64,000 nt of DNA from [Flavobacterium] thermophilum (GTDB lineage: Bacteria > Bacillota > Bacilli > Bacillales > Anoxybacillaceae). The position numbers and the translations under genes were made by a program. Each line of letters begins with the position of its first letter. Position 1 is the first letter of the stretch. Shown in pieces: positions 1-64,000 of the stretch. Where the stretch lies: the NCBI GenBank assembly GCA_900450595.1, contig UGGS01000002.1:682001-746000 (forward strand), given 5' to 3'. The notes beneath the pieces are model-generated. The model was not told the DNA's origin. It saw only the letters and a program-made list of their open reading frames with translations, and made no database searches.

Positions 1-3000
1 CGCAAAGGCGGCGGCCGATATCCGTAGCGAAAAAGGCGGCGATCGCGGCCGCATCGACCGCTTCGGCTTGCTCGGCCGACAACAGCTCTTTTTCGATGAG
101 CCGACCCATTTGCTCACGGATGGACGCTTCACTGACCGGCGCACGCAAGTCGAGATGGCGCATGACGATATGAAGCGCGGTTCCTTTTTCCATCGGCGTC
201 AACGTTTTTTCCTGCATAAAGCGCGGCCGCGAGAAAATCGGCGCTGTTCCTTGGCGCAGCGGCCATTCACTCGCCAGCTCGCCAAACAGCACCCGTTGCT
301 CTTTCAGCTCCGACACCGACTGTTTGGCGCGCACAATCGTCCCTTTTTCATAGCGATACCGCCATAACAAACGCCGCTCTGCTTCCTCTTTCCAGCCGCC
401 GCCAGCCGGAACCGGGCGGCCATGTTCAAGCGCAGCGAGCACGCTCTCGTCCGCCTGGTCGGCAGCCGCCTCGCCGCTGCGCAGCTCGGCCGCGGGCACA
501 ATGGCAATGCGCCATACGGACGGATGGGAGGCGATTTCATCCGGCGCCTTCTCTCCCGCTAAAATGCACCCGTCGCGGTGGCGAATGAGCGCCCGGCCGA
601 TCCAGTCTAAATAGGAACGGGCCGATGCCCGCACATCGTCGGGAAGCAGCCATTCGCGTTCTCCCGCAACGCCTTTCCATTTTTCGATCTCCTTATCGGC
701 ATCGTTGACCGCGGCGAGCAAATAAAGCTTCTCTTTCGCTCTTGTCAGCGCAACGTACAAAATGCGCATTTCCTCGGCGAGCAGCTCAAGCCGCTTTTTC
801 ACTTGGATCGCCAGCAATGGCAGCGTTGGATAGCTGATGCGCAGCTGTGGGTGGACAAAACGGGCGCCAAAGCCGAGCTCTTTATCCAACAAGTACGGAT
901 GATGCAAATCTCGCGTATAAAACGGGCGGGCGAGTCCGGCCAGAAAGACGACCGGAAACTCGAGCCCTTTGCTGCTATGGATCGTCATCACCCGCACGAC
1001 ATCTTCCTGCTCACCAAGCGGCCGGGCTGCTCCTAAATCATCGCCGCGCTCCTGCAGCCGCTCAATAAAGCGGAGAAAGCGGAACAGCCCGCGAAAGGCC
1101 GTCGATTCGTATTGGCGGGCGCGATCATACAAGGCGCGCAAATTGGCCTGCCGTTGCTTTCCACCCGGCAGCGCGCCGACAAAATCGTAAAATTGTGTAT
1201 CGCGATACAGCTGCCAGATGAGGTCGGCCAACGAGCGGCGGCGGGCCATCGTGCGCCAGCGCCCGAGCTGCTCCAAAAACGCGGCCGCTTTTTTCTTGGC
1301 GGCCTCCTCCTCATCCGTTTCCGCCGGCTTTTGCCGGAACAACTGAAGCGCCTCATAAAACGTTCCTTTTGGATCGGCGAGGCGGATCATGGCCAGCTCG
1401 TTTTCATCAAAGCGAAACAGCGGCGAGCGGAGCACAGCGGCGAGCGGAATGTCTTGGTGCGGGTTGTCAATGACTTTCAGAAGCGACAGCATCACCGAAA
1501 CTTCCGTCGCCTGAAAGTAGCCGGACGATAAATCGGCAGCCGCCGGAATGCCGTGCGCCTGCAGCTGCTCGATCATTTGCGGGGCGTTCGTCATCGAACG
1601 GACGAGCACAACGATGTCTCGGTACATGGCACGCCGCGGTTGCCCGCTTGAGCGGTCATGCACATAAAATGGCCGCGACACGATTTCTTTGATTTTCTCG
1701 GCCATTAGGCGCGCCTCCAGCTCGGAGCCCTCAAGCTCCGCTGCCTCTTCGTCCTCTTCTTCCGCCGCGCGCTGCCGGTTGATGATCATCACTTCCGGAA
1801 CAGTATCTGCCCCATCCGGATAATCGGCGCCATACTTAAGCTGGGCTGCTTCATCGTACGCCATCTCCCCAACGGTTTCCCCCATGATTTGTGCAAAAAG
1901 GAAGTTCGTGCCGTCCAGCACCTCGGCGCGGCTGCGGAAATTGCGCGCCAAATCAATTCTCATTCCCCCTGCGGCCCCATCAGCGGCAAACCGTTTGTAT
2001 TTGTCCAAAAACAGCATCGGCTCGGCGAGGCGAAAACGATAAATCGACTGCTTGACATCGCCGACCATAAATAAGTTGCCAGTCCGCTCGCTTCCTTTTT
2101 TGACGAGCTGCAAAATCGCTTCTTGCACAAGGTTCGTATCTTGATACTCATCGACAAGCACTTCATCAAACTGCGCTTGGTACTCCAAAGCGGCCGCCGA
2201 TGGCTGCCATTCGCCCGTTTTCGGGTCGCGCTGCCGCAAAACATGCAGACAATAATGTTCCAAATCAGAAAAGTCGACGATCCCTTTTTCACGTTTCACG
2301 GCTTGAAACCTAGCGGAAAAACGGCGGACAAGCGCAACGATCGTCTCAACCGCCGGCTTCATCTCCCGCATATGGCGGATCCAGACAGACGGGGGCAGCG
2401 AAAATATGTTGTCGCGCAGCGCTTCCAGTTTCTTCTTCGCCTGGTCGCGAAGCGATTTCGCCTCATCGACGAGCCACTTGTCATAGCCATCGCCGCGACA
2501 GCCCGGAAGCCGGCCGAACGCCAGCGACTGCAAAGCACGATACAGTCCTTCCCACGATTGCGACCGCCATCTTTCAAGTTCAGCGACAACGGCGGCATCC
2601 TCGCGCAGCCGTTTCTCATACGGCCGCGGCCCGCCCGGTTCCTGCGCAAGACGCAACGCCCTTTCGATGAGCCGTTTGGCCGCTGCCAGCTCCATCGCCG
2701 CATGTTGGTTGATATAGCGCGATGGCAAAAGCGACTCGGGCGGCGTCTGTTCATCGACCTCATACATGGATACAAGGCCTTTCAGCCATTCATCGGGCGC
2801 GGGGTGGGAGCGGGAGAAGTCATGCAACGCGAAAATCATGTCTTGCAGCTCGGCATCGCTCCGGTCTCCGGTGTAAGCATCAATGACGGCAAAAAAGCGC
2901 TCGTTATCCGCCTTTCCATATTCCTCCTCAAGCAGCTCCTCAAGGACGTCCTCTTTCAGCAGTTCGATTTCTGTCTCATCAGCGATGCGAAACGACGGAT

Positions 3001-3388
3001 CCAGATCGAGCAAATAATAATATTTGCGGATGACATCTAAGCAAAACGAATGGAGCGTCGAAATCGAGGCGCGGTTGAGCAGGCTGAGCTGGCGCCGCAA
3101 ATGGAGCGAATGCGGCCGCTTGGCGAGTTCGCGCTCGAGCGCCTCGCCGATCCTTGCTTTCATCTCAGCCGCCGCAGCGTTCGTAAACGTGACGACAAGA
3201 AGGCGGTCAATATCGGTCGCCTCGTCTTCCGCCGTTACTTTTTGGATGATTCGCTCAACAAGAACGGCCGTTTTTCCAGACCCGGCCGCCGCAGCGACGA
3301 GAACGTCCCGGCCGCCGGCCACGATGGCTTTCCACTGTTCATCCGTCCACCGGCTTCCGGCCGGCTTCGGGCGAAACGCAACGCTCAA
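1..3388 (-). CDS. addA: ATP-dependent helicase/nuclease subunit A (partial, C-terminus outside window)
   Basis: UvrD/RecB-type 3'-5' helicase and nuclease subunit of AddAB, which resects double-strand breaks up to Chi sites for RecA loading. The frame starts at a TTG (3388-3386) behind a GGGAGGGG ribosome site; the TTGA overlaps the addB stop, so the two are translationally coupled. The N-terminus reads LSVAFRPKPAG and is followed within 45 residues by the Walker A motif AAAGSGKT. The frame stays open to the left edge, giving about 1129 residues of a family normally near 1230-1240. The RecB-like nuclease active site, which lies close to the C-terminus in this family, is therefore probably outside the window. 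Identity is secure from the motif, position and partner; the 3' end cannot be judged. Confidence 0.95.
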   Translation of the reverse strand, partial: MSVAFRPKPAGSRWTDEQWKAIVAGGRDVLVAAAAGSGKTAVLVERIIQKVTAEDEATDIDRLLVVTFTNAAAAEMKARIGEALERELAKRPHSLHLRRQLSLLNRASISTLHSFCLDVIRKYYYLLDLDPSFRIADETEIELLKEDVLEELLEEEYGKADNERFFAVIDAYTGDRSDAELQDMIFALHDFSRSHPAPDEWLKGLVSMYEVDEQTPPESLLPSRYINQHAAMELAAAKRLIERALRLAQEPGGPRPYEKRLREDAAVVAELERWRSQSWEGLYRALQSLAFGRLPGCRGDGYDKWLVDEAKSLRDQAKKKLEALRDNIFSLPPSVWIRHMREMKPAVETIVALVRRFSARFQAVKREKGIVDFSDLEHYCLHVLRQRDPKTGEWQPSAAALEYQAQFDEVLVDEYQDTNLVQEAILQLVKKGSERTGNLFMVGDVKQSIYRFRLAEPMLFLDKYKRFAADGAAGGMRIDLARNFRSRAEVLDGTNFLFAQIMGETVGEMAYDEAAQLKYGADYPDGADTVPEVMIINRQRAAEEEDEEAAELEGSELEARLMAEKIKEIVSRPFYVHDRSSGQPRRAMYRDIVVLVRSMTNAPQMIEQLQAHGIPAAADLSSGYFQATEVSVMLSLLKVIDNPHQDIPLAAVLRSPLFRFDENELAMIRLADPKGTFYEALQLFRQKPAETDEEEAAKKKAAAFLEQLGRWRTMARRRSLADLIWQLYRDTQFYDFVGALPGGKQRQANLRALYDRARQYESTAFRGLFRFLRFIERLQERGDDLGAARPLGEQEDVVRVMTIHSSKGLEFPVVFLAGLARPFYTRDLHHPYLLDKELGFGARFVHPQLRISYPTLPLLAIQVKKRLELLAEEMRILYVALTRAKEKLYLLAAVNDADKEIEKWKGVAGEREWLLPDDVRASARSYLDWIGRALIRHRDGCILAGEKAPDEIASHPSVWRIAIVPAAELRSGEAAADQADESVLAALEHGRPVPAGGGWKEEAERRLLWRYRYEKGTIVRAKQSVSELKEQRVLFGELASEWPLRQGTAPIFSRPRFMQEKTLTPMEKGTALHIVMRHLDLRAPVSEASIREQMGRLIEKELLSAEQAEAVDAAAIAAFFATDIGRRLC

Positions 3389-6300
3389 GATTCTCCCCTC
3401 CCTTTCGTTATATTCTTCATCACGTCTTCCCCCGTCTGTGGGGCAAGCTTTCGGAATTCGTTGCCGGACAGCGCCTCGTCAAATTGGCATATGGACTTAA
3501 AGGCGCAAAAGTCGCACGCTGTTTTGCTTTTCAGCTTGTACGGGGCAATCGATACAATGCCGTCAGCGATTTGTCCGCCAATATCGGCAAACAGACGGCG
3601 GACGTGCTGGCGAAGCGCATCAAAATCAGAAGCGCTCACGACCGAAGACTGCGAATGAATCGCCCCGCTGCTCGTCAGCCTAACCGGCACAATCAGCGAC
3701 CGCTGCCCTTTTTCCAATTGACTGTCCATCAGCCGGATTGCCTCCACATCGGCAAGCAGCAGACCGCGCATCCGAAACGGCTCAAGAAGTTGTTTCGCCA
3801 TCTCCGCTTCATCGTCAAGCCACTGCTTCGCCTTCACAATCGGATTATGGACATGGAAATAGAGCACCCCGGCCGGCAGCGCCGGCTGTTTGACAAGTTG
3901 CTCAGCATACGTGAGCACAATGTCCAAATAGGTAAGCATTTGCAACGCCAAACCGTAATACACTTCCGTCAAATCAAGCGTTTTGGCGCTCGATTTGTAA
4001 TCGATGATGCGAAGAAATACTCCTTCGCTGCTTTCTGCCTTGTCAACGCGGTCGATTCGCCCGACAAGCTCCATAACCGTCCCGTCGCGAAGTTGAAAGC
4101 GAAGCGGCGGCAAGTCGCCGCCCGGTCCAAACGCCAGCTCGAGCCCGATCGGAACAAAGCCGCTCGCCCGCGCATGCTCGCTCAACACGTGGGTCGTGCG
4201 GGCGACAACGTGTTTTAATTTCCGTTTCATATATTCATAGCGAGACGAACTGGACAGCACTTGCTGTTGAATGAGGGGGGCAAGCCGTTCGACCGCTTCA
4301 TCCGACAGACGCTCGCAATCCGGTTGGGACAGTTCGCGCCAATCAACGTGCTGTTCGCGCAGCCGGTCGGCGATTTGTTTAATGGCCGCATGGAACAACT
4401 GGCCGACATCCGGCGCCTCGAGGCGGAAAATGCTTCGCTCCTTCAAGCGCAGCCCGTGTGAAATAAAATGGGCGTACGGGCATTTTTGAAACTGCTCCAT
4501 GCGCGAGACGCTCGCCTGAATTTTTTTTCCGTACAACCGCCGGCTCCATTGTTTTTTCAACGGCGCGGCTTTGTTTGTATAAAACAGCGCCGACACCGCC
4601 TTTTGCACCCTCTCGTTCCATTCCGGGCGGGCGATGAACACGTTGTACACATCCCACCAAAGCGGATCGATGCCATAGTTTCGCTTCCATGCGCGCAGCT
4701 GGCTGACCAAATACGTTTGTGTCGCCTGCGGCGCTGTCACAAACGCCTCCGCCTTCTCTTCCGGGGCATCGAACGGATCGTTGCCGCACAAGCGCACCTT
4801 CACCTTCGGGAACAGCTCCGACAATTGTTTAATCAGCGGCGATGGCATGAGCGCTTTCCCTTCGCCATCGGCCAGCGGGTATGTAACATACAGCCGTTCG
4901 CTTGGACAGGCAAGCGCCAGGTAGATAAAAAACGGATCGTAAAACAGCTGTTCCCGGCTCCCCGGCGCAAGCGCCACACCGAGTTCGCGCAGCTGCTCCC
5001 GTTCGATTTCCGCCATAAGCCCATCCTCTTTCGCCCTGGCCGGAATGACGCCATCGTTGACGCCAATGACAAACGCATACTTCACGCCGATGAGGCGCGA
5101 ACGGTCGAGCTGGGCGACGATCACTTGATCGATGGCCGGCGGCACAAGGGAGAACTCAAGCCGGTCAAGCCCGACCTCGATAATTTTGGCAAATTCGGCT
5201 AACGACAACGGTTCCGCTCCGAGCATTTCAACGTATTGGTCAAGCAAATCGATGACCGCGTTCCACACCTGCTCATGCTGGCGCGCTTCCACGAGGCGTC
5301 CTTCCGCTTCCGCCTGCGCGCTCATTTGTTCCAGCTTTTTCGGAATCTGCAATTCTTCTAACAAGAGATATAGCGCCGTGCAATACCCGCGCCCGTCCTT
5401 AGCCCGGCGCAAACGGCGCTCAAGGCGGCGGAGCGGGGCGGCCAGCGTCTCCCGCCATTCGTTCAACTTGTCCTCAAATTGCCGTTCTTCATCCGTCTGC
5501 GGCACATTCAACCCGTCAAGCGCCCGGTAGCGCCGATACGGCCAGCGCTCGCCGCTCGTCCATTTGTCCCCCTTCATCCCATAAGCAAGAACATAGTTTT
5601 CGAGTTTGTCGGCTGCCTCGCGCCACATGACCAAGTCACCGTCCAACGGAAAGAGCAAATCCGTCTTCACAGCGCGAAACACCGCCTCATACCGCCAGTT
5701 TGTGGAAATGGTTTCCAAAGCAGCGCGCACAAGTTCAATGAGCGGATGATGGTGCATCGGCTCTTTTTCATCCATAAAATACGGGATGCCAAAATCAAAA
5801 AACACCGTCTTCACAAGGTCGCGGTACGCCTCCGTTTGGCGGATGACGAGCGCGATGTCGCGATAGCGCGCCCCTTCGTCGCGGACAAGACGGATGATTT
5901 CCCGGGCGACCGCTTCCAGTTCTGCGCGGCGGTTGGCCGCCTCATAAAGGCAGACCGCACCGTCTTCCGCTTCGTAAGGCGGCAGCGGGCGGCGATGAAA
6001 CTGCGCCTCGAGATGGGCGAGCGCCCCGCTTTGATGACGTCGGTTTTCCGCGAGCACGACCGGCTCTTCAAGCAAAACATCGTTGGCCAAGGCAAGCTCG
6101 CGCAACTGGCGGTACGTCTGCGCCGGCAGATAAAACAAGTCGAGCTCGTCCGGCATCGCACCATCATACGGGCGGTCGACCGTCAGGCAAACGGTGACCC
6201 GCCGGCAATGACGAAGAAGCTGCTTAATCACTATGTATTCTTGCGGGGCAAAATGATGGAATCCGTCGATATAAACATCGGCATCGCGCAAATAGCAGGA

Positions 6301-6906
6301 GCGGGGGATTTGTTCGGCGAGCAGGCGCAAATAATCTTCCGAATCGAGGTAATGGCCGCTTAAGCTCCGCTCGAGCTCTGCATAAACGAGCGCGACATCG
6401 CTGAGCTTATCGGCCAGCAGGCGCCGGCCCGGCCGGCTCGGCCCGCTTTCCAGCTCCTCGACACGGCGGCGAAGCTCGTCCGGCGTTAAGCAATACCGCT
6501 TGCATTCGGCGATCATCTCATGCAGCTGCTCGACAAAACCACTTTTGTCCGCCGCACGGCCAAACAGTCTAAGCTCCTGTTTCCGCTGTTCAATAATTTT
6601 GCGAATCATCATTTGCACGCCGACATCGTGGACGTGGTAGCGGTTCATGCCTCCCGTCTCCTGCAAGACGCGCCAGGCGAGGCGGGGGAAGCTGAACACT
6701 TGGGCGCGGATCATTCCTCCTGCTCCCTCGGTATGGATTAAGGCGTATTCACATTGAAACGTCATCTGCTCCGGAACGAGGTAAACAATCGTCTTTCCTC
6801 TCGGATCTTCCTGCAGCTTGCGGCGGATTTCCGCAAGACACATAGCCGTCTTCCCGCTTCCCGATCGTCCAAGCAAAAAGCGAAGCGACACGGCGATCAC
6901 CACCAT
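3385..6906 (-). CDS. addB: ATP-dependent helicase/nuclease subunit B
   Basis: Second subunit of the AddAB recombination enzyme. It contributes a nuclease domain and the Chi-scanning helicase-like fold. 1173 residues, matching the usual 1160-1170. Walker A GRSGSGKT lies at residues 13-20. The C-terminal third has the RecB-nuclease motif IIDYKSS. Cysteines in QKCPYAHF (about residue 810) and at C1131, C1134 and C1140 (CDFCAFKSIC) are the four ligands expected for the AddB iron-sulphur cluster. A shorter start a few codons in (at VIAV or VSLR) is possible because the conserved part begins at RFLLGRSG. It is first in an addB-addA operon, as in Bacillus subtilis, downstream of the signal peptidase gene. 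Confidence 0.96.
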   Translation of the reverse strand: MVVIAVSLRFLLGRSGSGKTAMCLAEIRRKLQEDPRGKTIVYLVPEQMTFQCEYALIHTEGAGGMIRAQVFSFPRLAWRVLQETGGMNRYHVHDVGVQMMIRKIIEQRKQELRLFGRAADKSGFVEQLHEMIAECKRYCLTPDELRRRVEELESGPSRPGRRLLADKLSDVALVYAELERSLSGHYLDSEDYLRLLAEQIPRSCYLRDADVYIDGFHHFAPQEYIVIKQLLRHCRRVTVCLTVDRPYDGAMPDELDLFYLPAQTYRQLRELALANDVLLEEPVVLAENRRHQSGALAHLEAQFHRRPLPPYEAEDGAVCLYEAANRRAELEAVAREIIRLVRDEGARYRDIALVIRQTEAYRDLVKTVFFDFGIPYFMDEKEPMHHHPLIELVRAALETISTNWRYEAVFRAVKTDLLFPLDGDLVMWREAADKLENYVLAYGMKGDKWTSGERWPYRRYRALDGLNVPQTDEERQFEDKLNEWRETLAAPLRRLERRLRRAKDGRGYCTALYLLLEELQIPKKLEQMSAQAEAEGRLVEARQHEQVWNAVIDLLDQYVEMLGAEPLSLAEFAKIIEVGLDRLEFSLVPPAIDQVIVAQLDRSRLIGVKYAFVIGVNDGVIPARAKEDGLMAEIEREQLRELGVALAPGSREQLFYDPFFIYLALACPSERLYVTYPLADGEGKALMPSPLIKQLSELFPKVKVRLCGNDPFDAPEEKAEAFVTAPQATQTYLVSQLRAWKRNYGIDPLWWDVYNVFIARPEWNERVQKAVSALFYTNKAAPLKKQWSRRLYGKKIQASVSRMEQFQKCPYAHFISHGLRLKERSIFRLEAPDVGQLFHAAIKQIADRLREQHVDWRELSQPDCERLSDEAVERLAPLIQQQVLSSSSRYEYMKRKLKHVVARTTHVLSEHARASGFVPIGLELAFGPGGDLPPLRFQLRDGTVMELVGRIDRVDKAESSEGVFLRIIDYKSSAKTLDLTEVYYGLALQMLTYLDIVLTYAEQLVKQPALPAGVLYFHVHNPIVKAKQWLDDEAEMAKQLLEPFRMRGLLLADVEAIRLMDSQLEKGQRSLIVPVRLTSSGAIHSQSSVVSASDFDALRQHVRRLFADIGGQIADGIVSIAPYKLKSKTACDFCAFKSICQFDEALSGNEFRKLAPQTGEDVMKNITKGRGES

Positions 6907-7029
6907 TCGTTTCCTTTATCTCTTCCATTTTAGCACATATGTTCGTATTTGGTAAAGAAAAAACTGCCTTCCTTGAAAGCAACCGCTCCCTTAGGCAAAA
7001 CCGCCGCCGCACCTCGATGCGCCATTTTC

Positions 7030-7584
7030 TCAAAAATGGAAAGCAATCTCCCGAAACGGCCAATAGCGGAGGTCTACCTTGCCGACCACTTGACTGATTT
7101 TGACGAAGCCGAAATGGCGGCTGTCCCAACTGCTGAGCCGATTGTCGCCAAGGACAAAAATGCAGCCGGCCGGCACCCGCTTTTCTCCCGTCACCTCTTC
7201 AAGGGTAAAATCGCCTGTCAGCTTCCCGCTAAGGAGTTGCTGCTTATACGGCCGCAAATACGGTTCATCGACCTGTCGACCGTTAATATACAGCACATCG
7301 TTTTTGTACTCGATCCGATCCCCCGGCAGCCCGATGACCCGTTTCACGTAATCTTCCTTTTGATTGGCGTGAAACACGACGACATCAAACCGATGAATCG
7401 GGGCAATTTCATAACGGATCTTATTGACGATCAGCAAATTGCCGCTTTGCAGCGTCGGCATCATTGACTTTCCTTCCACCATATAATTGCTGAAAACGAA
7501 AAAACGGAGCATGGCGACAAACCCGACAGCGGCGAGCCATGGCCAACGGCGTCCCCGCTTCTTTCCTTGTTTCCGTTTGGTCAC
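7030..7584 (-). CDS. lepB: Type I signal peptidase (SipV/SipS type)
   Basis: Membrane serine-lysine protease that removes signal peptides from exported proteins. With the GTG start at 7584 the protein has 184 residues, the length of Bacillus SipS. It has a basic N-terminus, one membrane segment (about residues 15-31), the nucleophile Ser40 in GKSMMPTL and the general base Lys81 in YVKRVIGLPGD, then the conserved GDNRLSSWDSRHFG region. The GTG overlaps the stop of the upstream VTT-domain gene as GTGA, which decides the start over longer frames reaching back into that gene. The order VTT gene, signal peptidase, addB, addA matches yhjE-sipV-addBA of B. subtilis, so it is the SipV counterpart by position. 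Confidence 0.93.
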   Translation of the reverse strand: MTKRKQGKKRGRRWPWLAAVGFVAMLRFFVFSNYMVEGKSMMPTLQSGNLLIVNKIRYEIAPIHRFDVVVFHANQKEDYVKRVIGLPGDRIEYKNDVLYINGRQVDEPYLRPYKQQLLSGKLTGDFTLEEVTGEKRVPAGCIFVLGDNRLSSWDSRHFGFVKISQVVGKVDLRYWPFREIAFHF

Positions 7585-8204
7585 TCCCCGTCCCCCTCGC
7601 TGCGTTGTTTTTCCGTCAACGAAAATCTCGCCTCTACTCGTTTTCCCGCATACCAAAGCAGCAGCACAACAACAGCGATCGCCGCCGTACGCAACGGCTG
7701 GCGGACAAGCGCCACCAAGTCATACCCGATAAAGCTGATCGTAAAAATCATGATCATCTTTCCAAGCAAGACCGCTAATACAAACTGCTGGCGGCTGATG
7801 CGTGACAGACCGGCAACGATATTGACAAGCGCCGACGGGGTGAAAGGAAAGCAATACAGCAAAAACAGCGGCCCGAATCCGTGCCGTTCAATCCAGTGCA
7901 TAAACTGGCGCACTTTTGGATGGCGGCGGACAAAGTGAAAGAAACGCTGCTGGCCGATCTTCCGCGTCAGCCAAAAGACGATGAGCGAGCCGAGCGAAGC
8001 GCCAAGCCAGGAAATGAAAAACCCTTTCCACAACCCGAATGCCGCTGCGTTCGCCATCACAAACACAACCATCGGCAAAATCGGAAAAAACGACTCGAGC
8101 AGCGTCGCCGCAATGCCGGGAAATATGCCGAAGGAACGGTAATGGTCGAGCAAGGAAAGCACGTGGTCGAGCGTGAGCCATTGTTTCAAAGTTTCCATAT
8201 TCAT
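7581..8204 (-). CDS. yhjE: TVP38/TMEM64 (VTT-domain) membrane protein, YhjE-like
   Basis: Integral membrane protein of the VTT/DedA-related family; the molecular role of the Bacillus members is not firmly known. 207 residues from ATG 8204, which has GGAG eight bases upstream; an ATG six codons further up overlaps that ribosome site and is less likely. Visible features are several hydrophobic segments, the family-type stretch around SLIVFWLTRKIGQQRF, and the later YCFPFTPSALVNIVAGLSR region typical of VTT proteins. The stop overlaps the signal peptidase start by four bases, so the two are cotranscribed. Function beyond membrane location is inference. Confidence 0.85.
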   Translation of the reverse strand: MNMETLKQWLTLDHVLSLLDHYRSFGIFPGIAATLLESFFPILPMVVFVMANAAAFGLWKGFFISWLGASLGSLIVFWLTRKIGQQRFFHFVRRHPKVRQFMHWIERHGFGPLFLLYCFPFTPSALVNIVAGLSRISRQQFVLAVLLGKMIMIFTISFIGYDLVALVRQPLRTAAIAVVVLLLWYAGKRVEARFSLTEKQRSEGDGE

Positions 8205-8304
8205 CGTTCTTTCTCCATTCAAATGCCGTTTATATTTTTATTTTACACGCTCGGCCGCGCAATTTGAACTTTTGCTTGTGAAAACCCATTTTTTATCATG
8301 GCGG

Positions 8305-8844
8305 TTATTCCGTCACATGCTTTTCTTGCTGCATGCGATATATGTATTGCAGTTTGCGCTCTCTCGCCTCCATTCGCTCCGACAGTTTCGTCCGCAGCTG
8401 GGCTGTTCGGTGCAATTGGTTGATGAAAGATTTGCAGGACACATCGAGGACAACGCTTTTCCCGTTGCGGAAGTATACAACCGTCCGCTCATATTTCGCA
8501 GGCTCATACCGATAGACATGCATATGCGACAGCCAAACACAGCAGGAATCTTTCGGGGAAGCGGTGGGAAAGAAGTAAATTTCGTTGGACGGTTCAATGG
8601 CGATCGGCGCTTTGTGGGTGATGCCGATCACGGCCTTTGTTCCCTCTTTTCTGCCTTGAAAGCTGCAGCCATAATAATCGCAGCTATGTCTAATAATGTC
8701 GAGGGGCGTTTGTTTGACAATGTACTCGCCATCTTCCTCGACGACCTTTGCATACAGGTCATTGTTCAACAAATAAGGGAGAATCGCCATCGTATAACGG
8801 CTCACGACGAAATGGTTTAGGATGATAAATTCATTTACTTTCAT
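8305..8844 (-). CDS. comK: Competence transcription factor ComK
   Basis: Master activator of late competence genes, binding paired AT-boxes in minor grooves. 179 residues from ATG 8844 with a GGAG eight bases upstream. The translation aligns by eye with B. subtilis ComK through YYGCSFQGRKEGT, IEPSNEIYFFPT, WLSHMHV, FRNGKSVVLDVS and FINQLHRTAQLRTKL. The C-terminus is shorter and more charged than the B. subtilis protein. It is monocistronic: a terminator-bounded small gene precedes it. The region upstream (8880-8925) is very AT-rich and has a TATGAT -10-like hexamer, but I cannot define a clean ComK box pair. Confidence 0.93.
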   Translation of the reverse strand: MKVNEFIILNHFVVSRYTMAILPYLLNNDLYAKVVEEDGEYIVKQTPLDIIRHSCDYYGCSFQGRKEGTKAVIGITHKAPIAIEPSNEIYFFPTASPKDSCCVWLSHMHVYRYEPAKYERTVVYFRNGKSVVLDVSCKSFINQLHRTAQLRTKLSERMEARERKLQYIYRMQQEKHVTE

Positions 8845-8939
8845 CGTCTCATCTCCTCTCAACGAACTCACCACTCCTATCATACCACTAATAGTTATAT
8901 TTTTCTATATTTTGAAAAAAGTTAGCGGGTTTTTTGCAC

Positions 8940-8966
8940 AAAAAATCCCATGACGATCGTCATGGG
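8940..8966 (-). terminator. Terminator of the small gene at 8972-9166
   Basis: A perfect 20-base palindrome at 8947-8966 (CCCATGACGA and its complement) is followed, read on the minus strand, by a run of T. It separates the small gene from comK. Confidence 0.85.
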
Positions 8967-8971
8967 CATTG

Positions 8972-9166
8972 TCAGGAGTTTTCAAACGTCTGGCCGATTT
9001 CTTTCATTGCTAAATACTCGTTCGCTTGCTCGAGCGCCGTATGTTCGCCGACCGAATCGCCTGCATACGTTTCCTCGTTCATCCACGATTGTTCAAAATG
9101 GAGATCGGTGCTGACGCGGAATTCGGCAGGGATTAGCTCCGGCAGACTATCTTTTTTCTTTTCCAT
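8972..9166 (-). CDS. Small acidic protein of unknown function
   Basis: 64 residues, acidic, beginning MEKKKDSLPELIPAEFRV, no membrane segment and no cysteine. ATG 9166 follows GGAGGGAGG with seven to eight bases of spacing, and the gene is closed by its own hairpin terminator, so expression is likely. It lies immediately upstream of comK in the same direction, the position held by yhzC in B. subtilis, but I cannot confirm that it is the same family. No function is proposed. Confidence 0.75.
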   Translation of the reverse strand: MEKKKDSLPELIPAEFRVSTDLHFEQSWMNEETYAGDSVGEHTALEQANEYLAMKEIGQTFENS

Positions 9167-9218
9167 TTCATCGCCTCCCTCCGTCTATAGAGTGCGCCAG
9201 CTTTTTCCTTTTATACGC

Positions 9219-9244
9219 AAAAAAAGCCCGGTCAAACCGGGCTT
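9219..9244 (-). terminator. Terminator of aceA
   Basis: AAGCCCGG and CCGGGCTT pair around a short loop; on the minus strand the stem is followed by seven T. It lies just past the aceA stop at 9271. Confidence 0.9.
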
Positions 9245-9270
9245 CCGTCGATATACGGCAATAGCCGCCG

Positions 9271-10557
9271 TCAAGCGGTCGTAAACTGCTCCTCTTCCGT
9301 CGATCCTTTCAAGGCGACGGTGGATGCTTGACCGCCGGAGATGACTTGGGCGACTTCATCAAAATAGCCGGTGCCGACTTCGCGTTGATGGCGCGTTGCA
9401 GTGTAGCCATATTTTTCAGCGGCAAATTCTGCTTGCTGCAGTTCGGCGTATGCAGCCATGCCGCGTTCTTTGTAGCCGCGCGCCAGTTCAAACATGCTGT
9501 AGTTGAGCGCGTGGAATCCAGCCAGAGTAACGAACTGGAACTTGTACCCCATTTTGCCGAGCTCTTGCTGGAATTTGGCGATCGTTTCATCGTCCAATTT
9601 TTTCTTCCAGTTGAACGACGGTGAGCAGTTGTACGCCAGCAGCTTGCCAGGGAATTTTTCGTGAATGGCTTCCGCAAACCGGCGCGCTTCTTCCAAATTC
9701 GGTTCGCTCGTTTCGCACCAAATAAGGTCGGCGTACGGCGCATAGGCAAGTCCACGGGCGATCGCCTGATCGAGCCCTGCACGCGTGCGGTAAAATCCTT
9801 CCGGCGTCCGTTCACCGGTAATAAACTGTTGATCGCGCGGATCAATGTCGCTCGTAATCAAGTCGGCCGCATTGGCGTCCGTGCGGGCGATGAGCACGGT
9901 CGGAACGCCCATGACATCGGCGGCAAGCCGCGCCGCGATCAAGTTGCGCACCGCCGTTTGCGTCGGCAAAAGCACCTTTCCGCCCAAATGTCCGCATTTT
10001 TTCTCCGATGACAGCTGGTCTTCAAAATGGACACCGGCCGCTCCCGCTTCGATCATCGCTTTCATGAGCTCAAACACGTTCAGCTGGCCGCCGAACCCCG
10101 CCTCGGCATCAGCCACGATCGGAACAAAGTAGTCGATGTCTCCACTACCTTCCAAATATTGAATTTGATCAGCGCGCTGCAACGCCTGATTAATGCGTTT
10201 GACGACGTGCGGAACACTGTTGGACGGATACAAGCTTTGGTCCGGATACATTTGCCCGGCGAGGTTGGCGTCGGCTGCCACCTGCCATCCGCTTAAATAA
10301 ATGGCTTTCAACCCGGCTTTCACTTGTTGCACGGCCTGATTCCCCGTCAACGCACCAAGCGCGTGGACATAGTCTTCGGTATGGAGCAGTTTCCATAGTT
10401 TTTCTGCGCCGCGCCGAGCGAGCGTATGCTCAATATCGATCGAGCCGCGCAGTTTAATGACATCTTCGGCGCTGTACGGGCGGACGATCCCTTTCCAGCG
10501 CTCTTCATTTTTCCAGCTTTCCTCTAATTGTCGGACACGTTCAGCAAATGACGCCAT
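9271..10557 (-). CDS. aceA: Isocitrate lyase
   Basis: Cleaves isocitrate to glyoxylate and succinate, the first step of the glyoxylate shunt for growth on acetate or fatty acids. 428 residues from ATG 10557 (ribosome site GGGGGAAGG). The catalytic signature [12 protein letters not shown] puts the active-site cysteine at about C188, and the acid cluster [14 protein letters not shown] precedes it. The length is that of the short bacterial class. It stands alone with its own promoter and terminator; no malate synthase gene is adjacent. An acyl-CoA synthetase gene lies 6 kb away, consistent with fatty acid use but not in the same operon. Confidence 0.96.
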
Positions 10558-10609
10558 TTTTCCTTCCCCCATCTCTTTGTTATAATACATTATTTTTATT
10601 TACGGTTTT

Positions 10610-10637
10610 ATTATATAACAGAAAGAAAAAAATGCAA
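10610..10637 (-). promoter_or_regulatory. Candidate sigma-A promoter of aceA
   Basis: On the minus strand TTGCAT is separated by 16 bases from TATAAT, about 50 bases before the aceA start codon. Confidence 0.6.
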
Positions 10638-10748
10638 GCTTTTTTTGAAACTTTTTTTGAATTAGGAAAATAGACACAAACTGTTCGTAAACAACACCGT
10701 TTTCCTATCCGTACTTTTGGTATGATCATGAATAGAGGAGTGATGGGA

Positions 10749-11339
10749 ATGAGAAAGTGGTATACGATAGCAGCGTGCCTCGTACTGTTCGGAATCGGCG
10801 CCGGCATCTTTTACTTTACCGTTTATAAGCCATCTGCCGCGCGCCTTCCCCACGATGTCACAATGGAAACTGCCTGGGGGCGTCCGTATGCGTTCGGCGA
10901 CTTGCCGCCGAAAGTGCGGCTCGTTGAGTTTATTTATACAAACTGTCCGGATATTTGTCCGAATACGACAATGCAAATGGCGAAACTGCGCGACCGGCTG
11001 GAAAGCGCCGGTGTATTTGGGCGGGATGTCGAATTTATCACCATCACGATTGATCCGGCCCGCGACACGAAAGAAAAGCTGCAAACATATGCCCGCACGT
11101 TTGGCGTAACCGGCGACGGGCAAGGCTGGGTATTTTTGCGCGGCAGCGAGGACGAAACAAAAAAAACAGCCGACGCCTTCGATTTTCAATACCGAGACCC
11201 GGGCAACGGGATGATTGTGCATACAGCGCTCGCGTACTTGCTTGACCGCGATGGCCGCGTCATTGAGCAGGTCGGGATGGGGACTTCGCGGTTTCACGTC
11301 GATGACGTATATGAAACCATTATGAATGAGTTGCCGTAA
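10749..11339 (+). CDS. Sco1/SenC-family copper-binding thioredoxin-like protein
   Basis: Membrane-anchored thioredoxin-fold protein that delivers copper to the CuA site of cytochrome c oxidase (B. subtilis YpmQ/BsSco is the model). 196 residues from ATG 10749 (GAGGAG eight bases upstream). There is an N-terminal membrane segment at about residues 7-24, then the copper ligands C66 and C70 in NCPDICPNT and the conserved H158 in IVHTALAYL. The first segment lacks a lipobox cysteine in the usual place, so it is probably a membrane anchor. It is a single gene closed by a long hairpin. Confidence 0.92.
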   Translation: MRKWYTIAACLVLFGIGAGIFYFTVYKPSAARLPHDVTMETAWGRPYAFGDLPPKVRLVEFIYTNCPDICPNTTMQMAKLRDRLESAGVFGRDVEFITITIDPARDTKEKLQTYARTFGVTGDGQGWVFLRGSEDETKKTADAFDFQYRDPGNGMIVHTALAYLLDRDGRVIEQVGMGTSRFHVDDVYETIMNELP

Positions 11340-11349
11340 TATCGCCGCA

Positions 11350-11387
11350 ACAAACAGGTGTCCCGATCACTCGGGACACCTGTTTGT
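11350..11387. terminator. Long perfect hairpin between convergent genes
   Basis: A 17-bp perfect inverted repeat (ACAAACAGGTGTCCCGA and its complement) closes a four-base loop between the Sco gene (+) and azlD (-). There is no clear T-run on either side, but the position suggests a bidirectional terminator. Confidence 0.7.
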
Positions 11388-11451
11388 GCTGGATGATGTG
11401 TGTTCCAGGGAAATCCGGCGCCTTTTGCCCCCTTGCCAAAGACAGCATCGT

Positions 11452-11757
11452 TCAAACGACGAGCGAATACAGACTGAGGACCGCAACCGCGGCAAGAACG
11501 ACGACCATGACATTGGCCCCGAACCAAGCCGCGATGACAGCCGCCGCAAAACCAATGGCTCCGAACACAACATCATCTTGGATGAAAAAAACGTCAGGAA
11601 TAATGAGCGCCCCAAGCACTGCATACGGCACGTTTTTCAGCACCCCTTGCCAAAACGGCGGCAGCTGGATGCGGCCGAGCAGCACAAACGGCAGCAGGCG
11701 GGGCAAGTACGTCACGACTCCCATGCCGATGATCATCCAGACGATCGTGCTATTCAT
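11452..11757 (-). CDS. azlD: Branched-chain amino acid exporter small subunit AzlD
   Basis: Small hydrophobic partner of AzlC in the LIV-E family of branched-chain amino acid (and analogue) exporters. 101 residues from ATG 11757, overlapping the azlC stop by eight bases. Four hydrophobic segments and the family stretch VVTYLPRLLPFVLLGR are visible. Frames extending further upstream run through azlC and are not plausible starts. The two genes form a simple azlCD operon that converges on the Sco gene. Confidence 0.88.
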   Translation of the reverse strand: MNSTIVWMIIGMGVVTYLPRLLPFVLLGRIQLPPFWQGVLKNVPYAVLGALIIPDVFFIQDDVVFGAIGFAAAVIAAWFGANVMVVVLAAVAVLSLYSLVV

Positions 11758-12466
11758 CGCCGTTTCCTCCTTCTTTCGCCAGCCATTGAACGATGACAGC
11801 CGACAGCAACGTAGCCAACACGATCGACCATCCTTTCGACAAGTGAAGAACAAACGTGCCGATGGAATTAAACAAAGCGGACAGCCCCGCCAGCCATACG
11901 ATTTTCCGTTGCTTTTTCAACGCCGGCACAAGCAGCCCGATAAACATGGCGTACAAGGCGATCGACATGCTTTCCTGCAGGCTTTCCGGCAGGCTCGCCC
12001 CTACGGCATGCCCAATGCCGGAATTGACCACCCAGCTGCCGTACGCCATGGCAATCAATCCAAACATATACGAAGCGTTGACCGTCCCCTCTTTCATCGC
12101 GGCCACTGAAAACGTTTCATCGGTGATGCCAAAGGCGTACAACGCTTTTTTCCAAAATGCATCCGGCTCGGCTTTTTCGCTCAGGGAAGCGGACATTAAA
12201 AAATGGCGAATATTTAAAATAAACGTCGTCAACACGATTTCCAACGCCCCGGTGCCGGCGGCAATCAAACTGAGGGCAATATATTGCGAAGCGCCGGCAA
12301 AGACAACAAGGCTCATCAGCACCGTTTCGCCAAGCGTCAGCCCGGTCGTCTTGGCGAGTAGTCCAAAAGCGAGCGCAATCGGCGTATAGCCAATGGCGAT
12401 CGCCACCCCCGCTTGCACTCCTTGGCGAAACGGCGCCATCTTGCCAGCTTCCCATGTCGTTTCCAC
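11750..12466 (-). CDS. azlC: Branched-chain amino acid exporter large subunit AzlC
   Basis: Membrane exporter subunit of the AzlC/YgaZ family. 238 residues from a GTG at 12466 preceded by GGGGGGA. It has about six hydrophobic segments and the family stretches FGLLAKTTGLT, FAGASQYIALSL and LTTFILNIRHFLMSASL. With azlD it is expected to export leucine, isoleucine or valine, or toxic analogues; the actual substrate is not shown by the sequence. No Lrp/AsnC-type regulator lies next to it. Confidence 0.9.
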   Translation of the reverse strand: METTWEAGKMAPFRQGVQAGVAIAIGYTPIALAFGLLAKTTGLTLGETVLMSLVVFAGASQYIALSLIAAGTGALEIVLTTFILNIRHFLMSASLSEKAEPDAFWKKALYAFGITDETFSVAAMKEGTVNASYMFGLIAMAYGSWVVNSGIGHAVGASLPESLQESMSIALYAMFIGLLVPALKKQRKIVWLAGLSALFNSIGTFVLHLSKGWSIVLATLLSAVIVQWLAKEGGNGDE

Positions 12467-12616
12467 TGATCATCCCCCCGTCTTGCTAGATTAATAGCTC
12501 CATTATGCAAAAAAGAACGATGTTTCGCAACCCGAACATCCATCACAATTTTTTCCCCTATGATATAATCAAATTGATTGACGATCGATTTGTCACAAGA
12601 AAAGGAGTGCACGTCC

Positions 12617-13477
12617 ATGACCGTAAAAGCATATGTTTTGACCGAACGCGGCTTCCTTCGTTCCGAACAAGTCGCCTATCCGATGGAAGAACGCGGCTTG
12701 CAGTTTGGCGACGGCGTCTACGAAGTCGTTCGTCTATACAGCGGCACGTACATCTGGCTCCATGAACATCTAGACCGCCTATACCGCTCGGCGGCGGCCA
12801 TTCGCCTCGCCGTTCCGTTCAGCCATGAAGAGTTGGCTGAGCGGCTCGAGCAGCTGCGCCGCATGAACGATGTGCGCGAAGATGCCATTTTGTATTTGCA
12901 AGTGACGCGGGGGAGCTTCCCGCGCAGCCATGCATTTCCGGCCGAAAACCGGCCGAATTTGTACGCCTACATTCAGCCGATGGCGCGAAAAACGGAGGAA
13001 ATGGCGCGCGGCGTGCGCGCGATTTTGACCAAAGACGTCCGCTGGGAGTACTGCTGCATTAAAAGCTTGAACTTGCTGCCGAACGTACTTGCAAAACAAG
13101 AAGCCGTCGAGCGCGGAGCGTTTGAAGCGATTCTCCACCGCGACGGCGTCGTGACCGAGGGAAGTTCATCGAACATTTTCCTTGTCAAGCACAAAACCGT
13201 CTATACTCACCCAACGACGGAGCGGATTTTAAACGGCATCGTCCGCACCAAAGTGAAGGAATTTTGCGCTGAACTTGGCATTCCGTTCATCGAAAAGGCG
13301 TTTTCCGTCAGCAGTCTCGCCGAAGCCGATGAACTGTTTTTGACGAGCACCACCTCGGCGATCACCCCGATCGTCCAAGTAGAAGAAACATTGATCGGAA
13401 ACGGTGAACCGGGGGACGTGACGAAAGCGCTGCAAGCCGCCTATCAAAAGGCGACCAAGCCGCTTCCAACCGCTTGA
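12617..13477 (+). CDS. dat: D-amino acid aminotransferase
   Basis: PLP-dependent fold-type IV transaminase that makes D-alanine and D-glutamate for cell wall from D-amino acid and keto acid pairs. 286 residues from ATG 12617 with AAGGAG nine bases upstream; in-frame codons further up lack a ribosome site. The Schiff-base lysine is K149 in CCIKSLNLLPN, and the cofactor-binding stretches GVVTEGSSSNIF and TSTTSAITPI are intact. A TATAAT-like hexamer lies about 60 bases upstream. The gene is monocistronic and convergent with the following ABC transporter operon. Confidence 0.93.
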   Translation: MTVKAYVLTERGFLRSEQVAYPMEERGLQFGDGVYEVVRLYSGTYIWLHEHLDRLYRSAAAIRLAVPFSHEELAERLEQLRRMNDVREDAILYLQVTRGSFPRSHAFPAENRPNLYAYIQPMARKTEEMARGVRAILTKDVRWEYCCIKSLNLLPNVLAKQEAVERGAFEAILHRDGVVTEGSSSNIFLVKHKTVYTHPTTERILNGIVRTKVKEFCAELGIPFIEKAFSVSSLAEADELFLTSTTSAITPIVQVEETLIGNGEPGDVTKALQAAYQKATKPLPTA

Positions 13478-13494
13478 CCCGTTCCGTTGCACCG

Positions 13495-13534
13495 AAAACG
13501 AGGCGCCCGCAACGTTGGGGCACCTCGTTTCGTT
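13495..13534. terminator. Bidirectional terminator between dat and the ABC operon
   Basis: The stem AAACGAGGCGCCC with GGGGCACCTCGTTT (G-U pairs allowed) is flanked by A-rich and T-rich sides, placed between convergent stops. Confidence 0.8.
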
Positions 13535-14332
13535 TTATGAACCGAGCACAGCGCGGTCGCTCGCAAACCGGCTGCCGCGGATGCGCTGAAACTCTTCCAA
13601 CAGCCGCTCGACTGTCAATTTTTCTTTTTCCTCTCCCTCGGCCGTGAAAATAATTTGCCCTCCATCCATCATGATGAGCCGGTTGCCAAGGCGAATCGCC
13701 TGCTCCATATTGTGCGTGACCATCAGCGTCGTCAACTGATGCTGTCTGACAATTTCCTTCGTCAATTCGGTGACAAGCTCGGCCCGCGCCGGGTCGAGGG
13801 CGGCGGTATGTTCATCAAGCAAGAGCACATCCGGCTTTGTGAATGTGGCCATCAACAGTGAAAGCGCCTGCCGCTCCCCGCCGGAGAGAAGGCCGACTTT
13901 AGCGGCGAGCCGGTCTTCGAGCCCTAAATGGAGCGTTTGCAGCGTTTCCCGAAACCACTTTCGCTTTTCTCTTGTTACACCAAGACGCAGCGTGCGCCGT
14001 CTTGTTCGGTTGTAAGCGAGCGCCAAATTTTCCTCGATCGTCATATGGGGGGCGGTGCCGGCCATCGGATCTTGAAACACGCGGCCGATGTAGCGGGCGC
14101 GGGCATGTTCTTTGAGCGCCGTGACGTTGCGGCCGTTGATCCACACTTCACCCGTATCAGGGGACAGCCGGCCGGAAATGATATTCATCAACGTCGACTT
14201 TCCGGCGCCGTTGCTGCCGATGACCGTGACAAAATCGCCGGGGGCCAGCGTTAAATCAATCCCCCGCAAGGCGACTTTTTCATCAGCAGTTCCTTCGTTA
14301 AATACTTTTGTAATTCGTTTTAGCTCCAGCAA
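13535..14332 (-). CDS. ABC transporter ATPase, TrpZ-like
   Basis: ATPase of a three-gene importer whose binding protein belongs to the ABC_sub_bind (TrpX/TrpY) class. 265 residues with Walker A GSNGAGKST, signature LSGGERQAL, Walker B DVLLLDEHTAAL and switch histidine in VTHN. The likely start is TTG 14332 (LLELKRI), because GGGGAGA sits just before it; a TTG six codons up at 14350 is an alternative. The start lies inside the 3' end of the permease gene, giving a 35-base overlap. By analogy with streptococcal TrpXYZ the substrate may be tryptophan or another aromatic compound; this is inference. Confidence 0.88.
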   Translation of the reverse strand: MLELKRITKVFNEGTADEKVALRGIDLTLAPGDFVTVIGSNGAGKSTLMNIISGRLSPDTGEVWINGRNVTALKEHARARYIGRVFQDPMAGTAPHMTIEENLALAYNRTRRRTLRLGVTREKRKWFRETLQTLHLGLEDRLAAKVGLLSGGERQALSLLMATFTKPDVLLLDEHTAALDPARAELVTELTKEIVRQHQLTTLMVTHNMEQAIRLGNRLIMMDGGQIIFTAEGEEKEKLTVERLLEEFQRIRGSRFASDRAVLGS

Positions 14333-15302
14333 CCGTCTCTCCCCTCTCAAGCTGTGCTGCTTTCCGTTTTTTCCTCTGTTTTTCTTTTTGCGCCGCCGCC
14401 ACGTTCGGGACGATCAGCGCCAGTATCACAATCGCCGCCGTGATCAACTTTACATCGCCCGTCTCCAAAAACTCAACCCGCAGCGCAAGCGCCAAAATGA
14501 GCCGATACACAATGGCGCCGCCAATCACCGCCCATGTCGCTCGCGCAACCGAACGGGCGCCAAACAGCGCCTCTCCGATGATGACAGACGCAAGTCCGAT
14601 GACGATCATCCCGATTCCCATGCCGACGTCGCTGAATCCGCCATACTGGGCAACAAGCGCCCCAGACAAAGCGACCAACGCATTCGACAGCCCGAGTCCG
14701 AAGACGATCAACCAGTCAGTGTTGGCGGAAAAACTGGCCACCATCGGTTTGTTGTCCCCGGTCGCCCGCAGCGCGATTCCGACTTCCGTTTTCAACAGCC
14801 AATCGAGCAGCCATTTCACCACGAGCGCGACGACGGCCATCGAAACGAGCACCGCCCACGTCCGCGGCGCAAACCCGGTGAAAGAAAACAGCTTGTTGAG
14901 CGTCTCATCCAATCCGGATTGCCGCCAGGCGGCAGTGATTTTCGTGATGACCGTTTCTTGCTGCAACAGCGGTACATTCGACTTTCCCATGATGCGCAAA
15001 TTGATGGAATATAAAGCAATCATCATTAAAATGCCGGATAAAAGCGGATTGATTTTCCCTTTCGTATGCAAAAGCCCGGTCAGCGCCCCGGCGGCAAAGC
15101 CGGCCGCAAGCGCTGCAGCCGACGCAGCAAACGGATCCGCTCCGCCTGTGATGAGCACCGCGGCGACCGAAGCGCCGGTGACAAAGCTGCCGTCAACCGT
15201 TAAATCCGGAAAATCCAGCACGCGGAATGACAAATAGACGCCAAGCGCCATCACCGCATAAATCAACCCCGCTTCCACCGAACCAAACATCGCTGCCGAC
15301 AT
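14298..15302 (-). CDS. ABC transporter permease, TrpY-like
   Basis: Membrane permease of the importer at 13.5-16.4 kb, BPD_transp_2-like fold. 334 residues from ATG 15302, which follows GGGGGGGG by five bases. It has about nine hydrophobic segments with the conserved stretches VLDFPDLTVDGSFVTGA, GLLHTKGKINPLLSGILMM and YGGFSDVGMGIGMIVIGLAS. The C-terminus is a lysine- and arginine-rich cytoplasmic tail (QKEKQRKKRKAAQ). It sits between the binding protein and ATPase genes in a tight operon. Confidence 0.88.
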   Translation of the reverse strand: MSAAMFGSVEAGLIYAVMALGVYLSFRVLDFPDLTVDGSFVTGASVAAVLITGGADPFAASAAALAAGFAAGALTGLLHTKGKINPLLSGILMMIALYSINLRIMGKSNVPLLQQETVITKITAAWRQSGLDETLNKLFSFTGFAPRTWAVLVSMAVVALVVKWLLDWLLKTEVGIALRATGDNKPMVASFSANTDWLIVFGLGLSNALVALSGALVAQYGGFSDVGMGIGMIVIGLASVIIGEALFGARSVARATWAVIGGAIVYRLILALALRVEFLETGDVKLITAAIVILALIVPNVAAAQKEKQRKKRKAAQLERGETVAGAKTNYKSI

Positions 15303-15357
15303 GCCTACCCCCCCTGTTGGTGACAAATCCCTCCTTCAATGAAGGAGGGACGGCCGT

Positions 15358-16368
15358 TTATTCAATATACTCAGCGATCGAATCCCATTCCGGATTGAGC
15401 TCAATCCCCATTTCTTGCGCGGCTTTTTTGTTGATGACAAGCTTCAATTTTTGCGGATACTGAACCGGCAGATCGGCCGGCTTTTTGCCGTCCTGCAAAA
15501 TTTGCGCCGCCATTTCCCCGGCTTCATAACCGATGTCATAATAGTCGAACCCATACGCCGCAAACCCGCCGCGCTTCACAGAATCAAGCTCGCCGACAAA
15601 CAGCGGAATGTCATGCTCGTTCGCCACTTGAATGACCGATTCCAACGCGGACACCACCGTGTTGTCAGTGATGATATACAGGCAGTCCACTTTGCCGACA
15701 AGCGATTCCGTTGCCTGCTTCACTTCAGCCGAGGTCGATACCGACGCCGAAACGACTTGCAAATCGGTTCCTTGCATCGCCTTTTTCACCTGCTCGATTT
15801 GAGCGACGGAGTTTTGTTCGCCGGCGTTGTAGACCATGCCGACACGGTTGCCTTTGATATATTTGTCAATAAACTGCACCGTTTTCGGAATGGCCTCCGG
15901 GTGCGTATCGGTCGTTCCCGTCACATTGCCGCCCGGCTTTTCCATCGATTGGACAAGCTGTGCGCCGACCGGGTCGGTCACCGAAGTGAACACGATTGGA
16001 ATGTCTTTTGTCGCATTGAGCGCCGCCTGCACGCTTGGCGTTGAGTTGGCGAAAATCAAGTCGACGCCGTCCGAAACAAAATTATTGGCGATCGTTTGGT
16101 TGTTGCTTTGGTCGCCTTGGGCGATTTGCACGTCATACTCAACGGACAGCCCTTTGTCTTTTAACGCCTGCTGGAATCCCTTGCGCGCCGCATCGAGCGA
16201 CGGATGCTCGACAATTTGCGTCACGCCGATATGGTATGTTTTTTCCTTCCCGCCTTGTCCGCCGCTTCCCTCGCTGTTTGTTGCCGTTTCTTTCGCTCCG
16301 CCGCAGCCGCCAAGCAATAAAAAGCCGGCTGCACACACCGCGGCGAACCGCCGAATCGATTGGCCCAT
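15358..16368 (-). CDS. ABC transporter substrate-binding lipoprotein, TrpX-like
   Basis: Extracytoplasmic solute receptor of the ABC_sub_bind family. 336 residues from ATG 16368 (GGGGGATGGG upstream). A lipoprotein signal with lipobox LLLGGC at residues 17-22 is followed by a glycine/serine-rich linker, then a two-domain periplasmic-binding fold (YHIGVTQIVEHPSLDAARKG near the N-terminus). It is first in the operon and closest to the promoter. The substrate is assigned only by family similarity to tryptophan/tyrosine receptors; I see no T-box or TRAP site in its 128-base upstream region. Confidence 0.87.
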   Translation of the reverse strand: MGQSIRRFAAVCAAGFLLLGGCGGAKETATNSEGSGGQGGKEKTYHIGVTQIVEHPSLDAARKGFQQALKDKGLSVEYDVQIAQGDQSNNQTIANNFVSDGVDLIFANSTPSVQAALNATKDIPIVFTSVTDPVGAQLVQSMEKPGGNVTGTTDTHPEAIPKTVQFIDKYIKGNRVGMVYNAGEQNSVAQIEQVKKAMQGTDLQVVSASVSTSAEVKQATESLVGKVDCLYIITDNTVVSALESVIQVANEHDIPLFVGELDSVKRGGFAAYGFDYYDIGYEAGEMAAQILQDGKKPADLPVQYPQKLKLVINKKAAQEMGIELNPEWDSIAEYIE

Positions 16369-16458
16369 GATCCCATCCCCCTATGTAGAGAAGTTTAGTC
16401 CTTTTAAACTTTTATGTGTTAAATTATATAAATTTATCTACTTGTTTTCAATATACTA

Positions 16459-16493
16459 TTCAAAAAAAAGAAAAGGTGCTGAAAATTCAGCAC
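16459..16493 (-). terminator. Terminator of lcfB
   Basis: GGTGCTGAA and TTCAGCACC pair around a short loop with an A-rich flank that becomes a T-run on the minus strand, directly after the lcfB stop. Confidence 0.88.
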
Positions 16494-16495
16494 CA

Positions 16496-18040
16496 TCAAG
16501 CGTGGGAAGACGCGAGCTGCTCTTTTAACGCCCGCCGCAAGATTTTTCCTGTTGCATTTTTCGGCAACTCATCGAGGAAGCGGATTTCACTCGGCACTTT
16601 ATATTTCGCCAGTCGTTCACGGCAGTAGGCGAGCAGCTGCTCTTCGGCCAGCTCCGGTTGTTTCTTCACCACAAACGCCCGCACCGCCTCTCCGTAATCC
16701 GGGTCCGGCACGCCGATCACAGCGGCTTCGACGACGCCCGGATGACTGTACAGCACTTCCTCGACCTCACGCGGATATACATTGTAGCCGCCGACGATGA
16801 TCATCTCTTTTTTCCGGTCGACGATGTAGAAATAGCCCTCCTCATCCATACGCGCCAAATCGCCGGTGTGCAGCCAGCCATCGCGCAAGGCAGCCGCCGT
16901 TTCTTCCGGCATTTTGTAGTACCCTTTCATGACGTTCGGGCCGCGCACAACAAGTTCACCGACTTCGCCGACAGGCACTTCTTCACCGTATTCATTGACG
17001 ACCTTGTTCTCAACATTTTTAATGCTTGTCCCGATCGAACCGGGCTTGCGCGGCCGATCGAGAGGATTAAAGCAAGTGACAGGAGACGCTTCCGAAAGCC
17101 CATATCCTTCTGAAATGATGACGTTGAACTTTTTCTCAAAATTTTCAAGCAAAGCGACCGGCATTGAAGCGCCTCCTGAGATGCAAAGGCGGAGCGTCCG
17201 CAAATCGTCCGCGCTTCCACCTTCGTACTGATAAAGGAAATTGTACATCGTCGGCACGCCGGCAAAAATCGTCGCCTTTTCCTCTCGGGCCAGCTGAAAC
17301 AACTTTGCTGGGCTGAACTTTGGCATGATGAGCACCGTTCCGCCGTTCATCAGCGGGGCATTGAGCGCCACGGTCAAGCAAAAGACATGAAACATCGGCA
17401 ACGCGGCGATGACGCGATCGTTTTCATTGATGCCTAAATAATCAGCCGTATCTTGCGCATTGCTGTATATGTTTTTATGAGTGAGCATCGCCCCTTTCGG
17501 CTTGCCGGTTGTTCCGGATGTATACAAAATGACGGCGACATCGTCATCACCCAGTTCAGGTCCGGTAAAGTCCGGGCTGCCGTCCGCCAACACTTCTGCA
17601 AACGATTTCATCCCTTCCGACAGCGAAACACCTTTCTCCTTCCCTTCCGGCGTTTCACAAACGATCGCATGCTCGAGCAGCGGAAGCCGCTTCTTCGCCT
17701 CCACAAACAACGGAGCGAGCAAATCGAGCCCGATTACCGCTTTGACGTCGCCATTAAGCAAAATATACCCAATTTCTTCCGGCGTATAAATCGGATTGAT
17801 CGGGATGACGGTCGCTCCGAGCCGCAGCGCCCCGTACAGGCCGATGACAAATTGCGGCGAATTGCCAAGCAATAAGGCGATGTGATCCCCCCGGCGAATG
17901 CCAAGCTGCGCCAATCCGTCGGCAAACCGCGACACCGCGGCGTCCAATTGTTGATACGTGCATCGTTCCCCCATAAACACGTACGCTTCTTTGTCCGGTA
18001 GTTGTTTGGCGATTTGCGCCAACCGCGTCGTTAAGTTCAT
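16496..18040 (-). CDS. lcfB: Long-chain fatty acid-CoA ligase
   Basis: AMP-forming acyl-CoA synthetase that activates fatty acids for beta-oxidation. 514 residues, essentially the length of B. subtilis LcfB (YhfL). It carries the phosphate-binding loop [10 protein letters not shown], the motif [10 protein letters not shown], the hinge region [27 protein letters not shown] and the C-terminal lysine in [11 protein letters not shown] needed for adenylation. The start at ATG 18040 has GGGGGAG just upstream. A FadR-like palindrome lies 22 bases before the start codon, consistent with repression relieved by acyl-CoA. Confidence 0.94.
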
Positions 18041-18062
18041 CCAATCTCCCCCTTAAAAATGA

Positions 18063-18078
18063 ATGAATGACCATTCAT
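18063..18078. promoter_or_regulatory. Candidate FadR (YsiA) operator upstream of lcfB
   Basis: The palindrome ATGAATG-AC-CATTCAT matches the TGAATGA/TCATTCA arms of the Bacillus FadR box. It sits in the short leader of lcfB, where binding would block transcription. Confidence 0.7.
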
Positions 18079-18111
18079 TTTTCAAGTAAAAAAATTCGAA
18101 CTATAATTTAT

Positions 18112-18172
18112 TATAAAAAAAAGAACGGCGAAGGACAAGCGAAAGCGCTTCCCTCGCCATTTTTTTTCGCTG
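18112..18172 (-). terminator. Terminator of yhfI
   Basis: Imperfect stem GGCGAGGGAAGCG with CGCTTGTCCTTCGCC, followed on the minus strand by eight T. It lies just past the yhfI stop. Confidence 0.75.
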
Positions 18173-18179
18173 CTTTTCG

Positions 18180-18914
18180 CTACTGCGCCCACACTAAGCC
18201 GGTGCGGGCGAGGCGAATAACGCCGCGGAACGTCCGCTCCGCTTCTTCAACGAGCTGTTCGTGCCTGCCAATGTGCGGCAAGTGCGTCAACCATAGTTCA
18301 CCAACGCCCGCCCCCTCGGCGATGGCCGCCGCTTCCTCGCTCGTCATATGGCCGGCCGGCGCCGCGTTTTGTCCGGCGTAAAAATTGCACTCGCAAATGA
18401 GCAAGTCAGCTCCTTTGGCAAACGGTATAAATTCCGGCATGTAGCTCGAATCAGCCGTGTACACGACCGTGTTGCCGCCGGCAGTGATGCGCATCGCATA
18501 ACACGGAACCGGATGGACTGTTTTCAAAAATGAAAGCGAAAACGGACCGACCGCAAGCACCTTGGCCGGGTCATAAGGAATCCCTTCCGTAATGCCGCTA
18601 TGCGTCAGGCGGGCGAAGGCCGCCTCATCTTCTTGGTGGCCGTAAATCGGCAGCACCGGCAAATCCGCCCCTACATTTTTATGAATGAGGCGCGCATATT
18701 GGAGCGGGCCGATATCGGCGATATGATCATAGTGATAGTGGGAGACGACAACCGCATCCAAGTTTTCTACAGCCGTGTAGTTTTGCAGCTTGGCGAGCGC
18801 CCCGCTTCCGCAGTCGACAAGCATGCGAAACCCGTCATGCTCAAACAAATAAGCGGATGTCGCTTCGTTGGCGGCGGGAAACCCTCCCCAATAGCCGATG
18901 ACTGTCACTTTCAT
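18180..18914 (-). CDS. yhfI: Metallo-beta-lactamase-fold hydrolase, YhfI-like
   Basis: Member of the metal-dependent hydrolase superfamily; the substrate is unknown. 244 residues from ATG 18914, equal in length to B. subtilis YhfI. The metal-binding motif HxHxDH is H59, H61, D63, H64 in VVSHYHYDHIAD, with a later histidine in HPVPCYAMRI, the aspartate in YTADSSYMPE and the histidine in WLTHLPHI. It may act on nucleic acids or cyclic phosphates, as some relatives do, but the sequence does not decide this. It is divergent from yhfH. Confidence 0.88.
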   Translation of the reverse strand: MKVTVIGYWGGFPAANEATSAYLFEHDGFRMLVDCGSGALAKLQNYTAVENLDAVVVSHYHYDHIADIGPLQYARLIHKNVGADLPVLPIYGHQEDEAAFARLTHSGITEGIPYDPAKVLAVGPFSLSFLKTVHPVPCYAMRITAGGNTVVYTADSSYMPEFIPFAKGADLLICECNFYAGQNAAPAGHMTSEEAAAIAEGAGVGELWLTHLPHIGRHEQLVEEAERTFRGVIRLARTGLVWAQ

Positions 18915-19004
18915 TTCCTTTCCTCTCCTTCCACCCATTTTGTCTTCATCATACACGACGGCTGCCTTTTTTTCATCTTTGTTGATTTTGTTTTAAAACA
19001 CCTA

Positions 19005-19034
19005 TTGACATTTTTATCTGTGTTATAATACAAT
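19005..19034 (+). promoter_or_regulatory. Promoter of yhfH
   Basis: TTGACA at 19005 is followed after 18 bases by TACAAT; an overlapping TGTTATAAT is a good extended -10. The ribosome site and start of yhfH follow within 35 bases. Confidence 0.65.
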
Positions 19035-19064
19035 AAAATCACCAAGACAACGGAGGGGATCACA

Positions 19065-19202
19065 ATGTTGATGAAAGTGTTAGAATTTTTCAAAAACCTG
19101 CCACCGAAAAAGTGCTCGCAATGCGGCAAAACGATCGACGAGCAGCACGAGTGCTACGGCAACACATGCTCTGACTGCCTTGGCGCCGCTTACCGCCACT
19201 AG
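19065..19202 (+). CDS. yhfH: YhfH-like small zinc-ribbon protein
   Basis: 45-residue protein of unknown function. ATG 19065 is preceded by GGAGGGG. The sequence begins MLMKVLEFFKNLPPKKC and has two CxxC knuckles, CSQC and CSDC, spaced 18 residues apart, with an extra cysteine in HECYGN; this would bind one zinc ion. Its size and its place beside yhfI match B. subtilis YhfH. It has its own promoter and two terminators in a row, so it is probably an independent unit. Confidence 0.85.
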   Translation: MLMKVLEFFKNLPPKKCSQCGKTIDEQHECYGNTCSDCLGAAYRH

Positions 19203-19252
19203 GTGAGCGGACGCTGCCCTTGCGTCACGATGCCGGCTGCCTCGCCGGCAAT

Positions 19253-19284
19253 AGGCTGTTCCCCGATGCAGCCTGCCTTTTTTG
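19253..19284 (+). terminator. First terminator after yhfH
   Basis: AGGCTG pairs with CAGCCT and is followed by CCTTTTTTG. A separate 7-bp hairpin (TGCCGGC/GCCGGCA) lies just before it at 19231-19250. Confidence 0.7.
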
Positions 19285-19291
19285 CTTTAAT

Positions 19292-19318
19292 GCCCCCGTG
19301 TACGGGGCGTTTTTTTTT
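19292..19318 (+). terminator. Second terminator after yhfH
   Basis: GCCCCCGT and ACGGGGC pair and are followed by nine T, a textbook intrinsic terminator. The remaining stretch to 19490 holds nothing I recognise. Confidence 0.85.
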
Positions 19319-19492
19319 ACACAAAAAAAGAGAGGATCATCTACTGCGATAATCCTTGCAAAAAGTAAAGCGCAAACAGCTCAGCTATACTATGCGGCCG
19401 TTTTCCCGTAAAGCCCTTAAAAACGCCGCCCAGCTTCCCGAAACGGCGGCACCCCTTGTTCTAGGGAACAGCGCGGCCGGACAACGGAATAC

Positions 19493-19521
19493 ACGGGCCG
19501 CCTAACGGTACAAGGCGGCCC
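19493..19521 (-). terminator. Hairpin downstream of hemY
   Basis: GGGCCGCCT and AGGCGGCCC form a strong stem immediately after the hemY stop. There is no T-run, so termination is only probable. Confidence 0.5.
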
Positions 19522-19522
19522 G

Positions 19523-20962
19523 CTAATGGGCGCGGCTGTACATCTCGGCCGGCTGGTGTTGTTCCGTTTGGCGCAAGTAGTCAAGCACATCACCGACCGC
19601 TTTCTCTCCTTGGTCGATGCAATCCGGCAGCCCGAGCCCTTCATACGAGCTGCCGGCCAAAAACACTCCAGGCAACTCGGCCGCCATATGCTGCTTAATC
19701 TTCGCCAGCCGCTCGCGATGCCCGACCGTATATTGCGGCATCGCCCGCTTCCATCGGGAGATGACGGCAAACTCCGGCCGGCCGTCAATTTTCATCACTT
19801 TACTTAAATCATCCAACACAACGCGGACAATCTCGTCATCCGGTTGATCGACGATCTCCTCATCGCCCGGGCGTCCGACATAGCCGCGCAGCAGCGCTTT
19901 GCCGGGCGGAGCCGTGTGCGGCCATTTTTTGTGCGTCCACGTGCACGCCGTCAGCGTGTAATCGCTGCGGCGCGAGACAACAAACCCAGTTCCGTCAATA
20001 TCTTGACGGATCGCTTCCTCTGGAAAAGCAAGCGCGACCGTTGCCACCGACGTCAGCGGCACGGACCGAAACGGGGCGAAAAACGGATAATCAGCGAACA
20101 TATCCGGCACGACATGGTGCGGCACCGCAACAATGACGCTGTCCGCCTCCCACGTTTCACCATTGCTGAGCCGCAGCTGATACGCTGAACCGACGCGGAC
20201 GATCCGCTCGACGCGCGCCCCTTTGACGACGCTGCCTGGCTCAAGCCGCTTTTCCACCTCTTCGACGAGCGACTGCAAGCCGGTTTTTAACGTCTGAAAT
20301 GCCCCTTTTCGCTCCTTCTGTTCCTTTGGCGTCGTCCGTTTCGCACCGCGAACGAGGCTGCCGTATTTTTGTTCCAGCTGAAAAAACTGCGGGAACGTTG
20401 CCATTAAGCTCATTTCGTCGATGTCGCCGGCGTAAATGCCAGACAGCAGCGGTTCGATCAAATTGTCCACCACTTCATCGCCTAAACGGCGGCGAAAAAA
20501 GCGGCCAAGCGGCATATCACCGGCTGTTTTCACCGGCGGCAGCACGAAGTCGAGCGCCGCCCGCAGCTTGCCGGCCGGCGAAAACAACCCGGTCGCCACA
20601 AACGGGGCGATGCGCGTCGGGATGCCCATCACCGCTCCGCCTGGAATCGGGTGCAGCTTTCCATTGACCAAAATGTACGACTTTCCGGTCGCATTATGAA
20701 CGATTTCCCGTTCGAGCCCGACTTCTTTCACAAGGCGGAATGCGCTCGTTTTCCGCGCCAAAAACGAGTCCGGCCCCCGTTCAATGACAAAACCGTCACG
20801 AACGACCGTCTGCACTTTTCCGCCGAGCCGGTGCGTCGCCTCGACAAGTTTACACGTCACTGGCAGATGCTGTTCTTTAGCCGCTTTTTGCAAGTAGTAG
20901 GCGGCCGCGAGACCCGTAATGCCGCCGCCGATAATCACAACCGTCCGTTTTCCTTCACTCAT
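19523..20962 (-). CDS. hemY: Coproporphyrinogen III oxidase (CgoX; HemY/HemG type, FAD-dependent)
   Basis: FAD flavoprotein that oxidises coproporphyrinogen III to coproporphyrin III in the Gram-positive haem route; older annotations call it protoporphyrinogen oxidase. 479 residues, with the dinucleotide-binding [13 protein letters not shown] near the N-terminus, the conserved [10 protein letters not shown] region and a C-terminal FAD contact in [22 protein letters not shown] 20962 overlaps the hemH stop by eight bases. It is the last gene of hemE-hemH-hemY. Confidence 0.94.
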
Positions 20963-21902
20963 GCTTACCGCCTTCTTTTGCGAGCCGCTTTAACACGACC
21001 GTCGCCAATGCATCAATAAACAGCGGATCGGTATTCGGCATCTCCGGCCGGTAATAGCGGGCGCCAATTTCTTCGGTTACTTGCTTGCATTCAATATCGT
21101 TGTCATACAACACTTCCAAATGGTCGGCAACAAAACCGACCGGCGCATAAACGAACGACGTATAGCCGTGCTCTTCATGGAGCTGGCGCGTCAAATCTTG
21201 CACATCCGGGCCAAGCCATGGCTCCGGCGTGCTGCCGGCGCTTTGCCAGCCGACGGCGTAATGCGAGACGCCGGCTTGTTTGGCAATACGTTCGGCTGTG
21301 TCTTGGAGCTGTTCTGGATACGGGTCGCCCGCTTGAATGATTTTTTCCGGCAAACTATGGGCCGAGACGATCAACACCGCCCGTTCCCGCTCTTGTTCCG
21401 GCATGGCATCAAAAATGGCTCTCACTCGTTCGGACCAATATTGCAAAAACTTCGGCTCGTCATACCACTGGTCAATCGTATAAATAACCGGGCCGCCAAG
21501 CTTTTCCGCCGCCGCTTTGGCCCGCTCGTTGTACGAGCGGATGCTGAATGTGGAATAATGCGGCGCCAGCACAATGCCAACCGCCTCTTTTATGCCGTCG
21601 GCGTGCATGCGTTCAACCGCGTCCTCAATGAACGGCTCGATATGTTTCAATCCCAAATACGCGCGAAACTCCACGTCCTCTTGCACAGCATTCAGCCGTT
21701 TTTCAAGCTGCTTTGCCTGCGCTTTTGTAATGTTCGCCAGCGGCGACAGGCCGCCGATGGCTTGATAGCGCGCTTTTAAATCATCGATTTGTTCCTGCGG
21801 CGGCTTCCTCCCGTGGCGGATATGCGTATAATACCGTTCAATATCGTCTTCCTTGTACGGCGTGCCGTACGCCATCACAAGCAGTCCGACAATGTTCTTC
21901 AT
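20955..21902 (-). CDS. hemH: Ferrochelatase (coproporphyrin ferrochelatase CpfC type)
   Basis: Inserts ferrous iron into coproporphyrin III to give coprohaem. 315 residues, monofunctional soluble type as in B. subtilis (310). Conserved features include [25 protein letters not shown], the catalytic histidine in [13 protein letters not shown] and the second active-site region [21 protein letters not shown], then [16 protein letters not shown]. The start codon follows a GAGGTG site, 15 bases after the hemE stop. It is cotranscribed with hemE and hemY. Confidence 0.96.
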
Positions 21903-21917
21903 TGTGTTGCACCTCGT

Positions 21918-22955
21918 TTACTTTGCTGAAGTATACTCATGGATAAAAGCCGTCAGCCGCTTCAAAGTCGCCGGCTGCACATCAGGGAAAATGCCATGTC
22001 CCAGGTTAAAAATATAGCCCGGCTGCTCCATCCCCTCGTCCAAAATGCGTTTCACCCGCTCTTCGATCACATTCCACGGAGCGAGCAACACCGCCGGATC
22101 CAAGTTGCCTTGGATGGCTTTCACAATACCTTGGCGGCGCGCCTCCCGAATTGACAGCCGCCAATCAAGGCCGATGACGTCAAGCGGCAAATCGTTCCAC
22201 TCGCGCGCCAAATGGCCCGCCCCGACGCCAAACATAATGAGCGGCACGCCTTCCTCGCGCAAAGCGGCAAAAATGCGCGCCATCGCCGGCTTAATAAACA
22301 CCCGGTAATCGTCCGCATTCACCGCCCCGACCCAAGAGTCAAAAATCTGCACCGCGCTCGCCCCGGCCTGAATTTGCGACCGCACGTAGCGGATCGTCAT
22401 CTCGGCGAGCTTGTCCATTAAGGCAAACCATGCCTTCGGTTCCGCATACATAAACGCTTTTGTTTTATGGTAATTTTTTGATGGTCCACCTTCAATCATG
22501 TAGCTCGCCAACGTAAACGGCGCACCAGCAAACCCGATGAGCGGCACGTCAAGCTGCTCGTTGACAAGCAACCGGATCGTCTCCAGCACGTATGGCACAT
22601 CATGTTCCGGATCGATCTCCCCGAGCCGTTCGACGTCTTGAAGCGAGCGAATCGGATTGGCGATCACCGGCCCGATGCCGCCCTGAATCTCAACATCAAC
22701 GCCAATCGCCGGCAGCGGCGTCATAATGTCTTTATATAAAATCGCGGCATCAACGCCGTATTGTTCGACCGGAAGCCTCGTGACATAGGCGCACAGCTCT
22801 GGTTCATGCGTAATCTCAAACAGCGAGTATTTTTCTTTCAGCGCCCGGTACTCCGGCTGCGACCGGCCGGCTTGCCGCATGTACCAGACCGGCACATAAT
22901 CCGTTTTCTCGCCGCGGCAGGCGCGCAAAAATGTATCGTTGATCCGTCTTGTCAT
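21918..22955 (-). CDS. hemE: Uroporphyrinogen decarboxylase
   Basis: Decarboxylates the four acetate chains of uroporphyrinogen III to give coproporphyrinogen III. 345 residues from ATG 22955, chosen because AAAGGCGG lies six bases upstream; the ATG two codons earlier is too close to that site. The N-terminal signature [16 protein letters not shown], the aspartate in [24 protein letters not shown] and LGHGIFPDV are intact. First gene of hemEHY with a clear upstream promoter. Confidence 0.97.
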
Positions 22956-23042
22956 CTCCATCCGCCTTTCTTTTCCCCAATCGAGCTGTCCGTTTCCGAT
23001 TTTTTTGCTTATCTGTTTTTCACTATACAGGTTTCCCCGCTC

Positions 23043-23071
23043 AATGTATAGAGAAGGAAACAAACTGTCAA
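23043..23071 (-). promoter_or_regulatory. Sigma-A promoter of hemEHY
   Basis: On the minus strand TTGACA is followed after 17 bases by TACATT, about 90 bases upstream of the hemE start. Confidence 0.7.
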
Positions 23072-23106
23072 AAAATCGACCGATTTTCAGCCCATGACCA
23101 TTATAC

Positions 23107-23143
23107 CAAAAAAGCTGCCCTGGCCGCACAGGACAGCTTTTTT
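23107..23143 (-). terminator. Terminator of yhfA
   Basis: AAAAAAGCTGTCCTG pairs with CAGGGCAGCTTTTTT around a short loop, just beyond the yhfA stop. Confidence 0.9.
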
Positions 23144-23145
23144 CG

Positions 23146-24546
23146 TCAGATCAGAAACATGGCGACAACGGTTGTGACCGCCAGACCGACCGCTACCGGA
23201 ATCAAGTTGCGCCGCGCCAACTCAAACGGATCGACGCCGCAAATGGCCGCGGCCGGGATGAGCGCCCACGGAACAAGCGTGCCGCCGCCGACCCAAATGG
23301 CAGCGATCTGGCCGAGCGCCGTTAACGTGGCCGCCCCGCCGCCAATGGCGACCGCAAACAAATGGGCGACCGAACCAGCGAGCGAGATGCCGGAAAACCC
23401 GGAGCCGTCAAGACCGGTAATCGCCCCGACAATCGTGAGCGTCACTGCCCCGATTTCGTTGTTCAGCGGCACTGCATGAGCCAAGGCGACCCCTAAATCG
23501 TTGACAATGCCCTGTGACGCCTGCGGCAAGTAGTCGCCGATAATTTTTACAAATCCGGCATCGCCAAGATAGAAAAAGGCGGCAATCGGAATGACAGGAC
23601 CGAACACTTTAAATCCGAACTGAAATCCTTCAATAAAGTAATTGGTCACTTCAGCAAAGCTCTCTTGCCGGTGGGCTAAAACGGAAATGAGGATCAAAAT
23701 AAAAATCGCGGTTCCGCCGACTAAGGCTGTCGCCTCGCCGCCTTGCAAGCGCAAATAAAACATCGCGATGACGTCAAGGGCAAACAACACCGGAATCAAC
23801 AGCGCCAGCCATTTTTTCGCCGTCTCGGCGAGCAGTCCTTCCGTTTTTTCGAGCGCCGAATCCGTGGCAGCAGCGATTTCTGCATCGCCGCCCACCAAAC
23901 GTCCTTGCTTCATGTCGCGGCGCAGCAAATAAAACGCGGTGACGGTCGTGACCGCCCCCATGACAAACACGAGCGGCACACTAGCGGCGATGACGTCGCC
24001 AACCGGCAGGCCGGCTGCATCGGCGGTCAGTTTCGGCGCCCCTTGAATGATGAAATCGCCGGAAAGCGCGATGCCATGCCCAAACAAGTTCATCGCCATC
24101 GCCGCTCCTAACGCCGGCAAGCCCACCCGGACCGCTGCCGGCAACAGCACCGCCCCCATTAAGGCAACGGCTGGAGACGGCCAGAAAAACCAGGAGATGA
24201 CCATCATCAAAATCCCGATCGTCCAATACGCCCAAGCCGGCGTGCGGATCAAGCGGACAAACGGCGATACCATGACATCATTGATGCCGGTCGCCGACAA
24301 CACTTTGCTCATCGACACAATGATTGAGATGACCAAAATCGTCGGCAGCAATTCGGTAATGGCGTAAATAAAACTGTTAAACACCCCGCTGACTGCCGCG
24401 CTCAGTGAATGGGTAGCGACCGCCGCCAACAAAAAGATCCCAGCAATGCAAACGAGCGATGTATCTTTGCGGGCAACCATAAACCCAATGATGAACATGA
24501 TAAACAGCAAGTAAATCCAGTGCAGCGCCACAAGCTCTACACCCAT
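23146..24546 (-). CDS. yhfA: Multi-spanning transporter-like membrane protein, YhfA-like
   Basis: 466 residues from ATG 24546 (AAAGGGG seven bases upstream; a TTG two codons earlier is possible). There are about twelve hydrophobic segments in two halves separated by a charged loop near residues 215-240 ([20 protein letters not shown]). Internal stretches such as [32 protein letters not shown] and [12 protein letters not shown] look like re-entrant, proline- and asparagine-bearing segments of ion-coupled carboxylate-type carriers. Position next to hemEHY matches B. subtilis yhfA, whose substrate I do not know. The carrier role is inference. Confidence 0.75.
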
Positions 24547-24719
24547 ACACAATCCCCTTTCTCCCCAACTTCCAGCCCGGCCCGCCGGACATGCGCCTGG
24601 GCTGGTGTACTACAGCATATGAAGCGGGAAAGAAGGTGTGAAACAAAAAAGAAGCGCTGCGCTGGGAGAGCATCAAGCAGAAACAGCACGTTAAGGGCTT
24701 TCCGTCGCCCCTTTCAAAA

Positions 24720-24765
24720 AAGAAAGACGCCGGCCTTGGCTCGAAAAGCGCTAATAGCCGGCGTT
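24720..24765 (-). terminator. Terminator overlapping the ecsB stop
   Basis: AACGCCGGC pairs with GCCGGCGT across a long loop that includes the end of ecsB, followed on the minus strand by CTTTCTTTTTTG. Confidence 0.7.
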
Positions 24766-25965
24766 GGCCCTCCGGCGCGGGCGTCCATAGCGCCCGGCCG
24801 CCCAGATCCCCCACGCGTTTCCGCCCACCCAAGTGGCAAGCCAAAGAAAACGGGGGGAGACAGCAGCCAATACAAGGTGAAACAACGTATTTTGCGCGAT
24901 GAGCAAGATGGCGAACAGCCGCATGGCAGCGGCGGGCGATTCCGTCCGCGGCAGCGGGTACAGCCGCGTCCATAGCGAATAACGGTGGCGATGAGGAAGC
25001 GCCGCCAATTGAACAGCGGTCGCATACAACACCAAAAGCACCGTGGCCGCCCGCATGTATTCATGGTCGGCCGCCGCGAGCACGACGCATCCGATGGCGG
25101 TTAGCCGCACATACAGCCCTGCGTACCCGCCGGCGCGCAAAAACGTGCGTGCATACAAATGGAAAAAGACGTGCCGCGTCCCGTACGGAATAAAGGCCAG
25201 CAACGGGTCGAGCCAACGCCGCCGCTTCGCCGTCTCCCGCCATTCCGGAACGTCCGTGAACAAGTTGGCCACCCGGTAAAACAATCGGGCTGCGCGCTGC
25301 TCTTCGGCGATGAGCCGCTCCCACTTCCATGTTTTCCCTTCTGCCCATCGCCATAAGCAGACGGAAAGAGCGGCCATCAACGCGGCGACCGTTCCGAAAA
25401 ACGGCCACGGCGCCGCCGCCAGCCAAAAGTACACGACAAGCGCCGATGCGCCCAAGCGGACAAGCGCGCTCCAACGATGAAACGACGGTTCAGCAATGTA
25501 ATTCCCCTTCCAACTCGCCCATAAATTCCATAGTTTTAAACAGACGATGCCGAGCAAAAAGAGCGGCCACGGCACCGGCGAAAACCGGACATGGAGCGGT
25601 CCGGCCGCCAAAAGAAGCAAACATAGGCCGTAGGAGTGCCACACTGCAGAGAAAACAAACGCCCGGCGAATATATGGACGCAGCCGGCGCTCGGCCGGCA
25701 GCAAAAACACCATATCCGCTTCACGAAACAAGGTGCGCACCGAGCCTGACGCCGCCGCCCAACCAAACACCGCCGCAGCGATGGCTGGGTACGGAAATGA
25801 GGGGGGGAGCTGTTCGATCGAGCGTTTATACACGACCGCCGCCCAACCCAACACGATGAACAGGCCGACAAGCAAATGGTCATTGAACATGTAACGCAAG
25901 TACCGGAGCCTTCGCCTCCCCTCCGCTCGAAAGCGCTCCTGCCAAAGCTTGCCGGCGTCCATCAT
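24751..25965 (-). CDS. ecsB: ABC transporter membrane subunit EcsB
   Basis: Membrane partner of EcsA. In B. subtilis the Ecs transporter affects secretion, RasP intramembrane proteolysis, sporulation and competence; its substrate is not settled. 404 residues, close to the usual 408, with about eight to ten hydrophobic segments, a basic N-terminus (ERFRAEGRRRLRYLRYMFNDH) and the family stretch READMVFLLPAERRL. The ATG overlaps the ecsA stop (ATGA). No ecsC follows; the next gene is yhfA. Confidence 0.9.
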   Translation of the reverse strand: MMDAGKLWQERFRAEGRRRLRYLRYMFNDHLLVGLFIVLGWAAVVYKRSIEQLPPSFPYPAIAAAVFGWAAASGSVRTLFREADMVFLLPAERRLRPYIRRAFVFSAVWHSYGLCLLLLAAGPLHVRFSPVPWPLFLLGIVCLKLWNLWASWKGNYIAEPSFHRWSALVRLGASALVVYFWLAAAPWPFFGTVAALMAALSVCLWRWAEGKTWKWERLIAEEQRAARLFYRVANLFTDVPEWRETAKRRRWLDPLLAFIPYGTRHVFFHLYARTFLRAGGYAGLYVRLTAIGCVVLAAADHEYMRAATVLLVLYATAVQLAALPHRHRYSLWTRLYPLPRTESPAAAMRLFAILLIAQNTLFHLVLAAVSPRFLWLATWVGGNAWGIWAAGRYGRPRRRANAGY

Positions 25966-26699
25966 GGCGCATCATCCTTTGTTAATTCAATGTACACCTC
26001 ATCAAGCGTCGCATGTTTCAACCCGGACTGGCGGCGGATGTCATCAAGCGTTCCTTTCGCTTTCACGCGCCCTTGGTGCAAAATGACAAACGAGTCGCAA
26101 TACCGCTCGGCCGTTGCTAAAATATGGGTTGATAACAAAATGCCGGCTCCCTTCGCCTTTTGTTCATTCATCCGCTCGAGCAGCGCATGAATCGCAAGCG
26201 GATCAAGGCCAAGAAACGGCTCGTCGATCATATAAAGAGGCGGTTCAAGCAAAAAGGCGCAAACGATCATCACTTTTTGTTTCATCCCTTTGGAAAAATG
26301 GGCCGGAAACGAAGAAAGACGCCGCTCGAGGCGGAACTCGCGAAGCAAGGGAGGAAGGCGGCGTTCGTATTCCGCCTCGCTCAACCCGTACGCCATCGCC
26401 GCTAGACGCAAGTGTTCTTCCAATGTCAGTTCTTCATACAACACCGGCGTTTCCGGAATAAAGGCAAACTGCTTCCGGTACGCCTCCGGCTCGGCCGCGA
26501 GCGTATAGCCGTTGATCGAAACCGTCCCGCGGCGCGGCTCCATCAAACCGATAATATGTTTGATTGTCGTGCTTTTCCCGGCCCCGTTCAAGCCAATCAA
26601 GGCCACCATTTCGCCGCGCTCAACCGAAAATGTCACATCCTCAAGCACGTTTTGCGCTGTATACCCTCCGGATATATGATCCACTTGCAAAAGCGCCAT
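25962..26699 (-). CDS. ecsA: ABC transporter ATPase EcsA
   Basis: Cytoplasmic ATPase of the Ecs transporter. 245 residues with Walker A GLNGAGKST (about 37-45), a Q-loop region with FIPETPVLYEELT, the signature region HFSKGMKQKVMIV (SKGMKQ replacing the canonical LSGGQ, as in EcsA proteins), Walker B LYMIDEPFLGLD and switch histidine in STHI. ATG 26699 is the first codon; a TTGGTA-N18-TACAAT promoter lies about 45 bases upstream. It is divergent from hit, as in B. subtilis. Confidence 0.93.
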   Translation of the reverse strand: MALLQVDHISGGYTAQNVLEDVTFSVERGEMVALIGLNGAGKSTTIKHIIGLMEPRRGTVSINGYTLAAEPEAYRKQFAFIPETPVLYEELTLEEHLRLAAMAYGLSEAEYERRLPPLLREFRLERRLSSFPAHFSKGMKQKVMIVCAFLLEPPLYMIDEPFLGLDPLAIHALLERMNEQKAKGAGILLSTHILATAERYCDSFVILHQGRVKAKGTLDDIRRQSGLKHATLDEVYIELTKDDAP

Positions 26700-26740
26700 C
26701 GTCCGCTAACCCCTTCCACCGCGAAATGGCTTTTGCCCCC

Positions 26741-26770
26741 ATTGTACCAAAGAGAAGCGGTTTTTACCAA
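26741..26770 (-). promoter_or_regulatory. Candidate promoter of ecsAB
   Basis: TTGGTA, 18-base spacer, TACAAT on the minus strand, ending about 40 bases before the ecsA start. Confidence 0.55.
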
Positions 26771-26870
26771 AAAAGTTTGTTGCCCCTCCCTGCATAAACA
26801 CTGCCTCTGCGGGCATGATAAATAGCGAAGAGGGGATGGGGATTCACCAAGCAAAGGCTGATGAACGATC

Positions 26871-26905
26871 CATCTGAAATGGGGTGTTCGTCAAAGACAC
26901 CGTTG
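26871..26905. repeat. Imperfect direct repeat, copy 1
   Basis: The core AAATGGGGTGTTCGTCAAA is repeated about 160 bases further on. It lies in the 470-base gene-free stretch between ecsA and hit. On the minus strand both copies would encode FDEHPI in an open stretch, but no ribosome site or complete gene is visible. Confidence 0.6.
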
Positions 26906-27029
26906 TGAGCCGCAAGACGTTGTAAACCGTTCATGAACAAGGGCCATCTGTCTGTTGCTGAGAAGCAACGAACCTGTCCAAAGGGGATGGTCGCGTTGAA
27001 CAAAGGAAGCGCTCACGCCTAAACGACTT

Positions 27030-27065
27030 TGTCGCAAATGGGGTGTTCATCAAACGCACATTTGA
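27030..27065. repeat. Imperfect direct repeat, copy 2
   Basis: Copy with the core AAATGGGGTGTTCATCAAA, one base different from copy 1; AACGA also precedes both copies at a similar distance. Origin unknown; it may be the remains of a mobile element or part of an RNA. Confidence 0.6.
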
Positions 27066-27092
27066 TTGAATCATCCTCTCCCCTTTTCACCA

Positions 27093-27132
27093 GCCGGGAT
27101 GTAACCGCATGCGGGATTACATCCCGGTTTTT
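27093..27132 (+). terminator. Orphan intrinsic terminator upstream of hit
   Basis: CCGGGATGTAA and TTACATCCCGG pair and are followed by seven T on the plus strand. No plus-strand gene precedes it, so it must end an RNA from the ecsA-hit gap or act as an attenuator. The hit promoter candidate (TTACAT, TAAAAT) overlaps its 3' arm. Confidence 0.85.
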
Positions 27133-27176
27133 TTATGGTAAAATGAAGAAAACGAAAGGAAAGGGTGACCGTTCCT

Positions 27177-27599
27177 ATGAGTGATTGCATTTTTTGCAAA
27201 ATCGTCAACGGCGAGTTGCCGGCGGCGAAAGTGTACGAAGACGAGCATGTGCTTGCCTTTTTGGACATCAGCCAAGTAACGAAAGGGCATACGCTTGTCA
27301 TCCCAAAAGTACATACAGAAAACGTTTTTACGCTTACGCCGGAGGCAGCCGGCCGTCTGTTTCGCGCCGTGCCGGTAATCGCCAACGCGCTGAATAAAGC
27401 GTTTTCCCCCGTCGGGCTCAACTTGCTGAACAACAACGGCGAACAGGCCGGGCAAACGGTGTTCCATTACCATCTTCATCTCATTCCGCGCTACGGCAAG
27501 GGCGACGGGTTCGGCGCGGTCTGGAAATCGCATGCGAGCGACTACACCCCTGCGGATTTGCAGGCGATCGCCGCCACGATCCGCGAACAGCTCAGCTGA
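27177..27599 (+). CDS. hit: HIT family nucleotide-binding protein
   Basis: Histidine-triad hydrolase of the HinT type, acting on purine nucleotide phosphoramidates. 140 residues from ATG 27177. The triad is FHYHLHLIPRYG, and the N-terminal CIFCKIVNGELPAAKVYED and FLDISQVTKGHTLVIPK are highly conserved in Bacillus Hit. A GTG four codons earlier (27165) is an alternative start because AAAGGAAAGG abuts it. Divergent from ecsAB. Confidence 0.93.
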   Translation: MSDCIFCKIVNGELPAAKVYEDEHVLAFLDISQVTKGHTLVIPKVHTENVFTLTPEAAGRLFRAVPVIANALNKAFSPVGLNLLNNNGEQAGQTVFHYHLHLIPRYGKGDGFGAVWKSHASDYTPADLQAIAATIREQLS

Positions 27600-27626
27600 C
27601 CGCCCACTTCGCCTTTATTCGTGCCA

Positions 27627-27663
27627 TAAAAAACGGAAGCAGGCCGCCCTGCTTCCGTTTTTC
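27627..27663. terminator. Bidirectional terminator of hit and prsA
   Basis: AAAAAACGGAAGCAGG pairs with CCTGCTTCCGTTTTTT between the two convergent stops; it touches the prsA stop codon. Confidence 0.92.
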
Positions 27664-28498
27664 ATTGTTGTCCAAGCACATCTTGCAAGTCTTTATCCTT
27701 GATCTCAACATCGGCGTCTTTCACGAGCTTGTCCACTTTCGACTGCATCGTTGTCGGATCGAGTTTGCTTCGCTTTACTTCAAAGACGATTTCGTCTTTC
27801 ATTTCGTCAAACGATTTTTTCTTTTCTTTGTCTGTCACTTTGATGATATGGTAACCGTAATCGGTTTTCACCGGGTCGCTCACTTCGCCGACTTTCAGCT
27901 TATAAGCGGCATCCTCAAACTCTTTGACCATTTTCCCCGGTCCAAACCAGCCTAAATCGCCGCCGTTGGATGCCGATCCTGGATCTTGCGAATACTCTTT
28001 CGCCAGCTTCGCAAAGTCTTCGCCTTTCTCGAGCTTCGCTTTCACTTCTTTCGCTGTTTTTTCATCTTTTACCAAAATATGGCTGGCACGAATTTTCGGT
28101 TTATAGTTATCGTAATATTCTTTCAGTTCCTTATCGGTCACTTTAATATCTTCGATCGCCGCCTTTGTCCGCAGCAAATCAAGCTTGACCATGTCACGGA
28201 TCACTTTTTCTCCGTTTTGCTGTACAGCCAAGTCGTATTGCGTGCCGTACGCCTCTTTGATCCGCTCGATTTCACGGTCAATTTCCTCATCGGTCACTTT
28301 ATACTTTTTGCTCAATACTTTTTCATCAATCAAATCGCGAAGCACCGTCTTGCCGACGCGCTCTTTCATCTCATTGTAAAATTCGTCTTTTGTAATGTCG
28401 CCGTTTTTCGTTTCAACAACTGCCTCTGAATCGCCGTTGTTGCACGCCGATAACGCCATAAGCGAAACAACGACGGCGGCTGCCATCCACTTTTTCAT
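27662..28498 (-). CDS. prsA: Foldase lipoprotein PrsA (parvulin-type PPIase)
   Basis: Membrane-anchored peptidyl-prolyl isomerase that folds secreted proteins outside the membrane. 278 residues from ATG 28498 (AGGGG ten bases upstream; a GTG three codons earlier is too close to it). A lipoprotein signal ends in LMALSAC, giving lipid modification at about C19. The central parvulin domain runs from [15 protein letters not shown] to [11 protein letters not shown] with [14 protein letters not shown]; both flanks are charged, helical NC domains as in B. subtilis PrsA. Ten G residues lie 64 bases upstream of the start. Confidence 0.95.
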
Positions 28499-28561
28499 CT
28501 GTTTCACAACCCCTGCATCTTTTTCATTATTTTACACTGTCCGGTTTTGTTCAGCGCCAGA

Positions 28562-28571
28562 CCCCCCCCCC
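28562..28571. repeat. Ten-base C:G homopolymer upstream of prsA
   Basis: Ten C on the plus strand (ten G in the prsA direction) followed by GCGGGCGC. A second C10 tract followed by GCGGCGC lies upstream of hemZ. Confidence 0.95.
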
Positions 28572-28766
28572 GCGGGCGCGCCCTGAAGCGGCGCCAGGGG
28601 AAAAGCGCCTGTCCGCTTGAACCACGACAATAACTATACCATATTTCCAGCGAAAAAAAAACCTTTTTCCATGTTAGTCATCCGCCCATAACATGTACGC
28701 TTGCCATACATATGATGGAGATGAAGCGCCGCGGCAGGCTTCTTCTCGCCGAAAGGGGGTGTTACG

Positions 28767-28856
28767 ATGAGCGCACCTTATGCCGGAGGCTTTGCGTTAA
28801 TCGTTGTGCTGTTTATTTTGCTGATCATCGTCGGCTGCGCCTGTGTCATCTACTAA
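28767..28856 (+). CDS. Tiny membrane protein of the YjcZ/TIGR01732 type
   Basis: 29 residues starting MSAPYAGGFALIVVLF and continuing as one membrane helix ending GCACVIY. ATG 28767 follows GAAAGGGGGT. The YAGGFALIVVLFILLIIVG pattern is that of the tiny YjcZ-family proteins found in many copies in Bacillaceae and linked to sporulation in some cases. The function is unknown. It is closed by a strong hairpin at 28861-28896. Confidence 0.85.
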   Translation: MSAPYAGGFALIVVLFILLIIVGCACVIY

Positions 28857-28860
28857 ACAA

Positions 28861-28896
28861 AAGAGGGTGTCCCCCGAAACCGGGAGCACCCTCTTT
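28861..28896. terminator. Terminator after the tiny YjcZ-type gene
   Basis: AGAGGGTG-CCC pairs with GGGAGCACCCTCT; the plus-strand flank is TTTC. It probably also serves the convergent small gene at 28932. Confidence 0.75.
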
Positions 28897-28931
28897 CTTC
28901 CTCTTTCCCGATCGGCCGCACCGGCTCCTCG

Positions 28932-29111
28932 TTATGTAAACAACACTTCAAAATAAGAAGAAATCAATAAAATCGTAGTCAGTACGTTGATCGTCCGGAA
29001 AACCGCCGGCTGCTGCTCCTCCGGGATGTCTCGCTGCGCACAAAGCGAGTGGGTGAGCTGATTCACAAAAAATAAAACCGCCACTGCCAGAGGGATAAAG
29101 TAAAGCGCCAA
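28932..29111 (-). CDS. Small two-helix membrane protein, unknown
   Basis: 59 residues from TTG 29111, which has AAGGAGGGG seven bases upstream; codons further up lack a ribosome site. Two hydrophobic segments (LALYFIPLAVAVLFFVNQ and INVLTTILLISSYFEVLF) flank a short polar loop with one cysteine. I do not recognise the family. The frame, the strong ribosome site and the isolation between terminators support a real gene; an overlapping frame ending at 28948 is less convincing. Confidence 0.65.
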   Translation of the reverse strand: MALYFIPLAVAVLFFVNQLTHSLCAQRDIPEEQQPAVFRTINVLTTILLISSYFEVLFT

Positions 29112-29305
29112 AACTCTTCCCCTCCTTCTCATCTTCACCAAACACCGTCCATGGCTTTAACTTTACCTCGTCCGCCGCCGGAAATCAATCTTTTTTCTCT
29201 CGAAAAATACGGTGAAGCGATTTTCCCTATTGGTGAATGCGCACAAATCCGGTAAAATATACGTAAACACGGTTGCACTTTATGCCAGCCAAAGGAGCAC
29301 GGTGT

Positions 29306-29647
29306 ATGGAGTCGTTGGAAAAGCGAGTGGCCAAGCTCGAATTTCACCAGTCATTGTTGCTGGAAATGGTCGATGAAACGAAAAAACCGTTTTACTCCCT
29401 TGTGATCCGCGCTGATTTGACCAAAGAAGAAGTCGACGCATTCCTATCGTTTTGCCAAGAGCTCGCCGAGCAATATGAGCGGCAAAAAGCGGAAGGGTTG
29501 ACGATTTTCACCCCTCTGCTCGTGCAGTTTGCCGGGATGCTCCATCCGAACCTTCCGCTCGAACAAACGGTTGACGCCATGTTGGCCCAACAACTGTTTG
29601 TGCCGCTGATGACCGAGCTGAAAACGCTCATTCAAACCGTCAATTAG
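29306..29647 (+). CDS. yhaI: YhaI-like protein (DUF1878)
   Basis: Cytoplasmic protein of unknown function, 113 residues as in B. subtilis YhaI. ATG 29306 follows AAAGGAG. It starts with a short coiled-coil-like stretch [22 protein letters not shown], then [19 protein letters not shown] and [12 protein letters not shown]; mostly helical. Its 3' end overlaps that of the convergent hpr gene by eight bases, conserving the B. subtilis neighbourhood of hpr, yhaI and trpP. Confidence 0.88.
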
Positions 29648-30245
29648 CCTGGATGGTCAGCTCTTTCTCCTGCTCTGTCGCTTTCGCCGTCCGCCTGACG
29701 AGCTTGCCGTCTTGCTCGACAAAGTCTTCCTTAATGTTCTCAAACGCCCGCTCAAAAATCTCCATAAAATCGTCTCCATAAATGTTGCGGACGATGCACA
29801 TCATTTCTAAAATTTCAGGAAACTTCCCGTACAGCTCGCGAAGCGGCAACGCCCCATTAAAGACCGCATTTTTCGTCGGGTCGTACGTTTCCATCAGCTT
29901 CATCAGCACTTCTTCGCCTTTTTCGGTCAACTCAATGTACGTATTGCGCTTGTCGTCTTGCCTTTTGGAAAACGAAAGCAACCCTTTTTCTTCCAGATTT
30001 TTTGAAAAGTTAAAAGCTGTCGAAACGTGCATCACACCAAATTTGGCAATTTCTGAGATCGATGCCCCTTTAAAATGGTAAGCAATCCATAAAATATGAT
30101 GCTCATTAATGTTCAAATCGAATGGCTTGATCCATTGCTGCCAGTCTTTTTCAATCGATTTCCATAGCGCCTTGCTCAGCTGGGCGATCCGTTGGCTAAA
30201 TAGCATTGCCTCTTTAACGGAATAATGCTGTTCTGTCCCCTTCAT
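29640..30245 (-). CDS. hpr: Transition-state regulator Hpr/ScoC (MarR family)
   Basis: Dimeric winged-helix repressor of extracellular protease, sporulation and oligopeptide transport genes in Bacillus. 201 residues from ATG 30245 (203 in B. subtilis). The winged helix is clear: [25 protein letters not shown] leads into the recognition helix [19 protein letters not shown], then a basic wing [13 protein letters not shown]. The C-terminal arm is charged. Monocistronic; convergent with yhaI. Confidence 0.93.
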
Positions 30246-30399
30246 CGTTCCACCCACTCTTTCCCTCACCGTATTTTTTATTTCCTATTATATCAATAAA
30301 ACAAAAAAGAATAAAGACAAAAATATTTATTTTTATGATTTTTTTGCATATTCATAGTAATAAGCCTAAGGAGACTGCCGCATACAGGAGGAAAACGCA

Positions 30400-30588
30400 A
30401 TGATGTATATACAATGGATGCTTGCCGCAATCGGATTCGTATTTTTCTGTCTTTTTATAAACACTTTCTTTTCTTTATGGAAAGCGCGGGCGTACCCGCC
30501 AAAGGCGCTGCTCAAAGAGCAAGCTTTGCGCTATATTGGAATAGCATCGCTTTGTCTGTTTGCCGCCTGGCTTCTCAGCTACGCTTAG
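30400..30588 (+). CDS. Small two-helix membrane protein, unknown
   Basis: 62 residues from ATG 30400, preceded by AGGAGG with eight bases of spacing. Two hydrophobic segments (residues about 5-26 and 43-61) are joined by a basic loop SLWKARAYPPKALLKEQ. It lies between hpr and trpP, divergent from hpr and ended by a perfect hairpin. I do not recognise the family. Confidence 0.75.
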   Translation: MMYIQWMLAAIGFVFFCLFINTFFSLWKARAYPPKALLKEQALRYIGIASLCLFAAWLLSYA

Positions 30589-30661
30589 CGTTTGTTTGAA
30601 TTTTCAAATAAATAAAGGCAGGGAAGGAGCTGCAAACCAGCATCGTTCCGCCTGTTTGATA

Positions 30662-30697
30662 GCAAAAAACCCGACCAGCCATGATCGGGTTTTTTGC
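30662..30697. terminator. Bidirectional terminator between the 62-residue gene and trpP
   Basis: AAAAAACCCGA pairs with TCGGGTTTTTT. Confidence 0.92.
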
Positions 30698-30700
30698 CGT

Positions 30701-31225
30701 TTACACGTGTGCTGTGACGTTCATCCGCCGGAAAATGGACGCCGCAATCGGATAGATAATGGCCATGGCCACCGCATTTAACGCCGCGGTTGGCAGCACA
30801 ATCGTGACAAACAGCGCAGAAAAGGTCGTTCCACCCGGCAACCCAACAATAAGGAGCGCCGCGGTTAAAAACACCGCCCCGGAAATGACGGTGCCGACAG
30901 CCGCCAGCACCGCCGCCCCGACCACTGTCTGGCTGTACTTTTTCACCGCAAAGATCAGGGCAAAGACGACGAAGGCCGTGATGATTTTGTCGATCATATT
31001 CGGCAGTTGCCCGCCCGGAAATGTCGTCGTCATGGCGGAAATCAACCCGGTGGCGACGCCGACAAGACCGGCTGCCTTGACGTTTGGAAACAGCAAAATC
31101 GCCAACACCATCATCGCCAGCATCATATCCGGCTTCATTCCGAAAAACAACCCCGGAATGGCGGCGTGCAACACGGCTCCGATTCCGACTAACAGCGCCA
31201 TCAATACTAATGTTCTGGCATTCAT
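30701..31225 (-). CDS. trpP: Tryptophan transporter TrpP
   Basis: Predicted tryptophan uptake protein of the TrpP (YhaG) family. 174 residues (172 in B. subtilis) with about five hydrophobic segments and the conserved stretches FGMKPDMMLAMMVLAILLFPN and TTTFPGGQLPNMIDKI. The start is ATG 31225, with GGAG eight bases upstream; the ATG two codons earlier is too close. Eight GAG/UAG triplets run through the ribosome site to within one base of this start, so translation is expected to be shut off by the tryptophan-bound TRAP (MtrB) ring. Confidence 0.93.
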   Translation of the reverse strand: MNARTLVLMALLVGIGAVLHAAIPGLFFGMKPDMMLAMMVLAILLFPNVKAAGLVGVATGLISAMTTTFPGGQLPNMIDKIITAFVVFALIFAVKKYSQTVVGAAVLAAVGTVISGAVFLTAALLIVGLPGGTTFSALFVTIVLPTAALNAVAMAIIYPIAASIFRRMNVTAHV

Positions 31226-31226
31226 G

Positions 31227-31265
31227 CTCATCTCTCCTCATCTCTCCTCATCTATTCTCATGCTC
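31227..31265 (-). promoter_or_regulatory. TRAP (MtrB) binding site in the trpP leader
   Basis: Reading the minus strand, eight (G/U)AG triplets begin at 31265, 31259, 31254, 31249, 31244, 31239, 31234 and 31229. Spacers are two bases except the first, which is three. The array covers the Shine-Dalgarno region and ends one base before the start codon, the arrangement known for B. subtilis trpP. Confidence 0.88.
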
Positions 31266-31318
31266 GAGAATTTTCTATTATTATATCACTTTGCAGTACA
31301 AAAGTGAAGAAGAAAGTT

Positions 31319-32401
31319 TCAGGCAAAGCGGCGGCGAAAATCGTTCATAAACGATGCGAGCGCTTCGCACGCCTCAAGCGGCACCGCATTGTAAATCGAC
31401 GCCCGGCAGCCGCCGACCGATCGGTGCCCGCCGAGCCCGACAAACCCGCGTTCTTTCGCCTCAGCGAGGAACGTTTTCGTCAGCTCCTCATTTGGAAGCG
31501 TAAAGGTGACGTTCATGAGCGAACGGCTCCCCTTTTCGGCGTGCGGTTTGTAAAAGCCGCCGCTTTCATCAATCGCCTCATACAGCACGGCCGCCTTTTG
31601 CCGGTTGCGCTCTTCCATCGCCGCCACACCGCCTTGCTCTTCGACCCATTCGAGCACGAGCGACAGCATGTAAATGGCAAACGTCGGCGGCGTGTTGTAC
31701 AACGAATTGCTCTTCTGGTGCGTCCGGTAATCCAGCATCGTCGGCAGCCCATCCGGAATGCGCTCCAGCAAATCGTTGCGAAGAATGACAACCGTGACTC
31801 CTGACGGCCCGAGATTTTTTTGCGCCCCGGCGTAAATGAGGGCAAACTTGCTGACATCGAACGGCCGGCTTAAAATGTCGCTCGACATATCCGCGACCAG
31901 GTCAACCGGCGTGTCCGGAAATTCCTTCCACTGGGTACCGAAAATCGTGTTGTTGGACGTAATATGGACATAGGCGGCATTTTTCGGCCATTTCACATCA
32001 TCGAGCGGCGGAATATACGTGTAGTTCGCCTCTTTGCTCGACGCGACAACCGTTGTCAAGCCGATTTTTTGCGCTTCTTTCAGCGCTTTCTCCGACCACG
32101 CCCCGGTCAGCACATAACAGCCGATTTTCCCTTCCGTGAGGAGGTTCATCGGCACCATCGAAAACTGCAAGCTCGCCCCGCCTTGCAAAAATAAAACGTC
32201 ATACCCGTCCGGCACGCCAAGAAGCTGCTTGAGCCGCTCTTTTGCCGCATTGTGCACCGCCTCGTATTCCTTGCTTCGATGGCTTAATTCCATCACCGAC
32301 ATGCCAGTGTTTTGAAAATTAAGGAGCTCTTTTTGCGCCCGCTCGAGCACCGGAAGCGGAAGCGCGGACGGGCCGGCGTTGAAGTTGTATGCTCGTTTCA
32401 T
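31319..32401 (-). CDS. serC: Phosphoserine aminotransferase
   Basis: PLP enzyme converting 3-phosphohydroxypyruvate to phosphoserine in serine synthesis. 360 residues from ATG 32401 (GAGGG six bases upstream; the ATG two codons earlier is the alternative). The N-terminus YNFNAGPSALPLPVLERAQ, the pocket FLQGGASLQFSMVPMNLL and the Schiff-base K195 in YAGAQKNLGPSG are all intact. It sits by trpP and hpr as in B. subtilis. Its 3' end is 90 bases from the trpP start, and I see no terminator between them, so read-through into the trpP leader is possible. Confidence 0.96.
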   Translation of the reverse strand: MKRAYNFNAGPSALPLPVLERAQKELLNFQNTGMSVMELSHRSKEYEAVHNAAKERLKQLLGVPDGYDVLFLQGGASLQFSMVPMNLLTEGKIGCYVLTGAWSEKALKEAQKIGLTTVVASSKEANYTYIPPLDDVKWPKNAAYVHITSNNTIFGTQWKEFPDTPVDLVADMSSDILSRPFDVSKFALIYAGAQKNLGPSGVTVVILRNDLLERIPDGLPTMLDYRTHQKSNSLYNTPPTFAIYMLSLVLEWVEEQGGVAAMEERNRQKAAVLYEAIDESGGFYKPHAEKGSRSLMNVTFTLPNEELTKTFLAEAKERGFVGLGGHRSVGGCRASIYNAVPLEACEALASFMNDFRRRFA

Positions 32402-32524
32402 CGTCATCCCTCACTTTGCCTCCTGGTAGTCCGTTGATATTACTATCCTAACACGATTCAAAAAAAAAGAAAGAGAATTTTTTGAAAAAAGCGTTTTCAA
32501 AAATCATAAAAAGAAAGCCCTTGG

Positions 32525-32713
32525 CTATTGCAAGGACTTCGCTTGCTTCCGCCGCTCCCGTTCTTGACGGATGCGCTCCATATAAATTTCGCCTTCTTTT
32601 TCTATAAACGCCTCGTCGATTTCCCGCTCGCGCGCCGCTGTTTTTACAGTCATGTAGCCGCTGAAAATAATGCCGGCCACGACCAAATAAATCCACCATG
32701 GCAAACTGAACAT
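32525..32713 (-). CDS. yhaL: Sporulation protein YhaL-like
   Basis: 62 residues from ATG 32713, eight bases after AAGGAGG. One N-terminal membrane helix (PWWIYLVVAGIIFSGYMTV) is followed by a highly charged tail with FIEKEGEIYMERIRQERERRKQ, the pattern of Bacillus YhaL. The role in sporulation is known only as a family label. Monocistronic; just upstream of serC. Confidence 0.85.
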   Translation of the reverse strand: MFSLPWWIYLVVAGIIFSGYMTVKTAAREREIDEAFIEKEGEIYMERIRQERERRKQAKSLQ

Positions 32714-32779
32714 CGCCATCCCCTCCTTGTACGCTTGTCTTACTACACTATACGCGTGAACGGCCAGCTGTATGCATGA

Positions 32780-32806
32780 AGAAAGAGGCGGGGACACCGC
32801 CTCTTT
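32780..32806. terminator. Terminator after the 42-residue gene
   Basis: AAAGAGGCGG pairs with CCGCCTCTTT; on the minus strand it is followed by CTTC, so strength is moderate. Confidence 0.65.
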
Positions 32807-32820
32807 CCTCGGGACAACGC

Positions 32821-32949
32821 TTATGCTTCGTTTCGCTTCTTCTTTGTTTTCTTCTTCGCTTTCTTCCACTGTCGGCGCAGTTCGCTCAACGTTTCTTTCG
32901 CCTGTTCGTGCTGGGATGTCGGGACGATTTCAATGATCGGTTCGATCAC
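32821..32949 (-). CDS. Small lysine-rich protein, unknown
   Basis: 42 residues from GTG 32949, with GGAGGG eight bases upstream. The N-terminal half is mixed (VIEPIIEIVPTSQHEQAKE) and the C-terminal half is strongly basic (RRQWKKAKKKTKKKRNEA), as in a nucleic-acid-binding tail. It begins 24 bases after the yhaM stop in the same direction, so it is probably cotranscribed with yhaM. I do not recognise the family. Confidence 0.65.
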   Translation of the reverse strand: MIEPIIEIVPTSQHEQAKETLSELRRQWKKAKKKTKKKRNEA

Positions 32950-32973
32950 GGTTTCATCCCTCCTTTGCCAGGG

Positions 32974-33951
32974 CTATTTGTCATTACCCCCATGCCCCGG
33001 CTTTGAAACAGATAAAAACACCGGCTTGTAAAACGAGCGATTGTCAAGGGCAAAGACGCGTTCGGTGAATTCACCTGGTTTTACTTTCTCAAGCGCACGG
33101 TCGATCATCGTAATTTTCGCATCCAAATTGTCAATGTAATGAAGCACCTCGGCTTCTTTGACAAGCGGCGGCTTCGGACTGCCCCATTCCGCCTTGCCGT
33201 GATGCGACAACACGAGATGCTGCAAAATGACGACTTCCTCACCTTGAATGCCGAGCTGTTCCGCCGCCTTGCTGATCTCGCTCACCATGATCGAAATGTG
33301 TCCGAGCAAATTTCCTTCCAGCGTATACACCGTCGATACCGGACCAGATAATTCCATCACTTTGCCAAGGTCATGCAAAATGACGCCGGCATAAAGCAAG
33401 TCTTTATTGAGCGATGGATAGAGATGGACGAGCGCCTTGGCGAGTTCAAGCATCGACACGACATGATACGCCAGTCCGGAGATGAATTCATGATGGTTTT
33501 TCGTCGCCGCTGGGTACTCAAAAAACGCCTTTTCGTATTTTTTCAACAAATAGCGGGTAATGCGCTGGATGTTTGGATTTTCCATCGCAAATATGTATTC
33601 CATCACTTTCGCCTTCATTTCCTCGCGCCCGAGCGGAGCCGTCTCCAAAAAGTCATCGATGCGCACCGCATCGCCCGGATGAGCAGGACGGATCGAACGG
33701 ATGCGCAACTGCAATTTGCCACGGTAGTTATGGATGTCTCCCGCCACTTTGACGATGCACTCCGGCACATACCGCTCTTCATCATCTGGCGAGACATCCC
33801 ACAGTTTCGCTTCAATGTCGCCGCTTTTATCTTGCAAAATCAACGTTAAGAACGGCTTGCCATTGCTGGCGATGCCTTTCGTTGCGGATTTGATGAGCAA
33901 AAAGAGATCAACTTGTTCCCCAACCTCACAATGGATGATGCCTTTCGCCAC
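32974..33951 (-). CDS. yhaM: 3'-5' exoribonuclease YhaM
   Basis: Metal-dependent 3'-5' exonuclease acting on RNA and single-stranded DNA. 325 residues from GTG 33951, chosen because GGAGGAG lies six bases upstream and the conserved sequence starts at [14 protein letters not shown]. An N-terminal OB-fold ([22 protein letters not shown]) precedes the HD domain: [47 protein letters not shown] and [10 protein letters not shown] supply the metal ligands. The tail [15 protein letters not shown] is typical; about ten extra residues follow. Confidence 0.95.
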
Positions 33952-34068
33952 TTCGTTCTCCTCCGTTTCTCTGTACGTATTTTCTAGTATATCATAACGG
34001 GCAAAGGGCAAAAAGAAAGCCTTGCCGAAACGGCAAGGGAACATTAGCCCAAACGGCCCGTCCACTGT

Positions 34069-34848
34069 TTATTTTTTTGTCAGCTGGATGGCCCGTTTTA
34101 CATCCTTGAAAATGTTCATTCGCCCATACATCAGCACGCCGCCTCGGTACACTTTGGCGCCAAAATAAATGAGCAAGGCAATCGTCGCCGCCAAAAGCGC
34201 AAGGCAAAGCGCCACTTCCCATCCCGGCACGGAAACGAGGCCAATGCGCAAAAACATGAGCATCGGCGCGAAAAAGGGAACGAACGAAGCGCCGGTCACG
34301 AACGCCGACTCTGGCGCATTCAAGCCAAACATCGCGATCATAAAGGCAGCGACAACCAGCATCATGACCGGCGTAATCGCCGGCTGTACATCCTCAACCC
34401 GGCTGACGAGCGAACCGAGCACGGCAAACAGCACCGCGTACAAGAGGTAACCGAGCAAGAAAAAAACGAGTGCATACACAAAGATCGAGGCCGGCAGGTG
34501 ATCCAATCCGAGGAAACGCCACACTTCCTGTCCGCTCGTTTTTAACGCGGCGAACGCAACGGCGAAAAACACGAAAAATTGCGTCAAGCTGACAAGCGCA
34601 ACGCCGATGATTTTGCCAAACAGCTGTTGGACTGGCGGGACGCTTGACACTAAAATTTCCATCACGCGCGACGATTTTTCCGTCGCCACCTCCGTCGCGA
34701 TCATGCCGCCATACATCAAAACGAACATATACATCGCGAACAGAAGGACATAAACGAGAGAGCGCGCTTCGTTCAGCTCCTCTTCCGTCTTCGCGTTTTT
34801 TTCCAATGCCACCTTTTGGAACGGAACCGGTTTGGAAAGCTCCGCCAT
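34069..34848 (-). pseudogene. yhaP: Remnant of yhaP, ABC exporter permease (N-terminus deleted)
   Basis: 260 residues matching the C-terminal part of YhaP/NatB-like ABC-2 permeases (about 419 residues in B. subtilis). From MAELSKPVPFQKVALEKN it contains the membrane segments after ARSLVYVLLFAMYMFVLMYGG and the ABC-2 core ATEKSSRVMEILVSSVPP. The first transmembrane segment and large extracellular loop are missing. In frame, the homologous reading continues upstream only to about LLGLTDEQ at 34880, where it meets the truncated yhaQ in another frame. No ribosome site precedes ATG 34848. Probably non-functional, though a short protein could still be made. Confidence 0.82.
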
Positions 34849-34859
34849 CTGTTCATCCG

Positions 34860-35210
34860 TCAGCCCGAGCAGCGGTCGATTTCCGGAAGAAGATCCGTCT
34901 TTTTCATTCCGCGCAACCGCCCTAAATACAGAAGCTGCTCTTGCACTTTCAGCTTCGGGTACAACCCGCGCTCTTCCGGCAAATAGCCGATCAGATGGCT
35001 TTTCGAGTCATCAATCGGTTCGCCTTGCCAACGGATCACCCCTTCCGTCGGGAGCAGAAGGCCTAAAATCATGCGAAAGGTCGTCGTTTTTCCCGCTCCG
35101 TTCGCCCCAAGCAATCCGAACATCTCCCCTTCCGGAACCGTCAACGTCAAATGGTCGACGGCCGTCGTCTGGCCAAACCGTTTCGTCACCTCAATGATCT
35201 CCAAACTCAT
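34860..35210 (-). pseudogene. yhaQ: Remnant of yhaQ, ABC exporter ATPase (C-terminus deleted)
   Basis: 116 residues from ATG 35210 (GGGGGAATATGG upstream). The N-terminal third of a Na+-efflux-type ATPase is clear: LEIIEVTKRFGQTTAVDHLTL, Walker A GANGAGKTT, the Q-loop region LIGYLPEERGLYPKLKV. It then stops at DRCSG, before the signature motif and Walker B, so it cannot hydrolyse ATP. The break coincides with the start of the yhaP remnant, which points to one deletion removing the 3' part of yhaQ and 5' part of yhaP. Confidence 0.85.
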
Positions 35211-35359
35211 CCATATTCCCCCAACACAAAACAAATTTTCCACTCACACTATTAAAACGTGCCATCTAAAAAAAAGTTTCAGATAAAAGCAGGAATTTGT
35301 CGATTCAACCTCTAAATGTAAGAGAAATGAATGATGATTCAGCGAAAGGAGATGGTGAC

Positions 35360-35545
35360 ATGCCGACGTATACGTTGACCGCGTTTGAGCGCGACGGGGA
35401 AAAATTGCTTGATGAAACGTTTGAAGCCGCCAATGATGAAGAAGCGAAAAAAATCGGCGAGCAAAAATTGCGCGAGCGCGGCTGTTGGGACAAAACACAC
35501 CGTTGCGTCAATGCGAGCGGCAAGCTCATTTTATTTCACCGCTAA
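35360..35545 (+). CDS. yhzD: YhzD-like small protein
   Basis: 61 residues from ATG 35360 (AAAGGAG eight bases upstream). Sequence MPTYTLTAFERDGEKLLDE, then a charged helix AANDEEAKKIGEQKLRERG, then CWDKTHRCVNASGKLILFHR with two cysteines. It fits the 61-residue YhzD family of Bacillus; the function is unknown. Divergent from the yhaQ remnant and convergent with hemZ. Confidence 0.85.
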   Translation: MPTYTLTAFERDGEKLLDETFEAANDEEAKKIGEQKLRERGCWDKTHRCVNASGKLILFHR

Positions 35546-35552
35546 TCAAAAT

Positions 35553-35575
35553 ACCCCGGGGTTGTTCCCGGGGTG
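35553..35575. terminator. Bidirectional terminator of yhzD and hemZ
   Basis: ACCCCGGG pairs with CCCGGGGT around a six-base loop between the convergent stops. Confidence 0.8.
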
Positions 35576-35582
35576 TTGTTAT

Positions 35583-37082
35583 TTATCCAAATATTCCCTT
35601 TAATATATTGATTTTCTCTTCCGTATATTCGGCGAAATGTTCGTTGTACACTTTCGGCTCTTTTGGATTCGCCTGGCGGGTGATGTTCCGCGTTTTCGGA
35701 TCGACGAATTTGCTTGACGCCCCGCAGCCAAGGCCGATGATCGACTGCTGTTCTTCCATGATCATAATGTTGTATAGGCTCTCGTGCCCCGGCAAGGCGT
35801 AGCCGACGTTTTCCAAGTTGCCGAGAATGTTTTTTTGTCGGTACAAGTAATATGGGACATAACCGTGCTCCTTTGTCCACTCCTGGGCCGCCTTCATCAT
35901 CGCCTGCACTTCCTCGCGGCTGGCGACTTTGTACTTTTGTTTGTTTTTCGTCATTTCCGACGCCCGCTTAAACGACAGCGTATGAACGGTCAGCGACTCG
36001 GGCAGAAGCCGTTCCGTCTGTTCAAGCGTATACGTAAACTCTGGAAGCCCTTCGCCCGGCAGTCCGATGATTAAGTCCATGTTGATGTTGTTCATCCCCA
36101 TCTGCCGCGCCAAGTGGAACTTCTCAATCGTTTCTTCAACGGTATGATGGCGGCCAATCGCTTTTAACGTCTCTTGAATGTACGACTGTGGATTGATGCT
36201 GATTCGGTCGATCTTCCATTTTTTCAATACGTCAATCTTCTCCGGCGTAATCGTATCCGGACGCCCGGCTTCGACCGTGATTTCGCGGACGCGGTCGACG
36301 TCTGGAAATACGTCATGCATATGAGCGTATAACCGGTCCATCTCGTCGGCCGTAATGCTCGTCGGCGTCCCGCCGCCGTAGTAGATCGTCGTAATGCGAA
36401 TGCCGCGCTCGCGCAAAAAGCGGCCGACTGCTTCCATTTCGTAATGAAGGCCGGCCAAAAAGGCGTCGACCGACCCTTGGCGGCCGTTGATGGCGTACGC
36501 TGGAAATGTGCAATACGCGCATTTCGTCGGGCAAAACGGAATACCGATATAAATGCTCACTTCATGAGCCAAATCGTATAAATCCGGCACGACCGTGAGC
36601 TGGCGGTCCACGATCGCTTGCATTAATTCGATTTTTTCGTTTGTCACTAAATACTCTTCAGCCAGCTTCCGGTGCGCCTCTTCTTTCGAAAGGCCTGAGC
36701 GCAAAAGCTGATGAAGCAGCTTGACCGGACGAACGCCGGTCAGCACGCCCCACGGCTGAATGAGGCCGGTAGAACGCTCAAGCAACGTCAAATAGACATG
36801 CAAAACGGCGTTTTTCAGCTGTTTTTCGTACGTTTTCCCGTCAGCATCCGCCGGCGTGCTGCGTTCATGACTTACTTCCTCCACGCGCCCCGACGTCTTG
36901 TCAAGCAGCGTCCCCGAAACAGCGATGCCCCCGTCTTCCTTGACGGAAAACATAGCGGCCATATCGGCCTCAGGAAGCGGCGCGAACGACAGCTCCGGCG
37001 CTTCGAAAAACAGCTCGGTCATCACCTCAAGCGGGCGCTGAAACCGTTCCGGATTCGGCAGTCCTTGAATTTCAATCCGCAC
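35583..37082 (-). CDS. hemZ: Oxygen-independent coproporphyrinogen-type radical SAM enzyme HemZ
   Basis: Radical SAM protein of the HemN/HemZ family, linked to anaerobic haem synthesis in B. subtilis. 499 residues from GTG 37082 (501 in B. subtilis); AAAGGTGA precedes it and VRIEIQG lines up with the family N-terminus. ATG 37088 is an alternative. The iron-sulphur cysteines are C184, C188 and C191 in FCPTKCAYC; GGGTPTSIT, EAGRPDTIT and MDLIIGLPGEG are intact. It is a single gene behind TTGACG-N18-TACACT at about 37109-37138, with a C10 tract further up. Confidence 0.95.
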   Translation of the reverse strand: MRIEIQGLPNPERFQRPLEVMTELFFEAPELSFAPLPEADMAAMFSVKEDGGIAVSGTLLDKTSGRVEEVSHERSTPADADGKTYEKQLKNAVLHVYLTLLERSTGLIQPWGVLTGVRPVKLLHQLLRSGLSKEEAHRKLAEEYLVTNEKIELMQAIVDRQLTVVPDLYDLAHEVSIYIGIPFCPTKCAYCTFPAYAINGRQGSVDAFLAGLHYEMEAVGRFLRERGIRITTIYYGGGTPTSITADEMDRLYAHMHDVFPDVDRVREITVEAGRPDTITPEKIDVLKKWKIDRISINPQSYIQETLKAIGRHHTVEETIEKFHLARQMGMNNINMDLIIGLPGEGLPEFTYTLEQTERLLPESLTVHTLSFKRASEMTKNKQKYKVASREEVQAMMKAAQEWTKEHGYVPYYLYRQKNILGNLENVGYALPGHESLYNIMIMEEQQSIIGLGCGASSKFVDPKTRNITRQANPKEPKVYNEHFAEYTEEKINILKGIFG

Positions 37083-37171
37083 GTTCATCACCTTTTCTGT
37101 CAAACTTCTTTCAGTGTACTGAACGGCTGTTTCCTTCGTCAAGCGGAAGAATGCACCTTTCCGCCGCCCGT

Positions 37172-37181
37172 CCCCCCCCCC
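37172..37181. repeat. Ten-base C:G homopolymer upstream of hemZ
   Basis: Ten C on the plus strand followed by GCGGCGC, about 90 bases upstream of hemZ and just beyond its likely promoter. Counterpart of the tract at 28562. Confidence 0.95.
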
Positions 37182-37206
37182 GCGGCGCTAAGTCGTCTTA
37201 ATTATA

Positions 37207-37246
37207 GAAAAAAGGTGTCCCATAAAAAAGAGCGGGACACCTTTTA
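37207..37246 (-). terminator. Terminator of yhaX
   Basis: AAAAGGTGTCCC pairs with GGGACACCTTTT around a 12-base loop; T-rich exit on the minus strand. Confidence 0.88.
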
Positions 37247-37298
37247 TGTTGTGCTTTTGTTTATGGAACATTGCCTTTTGGATGAGCCATGTTGCCGC

Positions 37299-38162
37299 TT
37301 ATTGCTTCGTTTTTAATTTTTGCAAAAACTCGATTCGCTGCTGCTTGCGGAAATGTTCTTTCACCATGTAGGCGACACCGAGCTGTTCGTTCGAACGCGT
37401 CACCCAGTCGGCCGCCCGCTTCACCTCAAGCGGCGCGTTGCCCATCGCGACGCCAAGCCCTGCTGCTTCAATCGCCGGCAAATCATCAAGGCCGTCGCCA
37501 ATGACAACCGTTTCTTTCAACGACACGCCGATATGTTGAGCCAGACGGCGCAGCCCGGCGAGCTTCGAGACTCCTTGCGAGACAATTTCCATTTTTCCGT
37601 TTGGCTGCATAATCATATCAATGGACGGAATCGATTTCGTCAATAAAGCGGCCGCTGCATCCCTCTGTTCGTCTGTAGCAAAATAGACATCAATTTTCGG
37701 CACAGCGATCGGTTCGTCGATCAATACATCGCCGAGCGAATCAACAAATTGGGTCGGATAGAAAAATGGATCGCTCGAGGAAAGAACCGTTTGCACGACA
37801 AGGTTTTTCTTCACTTTCTTCCGATTGCCGAGCGAATACCGCTCATGCATGAGGCGGATGTTGCAGTTGAAATTTTCCAAAATTTGCACAATATTAAACG
37901 TCCGCTCCTCAGGGATCACGGCGTCAAACAGCTTGTCATCGAGCGTTCTGGCGATCATCGCTCCCTGAAATGCGATGAGCATCCCGTCAAGCCGCAGCGC
38001 TTTCGCCACTTTGCGGGCGGAAAGCAAATTGCGGCTGGTCATTAACGTCACATAAACCCCTTTTCGCTTCACATAGTCGACCGCCTCCTTCGTCTCGCGC
38101 GGCAGGCGGCCGTTGTTTTTTAAAATCGTTCCGTCAATGTTGAGCGCCAACAGCTTATACAC
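37299..38162 (-). CDS. yhaX: HAD-superfamily (Cof-type) protein YhaX with altered motif I
   Basis: Cof-type haloacid dehalogenase fold, 287 residues from GTG 38162 (GGGGGAGA upstream). Motif III lysine and motif IV VVIGDGLDDLPAIEAAG are present, and the C2 cap is complete. The first motif, normally DxDGT, reads NIDGT at about residues 8-12: the codon for the nucleophile aspartate is AAC. This would be expected to remove ordinary phosphatase activity. Position next to hemZ and yheA is that of yhaX in B. subtilis; my recollection is that this substitution also occurs there, but I cannot check. Function unknown. Confidence 0.88.
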   Translation of the reverse strand: MYKLLALNIDGTILKNNGRLPRETKEAVDYVKRKGVYVTLMTSRNLLSARKVAKALRLDGMLIAFQGAMIARTLDDKLFDAVIPEERTFNIVQILENFNCNIRLMHERYSLGNRKKVKKNLVVQTVLSSSDPFFYPTQFVDSLGDVLIDEPIAVPKIDVYFATDEQRDAAAALLTKSIPSIDMIMQPNGKMEIVSQGVSKLAGLRRLAQHIGVSLKETVVIGDGLDDLPAIEAAGLGVAMGNAPLEVKRAADWVTRSNEQLGVAYMVKEHFRKQQRIEFLQKLKTKQ

Positions 38163-38261
38163 GGCTGTCTCCCCCTTTTGTCCGTCTCAACCTCTCTTGC
38201 CGCCGCCAGCAAGCTGGGGGCGGCTTTGCATTCCTTATCATTTTTATGACTATGACGAAAC

Positions 38262-38295
38262 GGACAAAAAAAGAACACCCGACCGGGTGTTTTTC
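38262..38295 (-). terminator. Terminator of yheA
   Basis: AAACACCCGG and CGGGTGTT pair, followed on the minus strand by CTTTTTTT. Confidence 0.9.
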
Positions 38296-38655
38296 CTATC
38301 TTCCTTCCATGAATGAACGGTGCAACTCCTCAAGCGGCTTCATGGCGATTTGTTGCACTTCCGCGATCGTCATGCTCATTTGCTGCTCGAGCGCCATCAG
38401 ACGGGCCAGTTTCTCATTTTGCTGGGCAAGCGCCATCGCCTTTTGCGCCTGTTCAATTTCATCCGGCAAAATAGCGGCTCCACGCATTTGTTTTTCGTGC
38501 AGCCGAAGCTGAATGTCACGGAAGTTAGCAAATAGCCGATAGGCGGTGTCGTCGTGTCGGACATGATCGTACGCCTGTTTCAGCTGCTGAAACGGCTCGC
38601 TCGCCCGGATCGCCTGTTCAAGCTGTCTTGCGAGCGCATGAAGAGATTCGGACAT
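38296..38655 (-). CDS. yheA: YheA-like protein (YlbF/YmcA family)
   Basis: 119-residue all-helical protein of the YlbF/YmcA/YheA family (117 in B. subtilis). ATG 38655 follows GGGAGG. Heptad-like helices run through LARQLEQAIRASEPFQQLKQAYDHV and IQLRLHEKQMRGAAILPDEIEQAQKAM. YlbF and YmcA belong to a complex that affects RNA processing and development; whether YheA does is unknown. It probably shares a transcript with yheB, 73 bases upstream. Confidence 0.9.
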   Translation of the reverse strand: MSESLHALARQLEQAIRASEPFQQLKQAYDHVRHDDTAYRLFANFRDIQLRLHEKQMRGAAILPDEIEQAQKAMALAQQNEKLARLMALEQQMSMTIAEVQQIAMKPLEELHRSFMEGR

Positions 38656-38728
38656 AAGAAGAAGCCTCCCACTTCAATATCGTTTACGTTCTAGCGTATG
38701 CGCCAGTCGGCGGTCATATGACTCACTG

Positions 38729-39862
38729 CTACAACCATAGGCCGATCATGCCCTGGACGGCGCCGATCATTGCGCCAAGCACAGCGCCTAAATAGGTGAT
38801 CATCTTCAGCTCGCGTCGGGCGATGGCCAAAATGATCGCCTCCAGCCTTCGGAGCGAAAATGATTCGACTTGATCACGAACGACATCTGCCAATCCAAGC
38901 TGCGCCACAACCGACTCCATCTGATCGCCGAGCAGGCGGACAGCAGCGGCAACCGCCTGCGGAACGAACCGGTCGAGTACGTCCTGTTCATATGGCGCAA
39001 GAAGAGCGGCGAGCGGGCGGTGCAGCCAGCCGCTTCCCCGGACGAGGCCGCGGGCTGCGGCCTGCACCGCCTCGCTCATGCGTCTTCGTCCGACCATCTC
39101 CTCCACCGTTGCCAGCGGATAGTCGATCCATTTGTTCCATTCTGTCCAAAGGAGGCGGGCGATCGCCGCCCTTGTGCCGGCATGGCGCAAAAATTTGCCG
39201 ATTTCCGGCTGCACTTTATCCACTAAATTGACATTGCCAAGCAGCATTTGCAGCACGCCCCCGACCATTCCCCGCTCTTGAAAAAAGCGTTGGATCATGC
39301 CGGAAAGCTGTTGTTTTCCTTCTACGCTGCTGAAATACTCGAGCGCCCGGTCGGCCAAGTAGCCGGCCAGCTGCTCGATGCGCGCTTCCATCGTTTCCTT
39401 CAACTCAAGCGGCAGTATATCACGAATCGGCCGCGTGCGCCACGTTTGGCTCCATCGCTCATACGCCTGCGCGGCTTGTCCGGCCGCCAACGCCTCAAGA
39501 CGCTCATCCGGAGAACGAATGCCGAGGCGCTCAAGCAACTGCGCCGGCGTCTCCCGGCGCGCCAGCCACCGTTTCAGCCACTTCCGTCCTTCCTCGACCA
39601 CCCCCGCCATGAAGGCTGAATCGTTGAGCTTGCGCCGGAGCCCTTCCGGCGTCACCAAATGCTCGACAACCGTTTTCCCAAGCTGTTCCGCCAGTTCCCG
39701 CCTCCGTTTTGGAATCAAGCCGGGCGTAAACGGCAGCCGTTTCCCAAACAAGTACATCGGCTCGTGCGGGCGGAATAACATGACAATGGCGATCAAATTC
39801 GTCACCCCGCCGATAAGCGCTCCAACCGCCACCATAAACGACAAATAAATGAACGTCCCCAT
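38729..39862 (-). CDS. yheB: YheB-like membrane protein (DUF445)
   Basis: 377 residues, identical in length to B. subtilis YheB. Membrane helices lie at both ends ([22 protein letters not shown] region and the final [21 protein letters not shown] region), with a long helical domain between. The conserved N-terminal block [28 protein letters not shown] is characteristic of DUF445. The function is unknown. Divergent from the ATP-grasp genes, with 125 bases between the starts. Confidence 0.9.
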
Positions 39863-39987
39863 CGCCTTCCCCTTTCATCCGCGCCGCTGTCACCAAACAG
39901 CGGCTCTCATCATACGATACGATATAAACGTTTGCCTAATTGTTCATTATAGAACTTGCCTGACAAATGCGCAAATGAGGGACTGCG

Positions 39988-41064
39988 ATGAGCAACCAAC
40001 GAACCGTTGCCGTATTGACTGAAATAAAGGAAGACCGGGAACGGGCCTCTTTTGGCTCCATCCACCTTTTTTGCGAGGAATTGGCAAAATATGGAGAAAC
40101 GCACGGCCTTTTTGTTTATGTCACATCGCCGTCACTCTATTTGCAGCACACCGGATATCGGTTAACCGGCAGCGAATGGATCAAGGGGGACGTGCCGCGG
40201 GCGAACGTCGTCTACAACCGCCTTCACTCCCGCAAGTCTGAATATGCGCCTGCCTTTCAGCAGCTGCTCGCCCGGCTTGACGAGGAAGACGGGGCGATGT
40301 TCAACCGCCGCTTTTTGCATAAATGGGAGGTGCACCGTTATTTGGAGCGGCATGAGTACTTGCATCCGTACTTGCCGAAAACGGCGCTGTGGGACGGCCA
40401 AGACTCACTCGAGGCGTTTCTCGCCGCCTTCCCGTCCGTCTTTCTCAAGCCTGTGCACGGAAGCCAAGGGCGGGGGATTTTCCGCATTGAATGCACCGAT
40501 GAAGGAATTTGTCTCCGCCGTTCCACCTCTTCGTCATCGGCGCTATACCGCTCGGTTGCCGCGGCCGTTTCTGCCTTGCAGCCACAAATCCGGACGCCGA
40601 TGATCATCCAGCAAGGCCTTGAACTTCAAACGCTTGACGGCCGCCCTGTCGATTTTCGCCTTCTTTGCCATCGCATCCGCCACAACGATTGGCGCGTCAC
40701 GTCAGCGGTCGCCCGCGCGGCCCCTCCCGAGCAGTTTGTCGCGAACCTTGCCCGCGGCGGAGTACTGATGGCAGTCAATGATGTCTTGCAGAAGTGGTAT
40801 ACGAGAGCGGACGTGTTCCAGCAGAAACAGCTTCTGAAAGAAATCGCACTGGAATCCGCTGCCGTTCTCGCCTCGGAAGCGGAAGGACTGTATGGAGAGT
40901 TTGGCGTCGATCTGGCCATTGACGTCCATGGACGGCCATGGATCATCGAAGTGAATACAAAACCGTCCAAACAGGCGGAAATGACGTTTTCTCAACAAAC
41001 GGTGCGCCCATCCGCGAAAGCCGTGATTGATTATTGCCTGACATTGATGGAAGAAAAGGAGTGA
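39988..41064 (+). CDS. YheC/YheD-like ATP-grasp protein, copy 1
   Basis: 358 residues of the YheC/YheD family, called endospore coat-associated in Bacillus; an ATP-grasp fold, so probably an ATP-dependent ligase. ATG 39988 follows GAGGGA. Recognisable elements: ANVVYNRLHSRKSE, FLHKWEVHRYL, FLKPVHGSQGRGIFRI (ATP-binding lysine and glycine loop), DFRLLCHRI and the metal-binding end EFGVDLAIDVHGRPWIIEVNTKP. First of four related genes in a row on the plus strand. Substrate unknown. Confidence 0.88.
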   Translation: MSNQRTVAVLTEIKEDRERASFGSIHLFCEELAKYGETHGLFVYVTSPSLYLQHTGYRLTGSEWIKGDVPRANVVYNRLHSRKSEYAPAFQQLLARLDEEDGAMFNRRFLHKWEVHRYLERHEYLHPYLPKTALWDGQDSLEAFLAAFPSVFLKPVHGSQGRGIFRIECTDEGICLRRSTSSSSALYRSVAAAVSALQPQIRTPMIIQQGLELQTLDGRPVDFRLLCHRIRHNDWRVTSAVARAAPPEQFVANLARGGVLMAVNDVLQKWYTRADVFQQKQLLKEIALESAAVLASEAEGLYGEFGVDLAIDVHGRPWIIEVNTKPSKQAEMTFSQQTVRPSAKAVIDYCLTLMEEKE

Positions 41065-41070
41065 ACGACA

Positions 41071-42138
41071 TTGATTTCACTCGGTTTTGTCACCCTTGAT
41101 GAGCAACAGGAAAGCGTGTACTGCACCGAGGTAGCCCGCCGCGCCAAGCAGTATGGCATTTCCATATACCGTTTTTCGCCGCTGGCGATCGACCCGCGAA
41201 CGGAAAATGTCCGCGGTGTCGTCTTTGATGACAAAAGTGGGGAATGGACCGATGCCGTCTTTCCCATTCCGCCGTTTTTGTACGACCGTTGCTTTTACGG
41301 CCACGACGACCGTTCCAAAAAAGCGAAACCGATTATGCATTGGCTGAAGCAACGCCCGGATGTCACGTTTTTAGGCTATGGCCTGCCCGGCAAGTGGAGC
41401 GTCTATGAGACGCTTTCCGCCCATCCGCTGTTGTCGGCATATGTGCCGCCGACCGTCCGTCTTGAGCGCGCCGATCACGTGCTTGATCTCCTTCGCCATG
41501 AACAAGCCATCGTCGCCAAACCGGTGCACGGCTCTGGCGGACGCGGCATTTATATTATCCAAAAGAAAGGGAAGACATTGTCCGTTCAAGACGGGCGCGG
41601 CCAAGAGCGGGCCGTGATCACCCGCCGAAACGAACTTGAACAATTCGTCGCTTCCTTGCAGCGCCGGGACGGCTATGCGCTTCAACCGCTTCTCTCCCTC
41701 TCCACCGAGGCAAGAGAACCGTTCGACCTTCGCTTTCTGCTGCAAAAAGATGAAACCGGACGCTGGGTTGAACGGGTGCGGGCTGTGCGCATCGGACGCC
41801 CTGGAACGTGGGTGGCCAATCTCCGTGCTGGTGCAGACATGCGCCCGTTCGCTGACTGGTTCGACCACCTTCCTTCTTCGAAACGCATCTTAGTGCTGGA
41901 CAGCATTGACACGATCATCCGTACGTTGCCGGCTTATATGGACAATGAACTCGGTCCGCTGTTTGAAATCGGTCTGGATCTCGGCGTTGCTGACAACGGA
42001 GCGGTTTGGATTTTGGACGTCAATTCCAAGCCGGGAAGGAAAATCATCAGCCTTCTTCCGCCAGAGCAGCAAAACGATATTTACGAAGCGCCGCTTCGGT
42101 ATTGCCGGTTTTTGGCGAGCGAGGTGGCCAACCGATGA
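41071..42138 (+). CDS. YheC/YheD-like ATP-grasp protein, copy 2
   Basis: 355 residues starting at TTG 41071, eight bases after AAGGAG. Elements in the same order as copy 1: FLYDRCFYG, GKWSVYETL, VAKPVHGSGGRGIYII, DLRFLLQKDE and IGLDLGVADNGAVWILDVNSKPGR. The stop overlaps the start of copy 3 as ATGA. The YNR element has become YDR. Substrate and partner unknown; a sporulation role is by family association only. Confidence 0.87.
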   Translation: MISLGFVTLDEQQESVYCTEVARRAKQYGISIYRFSPLAIDPRTENVRGVVFDDKSGEWTDAVFPIPPFLYDRCFYGHDDRSKKAKPIMHWLKQRPDVTFLGYGLPGKWSVYETLSAHPLLSAYVPPTVRLERADHVLDLLRHEQAIVAKPVHGSGGRGIYIIQKKGKTLSVQDGRGQERAVITRRNELEQFVASLQRRDGYALQPLLSLSTEAREPFDLRFLLQKDETGRWVERVRAVRIGRPGTWVANLRAGADMRPFADWFDHLPSSKRILVLDSIDTIIRTLPAYMDNELGPLFEIGLDLGVADNGAVWILDVNSKPGRKIISLLPPEQQNDIYEAPLRYCRFLASEVANR

Positions 42139-43484
42139 TCTATCCATTGGTCATTGATGACAACGAGTCCAATACAGTTATCCTTCCCTCCTCACTGAAA
42201 GCGGACGGACGAACAGCCGTTGCCTTTGGCAGCTTCCTCGCTCCGTGCACGATCATCTCATCTTCCGGACCGTCCGACAGCATCATCGTCGCCGGCGATG
42301 TCGCCCAGCGTCTGTTGATCCCGTTTGCCGCTAAGGTGCACGTGTTTTTGACTGACGAAGCCGTCCATATCGGACCGCTCGTCGGCGTTTTCACCGCTGG
42401 ATTTACCAAGTCGCCCCATCGTCCGGTCGGAGGGCGCAGTTTTTTCTTCGCCAAACTGTTAGCGCAAGAAAAACAAGTCGGCGGGTTCGCCTTCTTGTTT
42501 GGCCTTCCTCATATCGACTGGGAGCATGGAACGGTCAACGGCTATTTTTACACGGAACGCGGTTGGGAACGGCATACGGTTCCGTTGCCGACGGTGATTT
42601 ACAACCGCCTGCCGAACCGGCGCATTGAAAATGACGACATGTTCCAAACCGTGACGAAAACGCTGCAGACCGCCTATGGCATTCCAGTGTTCAACGGGCG
42701 CTTTTTCAATAAATGGGAGGTGTACCGCCGGCTTGCCGTCCATCGCGACGCACGGCCATATTTGCCGGAAACCTCCGCCTATGTCACGCGGCAGACGATC
42801 GAACAGTTTCTCAACCGGTATACGGGAGCGTATGTGAAACCGGCTGATGGCAGCCTCGGGCGCGGCATTTACCATTTGGTGAAAAAAAAGGATGCATACG
42901 AATGCCGCTTTCGTGACGAACACGGCGAAACGAAAACAACGCTGTTTCCGACCGCCATGGCGCTATGGCATCATTTGCTCGCCCACGCCCCGCTTCATCG
43001 TTACGTCATTCAGCAAGCCGTCCCGCTCATCACCATCAACGGACGGCCGACAGATTTCCGCGTCCATACGAACAAAAATGAAAACGGCCAATGGCAAGTA
43101 AGCGCCGTCGCCGCCAAAATAGCCGGGCGGCAAAGCATTACGACCCATATGAACAGCGGCGGCATGGTCAAAACATTGGAAGAAATTTTTCCAAACACCG
43201 CCAAGCGCGAAACGGTGCTCGCCCGCCTCCGCGACGCCGCCTTGACACTTAGCCGTTGCCTCGATGAAACATCAGACACGTTAATTGGCGAAATCGGTTT
43301 TGATTTTGGGGTAGATGAGCAGGGGAACATTTGGATGTTTGAAGCCAATTCCAAACCGGGGCGCTCCATCTTTAAACACCCGGGCCTCAAGGAGGCTGAT
43401 GAGCGGACGGCGCTGCTGCCGCTTGCCTATGCGGTCCATCTAAGCAAAACGGCCATCATCGATCCAGAGGCGTTTGGACTATGA
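42135..43484 (+). CDS. yheD: YheD-like ATP-grasp protein, copy 3
   Basis: 449 residues from ATG 42135, matching B. subtilis YheD (453). It has an extra N-terminal domain of about 90 residues with VHIGPLVGVFTAGF, then TVIYNRLPNRRIEND, FFNKWEVYRRL, YVKPADGSLGRGIYHL, DFRVHTNKNENGQW, and IGFDFGVDEQGNIWMFEANSKPGRS. Four-base overlaps link it to the genes on both sides, so copies 2-4 are translationally coupled. Best YheD candidate of the four. Confidence 0.88.
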   Translation: MIYPLVIDDNESNTVILPSSLKADGRTAVAFGSFLAPCTIISSSGPSDSIIVAGDVAQRLLIPFAAKVHVFLTDEAVHIGPLVGVFTAGFTKSPHRPVGGRSFFFAKLLAQEKQVGGFAFLFGLPHIDWEHGTVNGYFYTERGWERHTVPLPTVIYNRLPNRRIENDDMFQTVTKTLQTAYGIPVFNGRFFNKWEVYRRLAVHRDARPYLPETSAYVTRQTIEQFLNRYTGAYVKPADGSLGRGIYHLVKKKDAYECRFRDEHGETKTTLFPTAMALWHHLLAHAPLHRYVIQQAVPLITINGRPTDFRVHTNKNENGQWQVSAVAAKIAGRQSITTHMNSGGMVKTLEEIFPNTAKRETVLARLRDAALTLSRCLDETSDTLIGEIGFDFGVDEQGNIWMFEANSKPGRSIFKHPGLKEADERTALLPLAYAVHLSKTAIIDPEAFGL

Positions 43485-44647
43485 TCACGATCGGTTACCG
43501 GCGCGACGCCAATGAATGGGTGAGCAGGCGGCCGGACGGCTTCTATCGGTTCGGCCGCGGCGAGCTTGCCGCCGCCGCCTCCCTCCCCGATCTTACCTTT
43601 GCGGTCAACGAGCAAAACGGGCGGGTCGGGCCGCTTGTCGGCATATTGGTGAGCGAATCATCCATTTCGGCTTTGCTTGGCGGAAGGAAACCATGGGTGG
43701 AGACCGTCATCCGCTCGCTTCATGCCGATGGCGGCATCGCCATCGTCAGCACCGCGGCCGGCATTGGCGAGAACATGGTCTCCGGTTATGTATTCGCCCC
43801 GGCGCTCGAACGGTTTGTCGAATCGTCCACTCCGTTGCCGGACGTCGTCTACAACCGAGTCAAAAGCCGGGAAGAAGAACAGAGCGAGCCGTTTCAAACA
43901 GCAGCCGCCCGGCTTGCCTCCCATGGCATCCCGCTCGTCAACCGCTCTTTTTTCCGCAAATCGGACGTTTGCCGCGCGCTGCAGACGGACCGCCGTCTTT
44001 GGCCTCACCTGCTGCCAACGGCGCCGGTCCGTTCGTTGGCTGATATTCACTCTTGGCTCCATCAATACGGCTGTATTTACTTGAAACGAGACGACGGGGC
44101 AAGGGGGAGCGGATTGCTCCGTCTCACCGCCTCGCCTGGGGCGGGAGCCATATGCGAATCCCCCCGCGGCCAAAAACGGGTAAGGTCGCTCGACGAGCTA
44201 GAGCCGCTTGTCCAATCCCATCGTTATATTGTTCAAGCAGCCGCCTGTACAGACACATGGAACGGGCGCCGTTACGATTTGCGCGTGCTCGCCCACTGGC
44301 AGCGCCATCGCCATACGATCACCGGCGTCGGCGTCCGCCTCGCCGGCCCTCGGTCGTTGACAACCCATGTATTTCACGGCGGAACGATCCTTCCGTATTC
44401 GGAAATTCAAAGCCGCATTGATGAACAGGCGCTCGAGCGCCTCATCGCCTGGAGCGGCGAACGCCTCAACGAGCAGTTCGGCCTTGTCGGCGAATTTTCT
44501 GCCGACATCGGCGTCGGAAAACAGCAGGAGCTTTACATTTATGAAATAAACGCCAAACCGATGGCTTTTGACGAGCCGGATATTGAAGCACGTCGGCTTC
44601 AGCGGCTCAATCGACTGTTTGCCGAACTAGCTCATCTTGCGCCATAG
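43481..44647 (+). CDS. YheC/YheD-like ATP-grasp protein, copy 4
   Basis: 388 residues from ATG 43481 (ATGA overlap with copy 3). Shared elements: GRVGPLVGILVSE, DVVYNRVKSREEEQSEP, FFRKSDVCRAL, YDLRVLAHWQRH and EFSADIGVGKQQELYIYEINAKPMA. The ATP-loop block is changed: YLKRDDGARGSGLLRL in place of KPxxGSxGRGI, and the W of the KW-V element is lost, so activity may differ. B. subtilis YheC (363) is a possible counterpart. The last 41 bases overlap the convergent gene at 44607. Confidence 0.85.
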   Translation: MITIGYRRDANEWVSRRPDGFYRFGRGELAAAASLPDLTFAVNEQNGRVGPLVGILVSESSISALLGGRKPWVETVIRSLHADGGIAIVSTAAGIGENMVSGYVFAPALERFVESSTPLPDVVYNRVKSREEEQSEPFQTAAARLASHGIPLVNRSFFRKSDVCRALQTDRRLWPHLLPTAPVRSLADIHSWLHQYGCIYLKRDDGARGSGLLRLTASPGAGAICESPRGQKRVRSLDELEPLVQSHRYIVQAAACTDTWNGRRYDLRVLAHWQRHRHTITGVGVRLAGPRSLTTHVFHGGTILPYSEIQSRIDEQALERLIAWSGERLNEQFGLVGEFSADIGVGKQQELYIYEINAKPMAFDEPDIEARRLQRLNRLFAELAHLAP

Positions 44648-45008
44648 CAAAAAATTCTTTGCTATAACGAAGCGCCTGCTGCAGCACACCGTCTGCCGCC
44701 TGCCGGACGGCTCCGCTTAAACGCTGACTTACTTGTCGGCACAGCTTCGCTTTTTTCCACTCATCGGCGGTCAGCGCTTGCAGCAACTCGAAGCGGCCAG
44801 CGCTGGCCGCTTCTTGCTGTTTCTTTCTCTCACCCCAGCCTGCACCGGTCATCAAATGGTGAACATACTGCCAAAGTTGACGTTGTCGCTGAACCTCGGC
44901 GAAATACGTTTCCCATGTTTGCCCGTCTTCTTCAAGCGCTGCCAACTGACGAGCTTTTTCTTCAGCCGCAGCGGTCGTTTCCAGCAATTGTTTGATCACA
45001 GCAACCAC
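44607..45008 (-). CDS. Helical protein of unknown function
   Basis: 133 residues from GTG 45008, seven bases after AAGGAGGG. The composition is glutamine-, alanine- and charge-rich and almost entirely helical (TTAAAEEKARQLAALEEDGQTWE and VSQRLSGAVRQAADGVLQQAL), with no membrane segment. I do not recognise the family. The 3' end overlaps ATP-grasp copy 4 by 41 bases in opposite orientation. The strong ribosome site makes it likely to be real. Confidence 0.65.
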   Translation of the reverse strand: MVAVIKQLLETTAAAEEKARQLAALEEDGQTWETYFAEVQRQRQLWQYVHHLMTGAGWGERKKQQEAASAGRFELLQALTADEWKKAKLCRQVSQRLSGAVRQAADGVLQQALRYSKEFFAMAQDELVRQTVD

Positions 45009-45116
45009 CCTATTTCCCTCCTTCTTGCCAGTCCTCTTTCATCCATATGAGCGAAGCGGATAGTCTATGCCTGTTTCGGACAAACTAGGAAAAAACGATG
45101 AGGAAGGAGTGAAACC

Positions 45117-45305
45117 ATGGAGCGGAACGAAGCGGGGCGCCAAGACGCCTTATATGAGGGGCGCGATGAATATTACATGGATATTGACCGCATGATTAAT
45201 GAAGGGATGGCTGGCGGCGTCGTGCACGGCCGCGGCGATGAGGTCAACATCGAAGAAGCGCGCGACCTGGTCAAAGAAGAACCGCCATACGACGCCGGCG
45301 AGTAA
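45117..45305 (+). CDS. Small acidic protein, unknown
   Basis: 62 residues from ATG 45117 (AAGGAGTGAAACC upstream). Very acidic: RDEYYMDIDRMINEGMAGG, then HGRGDEVNIEEARDLVKEEPPYDAGE. No membrane segment or cysteine. It is followed by a strong terminator, so it forms a one-gene unit. I recall similar small proteins in other Bacillaceae but cannot name the family. Confidence 0.75.
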   Translation: MERNEAGRQDALYEGRDEYYMDIDRMINEGMAGGVVHGRGDEVNIEEARDLVKEEPPYDAGE

Positions 45306-45309
45306 ACGG

Positions 45310-45348
45310 AGCCGATTTTCCTGTCCACCAGGAAAATCGGCCTTTCTG
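45310..45348 (+). terminator. Terminator of the 62-residue acidic gene
   Basis: GCCGATTTTCCTG pairs with CAGGAAAATCGGC, followed by CTTTCTGTT. A TATAAT hexamer for the next gene begins directly after it. Confidence 0.82.
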
Positions 45349-45387
45349 TTATAATGAATGAAAAAAGGTAGAAAAGGGGGCGCCGTG

Positions 45388-46278
45388 ATGTTAAAAGAGC
45401 TCGAATCACTTTATAAAGGGGACATTATCATCAACGGTCAACCGGCCGATCCCGAGGCGTACGAATGGTTTTACACCGCCGAGGGCGATGAGGTGGGCAT
45501 CGCCAAAGAGCGGTTGACGGAACGAGAGCGGCAGCTGTTGGCGCTGTTATTGACCCCAGCCAACCGCCGGCGGGAGCCGGAAAGCGAAGAAGAACGGGCG
45601 TGGAAACAATGGATGGCCACCGGCCGCCCCGACGCTCCTGCGATGCTCTCTGCCCCATACTGCCGGTTCATTCATTTTCTCGTCAATCGCCCGATCGCCA
45701 ACAAACAGGAATTTGCCGAAACGATCCACAACCTATTTGCCTCGCGGGTGCTGATCGTTTGGAATGAAGACAAGCGCGGGCTACTGATTGAGGCCAAACA
45801 AAAACGGACGGCCGAGCCGCTCTTGCTGGCCGAAATGGCGGATGCGCTCGCCGCCGATTTTTATGCGACGATGCATTTGCTGATCGGCCCCGTTCGCCCG
45901 GTGAACGGGGAGCTGTACGAGTCGTTCCTTCTCGAGCAGCAATGTTTTGCCGCCGCCCGGCGCTTTTGGCCGAAACAGACGGTGTACGAATGGGAGGACG
46001 TCATTCCGCTTCCACTCCTTGAAAGCGCAGCAGACGACGGCAAGACAGGGCAAATTTTATCGTTTCTCGATGGGCTGGGCGAAGAGGAAGTGCGCGCCAT
46101 GGAAACATTTTTAGAGTGCAATTTAAACGTCTCCATGGCGGCGAAAAAACTATATATGCACCGCAATAGCTTGCAATATCGGATCGACAAATGGGCCGAG
46201 CAAACCGGCATTGACATCAAGCGGTTTAAAGGCGCCGCGGCTGCCTATTTGGCTATTTTGCACCAACGCCGTGCGTAG
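45388..46278 (+). CDS. yxkF: PucR-type regulator, YxkF-like
   Basis: 296 residues from ATG 45388 (AAGGGGG seven bases upstream; GTG 45385 possible). The N-terminal two thirds have no clear ligand domain; the C-terminus is the PucR/CdaR-type helix-turn-helix: AMETFLECNLNVSMAAKKLYMHRNSLQYRIDKWAEQTGIDIK. It immediately precedes msmX, the same pairing as yxkF-msmX in B. subtilis, so it may control that transporter ATPase; no direct evidence for the target is visible. Confidence 0.85.
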   Translation: MLKELESLYKGDIIINGQPADPEAYEWFYTAEGDEVGIAKERLTERERQLLALLLTPANRRREPESEEERAWKQWMATGRPDAPAMLSAPYCRFIHFLVNRPIANKQEFAETIHNLFASRVLIVWNEDKRGLLIEAKQKRTAEPLLLAEMADALAADFYATMHLLIGPVRPVNGELYESFLLEQQCFAAARRFWPKQTVYEWEDVIPLPLLESAADDGKTGQILSFLDGLGEEEVRAMETFLECNLNVSMAAKKLYMHRNSLQYRIDKWAEQTGIDIKRFKGAAAAYLAILHQRRA

Positions 46279-46301
46279 CAGCGGACGCTTCCCCGTCATG
46301 T

Positions 46302-46328
46302 TGCCGAAAACGGGCGGCTTTTTTTGTG
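46302..46328 (+). terminator. Terminator of the PucR-type gene
   Basis: GCCG-AAAACGGG-CGGC followed by seven T. The stem is short; an alternative pairing of CCCGT with ACGGG is possible. Confidence 0.6.
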
Positions 46329-46340
46329 CACCTTGTCCAT

Positions 46341-46369
46341 TTACGAATATTCACATTCATCTATACAAT
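46341..46369 (+). promoter_or_regulatory. Candidate promoter of msmX
   Basis: TTACGA, 17-base spacer, TACAAT. The -35 is weak, the -10 good. Confidence 0.45.
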
Positions 46370-46378
46370 ATGAGTGTG

Positions 46379-46392
46379 AGAAAACGATTTCA
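46379..46392 (+). promoter_or_regulatory. Candidate cre (CcpA) site before msmX
   Basis: AGAAAACGATTTCA fits the cre consensus TGNAANCGNWNNCA at all fixed positions except the first. It lies just downstream of the -10, where CcpA would block initiation or elongation. Confidence 0.5.
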
Positions 46393-46409
46393 ATAAAGGG
46401 GGATTCGTG

Positions 46410-47522
46410 ATGGCGGAACTCGTGTTGGATCATGTGTATAAGATTTACGATAACAACGTCACGGCTGTAAAAGATTTTAACTTACATATTCAAGATAAGG
46501 AATTCATCGTCTTTGTCGGTCCGTCCGGCTGCGGCAAATCCACCACGTTGCGGATGATCGCCGGCCTTGAGGAAATTTCCAAAGGCGATCTTTACATCGA
46601 CGGCAAACGAATGAACGATGTGCCGCCGAAAGACCGCGACATCGCCATGGTGTTCCAAAACTACGCTCTGTATCCACATATGAGCGTCTATGACAACATG
46701 GCGTTCGGTTTAAAACTGCGCAAATTCCCGAAAGCGGAAATCGAGAAACGCGTCCGTGAAGCAGCTCGCATTCTCGGCCTTGAGCAATATTTGGACCGCA
46801 AACCGAAGGCGCTCTCCGGCGGGCAGCGGCAGCGCGTAGCATTGGGACGGGCCATCGTCCGCGATGCAAAAGTGTTTTTAATGGACGAGCCGCTCTCGAA
46901 CTTGGATGCAAAACTGCGGGTGCAAATGCGCTCAGAGATCGCGAAGCTCCATCAGCGCTTGGAAACGACGACCATTTACGTCACCCACGACCAAACGGAA
47001 GCCATGACAATGGCCACCCGTCTTGTCGTCATGAAAGACGGCGTCATCCAGCAAGTCGGGACGCCGCGCGAGGTATACGAAAAACCGGAAAACATTTTTG
47101 TCGGCGGCTTTATCGGTTCACCGGCCATGAACTTCCTTCGTGGAACGCTGCAAGACGGCAAGTTTGTCGTCGGCCAAACATCGTTTGGCATTCCGGAAGG
47201 AAAAATGAAAGTGTTGCGTGAGCAAGGGTATGTCGGCAAGGAAGTGATTTTAGGCATTCGTCCGGAAGACATTCACGACGAACCGCTCTTCCTTGAAGCA
47301 TCTCCGGCGACGAAAGTTACCGCTCTCGTCGAAGTCGCTGAGCTGCTTGGCGCCGAATCGATGATTTATTCAAACATCGGCGGCCAGGAGTTTGTCGCCC
47401 GCATTGACGCCCGCACGGAAATCAAGCCGGGCCACCGCATCGACCTTGCGCTTGACATGAACAAAGCGCATTTCTTCGACGTCGAGACGGAGCGGCGCAT
47501 CCGGGCGGCGGATGAGAAGTAA
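46410..47522 (+). CDS. msmX: Sugar ABC importer ATPase MsmX (UgpC/MalK type)
   Basis: Shared ATPase energising several carbohydrate importers in Bacillus (maltodextrins, arabino- and galacto-oligosaccharides). 370 residues from ATG 46410 (AAAGGGGG upstream). Walker [10 protein letters not shown] (about 37-45), Q-loop, signature [16 protein letters not shown], Walker [13 protein letters not shown], switch histidine in [15 protein letters not shown], followed by the MalK-type OB-like regulatory domain ([13 protein letters not shown]). No permease or binding protein is adjacent, which suits a multitask ATPase. The oligo-1,6-glucosidase gene at 61 kb may act on sugars it helps import. Confidence 0.93.
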
Positions 47523-47555
47523 GCTCCCCCCATTGTTTGTATATAGACTCATTCG

Positions 47556-47578
47556 GCTCTAGCGCATCGCTAGAGCCT
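47556..47578. terminator. Terminator between msmX and the zinc-finger gene
   Basis: GGCTCTAGCG pairs with CGCTAGAGCC around a three-base loop; T-rich flank on the plus strand. Confidence 0.82.
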
Positions 47579-47819
47579 ATTCTTTAATGAACCGCACCTC
47601 CTCCTCCCGGCAGTGCGGGCAATAGAACAGATGGACGCATTCATGGTTTCGATATGTGTGCGGGTAACCGTCAGCAAGCTTCATCACATCCGCATCCATG
47701 TACGGACTGTAGTCATCGAAATAATCCGTCACTTTCCCTTGGTCTTCCATCGGCTGCCGGCAATAGCTGCAATACACTGTCACCCGGCGCAGCCCGTTGC
47801 AAAGCGGGCACACATTCAT
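47577..47819 (-). CDS. Small zinc-finger-like protein, unknown
   Basis: 80 residues from ATG 47819 (GAGGAGG upstream). Zinc knuckles are CPLC and CSYC near the N-terminus and CPHC near the C-terminus, with extra histidine and cysteine in YRNHECVHLFYC, enough for two sites. The middle is acidic and aromatic (VTDYFDDYSPYMDAD). I cannot name the family. It stands alone, convergent with msmX. Confidence 0.8.
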   Translation of the reverse strand: MNVCPLCNGLRRVTVYCSYCRQPMEDQGKVTDYFDDYSPYMDADVMKLADGYPHTYRNHECVHLFYCPHCREEEVRFIKE

Positions 47820-47908
47820 GCTGCTTCCTCCTCTAAGATGCCTCTTACTTTTACATATTTCCTAATGATGGCGTCGATAAAACGTAAAAAATTACCATAT
47901 TATCGCAG

Positions 47909-47938
47909 TGAATAACGGGCAAAAAACGTTCCAAACTA
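47909..47938 (+). promoter_or_regulatory. Sigma-G-like promoter of the SASP gene
   Basis: TGAATA, 17-base spacer, CAAACTA, against the forespore sigma-G consensus TGAATA-N17/18-CATACTA: one mismatch. Transcription would start near 47945, exactly where the structured leader begins. Confidence 0.72.
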
Positions 47939-47944
47939 TGAGTA

Positions 47945-48092
47945 CCGCCAGCGAAACAGGCCGCCTGCCAAAACACTTCCGCTGGCGAACGCAAAAGCAG
48001 GTGGGCCGTTGGGTTCAGCCAAGCTTGGCAGCACGCTTCTTCGCGTGCAGCGCTGGTGCAAATCCAGCCAACCCAGCCATCAAAATTTCTAA
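47945..48092 (+). promoter_or_regulatory. Structured 5' leader of the SASP mRNA
   Basis: Unusually dense pairing potential. CGCCAGCG (47946) pairs perfectly with CGCTGGCG (47980). GGCCGCCTGC (47959) pairs with GCAGGTGGGCC (47997) with one bulge. These two helices interleave, so they form a pseudoknot or exclude each other. Next, 48010-48079 can fold like a tRNA: 6 of 7 acceptor pairs, GCC/GGC D stem, GCACG/CGTGC anticodon-like stem, GCTGG-TGCAAAT-CCAGC T-arm, then GCCA. The ribosome site follows at about 48092. No coding sequence is present. Confidence 0.6.
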
Positions 48093-48108
48093 GAGGAGAT
48101 GATCAACT

Positions 48109-48321
48109 ATGGCACGCAACAACAACAATAACCAACTGCTCGTCGCTGGTGCCCAACAAGCGATCGACCAAATGAAGTACGAAATCGCCCAAGAATTTGG
48201 TGTGAACCTTGGCGCTGACACGACTTCGCGCGCAAACGGTTCGGTCGGCGGGGAAATTACCAAACGCCTTGTAGCGATGGCTCAACAACAACTCGGCGGC
48301 CAATTCGGCAACATTCAATAA
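48109..48321 (+). CDS. Alpha/beta-type small acid-soluble spore protein
   Basis: Binds and protects spore DNA, converting it toward A-form. 70 residues from ATG 48109 (AGAGGAG upstream). The GPR protease site is in [12 protein letters not shown], and the second DNA-binding block is [21 protein letters not shown], both typical of the family. The N-terminus has an asparagine run ([11 protein letters not shown]). A sigma-G-like promoter and a 160-base structured leader precede it. Several paralogues are usual per genome, so I give no gene letter. Confidence 0.95.
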
Positions 48322-48351
48322 CCGGTTGACAGACAACTTCATAATAGATGG

Positions 48352-48384
48352 CAAAAGCCCCAGGCAGTCAGCCTGGGGCTCTTC
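48352..48384. terminator. Terminator between the SASP gene and the CNNM gene
   Basis: AGCCCCAGGC pairs with GCCTGGGGCT around a five-base loop. Confidence 0.85.
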
Positions 48385-48408
48385 TATATTCATGCGGTCC
48401 GAAAGCGC

Positions 48409-49683
48409 CTAGACGCCCCCCGCCTGCTCGGCGAGCGGTTGCTGGCTCAAGGAAACAAGCACTTTGCGGATGCGACGGTTGTCGACTTGGCGGACGGTCA
48501 ACGTCAGCGGGCCGTATTGCAACGTTTCGCCGACCGCCGGAATGCGCTCAAACATTTCAAAAATCCAGCCGCCCAACGTATGCGATTCACTTTCCGGCAC
48601 GTCGATGTTCATCACTTCGCAAAATTCGTCAAGCGGCAGTTCAGCGCTGAATTCAAAACTATGTTCATCGATTTGACGCACGGTTTTTACCGCTTCATCA
48701 TGCTCATCCCATATTTCGCCGACGATTTGCTCAAGAATATCCTCAAGCGTAATCAAGCCGGCCGTGCCGCCGAACTCGTCAACAACGATCGCCATATGCA
48801 CTTTGCTTTTTTGCAGCTCCGGCAGCAAATCAGACACTTTCATCGATTCGACGACAAACAGCGGCTGGCGCAACAGCTCGCGGACGCACACGTCACGCTT
48901 TTGGACAAGTTCGCTGAAAAAGTCGCTTTCCGACAAAATGCCGATTACGTTGTCAATATCCCCTTCATAGACCGGGATTCGGGAATATTTTTCCTCCAAA
49001 AATACATCGCGAATCTCTTCAATCGGCTGGTTGACCTCGACCGCCACCATATCGGCGCGCGGCGTAAAAATTTCTCCGACTAAAATTTCATCAAAATCGA
49101 GCGAACGTTGAATCAGCTCTTTTTCCTTGTTGTCGATAACCCCTTCTTCTTCGCTCAGCTCGACCATCACCTTAATATCTTCCTCCGTGACGGCCGGCAC
49201 GGCAGCCCCGTTGGCGAATCGCCGGGTCATACGCTCTTTCAGGGCTTGAAACAATGCCGTAATCGGCGCCATGAGCTTCATCAGCCCATAGGCCAGGCCG
49301 GCATACCGGATGGCGAGCGGCTCCGCGTACTCTTTCGCCATCGATTTTGGCAAAATTTCACCGAAGACGACAGACAAAACGGTCATGACCGCAATGGCGA
49401 CAAATAAACCGGTCTGCTCCCCAAGCAGAGAAGCAGCGATCTCGATAAATAGCGCCACCGCGATGATGCCTGTTAGACGGCTGGCCATAGCAAGCGCTAA
49501 CAATGCACGGTCAAGATGCCCGACCACTGCTTGAAGCCGCTTGTTGTTTGAATGCTCTTCCGCGTAGTGTTTTAACCGGGTTTTGCTGGCGGATGAAAAC
49601 GCCGCCTCAGCCGATGCAAACAATGCGTTCGCGAGCAAGAAAAGGAAAAACCAACCGAACAACCTTAACGGCCACTCTTCCAA
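48409..49683 (-). CDS. CNNM/HlyC-CorC family membrane protein (YhdP/YrkA type)
   Basis: Magnesium-efflux-like or so-called hemolysin family protein, 424 residues. An N-terminal DUF21 region with three or four helices (ANALFASAEAAFSSASKTRLK, FGEILPKSMAKEYAEPLA) precedes two CBS domains (EIFTPRADMVAVEVNQPIEE and LFVVESMKVSDLLPELQKSK) and a CorC_HlyC domain at the C-terminus (LPLDEFCEVMNID, LGGWIFEMFERIPAVGE). The TTG start at 49683 is the only in-frame option, although AGGAG is about twelve bases away. In Bacillus such proteins protect from excess magnesium; direct function here is inferred. Confidence 0.88.
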   Translation of the reverse strand: MEEWPLRLFGWFFLFLLANALFASAEAAFSSASKTRLKHYAEEHSNNKRLQAVVGHLDRALLALAMASRLTGIIAVALFIEIAASLLGEQTGLFVAIAVMTVLSVVFGEILPKSMAKEYAEPLAIRYAGLAYGLMKLMAPITALFQALKERMTRRFANGAAVPAVTEEDIKVMVELSEEEGVIDNKEKELIQRSLDFDEILVGEIFTPRADMVAVEVNQPIEEIRDVFLEEKYSRIPVYEGDIDNVIGILSESDFFSELVQKRDVCVRELLRQPLFVVESMKVSDLLPELQKSKVHMAIVVDEFGGTAGLITLEDILEQIVGEIWDEHDEAVKTVRQIDEHSFEFSAELPLDEFCEVMNIDVPESESHTLGGWIFEMFERIPAVGETLQYGPLTLTVRQVDNRRIRKVLVSLSQQPLAEQAGGV

Positions 49684-49897
49684 CGAATCTTCACACTCCT
49701 ATCGGAACATGACTATGTTATTCATATCCATTCCTTTCCCAAAACATGCCTGCTGAAGCAAAACTTTCGGCATCGGGCGGAATGAGGCTGCGCGGCTATC
49801 GGCAGCCGTTTCCGTTCCTTACCTTAAATATAACAAATTTTTCGCCAGCTGACTATAGCGGGAGGAATTACTTTCCATATATTACCATAAATCCACC

Positions 49898-49932
49898 TCA
49901 AAAAACGCGCCGAGGTGCGCCGGCGCGTTTTA
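49898..49932 (-). terminator. Terminator overlapping the 27-residue gene stop
   Basis: AAAACGCGCC pairs with GGCGCGTTTT, with TTTTTT on the minus strand after the stem. Confidence 0.85.
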
Positions 49933-50013
49933 CGATTCGATCCAGCAGGAGCCAACAAAGTAGACAAGCACTACCAACGAGGCGATGTTCAACGTGACGG
50001 ACCACTCAGCCAT
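49930..50013 (-). CDS. 27-residue single-helix membrane peptide, unknown
   Basis: Begins MAEWSVTLNIASLVVLVYF and ends VGSCWIES: one membrane helix with short polar ends. ATG 50013 is preceded by GGGAGGGGAGATGG, and the stop lies in a perfect terminator, so the unit is complete even though it is tiny. No family recognised. It lies between the thi operon and the CNNM gene. Confidence 0.6.
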   Translation of the reverse strand: MAEWSVTLNIASLVVLVYFVGSCWIES

Positions 50014-50109
50014 CCATCTCCCCTCCCTTTGCCTTCTTGCCTTCATCGTACTATATGGATAGCGGGAAAAGCAGGGAAAACAAGACGGCTTTTTGACAGT
50101 TTTGTGACT

Positions 50110-50149
50110 GAAAAAAAACAGGGACTCAAAAAAAGAGGTCCCCGTTTTC
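50110..50149 (-). terminator. Terminator of the thi operon
   Basis: AACGGGGAC pairs with GTCCCTGTT, followed on the minus strand by a run of eight T; it touches the thiF stop at 50148. Confidence 0.88.
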
Positions 50150-51173
50150 ATCCTAAATAACGGTAATAAATCGTTTTCGCCTCGTTCACATCCTTTGTGC
50201 CGTGCACAAGCGCGCGCCCGTCGGCGAATACGACAAGCCGCTTGGCGCCGAGCGATACGGAGACGAGATACGGATTCGCTTCGGCCCGGAGCCCTTGGCG
50301 GCGAAAAAAAGATGCCAATTCGTTTACATCGTACTGGCGCCGGGAAGATGGGCGAATTTGCACCGAGTCGCGCCCGCACAGCACAGCGGTCTTCGTCTGA
50401 TGTTCATAAGAAAGAAACGGATAAGATGGACGATGTCCGCACGTCGGACAGTCGTCTCTTTTGACCGCGTCAATGCGAATCGCTGCGTATTCATTCGTCC
50501 AAAGATCAAACGAAACGAGCTTGCCGCGCAGCGCGGCCCAGTCCTCGACTAAAACTTTCAACGCCTCAGCCACTTGGTAACTGACGACCATCTGCACTGC
50601 CGGACTGATAATGCCGGCCGTGTCGCATGTCAATCCCCCTTGCGGCACCGTTTCAAGCAAGCAATATAAACATGGGGTACGTCCGGGAATAAACGCGTAA
50701 CTTAATCCATAGCTGCCGACGCAGGCGCCGTAAATCCACGGAATGCCATATTTGTAGGCAACATCATTGATGATCATGCGCGCATCGAAGTTGTCCGTCG
50801 CATCGATCAATAGGTCGGGCCGCTGTTCGACAGCCAATGATTCCAACTGTTCGGCGTCAGCCTCACCGACTATCGCGTCGATCTTGACCTCGCTGTTGAT
50901 TCGCTCGAGCCGCCGCTTGGCCGCGATCGCCTTCGGCAGCCGCTCTTTCGCATCCGCTTCGCTGTAAAGCTGCTGGCGCTGCAAGTTGCTCCATTCGACA
51001 TAATCGCGGTCAATGATCGTCAGTTTGCCAATGCCGGCGCGCACGAGCGCTTCGGCGTTTCCTGTGCCGAGCGCTCCGGCGCCGATTAAGACGACGTGCT
51101 TTTCCCGTATTTTCTTTTGCCCTTCCTCGCCAATCGGCGCAAATAGTTGTTGCCGGGAATACCGTTCATTCAA
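50148..51173 (-). CDS. thiF: Sulphur carrier protein ThiS adenylyltransferase
   Basis: E1-like enzyme adenylating the C-terminal glycine of ThiS for thiazole sulphur transfer. 341 residues, ATG 51173 overlapping the thiG stop. Nucleotide loop [21 protein letters not shown], then the arginine block [12 protein letters not shown] and [27 protein letters not shown]. Zinc cysteines are CLYC and CPTC. The C-terminal 70 residues form an extra domain as in Bacillus ThiF/MoeB-like proteins. A MoeB role in molybdopterin synthesis cannot be excluded, but the operon context favours ThiF. Confidence 0.92.
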
Positions 51174-51937
51174 ACAACACTCATTCCTTCCGTTGGGCTG
51201 CTTGCTGACGCGTATCGTTTTTTCGGGATGCGCCCGGCTTCATAACCGAGCCGTCCCGCTTCCACCGCCAGCTTCATCGCTTTTGCCATTTTTACGGGAT
51301 CAGCTGCGCCGGACACGGCCGTATTCAACAGCACCCCATCCGCGCCAAGCTCCATCGCCAGCGCCGCATCGGCCGGCCCGCCGATGCCGGCATCGACGAT
51401 CACCGGCACGGTCGCTTGCTCGATGATAAAGCTCAAATTGAGCGGGTTAAGGATGCCTTGCCCGGACCCGATCGGCGATGCCCCCGGCATGACGGCATGG
51501 CAGCCAAGCTCTTGCAAGCGCTTGGCGAGCACGACGTCATCAGACGTGTACGGCAAGACGATAAACCCTTCTTCCAGCAGCATTTCCGCTGCTTTTAACG
51601 TCTCAACCGGGTCGGGAAGAAGCGTTTTGTCGCAGCCGATCACCTCTACCTTAATCATATCACATAGCCCCGATGCTTTGGCCAGTCGGGCGATGCGGAC
51701 CGCTTCCTCAGCCGTTTTCGCCCCGGCGGTATTGGGCAGAAGCTTATATCGGCTTAAATCAAGCTGCTCTAAAAAATTCGGCTGCTCCGGAGCAAAAATG
51801 TTCATTCGCCGGACGGCAAAGGTCAAAATTTCTGCGCCGGATGCTTCCACCGCTTCTTTTTGCACCTCAAGGCTCGGATATTTGCCCGTCCCGAGCAACA
51901 ACCGCGAAGAGAATTCATACGGACCAATTTTCAGCAT
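51170..51937 (-). CDS. thiG: Thiazole synthase
   Basis: Forms the thiazole phosphate ring from deoxyxylulose phosphate, dehydroglycine and ThiS thiocarboxylate. 255 residues, ATG 51937 one base after the thiS stop codon. TIM-barrel features: [16 protein letters not shown], the imine lysine in [32 protein letters not shown] and [27 protein letters not shown]. Part of the thiO-thiS-thiG-thiF block. Confidence 0.97.
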
Positions 51938-51938
51938 T

Positions 51939-52142
51939 TCAACCGCCTCCTACAAAATGAACAATTTCGACGCGGTCGCCGTCCGCCAACGCCGTCACTG
52001 CGTATTCATGCTTTTGAATAATGCGAACATTGACTTCGACAATGGCCAGCTTTTGATCAAGTCGAAAATGGGCGAGCAAATCGCTGACCGTTTTCACTTC
52101 GTCCGGCACTGCAACGTTCTCGCCATTAATGACTAAATTCAT
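51939..52142 (-). CDS. thiS: Sulphur carrier protein ThiS
   Basis: 67-residue ubiquitin-like sulphur carrier; begins [19 protein letters not shown] and ends in VGGG, giving the required C-terminal glycines. ATG 52142 overlaps the thiO stop (ATGA). Confidence 0.95.
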
Positions 52143-53275
52143 TCAACCCCCACCTTTTCTTCCGCGTGACGCGTTAATGAAAACGGTGACAAGTCAAACG
52201 CCGGCTCTTTCCGCTCTACTAGGTCGGCAAGCAGCCGGCCGGTGAGCGGGCTAAGCAAAATGCCGTTCCGGTAATGGCCGGCAGCGACAAATATCCCGCG
52301 CCGCTTTGGATGCTCACCGATATAGGGCAAACCGTCTTTCGTTTGCGGTCGGATGCCGCTCCATGCCTTCACCCATTCTGCCTGTTCGACATCTGGAAGC
52401 AGACGGGCGGCACGGCGAAGCAGGCTCATCACCCCTGCGATTGACACGCGCCGGTCGTACGTCCCCGGCGTGGACGTCGCACCGATCAGCAGCCGGTTGC
52501 CGCGCTTCGGCACGATGTAACAGCCATTTTTCGCAAACACCGTCATTTGCACGAGCGGGGTTGGCGTACGCACCATGATGCATTCCCCCTTGACCGGGAA
52601 TACAAAAAGCGGCAGCCCGATCGCGGCCCCCAGACGCGCCGCCCAGGCGCCCGAGGCGATCACGACAGCGGCAGCGGCGAACGTTCCGCTCGCTGTTTCC
52701 ACGGTATGCCCGCCGGCATCCGAACGAATGTCAAACACTTCCGTATGCTCATACAAATGCGCACCGGCGGAGACGGCGGCTGAAACAAGAGCGGCAGCCA
52801 AATCCGGGGCGCTCACTTGCCCGTCTCCGGGAATGTACATGGCGCCGGCCAGCGCCTCGCCCGCAAGACGCGGCTCCAGCTTAAGCGCTTCTTCTGCCGC
52901 CAGCCAGTGAACTATCTCACCCATTTCCTTCCAAAATGTATAATGGCGGTGCAACTCCTCCGCTTCTTCCGCATTCGTCGCAACTTTGAGCATCCCTTTT
53001 TCGACAAGTCCGATGTCAATACCGGTTCTCTCCCGCAATTCCGCAGCGAGCGCCGGCATGAGCGCCCGGCTTTGCAGGGCGAGCGGGATGAGCGGACTCG
53101 GCGCGGCGAACTCCGATTGCGCCCCCAGCATACCGGCCGCCGCGCTTGACGCTTCGCCGGCCATTGTTCCTTTTTCGAAAATCGCCACGCGGTGCCGCCG
53201 TTTGGCGAGCTCAAAAGCTGTCGCCGCCCCGATCACCCCGCCGCCGACAACGACGACATCATAATGTGCCCCCAT
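52139..53275 (-). CDS. thiO: Glycine oxidase
   Basis: FAD enzyme oxidising glycine to the iminoacetate used by ThiG. 378 residues (369 in B. subtilis). FAD loop VVVGGGVIGAATAFELAKR; the central substrate region holds FPVKGECIMVRTPTPL and the C-terminal FAD contact is VAAGHYRNGILLSPLTGRL. ATG 53275 follows GGGGAGG and overlaps the tenI end by 17 bases. Confidence 0.95.
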   Translation of the reverse strand: MGAHYDVVVVGGGVIGAATAFELAKRRHRVAIFEKGTMAGEASSAAAGMLGAQSEFAAPSPLIPLALQSRALMPALAAELRERTGIDIGLVEKGMLKVATNAEEAEELHRHYTFWKEMGEIVHWLAAEEALKLEPRLAGEALAGAMYIPGDGQVSAPDLAAALVSAAVSAGAHLYEHTEVFDIRSDAGGHTVETASGTFAAAAVVIASGAWAARLGAAIGLPLFVFPVKGECIMVRTPTPLVQMTVFAKNGCYIVPKRGNRLLIGATSTPGTYDRRVSIAGVMSLLRRAARLLPDVEQAEWVKAWSGIRPQTKDGLPYIGEHPKRRGIFVAAGHYRNGILLSPLTGRLLADLVERKEPAFDLSPFSLTRHAEEKVGVE

Positions 53276-53882
53276 TTTTCCTCTCCCCTCTCACGATTTG
53301 CGCCAAACGTCTTGCTTCCACAACCGGATCAGGCGCTAAAAAGACAGCCGATAACACCGCCACTCCCGCGGCACCGGCCTCCATCACCCGGCAGGCGTTG
53401 CCGGCATGAATGCCGCCGATCGCAATAACCGGGATGCAGACGGACGCGGCCATCTCCCGCAACGAATCGATGCTGCGCGGCGGCAATCCAGGCTTGCTGG
53501 CAGTCGGAAACATATGGCCGTACAGGCAAAAGTGAGCGCCGTCCTCTTCCGCCTGCTTCGCCTCCGTCAGGCTGTGCACGGAACAGCCGACTGTCAAGTC
53601 CGGAAACGAACGGCGGACGGCGCGCACCGGCAGGCTGTGATAAGCAAGCTGCACACCTTTGACACCGTAGACAGCGGCGACATCAACCCGGTCATTGACG
53701 ATGATTTTTTGCGGCGGCACCCCGGCGTAAAGCAGCGCGGCGACAAACTCGGCCACTTCGCGCGCCGTTTTTTCTTTCTCGCGAATGTGAATGGCATCCG
53801 CATACGGATGGATACGCGCACAAATGGCCGCGAATTCGTCGGCTGTTTGCCGCCCGGTGGAAATGAAGTGAAGAGCCCCCAT
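53259..53882 (-). CDS. tenI: Thiazole tautomerase TenI
   Basis: ThiE-like barrel that aromatises the ThiG product; it does not make thiamine phosphate itself. 207 residues from ATG 53882 (AAGGG six bases upstream). LHFISTGRQTADEFA, IHIREKEKTAREVAEFV, IIVNDRVDVAAVYGVKGVQL, YGHMFPTASKPGLPPR and AIGGIHAGNA are typical; the histidine in QLAYHSLPV corresponds to the TenI catalytic region. ThiE cannot be wholly excluded, but the short pyrophosphate-site sequence and operon place favour TenI. Confidence 0.88.
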   Translation of the reverse strand: MGALHFISTGRQTADEFAAICARIHPYADAIHIREKEKTAREVAEFVAALLYAGVPPQKIIVNDRVDVAAVYGVKGVQLAYHSLPVRAVRRSFPDLTVGCSVHSLTEAKQAEEDGAHFCLYGHMFPTASKPGLPPRSIDSLREMAASVCIPVIAIGGIHAGNACRVMEAGAAGVAVLSAVFLAPDPVVEARRLAQIVRGERKNGGTL

Positions 53883-53902
53883 CACAATCCCTTTCTTTCT
53901 GC

Positions 53903-54685
53903 CTACCGTACATCATGGACTGAAATATACGGGTAATGGACGCCCGCATAATAAGCGGCAACCAACAACGCAACGGTCAAGACGACAAACCAAATATCGC
54001 ATTTGCCAAACTTGATTTCATAATAAAACGTACGCTGGCCGCTGTTGGAAAATTGTTTCGCCTCCATCGCCACGGCGATGCGCTGGGCGCGGCGGATGCT
54101 TTGTGCCAAAAGTGGGATGGCATAACGCTTCACTTTGTCAAGGCCGCCGCGGTTTGACACGCCGCGCACTCTCAGCGCATACCGGACCGTTTGAAACTCC
54201 TCAATCATGATCGGCAGCAGGCGGACCGCCGCCAAAAAACTGTACGCATACTTCGGTTTCAGCTTCAATTGCTGCATGAGCGAATAAAACAGCTGCACCG
54301 GCCGAGTCGTCAAGGAAAAAATCAAGCCTAACAGCCCGAGCGCCAAGGCGCGAAATCCGAGATGCATGCCGCGCCAAAAGCTTTCCGCTGTTACGTGGAT
54401 GAGCCCCCAGCGAAACCACGTTGTCGTCCCTTCGCCAAACATCATCATCGATGAAGCAGTGGAAACAAAGATCAGGAAAAACGGCAAAAACAGCCAAACA
54501 AGCAGCTTTGCTGGATACCCGGTGCCGAAGCAAAACAAAACGAACAGGGCGAGCGACAAATTGATGAGCACGTTCGGGTTATGAATGAACAACACCGCAA
54601 AAAAGAGCATGACGAGCACAATGAGCTTCAAACTCGGGTTCGCTTCATAAAGCCATGTCTCACGGCGCTGAATGTCCCAGTTCAT
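53903..54685 (-). CDS. ykoC: ECF-type importer transmembrane (T) component YkoC
   Basis: Membrane coupling component of the YkoEDC importer for thiamine precursors. 260 residues from ATG 54685, whose ATGA overlaps the ykoD stop (the ATG two codons earlier is closer to GGAGG). About five helices, with the Ala-Arg-Gly-type coupling segments ALRVRGVSNRGG and SIRRAQRIAVAMEAKQF near the C-terminus that contact the ATPase. Confidence 0.9.
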   Translation of the reverse strand: MNWDIQRRETWLYEANPSLKLIVLVMLFFAVLFIHNPNVLINLSLALFVLFCFGTGYPAKLLVWLFLPFFLIFVSTASSMMMFGEGTTTWFRWGLIHVTAESFWRGMHLGFRALALGLLGLIFSLTTRPVQLFYSLMQQLKLKPKYAYSFLAAVRLLPIMIEEFQTVRYALRVRGVSNRGGLDKVKRYAIPLLAQSIRRAQRIAVAMEAKQFSNSGQRTFYYEIKFGKCDIWFVVLTVALLVAAYYAGVHYPYISVHDVR

Positions 54686-56136
54686 CGCCATGTTCCTCCT
54701 TCAGCCAATACAGGCTCCACAGCAGCGAGGCGCTCATCGCGAACAAGCGCTCCGTCTTCCACCACCCATCGTCTCGTCGCAAAACGACGGACAATTTGTT
54801 CGTCGTGGGTGACCATGATGATCGCCGCCCCTTGCCTGCGGTATGACTCCAACATCGCCAACAACGCAAACGTGTTTTTCGCATCCTGTCCAAATGTCGG
54901 CTCATCAAGCAAAAAGAGGCGTTGGCCGGCGACGATCGAAGCAGCCACGCTCAACCGCCGTTTTTGCCCGACTGACAGCTGGTACGGATGCACTTCTTCC
55001 TTTCCGTCAAGGCCAAACGCGCTGAGCAGGCGGGTGACCGTCTCATTGATTTCCTCTTCAGGCCGCCCCTCAAGCCGCAGCGAATACGCCAGTTCATCGC
55101 GCACAGTATGGGTGACAAATTGAAATTCGGGATTTTGAAACACGAACGCGATATGGCGGTAAAGCGGCTGCCGGAGCTCGATATCCTCCCCGAACAATGT
55201 ATATTCGCCTTCGGTGCGAATCAGTTGCATCAACCCATGCAAAAGCGTGCTTTTGCCCGCGCCGTTTCGGCCGGTGACGGCGATCCATTCTCCCGCCCGC
55301 ACAACCGCCTCCGGTACGCTGATTTTCACCTCCCGGCCGCGAAAGCCGCGGAAACGGTGAAGGCGGATCAGCTCCTCGCCTTCCTGCCTTTCCTCCCGGC
55401 GCACGATCGGTCCGCATTCCTCCCAAACGTCCGGGTGCCAAATGCCTTCCGCCGTCATGACGTCCTTATATCGGGAAAATACTTCCCTCGCTCCTCCATC
55501 GGCGATGATGCACCCGTCGCTGCCAAGCAACACAATCCGGTCGACGAAGTCAAGAACATGGCTGATTTTATGCTCGACGATGACGACCGTTTTGTCCCGG
55601 CTCACATCCCGCACCGCCTGCCATACGGCTTTCGTCCCTTCCTCATCGAGCAAAGCCGTCGGCTCATCCAAAAACAAAACATCCGGCTCAAGCGCAAGAA
55701 CAGAAGCGAGCGCCAACCGCTGCTTCATCCCGCCGGAAAGCGTATGAATGTCGGTGTGCGGTTCGATCGCCAACCCGACTTGGTCCAACAGCAAGCGGAT
55801 GCGGCCGGGCATCTCTTGGCGCGGCACGCCCCGATTTTCAAGGGCAAACGCGATCTCCTCATCGGCATACGGCATGCAAAACTGTGTATCCGGATCTTGA
55901 AACACATACCCCCATCGCGTTGGCCGCTCAAGGCGCCCGGCTTTCATTGGCACGTCAATCGAACGCGGAATCAGGCCGGCCATCACTTGCAAAAGCGTCG
56001 ACTTGCCGCATCCAGACGGGCCGAGGAGAAGCACTTTCTCCCCGGCAGCAACGGACAGCGACAAATCGCGGAACAATAAGTCGCTATGCCCGGGAAACTT
56101 CAGGCGCAGCTGTTCGATGACAATGGCTTGCTTCAT
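54682..56136 (-). CDS. ykoD: ECF-type importer double ATPase YkoD
   Basis: Two fused ABC ATPase domains in 484 residues. Domain 1: [39 protein letters not shown]. Domain 2: VTGRNGAGKST, the signature variant LSVGQKRRLSVA, RLFLLDEPTFGQD. Both Q-loops and the switch histidines (VEHKISHV, VTHDEQIV) are present. ATG 56136 follows GGGGAATGACCG. It energises the YkoE/YkoC importer. Confidence 0.93.
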   Translation of the reverse strand: MKQAIVIEQLRLKFPGHSDLLFRDLSLSVAAGEKVLLLGPSGCGKSTLLQVMAGLIPRSIDVPMKAGRLERPTRWGYVFQDPDTQFCMPYADEEIAFALENRGVPRQEMPGRIRLLLDQVGLAIEPHTDIHTLSGGMKQRLALASVLALEPDVLFLDEPTALLDEEGTKAVWQAVRDVSRDKTVVIVEHKISHVLDFVDRIVLLGSDGCIIADGGAREVFSRYKDVMTAEGIWHPDVWEECGPIVRREERQEGEELIRLHRFRGFRGREVKISVPEAVVRAGEWIAVTGRNGAGKSTLLHGLMQLIRTEGEYTLFGEDIELRQPLYRHIAFVFQNPEFQFVTHTVRDELAYSLRLEGRPEEEINETVTRLLSAFGLDGKEEVHPYQLSVGQKRRLSVAASIVAGQRLFLLDEPTFGQDAKNTFALLAMLESYRRQGAAIIMVTHDEQIVRRFATRRWVVEDGALVRDERLAAVEPVLAEGGTWR

Positions 56137-56148
56137 CGGTCATTCCCC

Positions 56149-56739
56149 TTACCGGTTCAGCGCATCATAGTCCTCTTTGGAAGCCGGCCGCCACATTTGC
56201 GTCACCCCGGTTTTCTCAAGCGCCTTGGCCAGCGAAACGGCGAACACGCCGGAGATAAGAACGGCGCCGACAAAACGCGCCAGCAAAAAGAGCGCCATGT
56301 TCCACGGGGCGAGCGCCTCGATATATCCTTTGTAAAAGTCCATGATCAGCGAACCGACCGTCGCGCCGACGGCGCTGAGCGACACGACAAACACGTCAAA
56401 CCGCCGATAGCGGAACGCCGCAAAGACAAGCTCGGCAAACAGCCCTTGTACAACCCCATAAATCAACACCTCAAGCCCCCACTGCGACCCCATCACCAAC
56501 TCGCCCGATGAAGCCGCGATCTCGGCAAGCAGCGCCACCCCCGGTTTGCGGATCAGCAAATACGCAAGCGACGACGCGATAAACCACATGCCATAAATCA
56601 GTTGATCGGCATGAAACCCGAATACTTTCACCACTTCATACAACGGCCCCCACACTTTGTAAATGACGCCGAACACAACGGCAATCACAATCGTCGTTAA
56701 AATATCGGCCAGTTTCAACCCTTTCGATGTTGTTCCCAT
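56149..56739 (-). CDS. ykoE: ECF-type importer substrate-binding (S) component YkoE
   Basis: Membrane substrate-binding protein of the YkoEDC system, thought to carry hydroxymethylpyrimidine or related precursor. 196 residues (199 in B. subtilis) with five to six helices; LKLADILTTIVIAVVFGVIYKVWGP and GSQWGLEVLIYGVVQGLFAELVF are characteristic. The ligand is inferred from family and TPP-riboswitch context. Confidence 0.9.
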   Translation of the reverse strand: MGTTSKGLKLADILTTIVIAVVFGVIYKVWGPLYEVVKVFGFHADQLIYGMWFIASSLAYLLIRKPGVALLAEIAASSGELVMGSQWGLEVLIYGVVQGLFAELVFAAFRYRRFDVFVVSLSAVGATVGSLIMDFYKGYIEALAPWNMALFLLARFVGAVLISGVFAVSLAKALEKTGVTQMWRPASKEDYDALNR

Positions 56740-56769
56740 GAAAACTTCTCCTTTCGTGTTGTCGCCGTT

Positions 56770-57453
56770 TCACCGGCTCTTCACGAGCTCGGCCGATGGC
56801 CACCGCTCCAGTCGGTACGCCATCTCCCAAAACTGATACTCATAGTCGCTGCTGATCAAAAAATGCTGTTCCATCCGGCGCCGATCCTCCTCAGTCACGG
56901 CATCGGCAATGGCGTCAAGCCGGTCGATCTGCTCCTCAACAAGCGAGCGAAACCAATCGGAGCTGTATGTACTGATCCACTTTTCATAAATCGGATCGTT
57001 CGGCCGGCACGTTTTCAGCCGCTCACCGATTTCGTAATACAGCCAATAGCACGGCAAAATCGCGGCAATGACATCGCCCAAATGCCCTTCATACGCCGCC
57101 CGGTACATATGCGATGTATACGCGTAAGCCGTCGGCGCCGGCATGAACGCAGCCCGTTCCTCTTCGGTGATGCCAAGCAGTCCGGCAAACGTTTCATGAA
57201 GCGACAATTCCGCTTCGCATGTGCTTTGGGCATGGTGCGCCAACCGGGCCGTCGTCGCCAAATCCGGCGATTTCGCCGCCCCGATCGCCTGCACACGGGC
57301 AAAATGGCGCAAATAGTACGCATCTTGCATGACATAATAGCGGAATTTTGCGCGGTCCAACGTTCCTTCGCCAAGCTCTTTGACAAACGGGTGGCGGAAA
57401 CTCGCCTGCCAGATCGGATCAGCCGCCTGGCGCACGCGCCTTGCAAACGACAT
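56770..57453 (-). CDS. tenA: Aminopyrimidine aminohydrolase TenA
   Basis: Salvages base-degraded thiamine by hydrolysing aminopyrimidines to HMP. 227 residues from ATG 57453 (AAAGGGGG upstream). Active-site residues: D44 in VMQDAYYL and catalytic C135 in AAILPCYWLYYEIG, with YAYTSHMYR and a C-terminal glutamate in YQFWEMAYR. First gene after the riboswitch and its terminator. Confidence 0.96.
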   Translation of the reverse strand: MSFARRVRQAADPIWQASFRHPFVKELGEGTLDRAKFRYYVMQDAYYLRHFARVQAIGAAKSPDLATTARLAHHAQSTCEAELSLHETFAGLLGITEEERAAFMPAPTAYAYTSHMYRAAYEGHLGDVIAAILPCYWLYYEIGERLKTCRPNDPIYEKWISTYSSDWFRSLVEEQIDRLDAIADAVTEEDRRRMEQHFLISSDYEYQFWEMAYRLERWPSAELVKSR

Positions 57454-57473
57454 TCGTATTCCCCCTTTTTCCA

Positions 57474-57522
57474 AAATAAAGCGCCGCCTTCTTTACCGAT
57501 TCGCGTAAAGAAAGCGGCGCGA
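57474..57522 (-). terminator. TPP-riboswitch expression-platform terminator
   Basis: GCGCCGCTTTCTTTAC pairs with GTAAAGAAGGCGGCGC, followed by TTTATTTT on the minus strand, between the aptamer and tenA. Confidence 0.85.
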
Positions 57523-57566
57523 GCATACAAATTTTCCAATGCGGCCAAAGCCGGCCTGCAGCTCCT

Positions 57567-57664
<98 letters not shown>

Positions 57665-57690
57665 ATCGTGATGAAATTTTCTTTACATTT

Positions 57691-57718
57691 ATCATATCAC
57701 GGCCGCATCGGTTGTCAA
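57691..57718 (-). promoter_or_regulatory. Sigma-A promoter of the thi operon
   Basis: TTGACA, 16-base spacer, TATGAT on the minus strand, about 30 bases before the TPP aptamer. Confidence 0.8.
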
Positions 57719-57806
57719 CCTTTTTTTCCGGCTGTCATTGCGCCGCGCTCCGCAATTCGCTATGATAAAAGCGCAACGATTGATTACCGGATGGGAGTTG
57801 GAACTG

Positions 57807-58991
57807 ATGGCGAAAGTGATCTTGAAGCGGCAGCGAAAAAAACGGCTCGAACAAGGCCATCCGTGGATTTTTCAGAGCGAAGTCGACCGTATCGAGGGTG
57901 ACATCACACCGGGAGATTTTGTCGATGTCTATAACCATCAAGGGTACTGGTTGGCGAAAGGCTACATCAATCCAGCCTCGCAAATCATCGTCCGGGTGTT
58001 GACGCAAAACCCGGATGACGAGCTCGATGAGCGGTTTTTCATTGAGCGCATCCGCCGCGCCTGGGCGTATCGCGAACGGATGCTCCCGGGCGTCCGTTCA
58101 TGCCGCGCCGTCTACGGCGAGGCCGATTTTCTGCCGGGGCTCATCGTCGATAAATATGAGGACGTGCTTGTGGTGCAAATTTTGGCGCTCGGGATGGAAG
58201 TGCACAAAGAGTGGATTTTGCGCGGCTTGCTTGACGTGTTCGCTCCAAGGGCCATTTATGTGCGCAACGATGTGTCCGTGCGGGAGCTTGAGGGTCTCAA
58301 ACAGGAAAAAGGGTTTTGGTACGGGGAAGCGGAGACGGAGATGGAAATCGAGGAGAACGGCGTGAAATACATTGTCGACATTGAAAACGGGCAAAAAACC
58401 GGCTTTTTCTTCGACCAGCGGCAAAACCGCGCCGCCCTCCGCCCGCTCATCGGCCCGGAGACGACGGTGCTTGATTGTTTCACCCATACCGGCTCATTTA
58501 TGCTGAACGCCTGCCTGTACGGAGCGAAGCACGCCACCGCCGTCGACATTTCCGAGCATGCAATTGAGACGGCAAAACGAAATGCGGCCTTAAACGGATT
58601 CACAAATGTAGAATTTGTCGTCGCCAACGCATTCGATTACTTGCGCGAAGCAGTGCGAGCCGGCAAACAGTGGGATGTCGTCATCATCGACCCGCCGGCG
58701 TTCGCCAAATCGGCCCACGCGGTGCCAAAAGCGCTGCGCGGCTATAAAGACATCAATTTGAACGGGTTGAAACTCGTCAAAGACGGCGGCTTTTTCGTCA
58801 CGTCGAGCTGTTCGTACCATGTTCGCCCGCACATGTTCCAAGAGATGATCGCCGATGCGGCGTTTGACGCCAAAAAAGTGCTCCGCCAAGTGTACTGGAG
58901 CGGCGCCGGCTATGACCACCCGAAACTGCTTGCCGCCGATGAAGGCGACTATTTAAAATTTGCCATCTACGAAGTGCACTCGCGGCGCTAA
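57807..58991 (+). CDS. Class I SAM-dependent rRNA cytosine methyltransferase, RlmI/YwbD-like
   Basis: 394 residues from ATG 57807 (GGGAG nine bases upstream; 396 in B. subtilis YwbD). N-terminal PUA domain (KRLEQGHPWIFQSEVDRIEGDITPGD), then the methyltransferase core: GFFFDQRQNR, TTVLDCFTHTGSFMLNA (SAM loop), VDISEHAIETAKRN and the catalytic IIDPPAFAKS, TSSCSYHV. By family it methylates a 23S rRNA cytosine (C1962 in E. coli); the exact target here is inferred. Confidence 0.92.
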   Translation: MAKVILKRQRKKRLEQGHPWIFQSEVDRIEGDITPGDFVDVYNHQGYWLAKGYINPASQIIVRVLTQNPDDELDERFFIERIRRAWAYRERMLPGVRSCRAVYGEADFLPGLIVDKYEDVLVVQILALGMEVHKEWILRGLLDVFAPRAIYVRNDVSVRELEGLKQEKGFWYGEAETEMEIEENGVKYIVDIENGQKTGFFFDQRQNRAALRPLIGPETTVLDCFTHTGSFMLNACLYGAKHATAVDISEHAIETAKRNAALNGFTNVEFVVANAFDYLREAVRAGKQWDVVIIDPPAFAKSAHAVPKALRGYKDINLNGLKLVKDGGFFVTSSCSYHVRPHMFQEMIADAAFDAKKVLRQVYWSGAGYDHPKLLAADEGDYLKFAIYEVHSRR

Positions 58992-59030
58992 AGAAAAACG
59001 CTTAAGGACAAACCTTAAGCGTTTCTTTCT
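58991..59030. terminator. Bidirectional terminator
   Basis: AAACGCTTAAGG pairs with CCTTAAGCGTTT between the convergent methyltransferase and MFS genes; the MFS stop lies in the stem. Confidence 0.88.
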
Positions 59031-60220
59031 TGCCGCGGATGAAGAGGTTGTTCTTTGCGCAGCACGCTCAAGTAAACGAGCATGGAAACAAGCACCGAAC
59101 CGGCGGCGGCTACATAAATGCTCGGATAGCCGAACCAGTGGCTGATTTGGCCAAACACCATCGCCCCGATGCCAACGCCTAAATCAAAAAAGGAGAAAAA
59201 CGTTGCATTCGCCATTCCTTTCCGATGAACAGGGGCCCGCTCAACCGACCACGCCTGCAGCCCTGGCTGCACCATGCCAAAACCGAAGCCATACAATACT
59301 GCCGCCAAAAGCAGCGCCCATTCCCCCGGCAGCCAGGCGAGCAGCAGCATCGCAAGCAAAATGAGCCCCGCACCTGGGAGAAAGACAGCCCGATGCCCTT
59401 TCCGGTCATACAGCTGGCCGGCGAACGTGCGCGTCACCATCAGGGCGAGCGCATAAAGCAAAAAATACAGCTGCAAACCGCCGATCCCTTTTTGCGCCGT
59501 ATATAGCGGCAAAAACGAAGCAATGCCGCCGAACGTCACCGTTAAAAAGAAGAGAAGCACGGACGGGACGAGCGCCGTTTTTTCGTAAAGGTCCCACTTG
59601 TTCGTCTCATAGCGCGGCCTTCCCTCCACTTTTTTATAGGTGATGGCCGTCGCAAACAATACGGAAGCAACGCCAAGCAGAGCGCAAATCAGAAACAAAT
59701 GGCTAAACGGAATCATAGCGGCAAGCACAAGTCCAAGCGACGGACCGAAAGCGAGGGCGATGTTTCCTGACAATCCGTAATAACCCATTCCCTCCCCGCG
59801 GCGGCTGTCCGGAATGATGTCCGTCGCCACCGTTCCGGAAGCGGTTGTCGAAAACCCCCAGCCAATTCCTTGGACGACGCGCATCAAAAAGAGAAGAAGC
59901 ATGCTGGTGATGACACTGTACGAACCGACCGAAATGACAAAAATGAGCAGCCCAAGCAAAAAGACAAACCGCCGCCCCCGCGTCTCAAGCGCATGGCCGG
60001 CAAATGGACGGACGAGAAGTGCGGAAAAGGTGAAAATCCCGACGACAAGGCCGATGAGCTGGTCGTTGCCGCCTAACTGTTCGACAAACAGCGGCAGTGT
60101 CGGCAGCGTCATTTGAAATCCAAGAAAAATGAAAAAGTTGGCCAAGCAAATCAAAATAAAATTGCGCGTCCAAATTTTTTCTTTCTGTTCCGCAACAACT
60201 TGCCTTTGTTGCGCATTCAT
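59015..60220 (-). CDS. MFS-family exporter
   Basis: 401 residues, about twelve membrane segments. The loop 2-3 signature appears as RPFAGHALETRGRR, and motif C-like glycine-proline residues occur in LSGNIALAFGPSLGLVLAA, as in drug:H+ antiporters. The second half repeats the loop as RTFAGQLYDRKGHR. ATG 60220 follows AAGGGGG. The substrate cannot be told from sequence; Bacillus multidrug or YfmO/YwoG-type exporters are the nearest comparison I can make. Confidence 0.82.
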   Translation of the reverse strand: MNAQQRQVVAEQKEKIWTRNFILICLANFFIFLGFQMTLPTLPLFVEQLGGNDQLIGLVVGIFTFSALLVRPFAGHALETRGRRFVFLLGLLIFVISVGSYSVITSMLLLFLMRVVQGIGWGFSTTASGTVATDIIPDSRRGEGMGYYGLSGNIALAFGPSLGLVLAAMIPFSHLFLICALLGVASVLFATAITYKKVEGRPRYETNKWDLYEKTALVPSVLLFFLTVTFGGIASFLPLYTAQKGIGGLQLYFLLYALALMVTRTFAGQLYDRKGHRAVFLPGAGLILLAMLLLAWLPGEWALLLAAVLYGFGFGMVQPGLQAWSVERAPVHRKGMANATFFSFFDLGVGIGAMVFGQISHWFGYPSIYVAAAGSVLVSMLVYLSVLRKEQPLHPRQERNA

Positions 60221-60326
60221 ACCGATCCCCCTTGTACGATATGTATTTCGTGTCCCTTAATATTTGTCAGTATAGCATAACTGTATGTTTTCGTTTAACA
60301 AAAATGTTTGTCCAGCACGTTTTTTG

Positions 60327-60432
60327 AAAAAAGCCGCGCAAAGGCGGCTTTTCTCCGGAGCGAGCCTATATATCGGCCGCCCCAAGCGGTGCGGCCGATC
60401 GAGTAAAAAAAGCCGCCAATCGGCGGCTTTTT
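60327..60432. other. Three tandem hairpins upstream of the MFS gene
   Basis: AAAAGCCGC/GCGGCTTTT at 60327-60353, ATCGGCCGC/GCGGCCGAT at 60372-60399, and AAAAAGCCGCC/GGCGGCTTTTT at 60405-60432. The last ends the BstA-like gene on the minus strand. The first two have similar arms and also lie between that gene and the MFS promoter region. Confidence 0.75.
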
Positions 60433-60976
60433 ACCATCCTTTCCGTTTCCGCAATGACACAATTTGCGCCGTATGATGCCTGCCATGCCATGCATACAGC
60501 GCGGTCAATACGTACAGCGGCATCGGCCGCAACGCTCCTTCCGGTTGGATGAGGCGATGAAAATCGGCTTCTGTCATCGACTCGAGCAGCGTCGTCCACC
60601 GTGCATGCAGTCCGTCAAGCAATAAAAGCGACGGTTCAATGGGCAGCGAGCAAGCATCGGCCGTTTTCGCCCATTCGCTTTCCGCAAACGGCTTCACCGT
60701 TGGGTCGTCTTCCGTCACTCCCCATTTCGTGCGCAAAAACGCGTTCATGCTTGCATCGGCCAAATGGTGGACGACTTGGGCCACCGTCCAGCCGCCGTCG
60801 CGGTACGGCGTGTTGAGCTGCTCATCGTTTAAGCCGAAAACAGCGGCCCTTAAGTCGTTCGGCAGCCCGCGGATGGCAGCAATCCACTCTTGCACCTTCC
60901 CATCCTCAAACTGCTGCGGCGCTTGAAACGTTCCGATCGGGTAGCGAATCGGATCGACCGTCCCCGTGTTGATCAT
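60431..60976 (-). CDS. DinB/YfiT-family metal enzyme, BstA-like putative bacillithiol transferase
   Basis: 181 residues from ATG 60976 (GGAAGGGAG upstream; a GTG at 61000 has no ribosome site). Four-helix DinB fold with a His3 metal site: the histidine in [13 protein letters not shown] and the pair in HGRHHTAQI. The N-terminal [14 protein letters not shown] resembles YfiT/BstA. Family members conjugate bacillithiol to electrophiles; the assignment is by resemblance. It starts 43 bases after the glucosidase stop and could share its transcript. Confidence 0.82.
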
Positions 60977-61018
60977 CTCCCTTCCGTATTCATTCCACAC
61001 AGAAAGGCAAATTCCTTC

Positions 61019-62686
61019 TTATTCTTTCCAGATGTATACGCGCGCCTCGTACGGTTTCAGCTTAAAACGCGTCGCATTTTTATGCGGACGGACCGGGTAG
61101 TTCGAGAGCGCCAAATCGCTTGACTGAAGGCGGAAGCCGTCATAGCGGTAAAGTGACGGGCGGTCCGACAAGTTGACGACTACAAGCGCGCGATCACGTC
61201 CGAGCGTTCTTGTGTACGCGTAAATGGATGGGTGGTTTTCCAAAAGCAGATCGTACGTTCCGTAAACAAACAGCTCATTCGCTTTCCGAAGCTGAATCAT
61301 TTGTCGATAAAACGACCATACCGAGTTCGGGTCGCGCCGCTCGGCCTCGACATTGATCGTACGATAGTTTTCGTTCACCTTGATCCATGGCGTACCTGTC
61401 GTGAATCCAGCGTTTGGGGCATCAGACCATTGCATCGGGGTGCGCGAGTTGTCGCGCCCGGTTTGCCAAATGATCTTCATCACTTCCTCATGGGTCCGCC
61501 CCTTCGCCCGTTCGAGTTCATACAGGCGAAGAGCGGACACATCACGATAATCACGGATGTCATCGAACCGCACGTTCGTCATCCCGATCTCTTGCCCCTG
61601 ATAAATGAACGGCGTCCCTTGCATGAAAAAGTAGAGCGCGCCGAGCGCCTTGGCGCTTTCCGCCCAATAGTCGCGGTCATTGCCCCACGTCGAAACGGAG
61701 CGGGGCAAATCGTGGTTTTCCAAAAACAACGCATTCCACCCGCGGTTTTCAAGCCCTTTTTGCCATTTCGTCAACGTCCGCTTTAGGCGGCGGACATCGA
61801 TGGAACCATCCGCACTCCTTTCCCATAGCCCTAGATGCTCAAACTGAAAAATCATATTGAACACGCCGTTTTCTTCCCCGACCCATTGTTCGGCCTCATC
61901 AACCGTTACTCCGTTCGCCTCGCCGACCGTCATAATGTCATATCGCGCAAACGTTCGCTCTTTCAACTCTCTTAAATATTCCATAATGCCAGGCTGGTTC
62001 ATATGCCCGGCAAACGACGGTACATACTTCAGCCCCTTCGGGTTTGGCAAATCGGGAAGACCCGGCTTTTTCTTAATGTGGGAGATCGCGTCGATACGAA
62101 AGCCGTCGATACCTTTATCCAGCCACCAGTTGACCATCTCATAAAGCGCCTGGCGCACCTCACTGTTTTCCCAGTTCAAGTCGGGCTGTTTGACATCAAA
62201 AATATGCAGATAATATTGACCCGTCCGCTCATCATACTGCCACGCCGAGCCGCCGAAAATGCTTTCCCAGTTGTTCGGTTCGCGCCCGTCTTTGCCGTCA
62301 CGCCAAATGTACCAGTCGCGCTTCGGATTGTCGCGCGATGACCGCGATTCGATAAACCACGGATGCTCATCACTCGTATGGTTGATGACCAAATCCAAAA
62401 TGACTTTCAACCCGCGCCGATGGGCTTGGGCAAGCAATTCATCGAAGTCATCCATCGTTCCAAACTCATCCATAATGGCATAATAATCGCTGATGTCATA
62501 TCCGTTATCGGCGTTCGGCGACCGGTAAATTGGACAAATCCAAACGATGTCGACTCCAAGCTCCACCAAATAATCCAGCTTTTCGATGATGCCGCGAAGA
62601 TCGCCGATGCCGTCGCCGTTGGCATCCATAAAGCTGCGCGGATAAATTTGATAGGCGACGCCCTCTTTCCACCATGTTTTTTTCAA
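61019..62686 (-). CDS. malL: Oligo-1,6-glucosidase / alpha-glucosidase (GH13)
   Basis: Intracellular retaining glucosidase releasing glucose from isomalto- or malto-oligosaccharides. 555 residues from TTG 62686 (GGGGGAGG upstream), the length known for Geobacillus alpha-glucosidases. Catalytic D199 (GFRIDAIS), E256 (TVGEANG) and D326 (ENHDLPR) are in place, with calcium-type loop MDANGDGIGDL. The residues after the nucleophile-acid (EANGVTVDEA) include the V-type subsite residue of 1,6-active enzymes, but the 1,4 versus 1,6 preference needs assay. Confidence 0.95.
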   Translation of the reverse strand: MKKTWWKEGVAYQIYPRSFMDANGDGIGDLRGIIEKLDYLVELGVDIVWICPIYRSPNADNGYDISDYYAIMDEFGTMDDFDELLAQAHRRGLKVILDLVINHTSDEHPWFIESRSSRDNPKRDWYIWRDGKDGREPNNWESIFGGSAWQYDERTGQYYLHIFDVKQPDLNWENSEVRQALYEMVNWWLDKGIDGFRIDAISHIKKKPGLPDLPNPKGLKYVPSFAGHMNQPGIMEYLRELKERTFARYDIMTVGEANGVTVDEAEQWVGEENGVFNMIFQFEHLGLWERSADGSIDVRRLKRTLTKWQKGLENRGWNALFLENHDLPRSVSTWGNDRDYWAESAKALGALYFFMQGTPFIYQGQEIGMTNVRFDDIRDYRDVSALRLYELERAKGRTHEEVMKIIWQTGRDNSRTPMQWSDAPNAGFTTGTPWIKVNENYRTINVEAERRDPNSVWSFYRQMIQLRKANELFVYGTYDLLLENHPSIYAYTRTLGRDRALVVVNLSDRPSLYRYDGFRLQSSDLALSNYPVRPHKNATRFKLKPYEARVYIWKE

Positions 62687-62829
62687 GGCTTCCTCCCCCT
62701 TTGTGCACACGTTTTCACTATCCACTGTACACTACATGACGGAAATATACAACTCTCTTTTTCAAGACTAGCGAAAAAATGATTGATGAATATTTTTAGG
62801 CTGTTGTTTTCACTCGCCGCCCGTAAAGC

Positions 62830-62869
62830 AACAGCCGTTTGCCAGACGATCGACATGCTGGCAAACGGC
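62830..62869 (-). terminator. Hairpin after the ketopantoate reductase gene
   Basis: GCCGTTTGCCAG and CTGGCAAACGGC form a 12-bp perfect stem; weak T-run on the minus strand. Confidence 0.65.
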
Positions 62870-62884
62870 CGATTCGAACGATAA

Positions 62885-63814
62885 TCAACGTTCATTAGCG
62901 GTGCGGCCCGCTTCGTAAATTTTCAAGTTATGATAGACGGTTTCAAGCATCGGGGCGTGGATGTCATACTGTTTCGCTAGCTCCAGCAAATACCCTTGCA
63001 AATGATCGGCTTCAATCGGCAGCCCTTTTTCCATATCACGCTGCATCGATGACTTCATCGTCGGGGCGATCTGTTCGAGCTGAACGCGCTGTCGTTCGGC
63101 CATCTCCTCAGTGAGCGGCGCGCCGTGCGCTTGCATAATCATTTTGATTTCCCCAAGCAACCGGCTGATGATGGCGCCCCCGTACTCGCCGGAACGAATC
63201 GGCCCGATCGGAGCGCGAAACAACGTCGTCACTCCTGACATTGTTGCAATAAACAAATACTTGTTCCACATGTCCGAAACGATCCGTTCGCTCAGCCGGA
63301 AACGGGCATTGGCGCCGGCAAACAGCGATTCCAACGCTTCAACCCGCTCCGTCCGTTCGCCGGACCACTCGCCGAAACGAACTTCATGCGCCGGACTTGT
63401 TTGGACGATTTCCCCTTTTTCGTTTAACGTCGTTTCGATGAAACAAAGGCCTCCCAACACCTTGTCATCGCCAAATGACTCCCGCAACACATCCATATGG
63501 GCCATGCCGTTTAACAGCGGCAAAATCATCGTTGTCTCACCGACGTACGGTTTGGCATCAGCGATGGCGCCCGCCAAGTGATACGCCTTGTTTGAAAACA
63601 CGACAAGATCGAACGGCTCCGTCCGTTCACCGGACGCGATCAGTTTCGGCGCGAGCACTGCATCGCCGTGGACGCTGCGGATGACAAGCCCGCGCTCCTC
63701 AAGCTCCCGCTTTCTCCGCTCACGGACGAGAAATGTCACATCGACGCCTTTTTCAAGCAGGCGTCCGCCGAAATAGCCGCCAACCGCCCCTGCTCCCACG
63801 ACAAGAATGCGCAT
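62885..63814 (-). CDS. panE: 2-dehydropantoate 2-reductase (ApbA/PanE family)
   Basis: NADPH-dependent reductase making pantoate for coenzyme A, or a related ketoacid reductase. 309 residues from ATG 63814 (AAAGGGGG upstream). Nucleotide loop VVGAGAVGGYFGGRL, then FSNKAYHLAGAI and NGMAHMDVL, the conserved lysine in MWNKYLFIATMSGVT, and the C-terminal catalytic block MEKGLPIEADHLQGYLLELAK. Many genomes have more than one such paralogue, so the physiological role is not certain. Confidence 0.88.
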   Translation of the reverse strand: MRILVVGAGAVGGYFGGRLLEKGVDVTFLVRERRKRELEERGLVIRSVHGDAVLAPKLIASGERTEPFDLVVFSNKAYHLAGAIADAKPYVGETTMILPLLNGMAHMDVLRESFGDDKVLGGLCFIETTLNEKGEIVQTSPAHEVRFGEWSGERTERVEALESLFAGANARFRLSERIVSDMWNKYLFIATMSGVTTLFRAPIGPIRSGEYGGAIISRLLGEIKMIMQAHGAPLTEEMAERQRVQLEQIAPTMKSSMQRDMEKGLPIEADHLQGYLLELAKQYDIHAPMLETVYHNLKIYEAGRTANER

Positions 63815-63892
63815 GTATGTATCCCCCTTTTCCCGCGTGTTTATTGCCCAGTCCCAGCTTGAATGGGCATCTCCCCGATGCGGACGTTGAAG

Positions 63893-63927
63893 AAAAAAAG
63901 GAAGAAGGGGCACCCCCTCCTTCCCTC
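63893..63927 (-). terminator. Terminator of the partial gene at the right edge
   Basis: GGAAGG-GGGG pairs with CCCC-CTTCC, followed by TTTTTTTC on the minus strand. Confidence 0.82.
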
Positions 63928-63933
63928 CCACTC

Positions 63934-64000
63934 CTAGCAGCAGCGCGATACTTTGCCGCCTTTGGCGTTATAGCGCGCCTCTTGCGCTTCGCAGAAAAAC
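63934..64000 (-). CDS. C-terminal end of an unidentified gene (partial)
   Basis: The last 21 codons of a minus-strand frame read FFCEAQEARYNAKGGKVSRCC and stop at 63934, just before a clear terminator. The twin C-terminal cysteines may bind metal or be redox-active. Too little is present to name it. Confidence 0.6.
   Translation of the reverse strand, partial: FFCEAQEARYNAKGGKVSRCC

Follow-up and report, generated by a model that had tools for sequence, protein, structure and literature searches.

The leader analyzed here, of a gene for an alpha/beta SASP (a DNA-protecting spore protein), contains a tRNA-Gln-like structure with its own encoded CCA, and we consider it probable, from comparison of the leader with its relatives, that this tRNA-Gln mimic lets RNase P shape the 5' end of the mRNA. 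The structure lies on the plus strand at 48010–48079 of the window (the whole stretch of DNA analyzed, 64,000 nt), and this tRNA-like half of the leader is conserved far beyond the source genome. An earlier, sequence-only reading of this DNA had proposed a leader that stabilizes or times the spore-protein mRNA; processing by RNase P is more specific than that proposal.

The SASP gene and its leader

The SASP gene (48109–48321, plus strand, 70 aa) is preceded by a ribosome binding site (AGGAG, 48094–48098, plus strand) and has a terminator-like hairpin 3' of it (48356–48380, plus strand). Homologs of four genes beside the element-bearing SASP gene of B. subtilis are found at about 38.3–43.5 kb of the window, so the gene is probably the sspB orthologue. 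A sigma-G-like promoter (−35 element TGAATA at 47909–47914 and −10 element CAAACTA at 47932–47938, plus strand, with a spacer of 17 nt) gives a predicted start at about 47945, that is, at the first helix of the leader, where the sequence-only reading had placed it. Using our own scoring with a sigma-G consensus over only the 140 nt upstream, and plain base shuffles as control, we found promoter-like sites upstream of the element in 157 loci with a mean score of 9.1 of 9.5 (7.3 for the shuffles); the element would therefore fall inside the transcript. The median distance from the end of the −10 element to U1 is 32 nt (156 loci).

All pairs of the cloverleaf that had been described at 48010–48079 are present. 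The acceptor-like 5' strand (48010–48015) pairs with 48070–48075, and the seventh position (48016/48069) is a C-C mismatch here. It is followed by a D-like arm (48018–48029; stem 48018–48020/48027–48029, loop AAGCTT), an anticodon-like arm whose sequence and length are free between species (48031–48048; stem 48031–48036/48043–48048), a T arm with the 7-nt T-loop TGCAAAT (48052–48068; stem 48052–48056/48064–48068), and a discriminator G with CCA (48076–48079), all on the plus strand. The MFE structure of 48006–48082 is this cloverleaf (z-score −3.58, none of 200 shuffles as good), and the whole 148-nt leader has a z-score of −1.91 (10 of 200 shuffles as good). Elsewhere, the z-scores are −2.65 for a B. 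subtilis-like leader (5 of 200 shuffles as good), −4.71 for locus L086 and −3.87 for locus L032.

The two helices described for the 5' part of the leader (47946–48007, plus strand) are present as well: an 8-bp helix (47946–47953 with 47980–47987) is interleaved with a bulged 10-bp helix (47959–47968 with 47997–48007). Their proposed role as the core of a switch is not supported, as they are confined to the genus, show little covariation and are followed by no terminator-like site before the gene on the plus strand. The region 47945–48008 folds no better than shuffles (z-score −0.49, 62 of 200 as good). We counted pairs in 9 of the 14 leaders of the genus (on the plus strand of their loci, with L003, L006, L009, L010 and L012 left out): 91.0% of the cells are paired as compared to 90.0 ± 0.6% in shuffles (50 of 500 as high), and 3 cells are changed on both sides as compared to 1.2 ± 0.9 (31 of 500 as high). 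Slid partners give 30.8–49.0% paired cells, the tested structure having been drawn from one of the same sequences. The five leaders outside the count are in the genus alignment, where L003 breaks one pair of the second helix. In the 5' part, the interleaved pairs do exist, as a feature of the genus, with no support from folding energy and weak support from covariation. Between the element and the SASP gene of the window we found no terminator-like site on the plus strand, and a transcription-attenuating switch was rejected for this leader on that ground.

Covariation and anatomy of the tRNA-like half

The 41 loci from the family of the window contain 36 distinct sequences, which were aligned with MAFFT (alignment A1, structure-free and not fitted to a model). 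RNAalifold recovered the four-arm cloverleaf from A1, 99.0% of the pair cells are kept in the 36 sequences, and 37 cells are changed on both sides as compared to 11.6 ± 2.8 in shuffles (0/500) and 0–5 for slid partners. The compensatory changes in homologous leaders that had been suggested as a check are thus found for the tRNA-like half; with the MFE fold they bear out the proposal of a structured leader whose 3' half resembles a tRNA. In a wider alignment of 84 sequences (A4), both-sides changes occur at 14 of 20 pairs, with all four arms represented, and number 256 cells (63.7 ± 10.9 in shuffles, 19–42 for slid partners); since A4 was fitted to the covariance model R1, these counts lean towards the structure.

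In A4, U1-A72 is kept in 83 of 84 elements and the second acceptor pair is G-C in all 84. The seventh acceptor pair is standard in 55 (A-T in 51, T-A in 3, C-G in 1) and non-standard in the other 29, including 14 C-C cases, to which the window belongs. CCA is kept in 82 of 84, and the base before it is A in 65, G in 18 and C in 1 (a purine in 83 of 84). The T-loop reads T-[G/T]-C-[A/G]-A-N-T with few variants; A58 is found in every T-loop listed, and position 55 is G in 73 elements and U in 11. The D-loop has 4–8 nt, the anticodon loop 1–46 nt and the variable region 0–3 nt. Among the 84 elements, neither a 7-nt UUG loop nor any shared anticodon-loop sequence is kept.

As a side observation from A4, GG is found in the D-loop of 8 of the 11 U55 elements and of 5 of the 73 G55 elements, as if the elbow contact were swapped (loci L070, L071, L078, L086, L099, L103, L112 and L116); the link is only suggestive, and most of the U55 elements are apparently from a single family.

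Distribution and gene context

A DNA search with 47860–48110 matched most of the leader in all 14 genomes of the genus of the window, and gave matches in 41/41 genomes of the family (9 genera), all 41 with a SASP ORF downstream of the element. In the other 27 genomes of the family, the match is limited to the tRNA-like half and the ribosome site (query positions ~146–251), joined in some of them by the promoter (~16–87), so the tRNA-like half is family-wide and the interleaved helices are a feature of the genus.

We searched 397 genomes of the order with R1, which matched real tRNAs too. From these matches, 53 loci were picked by score and length: two are tRNA-Gln, and the other 51 are elements that all precede a SASP ORF (51/51, which given this choice is not a random sample). 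An independent pattern scan, blind to context, matched at least 120 stretches; among the matches listed, 79 of 80 loci have a SASP ORF just downstream, and the edge of the 80th locus falls just past a SASP-like start. Nearly all of these loci are from Bacillaceae-type genera, with one record each named Paenibacillus bovis and Sporosarcina globispora. A second model (R2), built from the 84 sequences, gave one match per genome at E ≤ 5e-9 in 95 of the 397 genomes of the order, covering 16 of the 47 families sampled; this count is stringent and a lower bound, and the downstream gene was checked for part of the 95.

Among 398 genomes of the class, matches of at least 59.8 bits are found in 19 genomes, all of the order of the window, and the best match outside the order is a tRNA-Gln (54.4 bits). 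Candidate elements outside the order were rejected: the 11 matches of 81 nt that were checked proved to be tRNA-Gln, including 7 from a single family outside the order. Within one further genus (that of genome G250), all 44 genomes have matches, and in every genome one match differs in length from tRNA-Gln (counted from the table).

In genome G448, which we take to be B. subtilis 168, SASP genes are found at 1050049, 1413818, 2156275 and 3025463; the SspB-type gene carries the element (44.0 bits), and the leader of the SspA-type gene shows none. Judged from this match, the element apparently also leads the sspB mRNA in B. subtilis. The two other SASP genes of the source genome (L016 and L018) show no element in the 200 bases before each. 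By eye, sspA-type leaders (L303, L307, L299, L289, L302, L306, L016, L284 and L300) carry another short motif that is conserved in the promoter/leader region and includes an inverted repeat (TGTGT..ACACA) a little upstream of the likely −10 element.

Relation to tRNA-Gln

When R1 was run over tRNA loci of the source genome (10 of 30 loci in the ranking), the top five rows were tRNA-Gln with 40.7–46.8 bits, representing four distinct tRNA-Gln genes (L325 and L332 overlap), and the next was tRNA-Ile with 31.4 bits. This ranking, U1-A72 and the letters shared in the D arm and acceptor point to descent from, or close mimicry of, tRNA-Gln. The element resembles tRNA-Gln(UUG) and its precursor in the letters of the acceptor, D arm and T arm, in U1-A72, in R-CCA and in a Y−3 R−2 flank (a pyrimidine at −3 and a purine at −2); it differs in having no anticodon, a shorter D-loop and mostly G55, and in lying within an mRNA leader.

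tRNA finders do not take the element for a tRNA. ARAGORN called no tRNA or tmRNA in the window and none of the 51 R1-selected elements as a tRNA. Rfam gave nothing at E ≤ 5 over the leader of the window, and the tRNA family reached its threshold in 1 of 20 loci (L086, 29.1 bits with a threshold of 29.0) and in none of 15 other loci. An ordinary or decayed tRNA gene was rejected, because compensatory changes preserve the fold from family to family and the anticodon is absent.

The 5' flank, the CCA and RNase P

The element of the window has a pre-tRNA-like 5' flank (48007–48009, plus strand: C at −3, G at −2, T at −1). The Y−3 R−2 pattern is found in 152 of 157 elements, and in 92 of 95 and 30 of 31 after thinning of similar flanks, as compared to 1–33 of 95 for the same pattern at neighboring dinucleotide steps. 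In real tRNA genes it is found in 14 of 14 tRNA-Gln, 11 of 13 tRNA-Asn (which also have T1) and 47 of 96 tRNAs with G1; these controls were taken from L311–L340, L348–L358, L109, L117 and L046–L048, after dropping 30 rows (25 T-starting tRNAs other than Gln and Asn, 4 C-starting and 1 A-starting). The bases at −3 and −2 exist only in a precursor, from which we infer the action of RNase P.

With stacked acceptor and T stems, a T-loop, a 3' R-CCA and a 5' flank of the pre-tRNA type, the element has the features of an RNase P substrate. Judged from the alignment, what is kept corresponds to what RNase P reads, and what varies corresponds to what synthetases and ribosomes read. According to PMC4919913, RNase P reads the stack of T arm and acceptor, any RNA that presents this stack should be cut, and CCA acts as an antideterminant of RNase Z; the SASP gene would thus stay attached. 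RNase P would cut the leader at 48009/48010, as it cuts a pre-tRNA, and leave a tRNA-like 5' end that would shield the SASP message, the presumed benefit being that 5' exonuclease acts poorly on an end sequestered in a helix. Stabilization of the message by the leader is plausible.

Another use of the CCA, pairing with the start codon (AUGG), was rejected, despite a GCCAU–AUGGC pairing in a 206-nt fold: CCA persists in 11 of the 12 elements that precede a gene with another start and in 71 of 72 with an ATGG start, so start-codon pairing does not explain it.

Several points stand against RNase P processing. The flank could be a relic of the duplication of a tRNA-Gln gene, although it is kept while the surrounding bases are not. 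The near-invariance of U1-A72 is not accounted for by RNase P alone, and 29 elements, the window included, have no standard seventh acceptor pair. In the genus of the window, pairs of G48008 with C48077 and of T48009 with G48076 are possible and might hinder cutting; tRNA-Gln genes have flanks that permit the same pairing.

A second cloverleaf and alternative functions

A second tRNA-like structure lies between the first element and the gene in all 12 loci examined, which were chosen for a long gap to the gene or as known doubles (L105, L111, L127, L129, L130, L158, L159, L164, L150, L167, L188 and L160, from Mesobacillus, Neobacillus and related records). This second domain has a TTC-type T-loop and no CCA; its MFE structure is a cloverleaf in 11 of 12 (z-scores −1.2 to −2.6), and by eye the Y−3 R−2 flank is found in 1 of 12. 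A domain that keeps the fold without the RNase P marks suggests that the fold itself is of value. The fold seems to have value beyond cutting, which is a caution against a cutting-only reading.

These second domains, together with a stable fold so near the predicted start, are what would be expected if a compact fold near the 5' end stabilized the mRNA or helped ribosome loading with no cut by RNase P. We regard this as unlikely, though it is the alternative that fares best, since it leaves the near-invariant CCA and the Y−3 R−2 flank unexplained. A sensor or decoy is quite improbable; in this reading GluRS, the GatCAB amidotransferase or another protein that binds tRNA-Gln would recognize the mimic and repress or time translation of the gene. 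It would fit tRNA-Gln as the nearest tRNA and the conservation of U1-A72, which is a mark for GatCAB, but the elements share no anticodon and their CCA lies inside the RNA. Nor does protein content speak for glutamine sensing: SASPs with and without the element show no difference, with 10.3% and 11.2% Gln, respectively, in 8 genomes (only SASPs passing the filter; no ORF was obtained for 5 of 37 loci).

The same features that suggest RNase P processing would also fit a cut that starts decay, producing a 5' monophosphate and turning the message off. SASPs are made in large amounts, and the new end, lying within the acceptor helix, would be a poor entry site, so we give this reading very little credence. 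That RNase P and a second nuclease also release a small tRNA-like RNA from the leader is the least credible of all: the fold is complete and has a CCA, but that CCA discourages RNase Z (PMC4919913) and no anticodon is conserved.

Comparison with known systems and implications

Processing by RNase P at the 5' end of the element remains the reading that we favor, and the sequence-only reading's statement that no described class is like this leader agrees with what we found in databases and the open-access literature. At curated Rfam thresholds no family or riboswitch covers the leader, the sole exception being L086 with the tRNA family, and T-box gave no match over the leader at gathering score. 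(A TPP riboswitch, RF00059, is found elsewhere in the window, at 57555–57662 on the minus strand, with 87.9 bits.) Open-access full texts, a body in which subscription papers are mostly not covered, contained no description of the element that we could find.

Among known systems, the E. coli thrS operator is a case of tRNA mimicry in a bacterial mRNA leader, where anticodon arms are mimicked for its synthetase and translation is repressed or timed; in the element described here, in contrast, that arm is the one that varies freely. T-box leaders are likewise Bacillota leaders concerned with tRNA, but the element resembles a tRNA rather than binding one, and there is no terminator before the gene. 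tmRNA, named as an RNase P substrate in PMC4919913, also has tRNA-like ends with CCA; the element has no tag reading frame, and ARAGORN called no tmRNA. mascRNA/MALAT1 and other embedded tRNA-like substrates of RNase P present a tRNA-like fold inside a longer RNA (PMC12016569 and PMC4919913). In that human RNA the cut frees a small RNA, whereas the fold described here would remain part of a bacterial mRNA and keep its own CCA.

A wider picture for the Bacillales is quite possible, and we offer it tentatively. RNase P would make the 5' end of the sspB mRNA; a domain derived from tRNA-Gln would have been placed there before many of the families diverged, and would stay on as a tRNA-like cap that sets the life of the mRNA in the developing spore, with a second, uncut domain added in some lineages.

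Viral RNAs offer known examples of tRNA-like structures, as does a human non-coding RNA that RNase P cleaves. A conserved tRNA-like element that encodes its own CCA and sits in the mRNA leader of a classical sporulation gene, apparently that of B. subtilis included, would represent a new type of bacterial leader RNA. If RNase P does process it, a conserved class of mRNA would join the substrates of an essential ribozyme, and the fate of a spore mRNA would be tied to tRNA processing.
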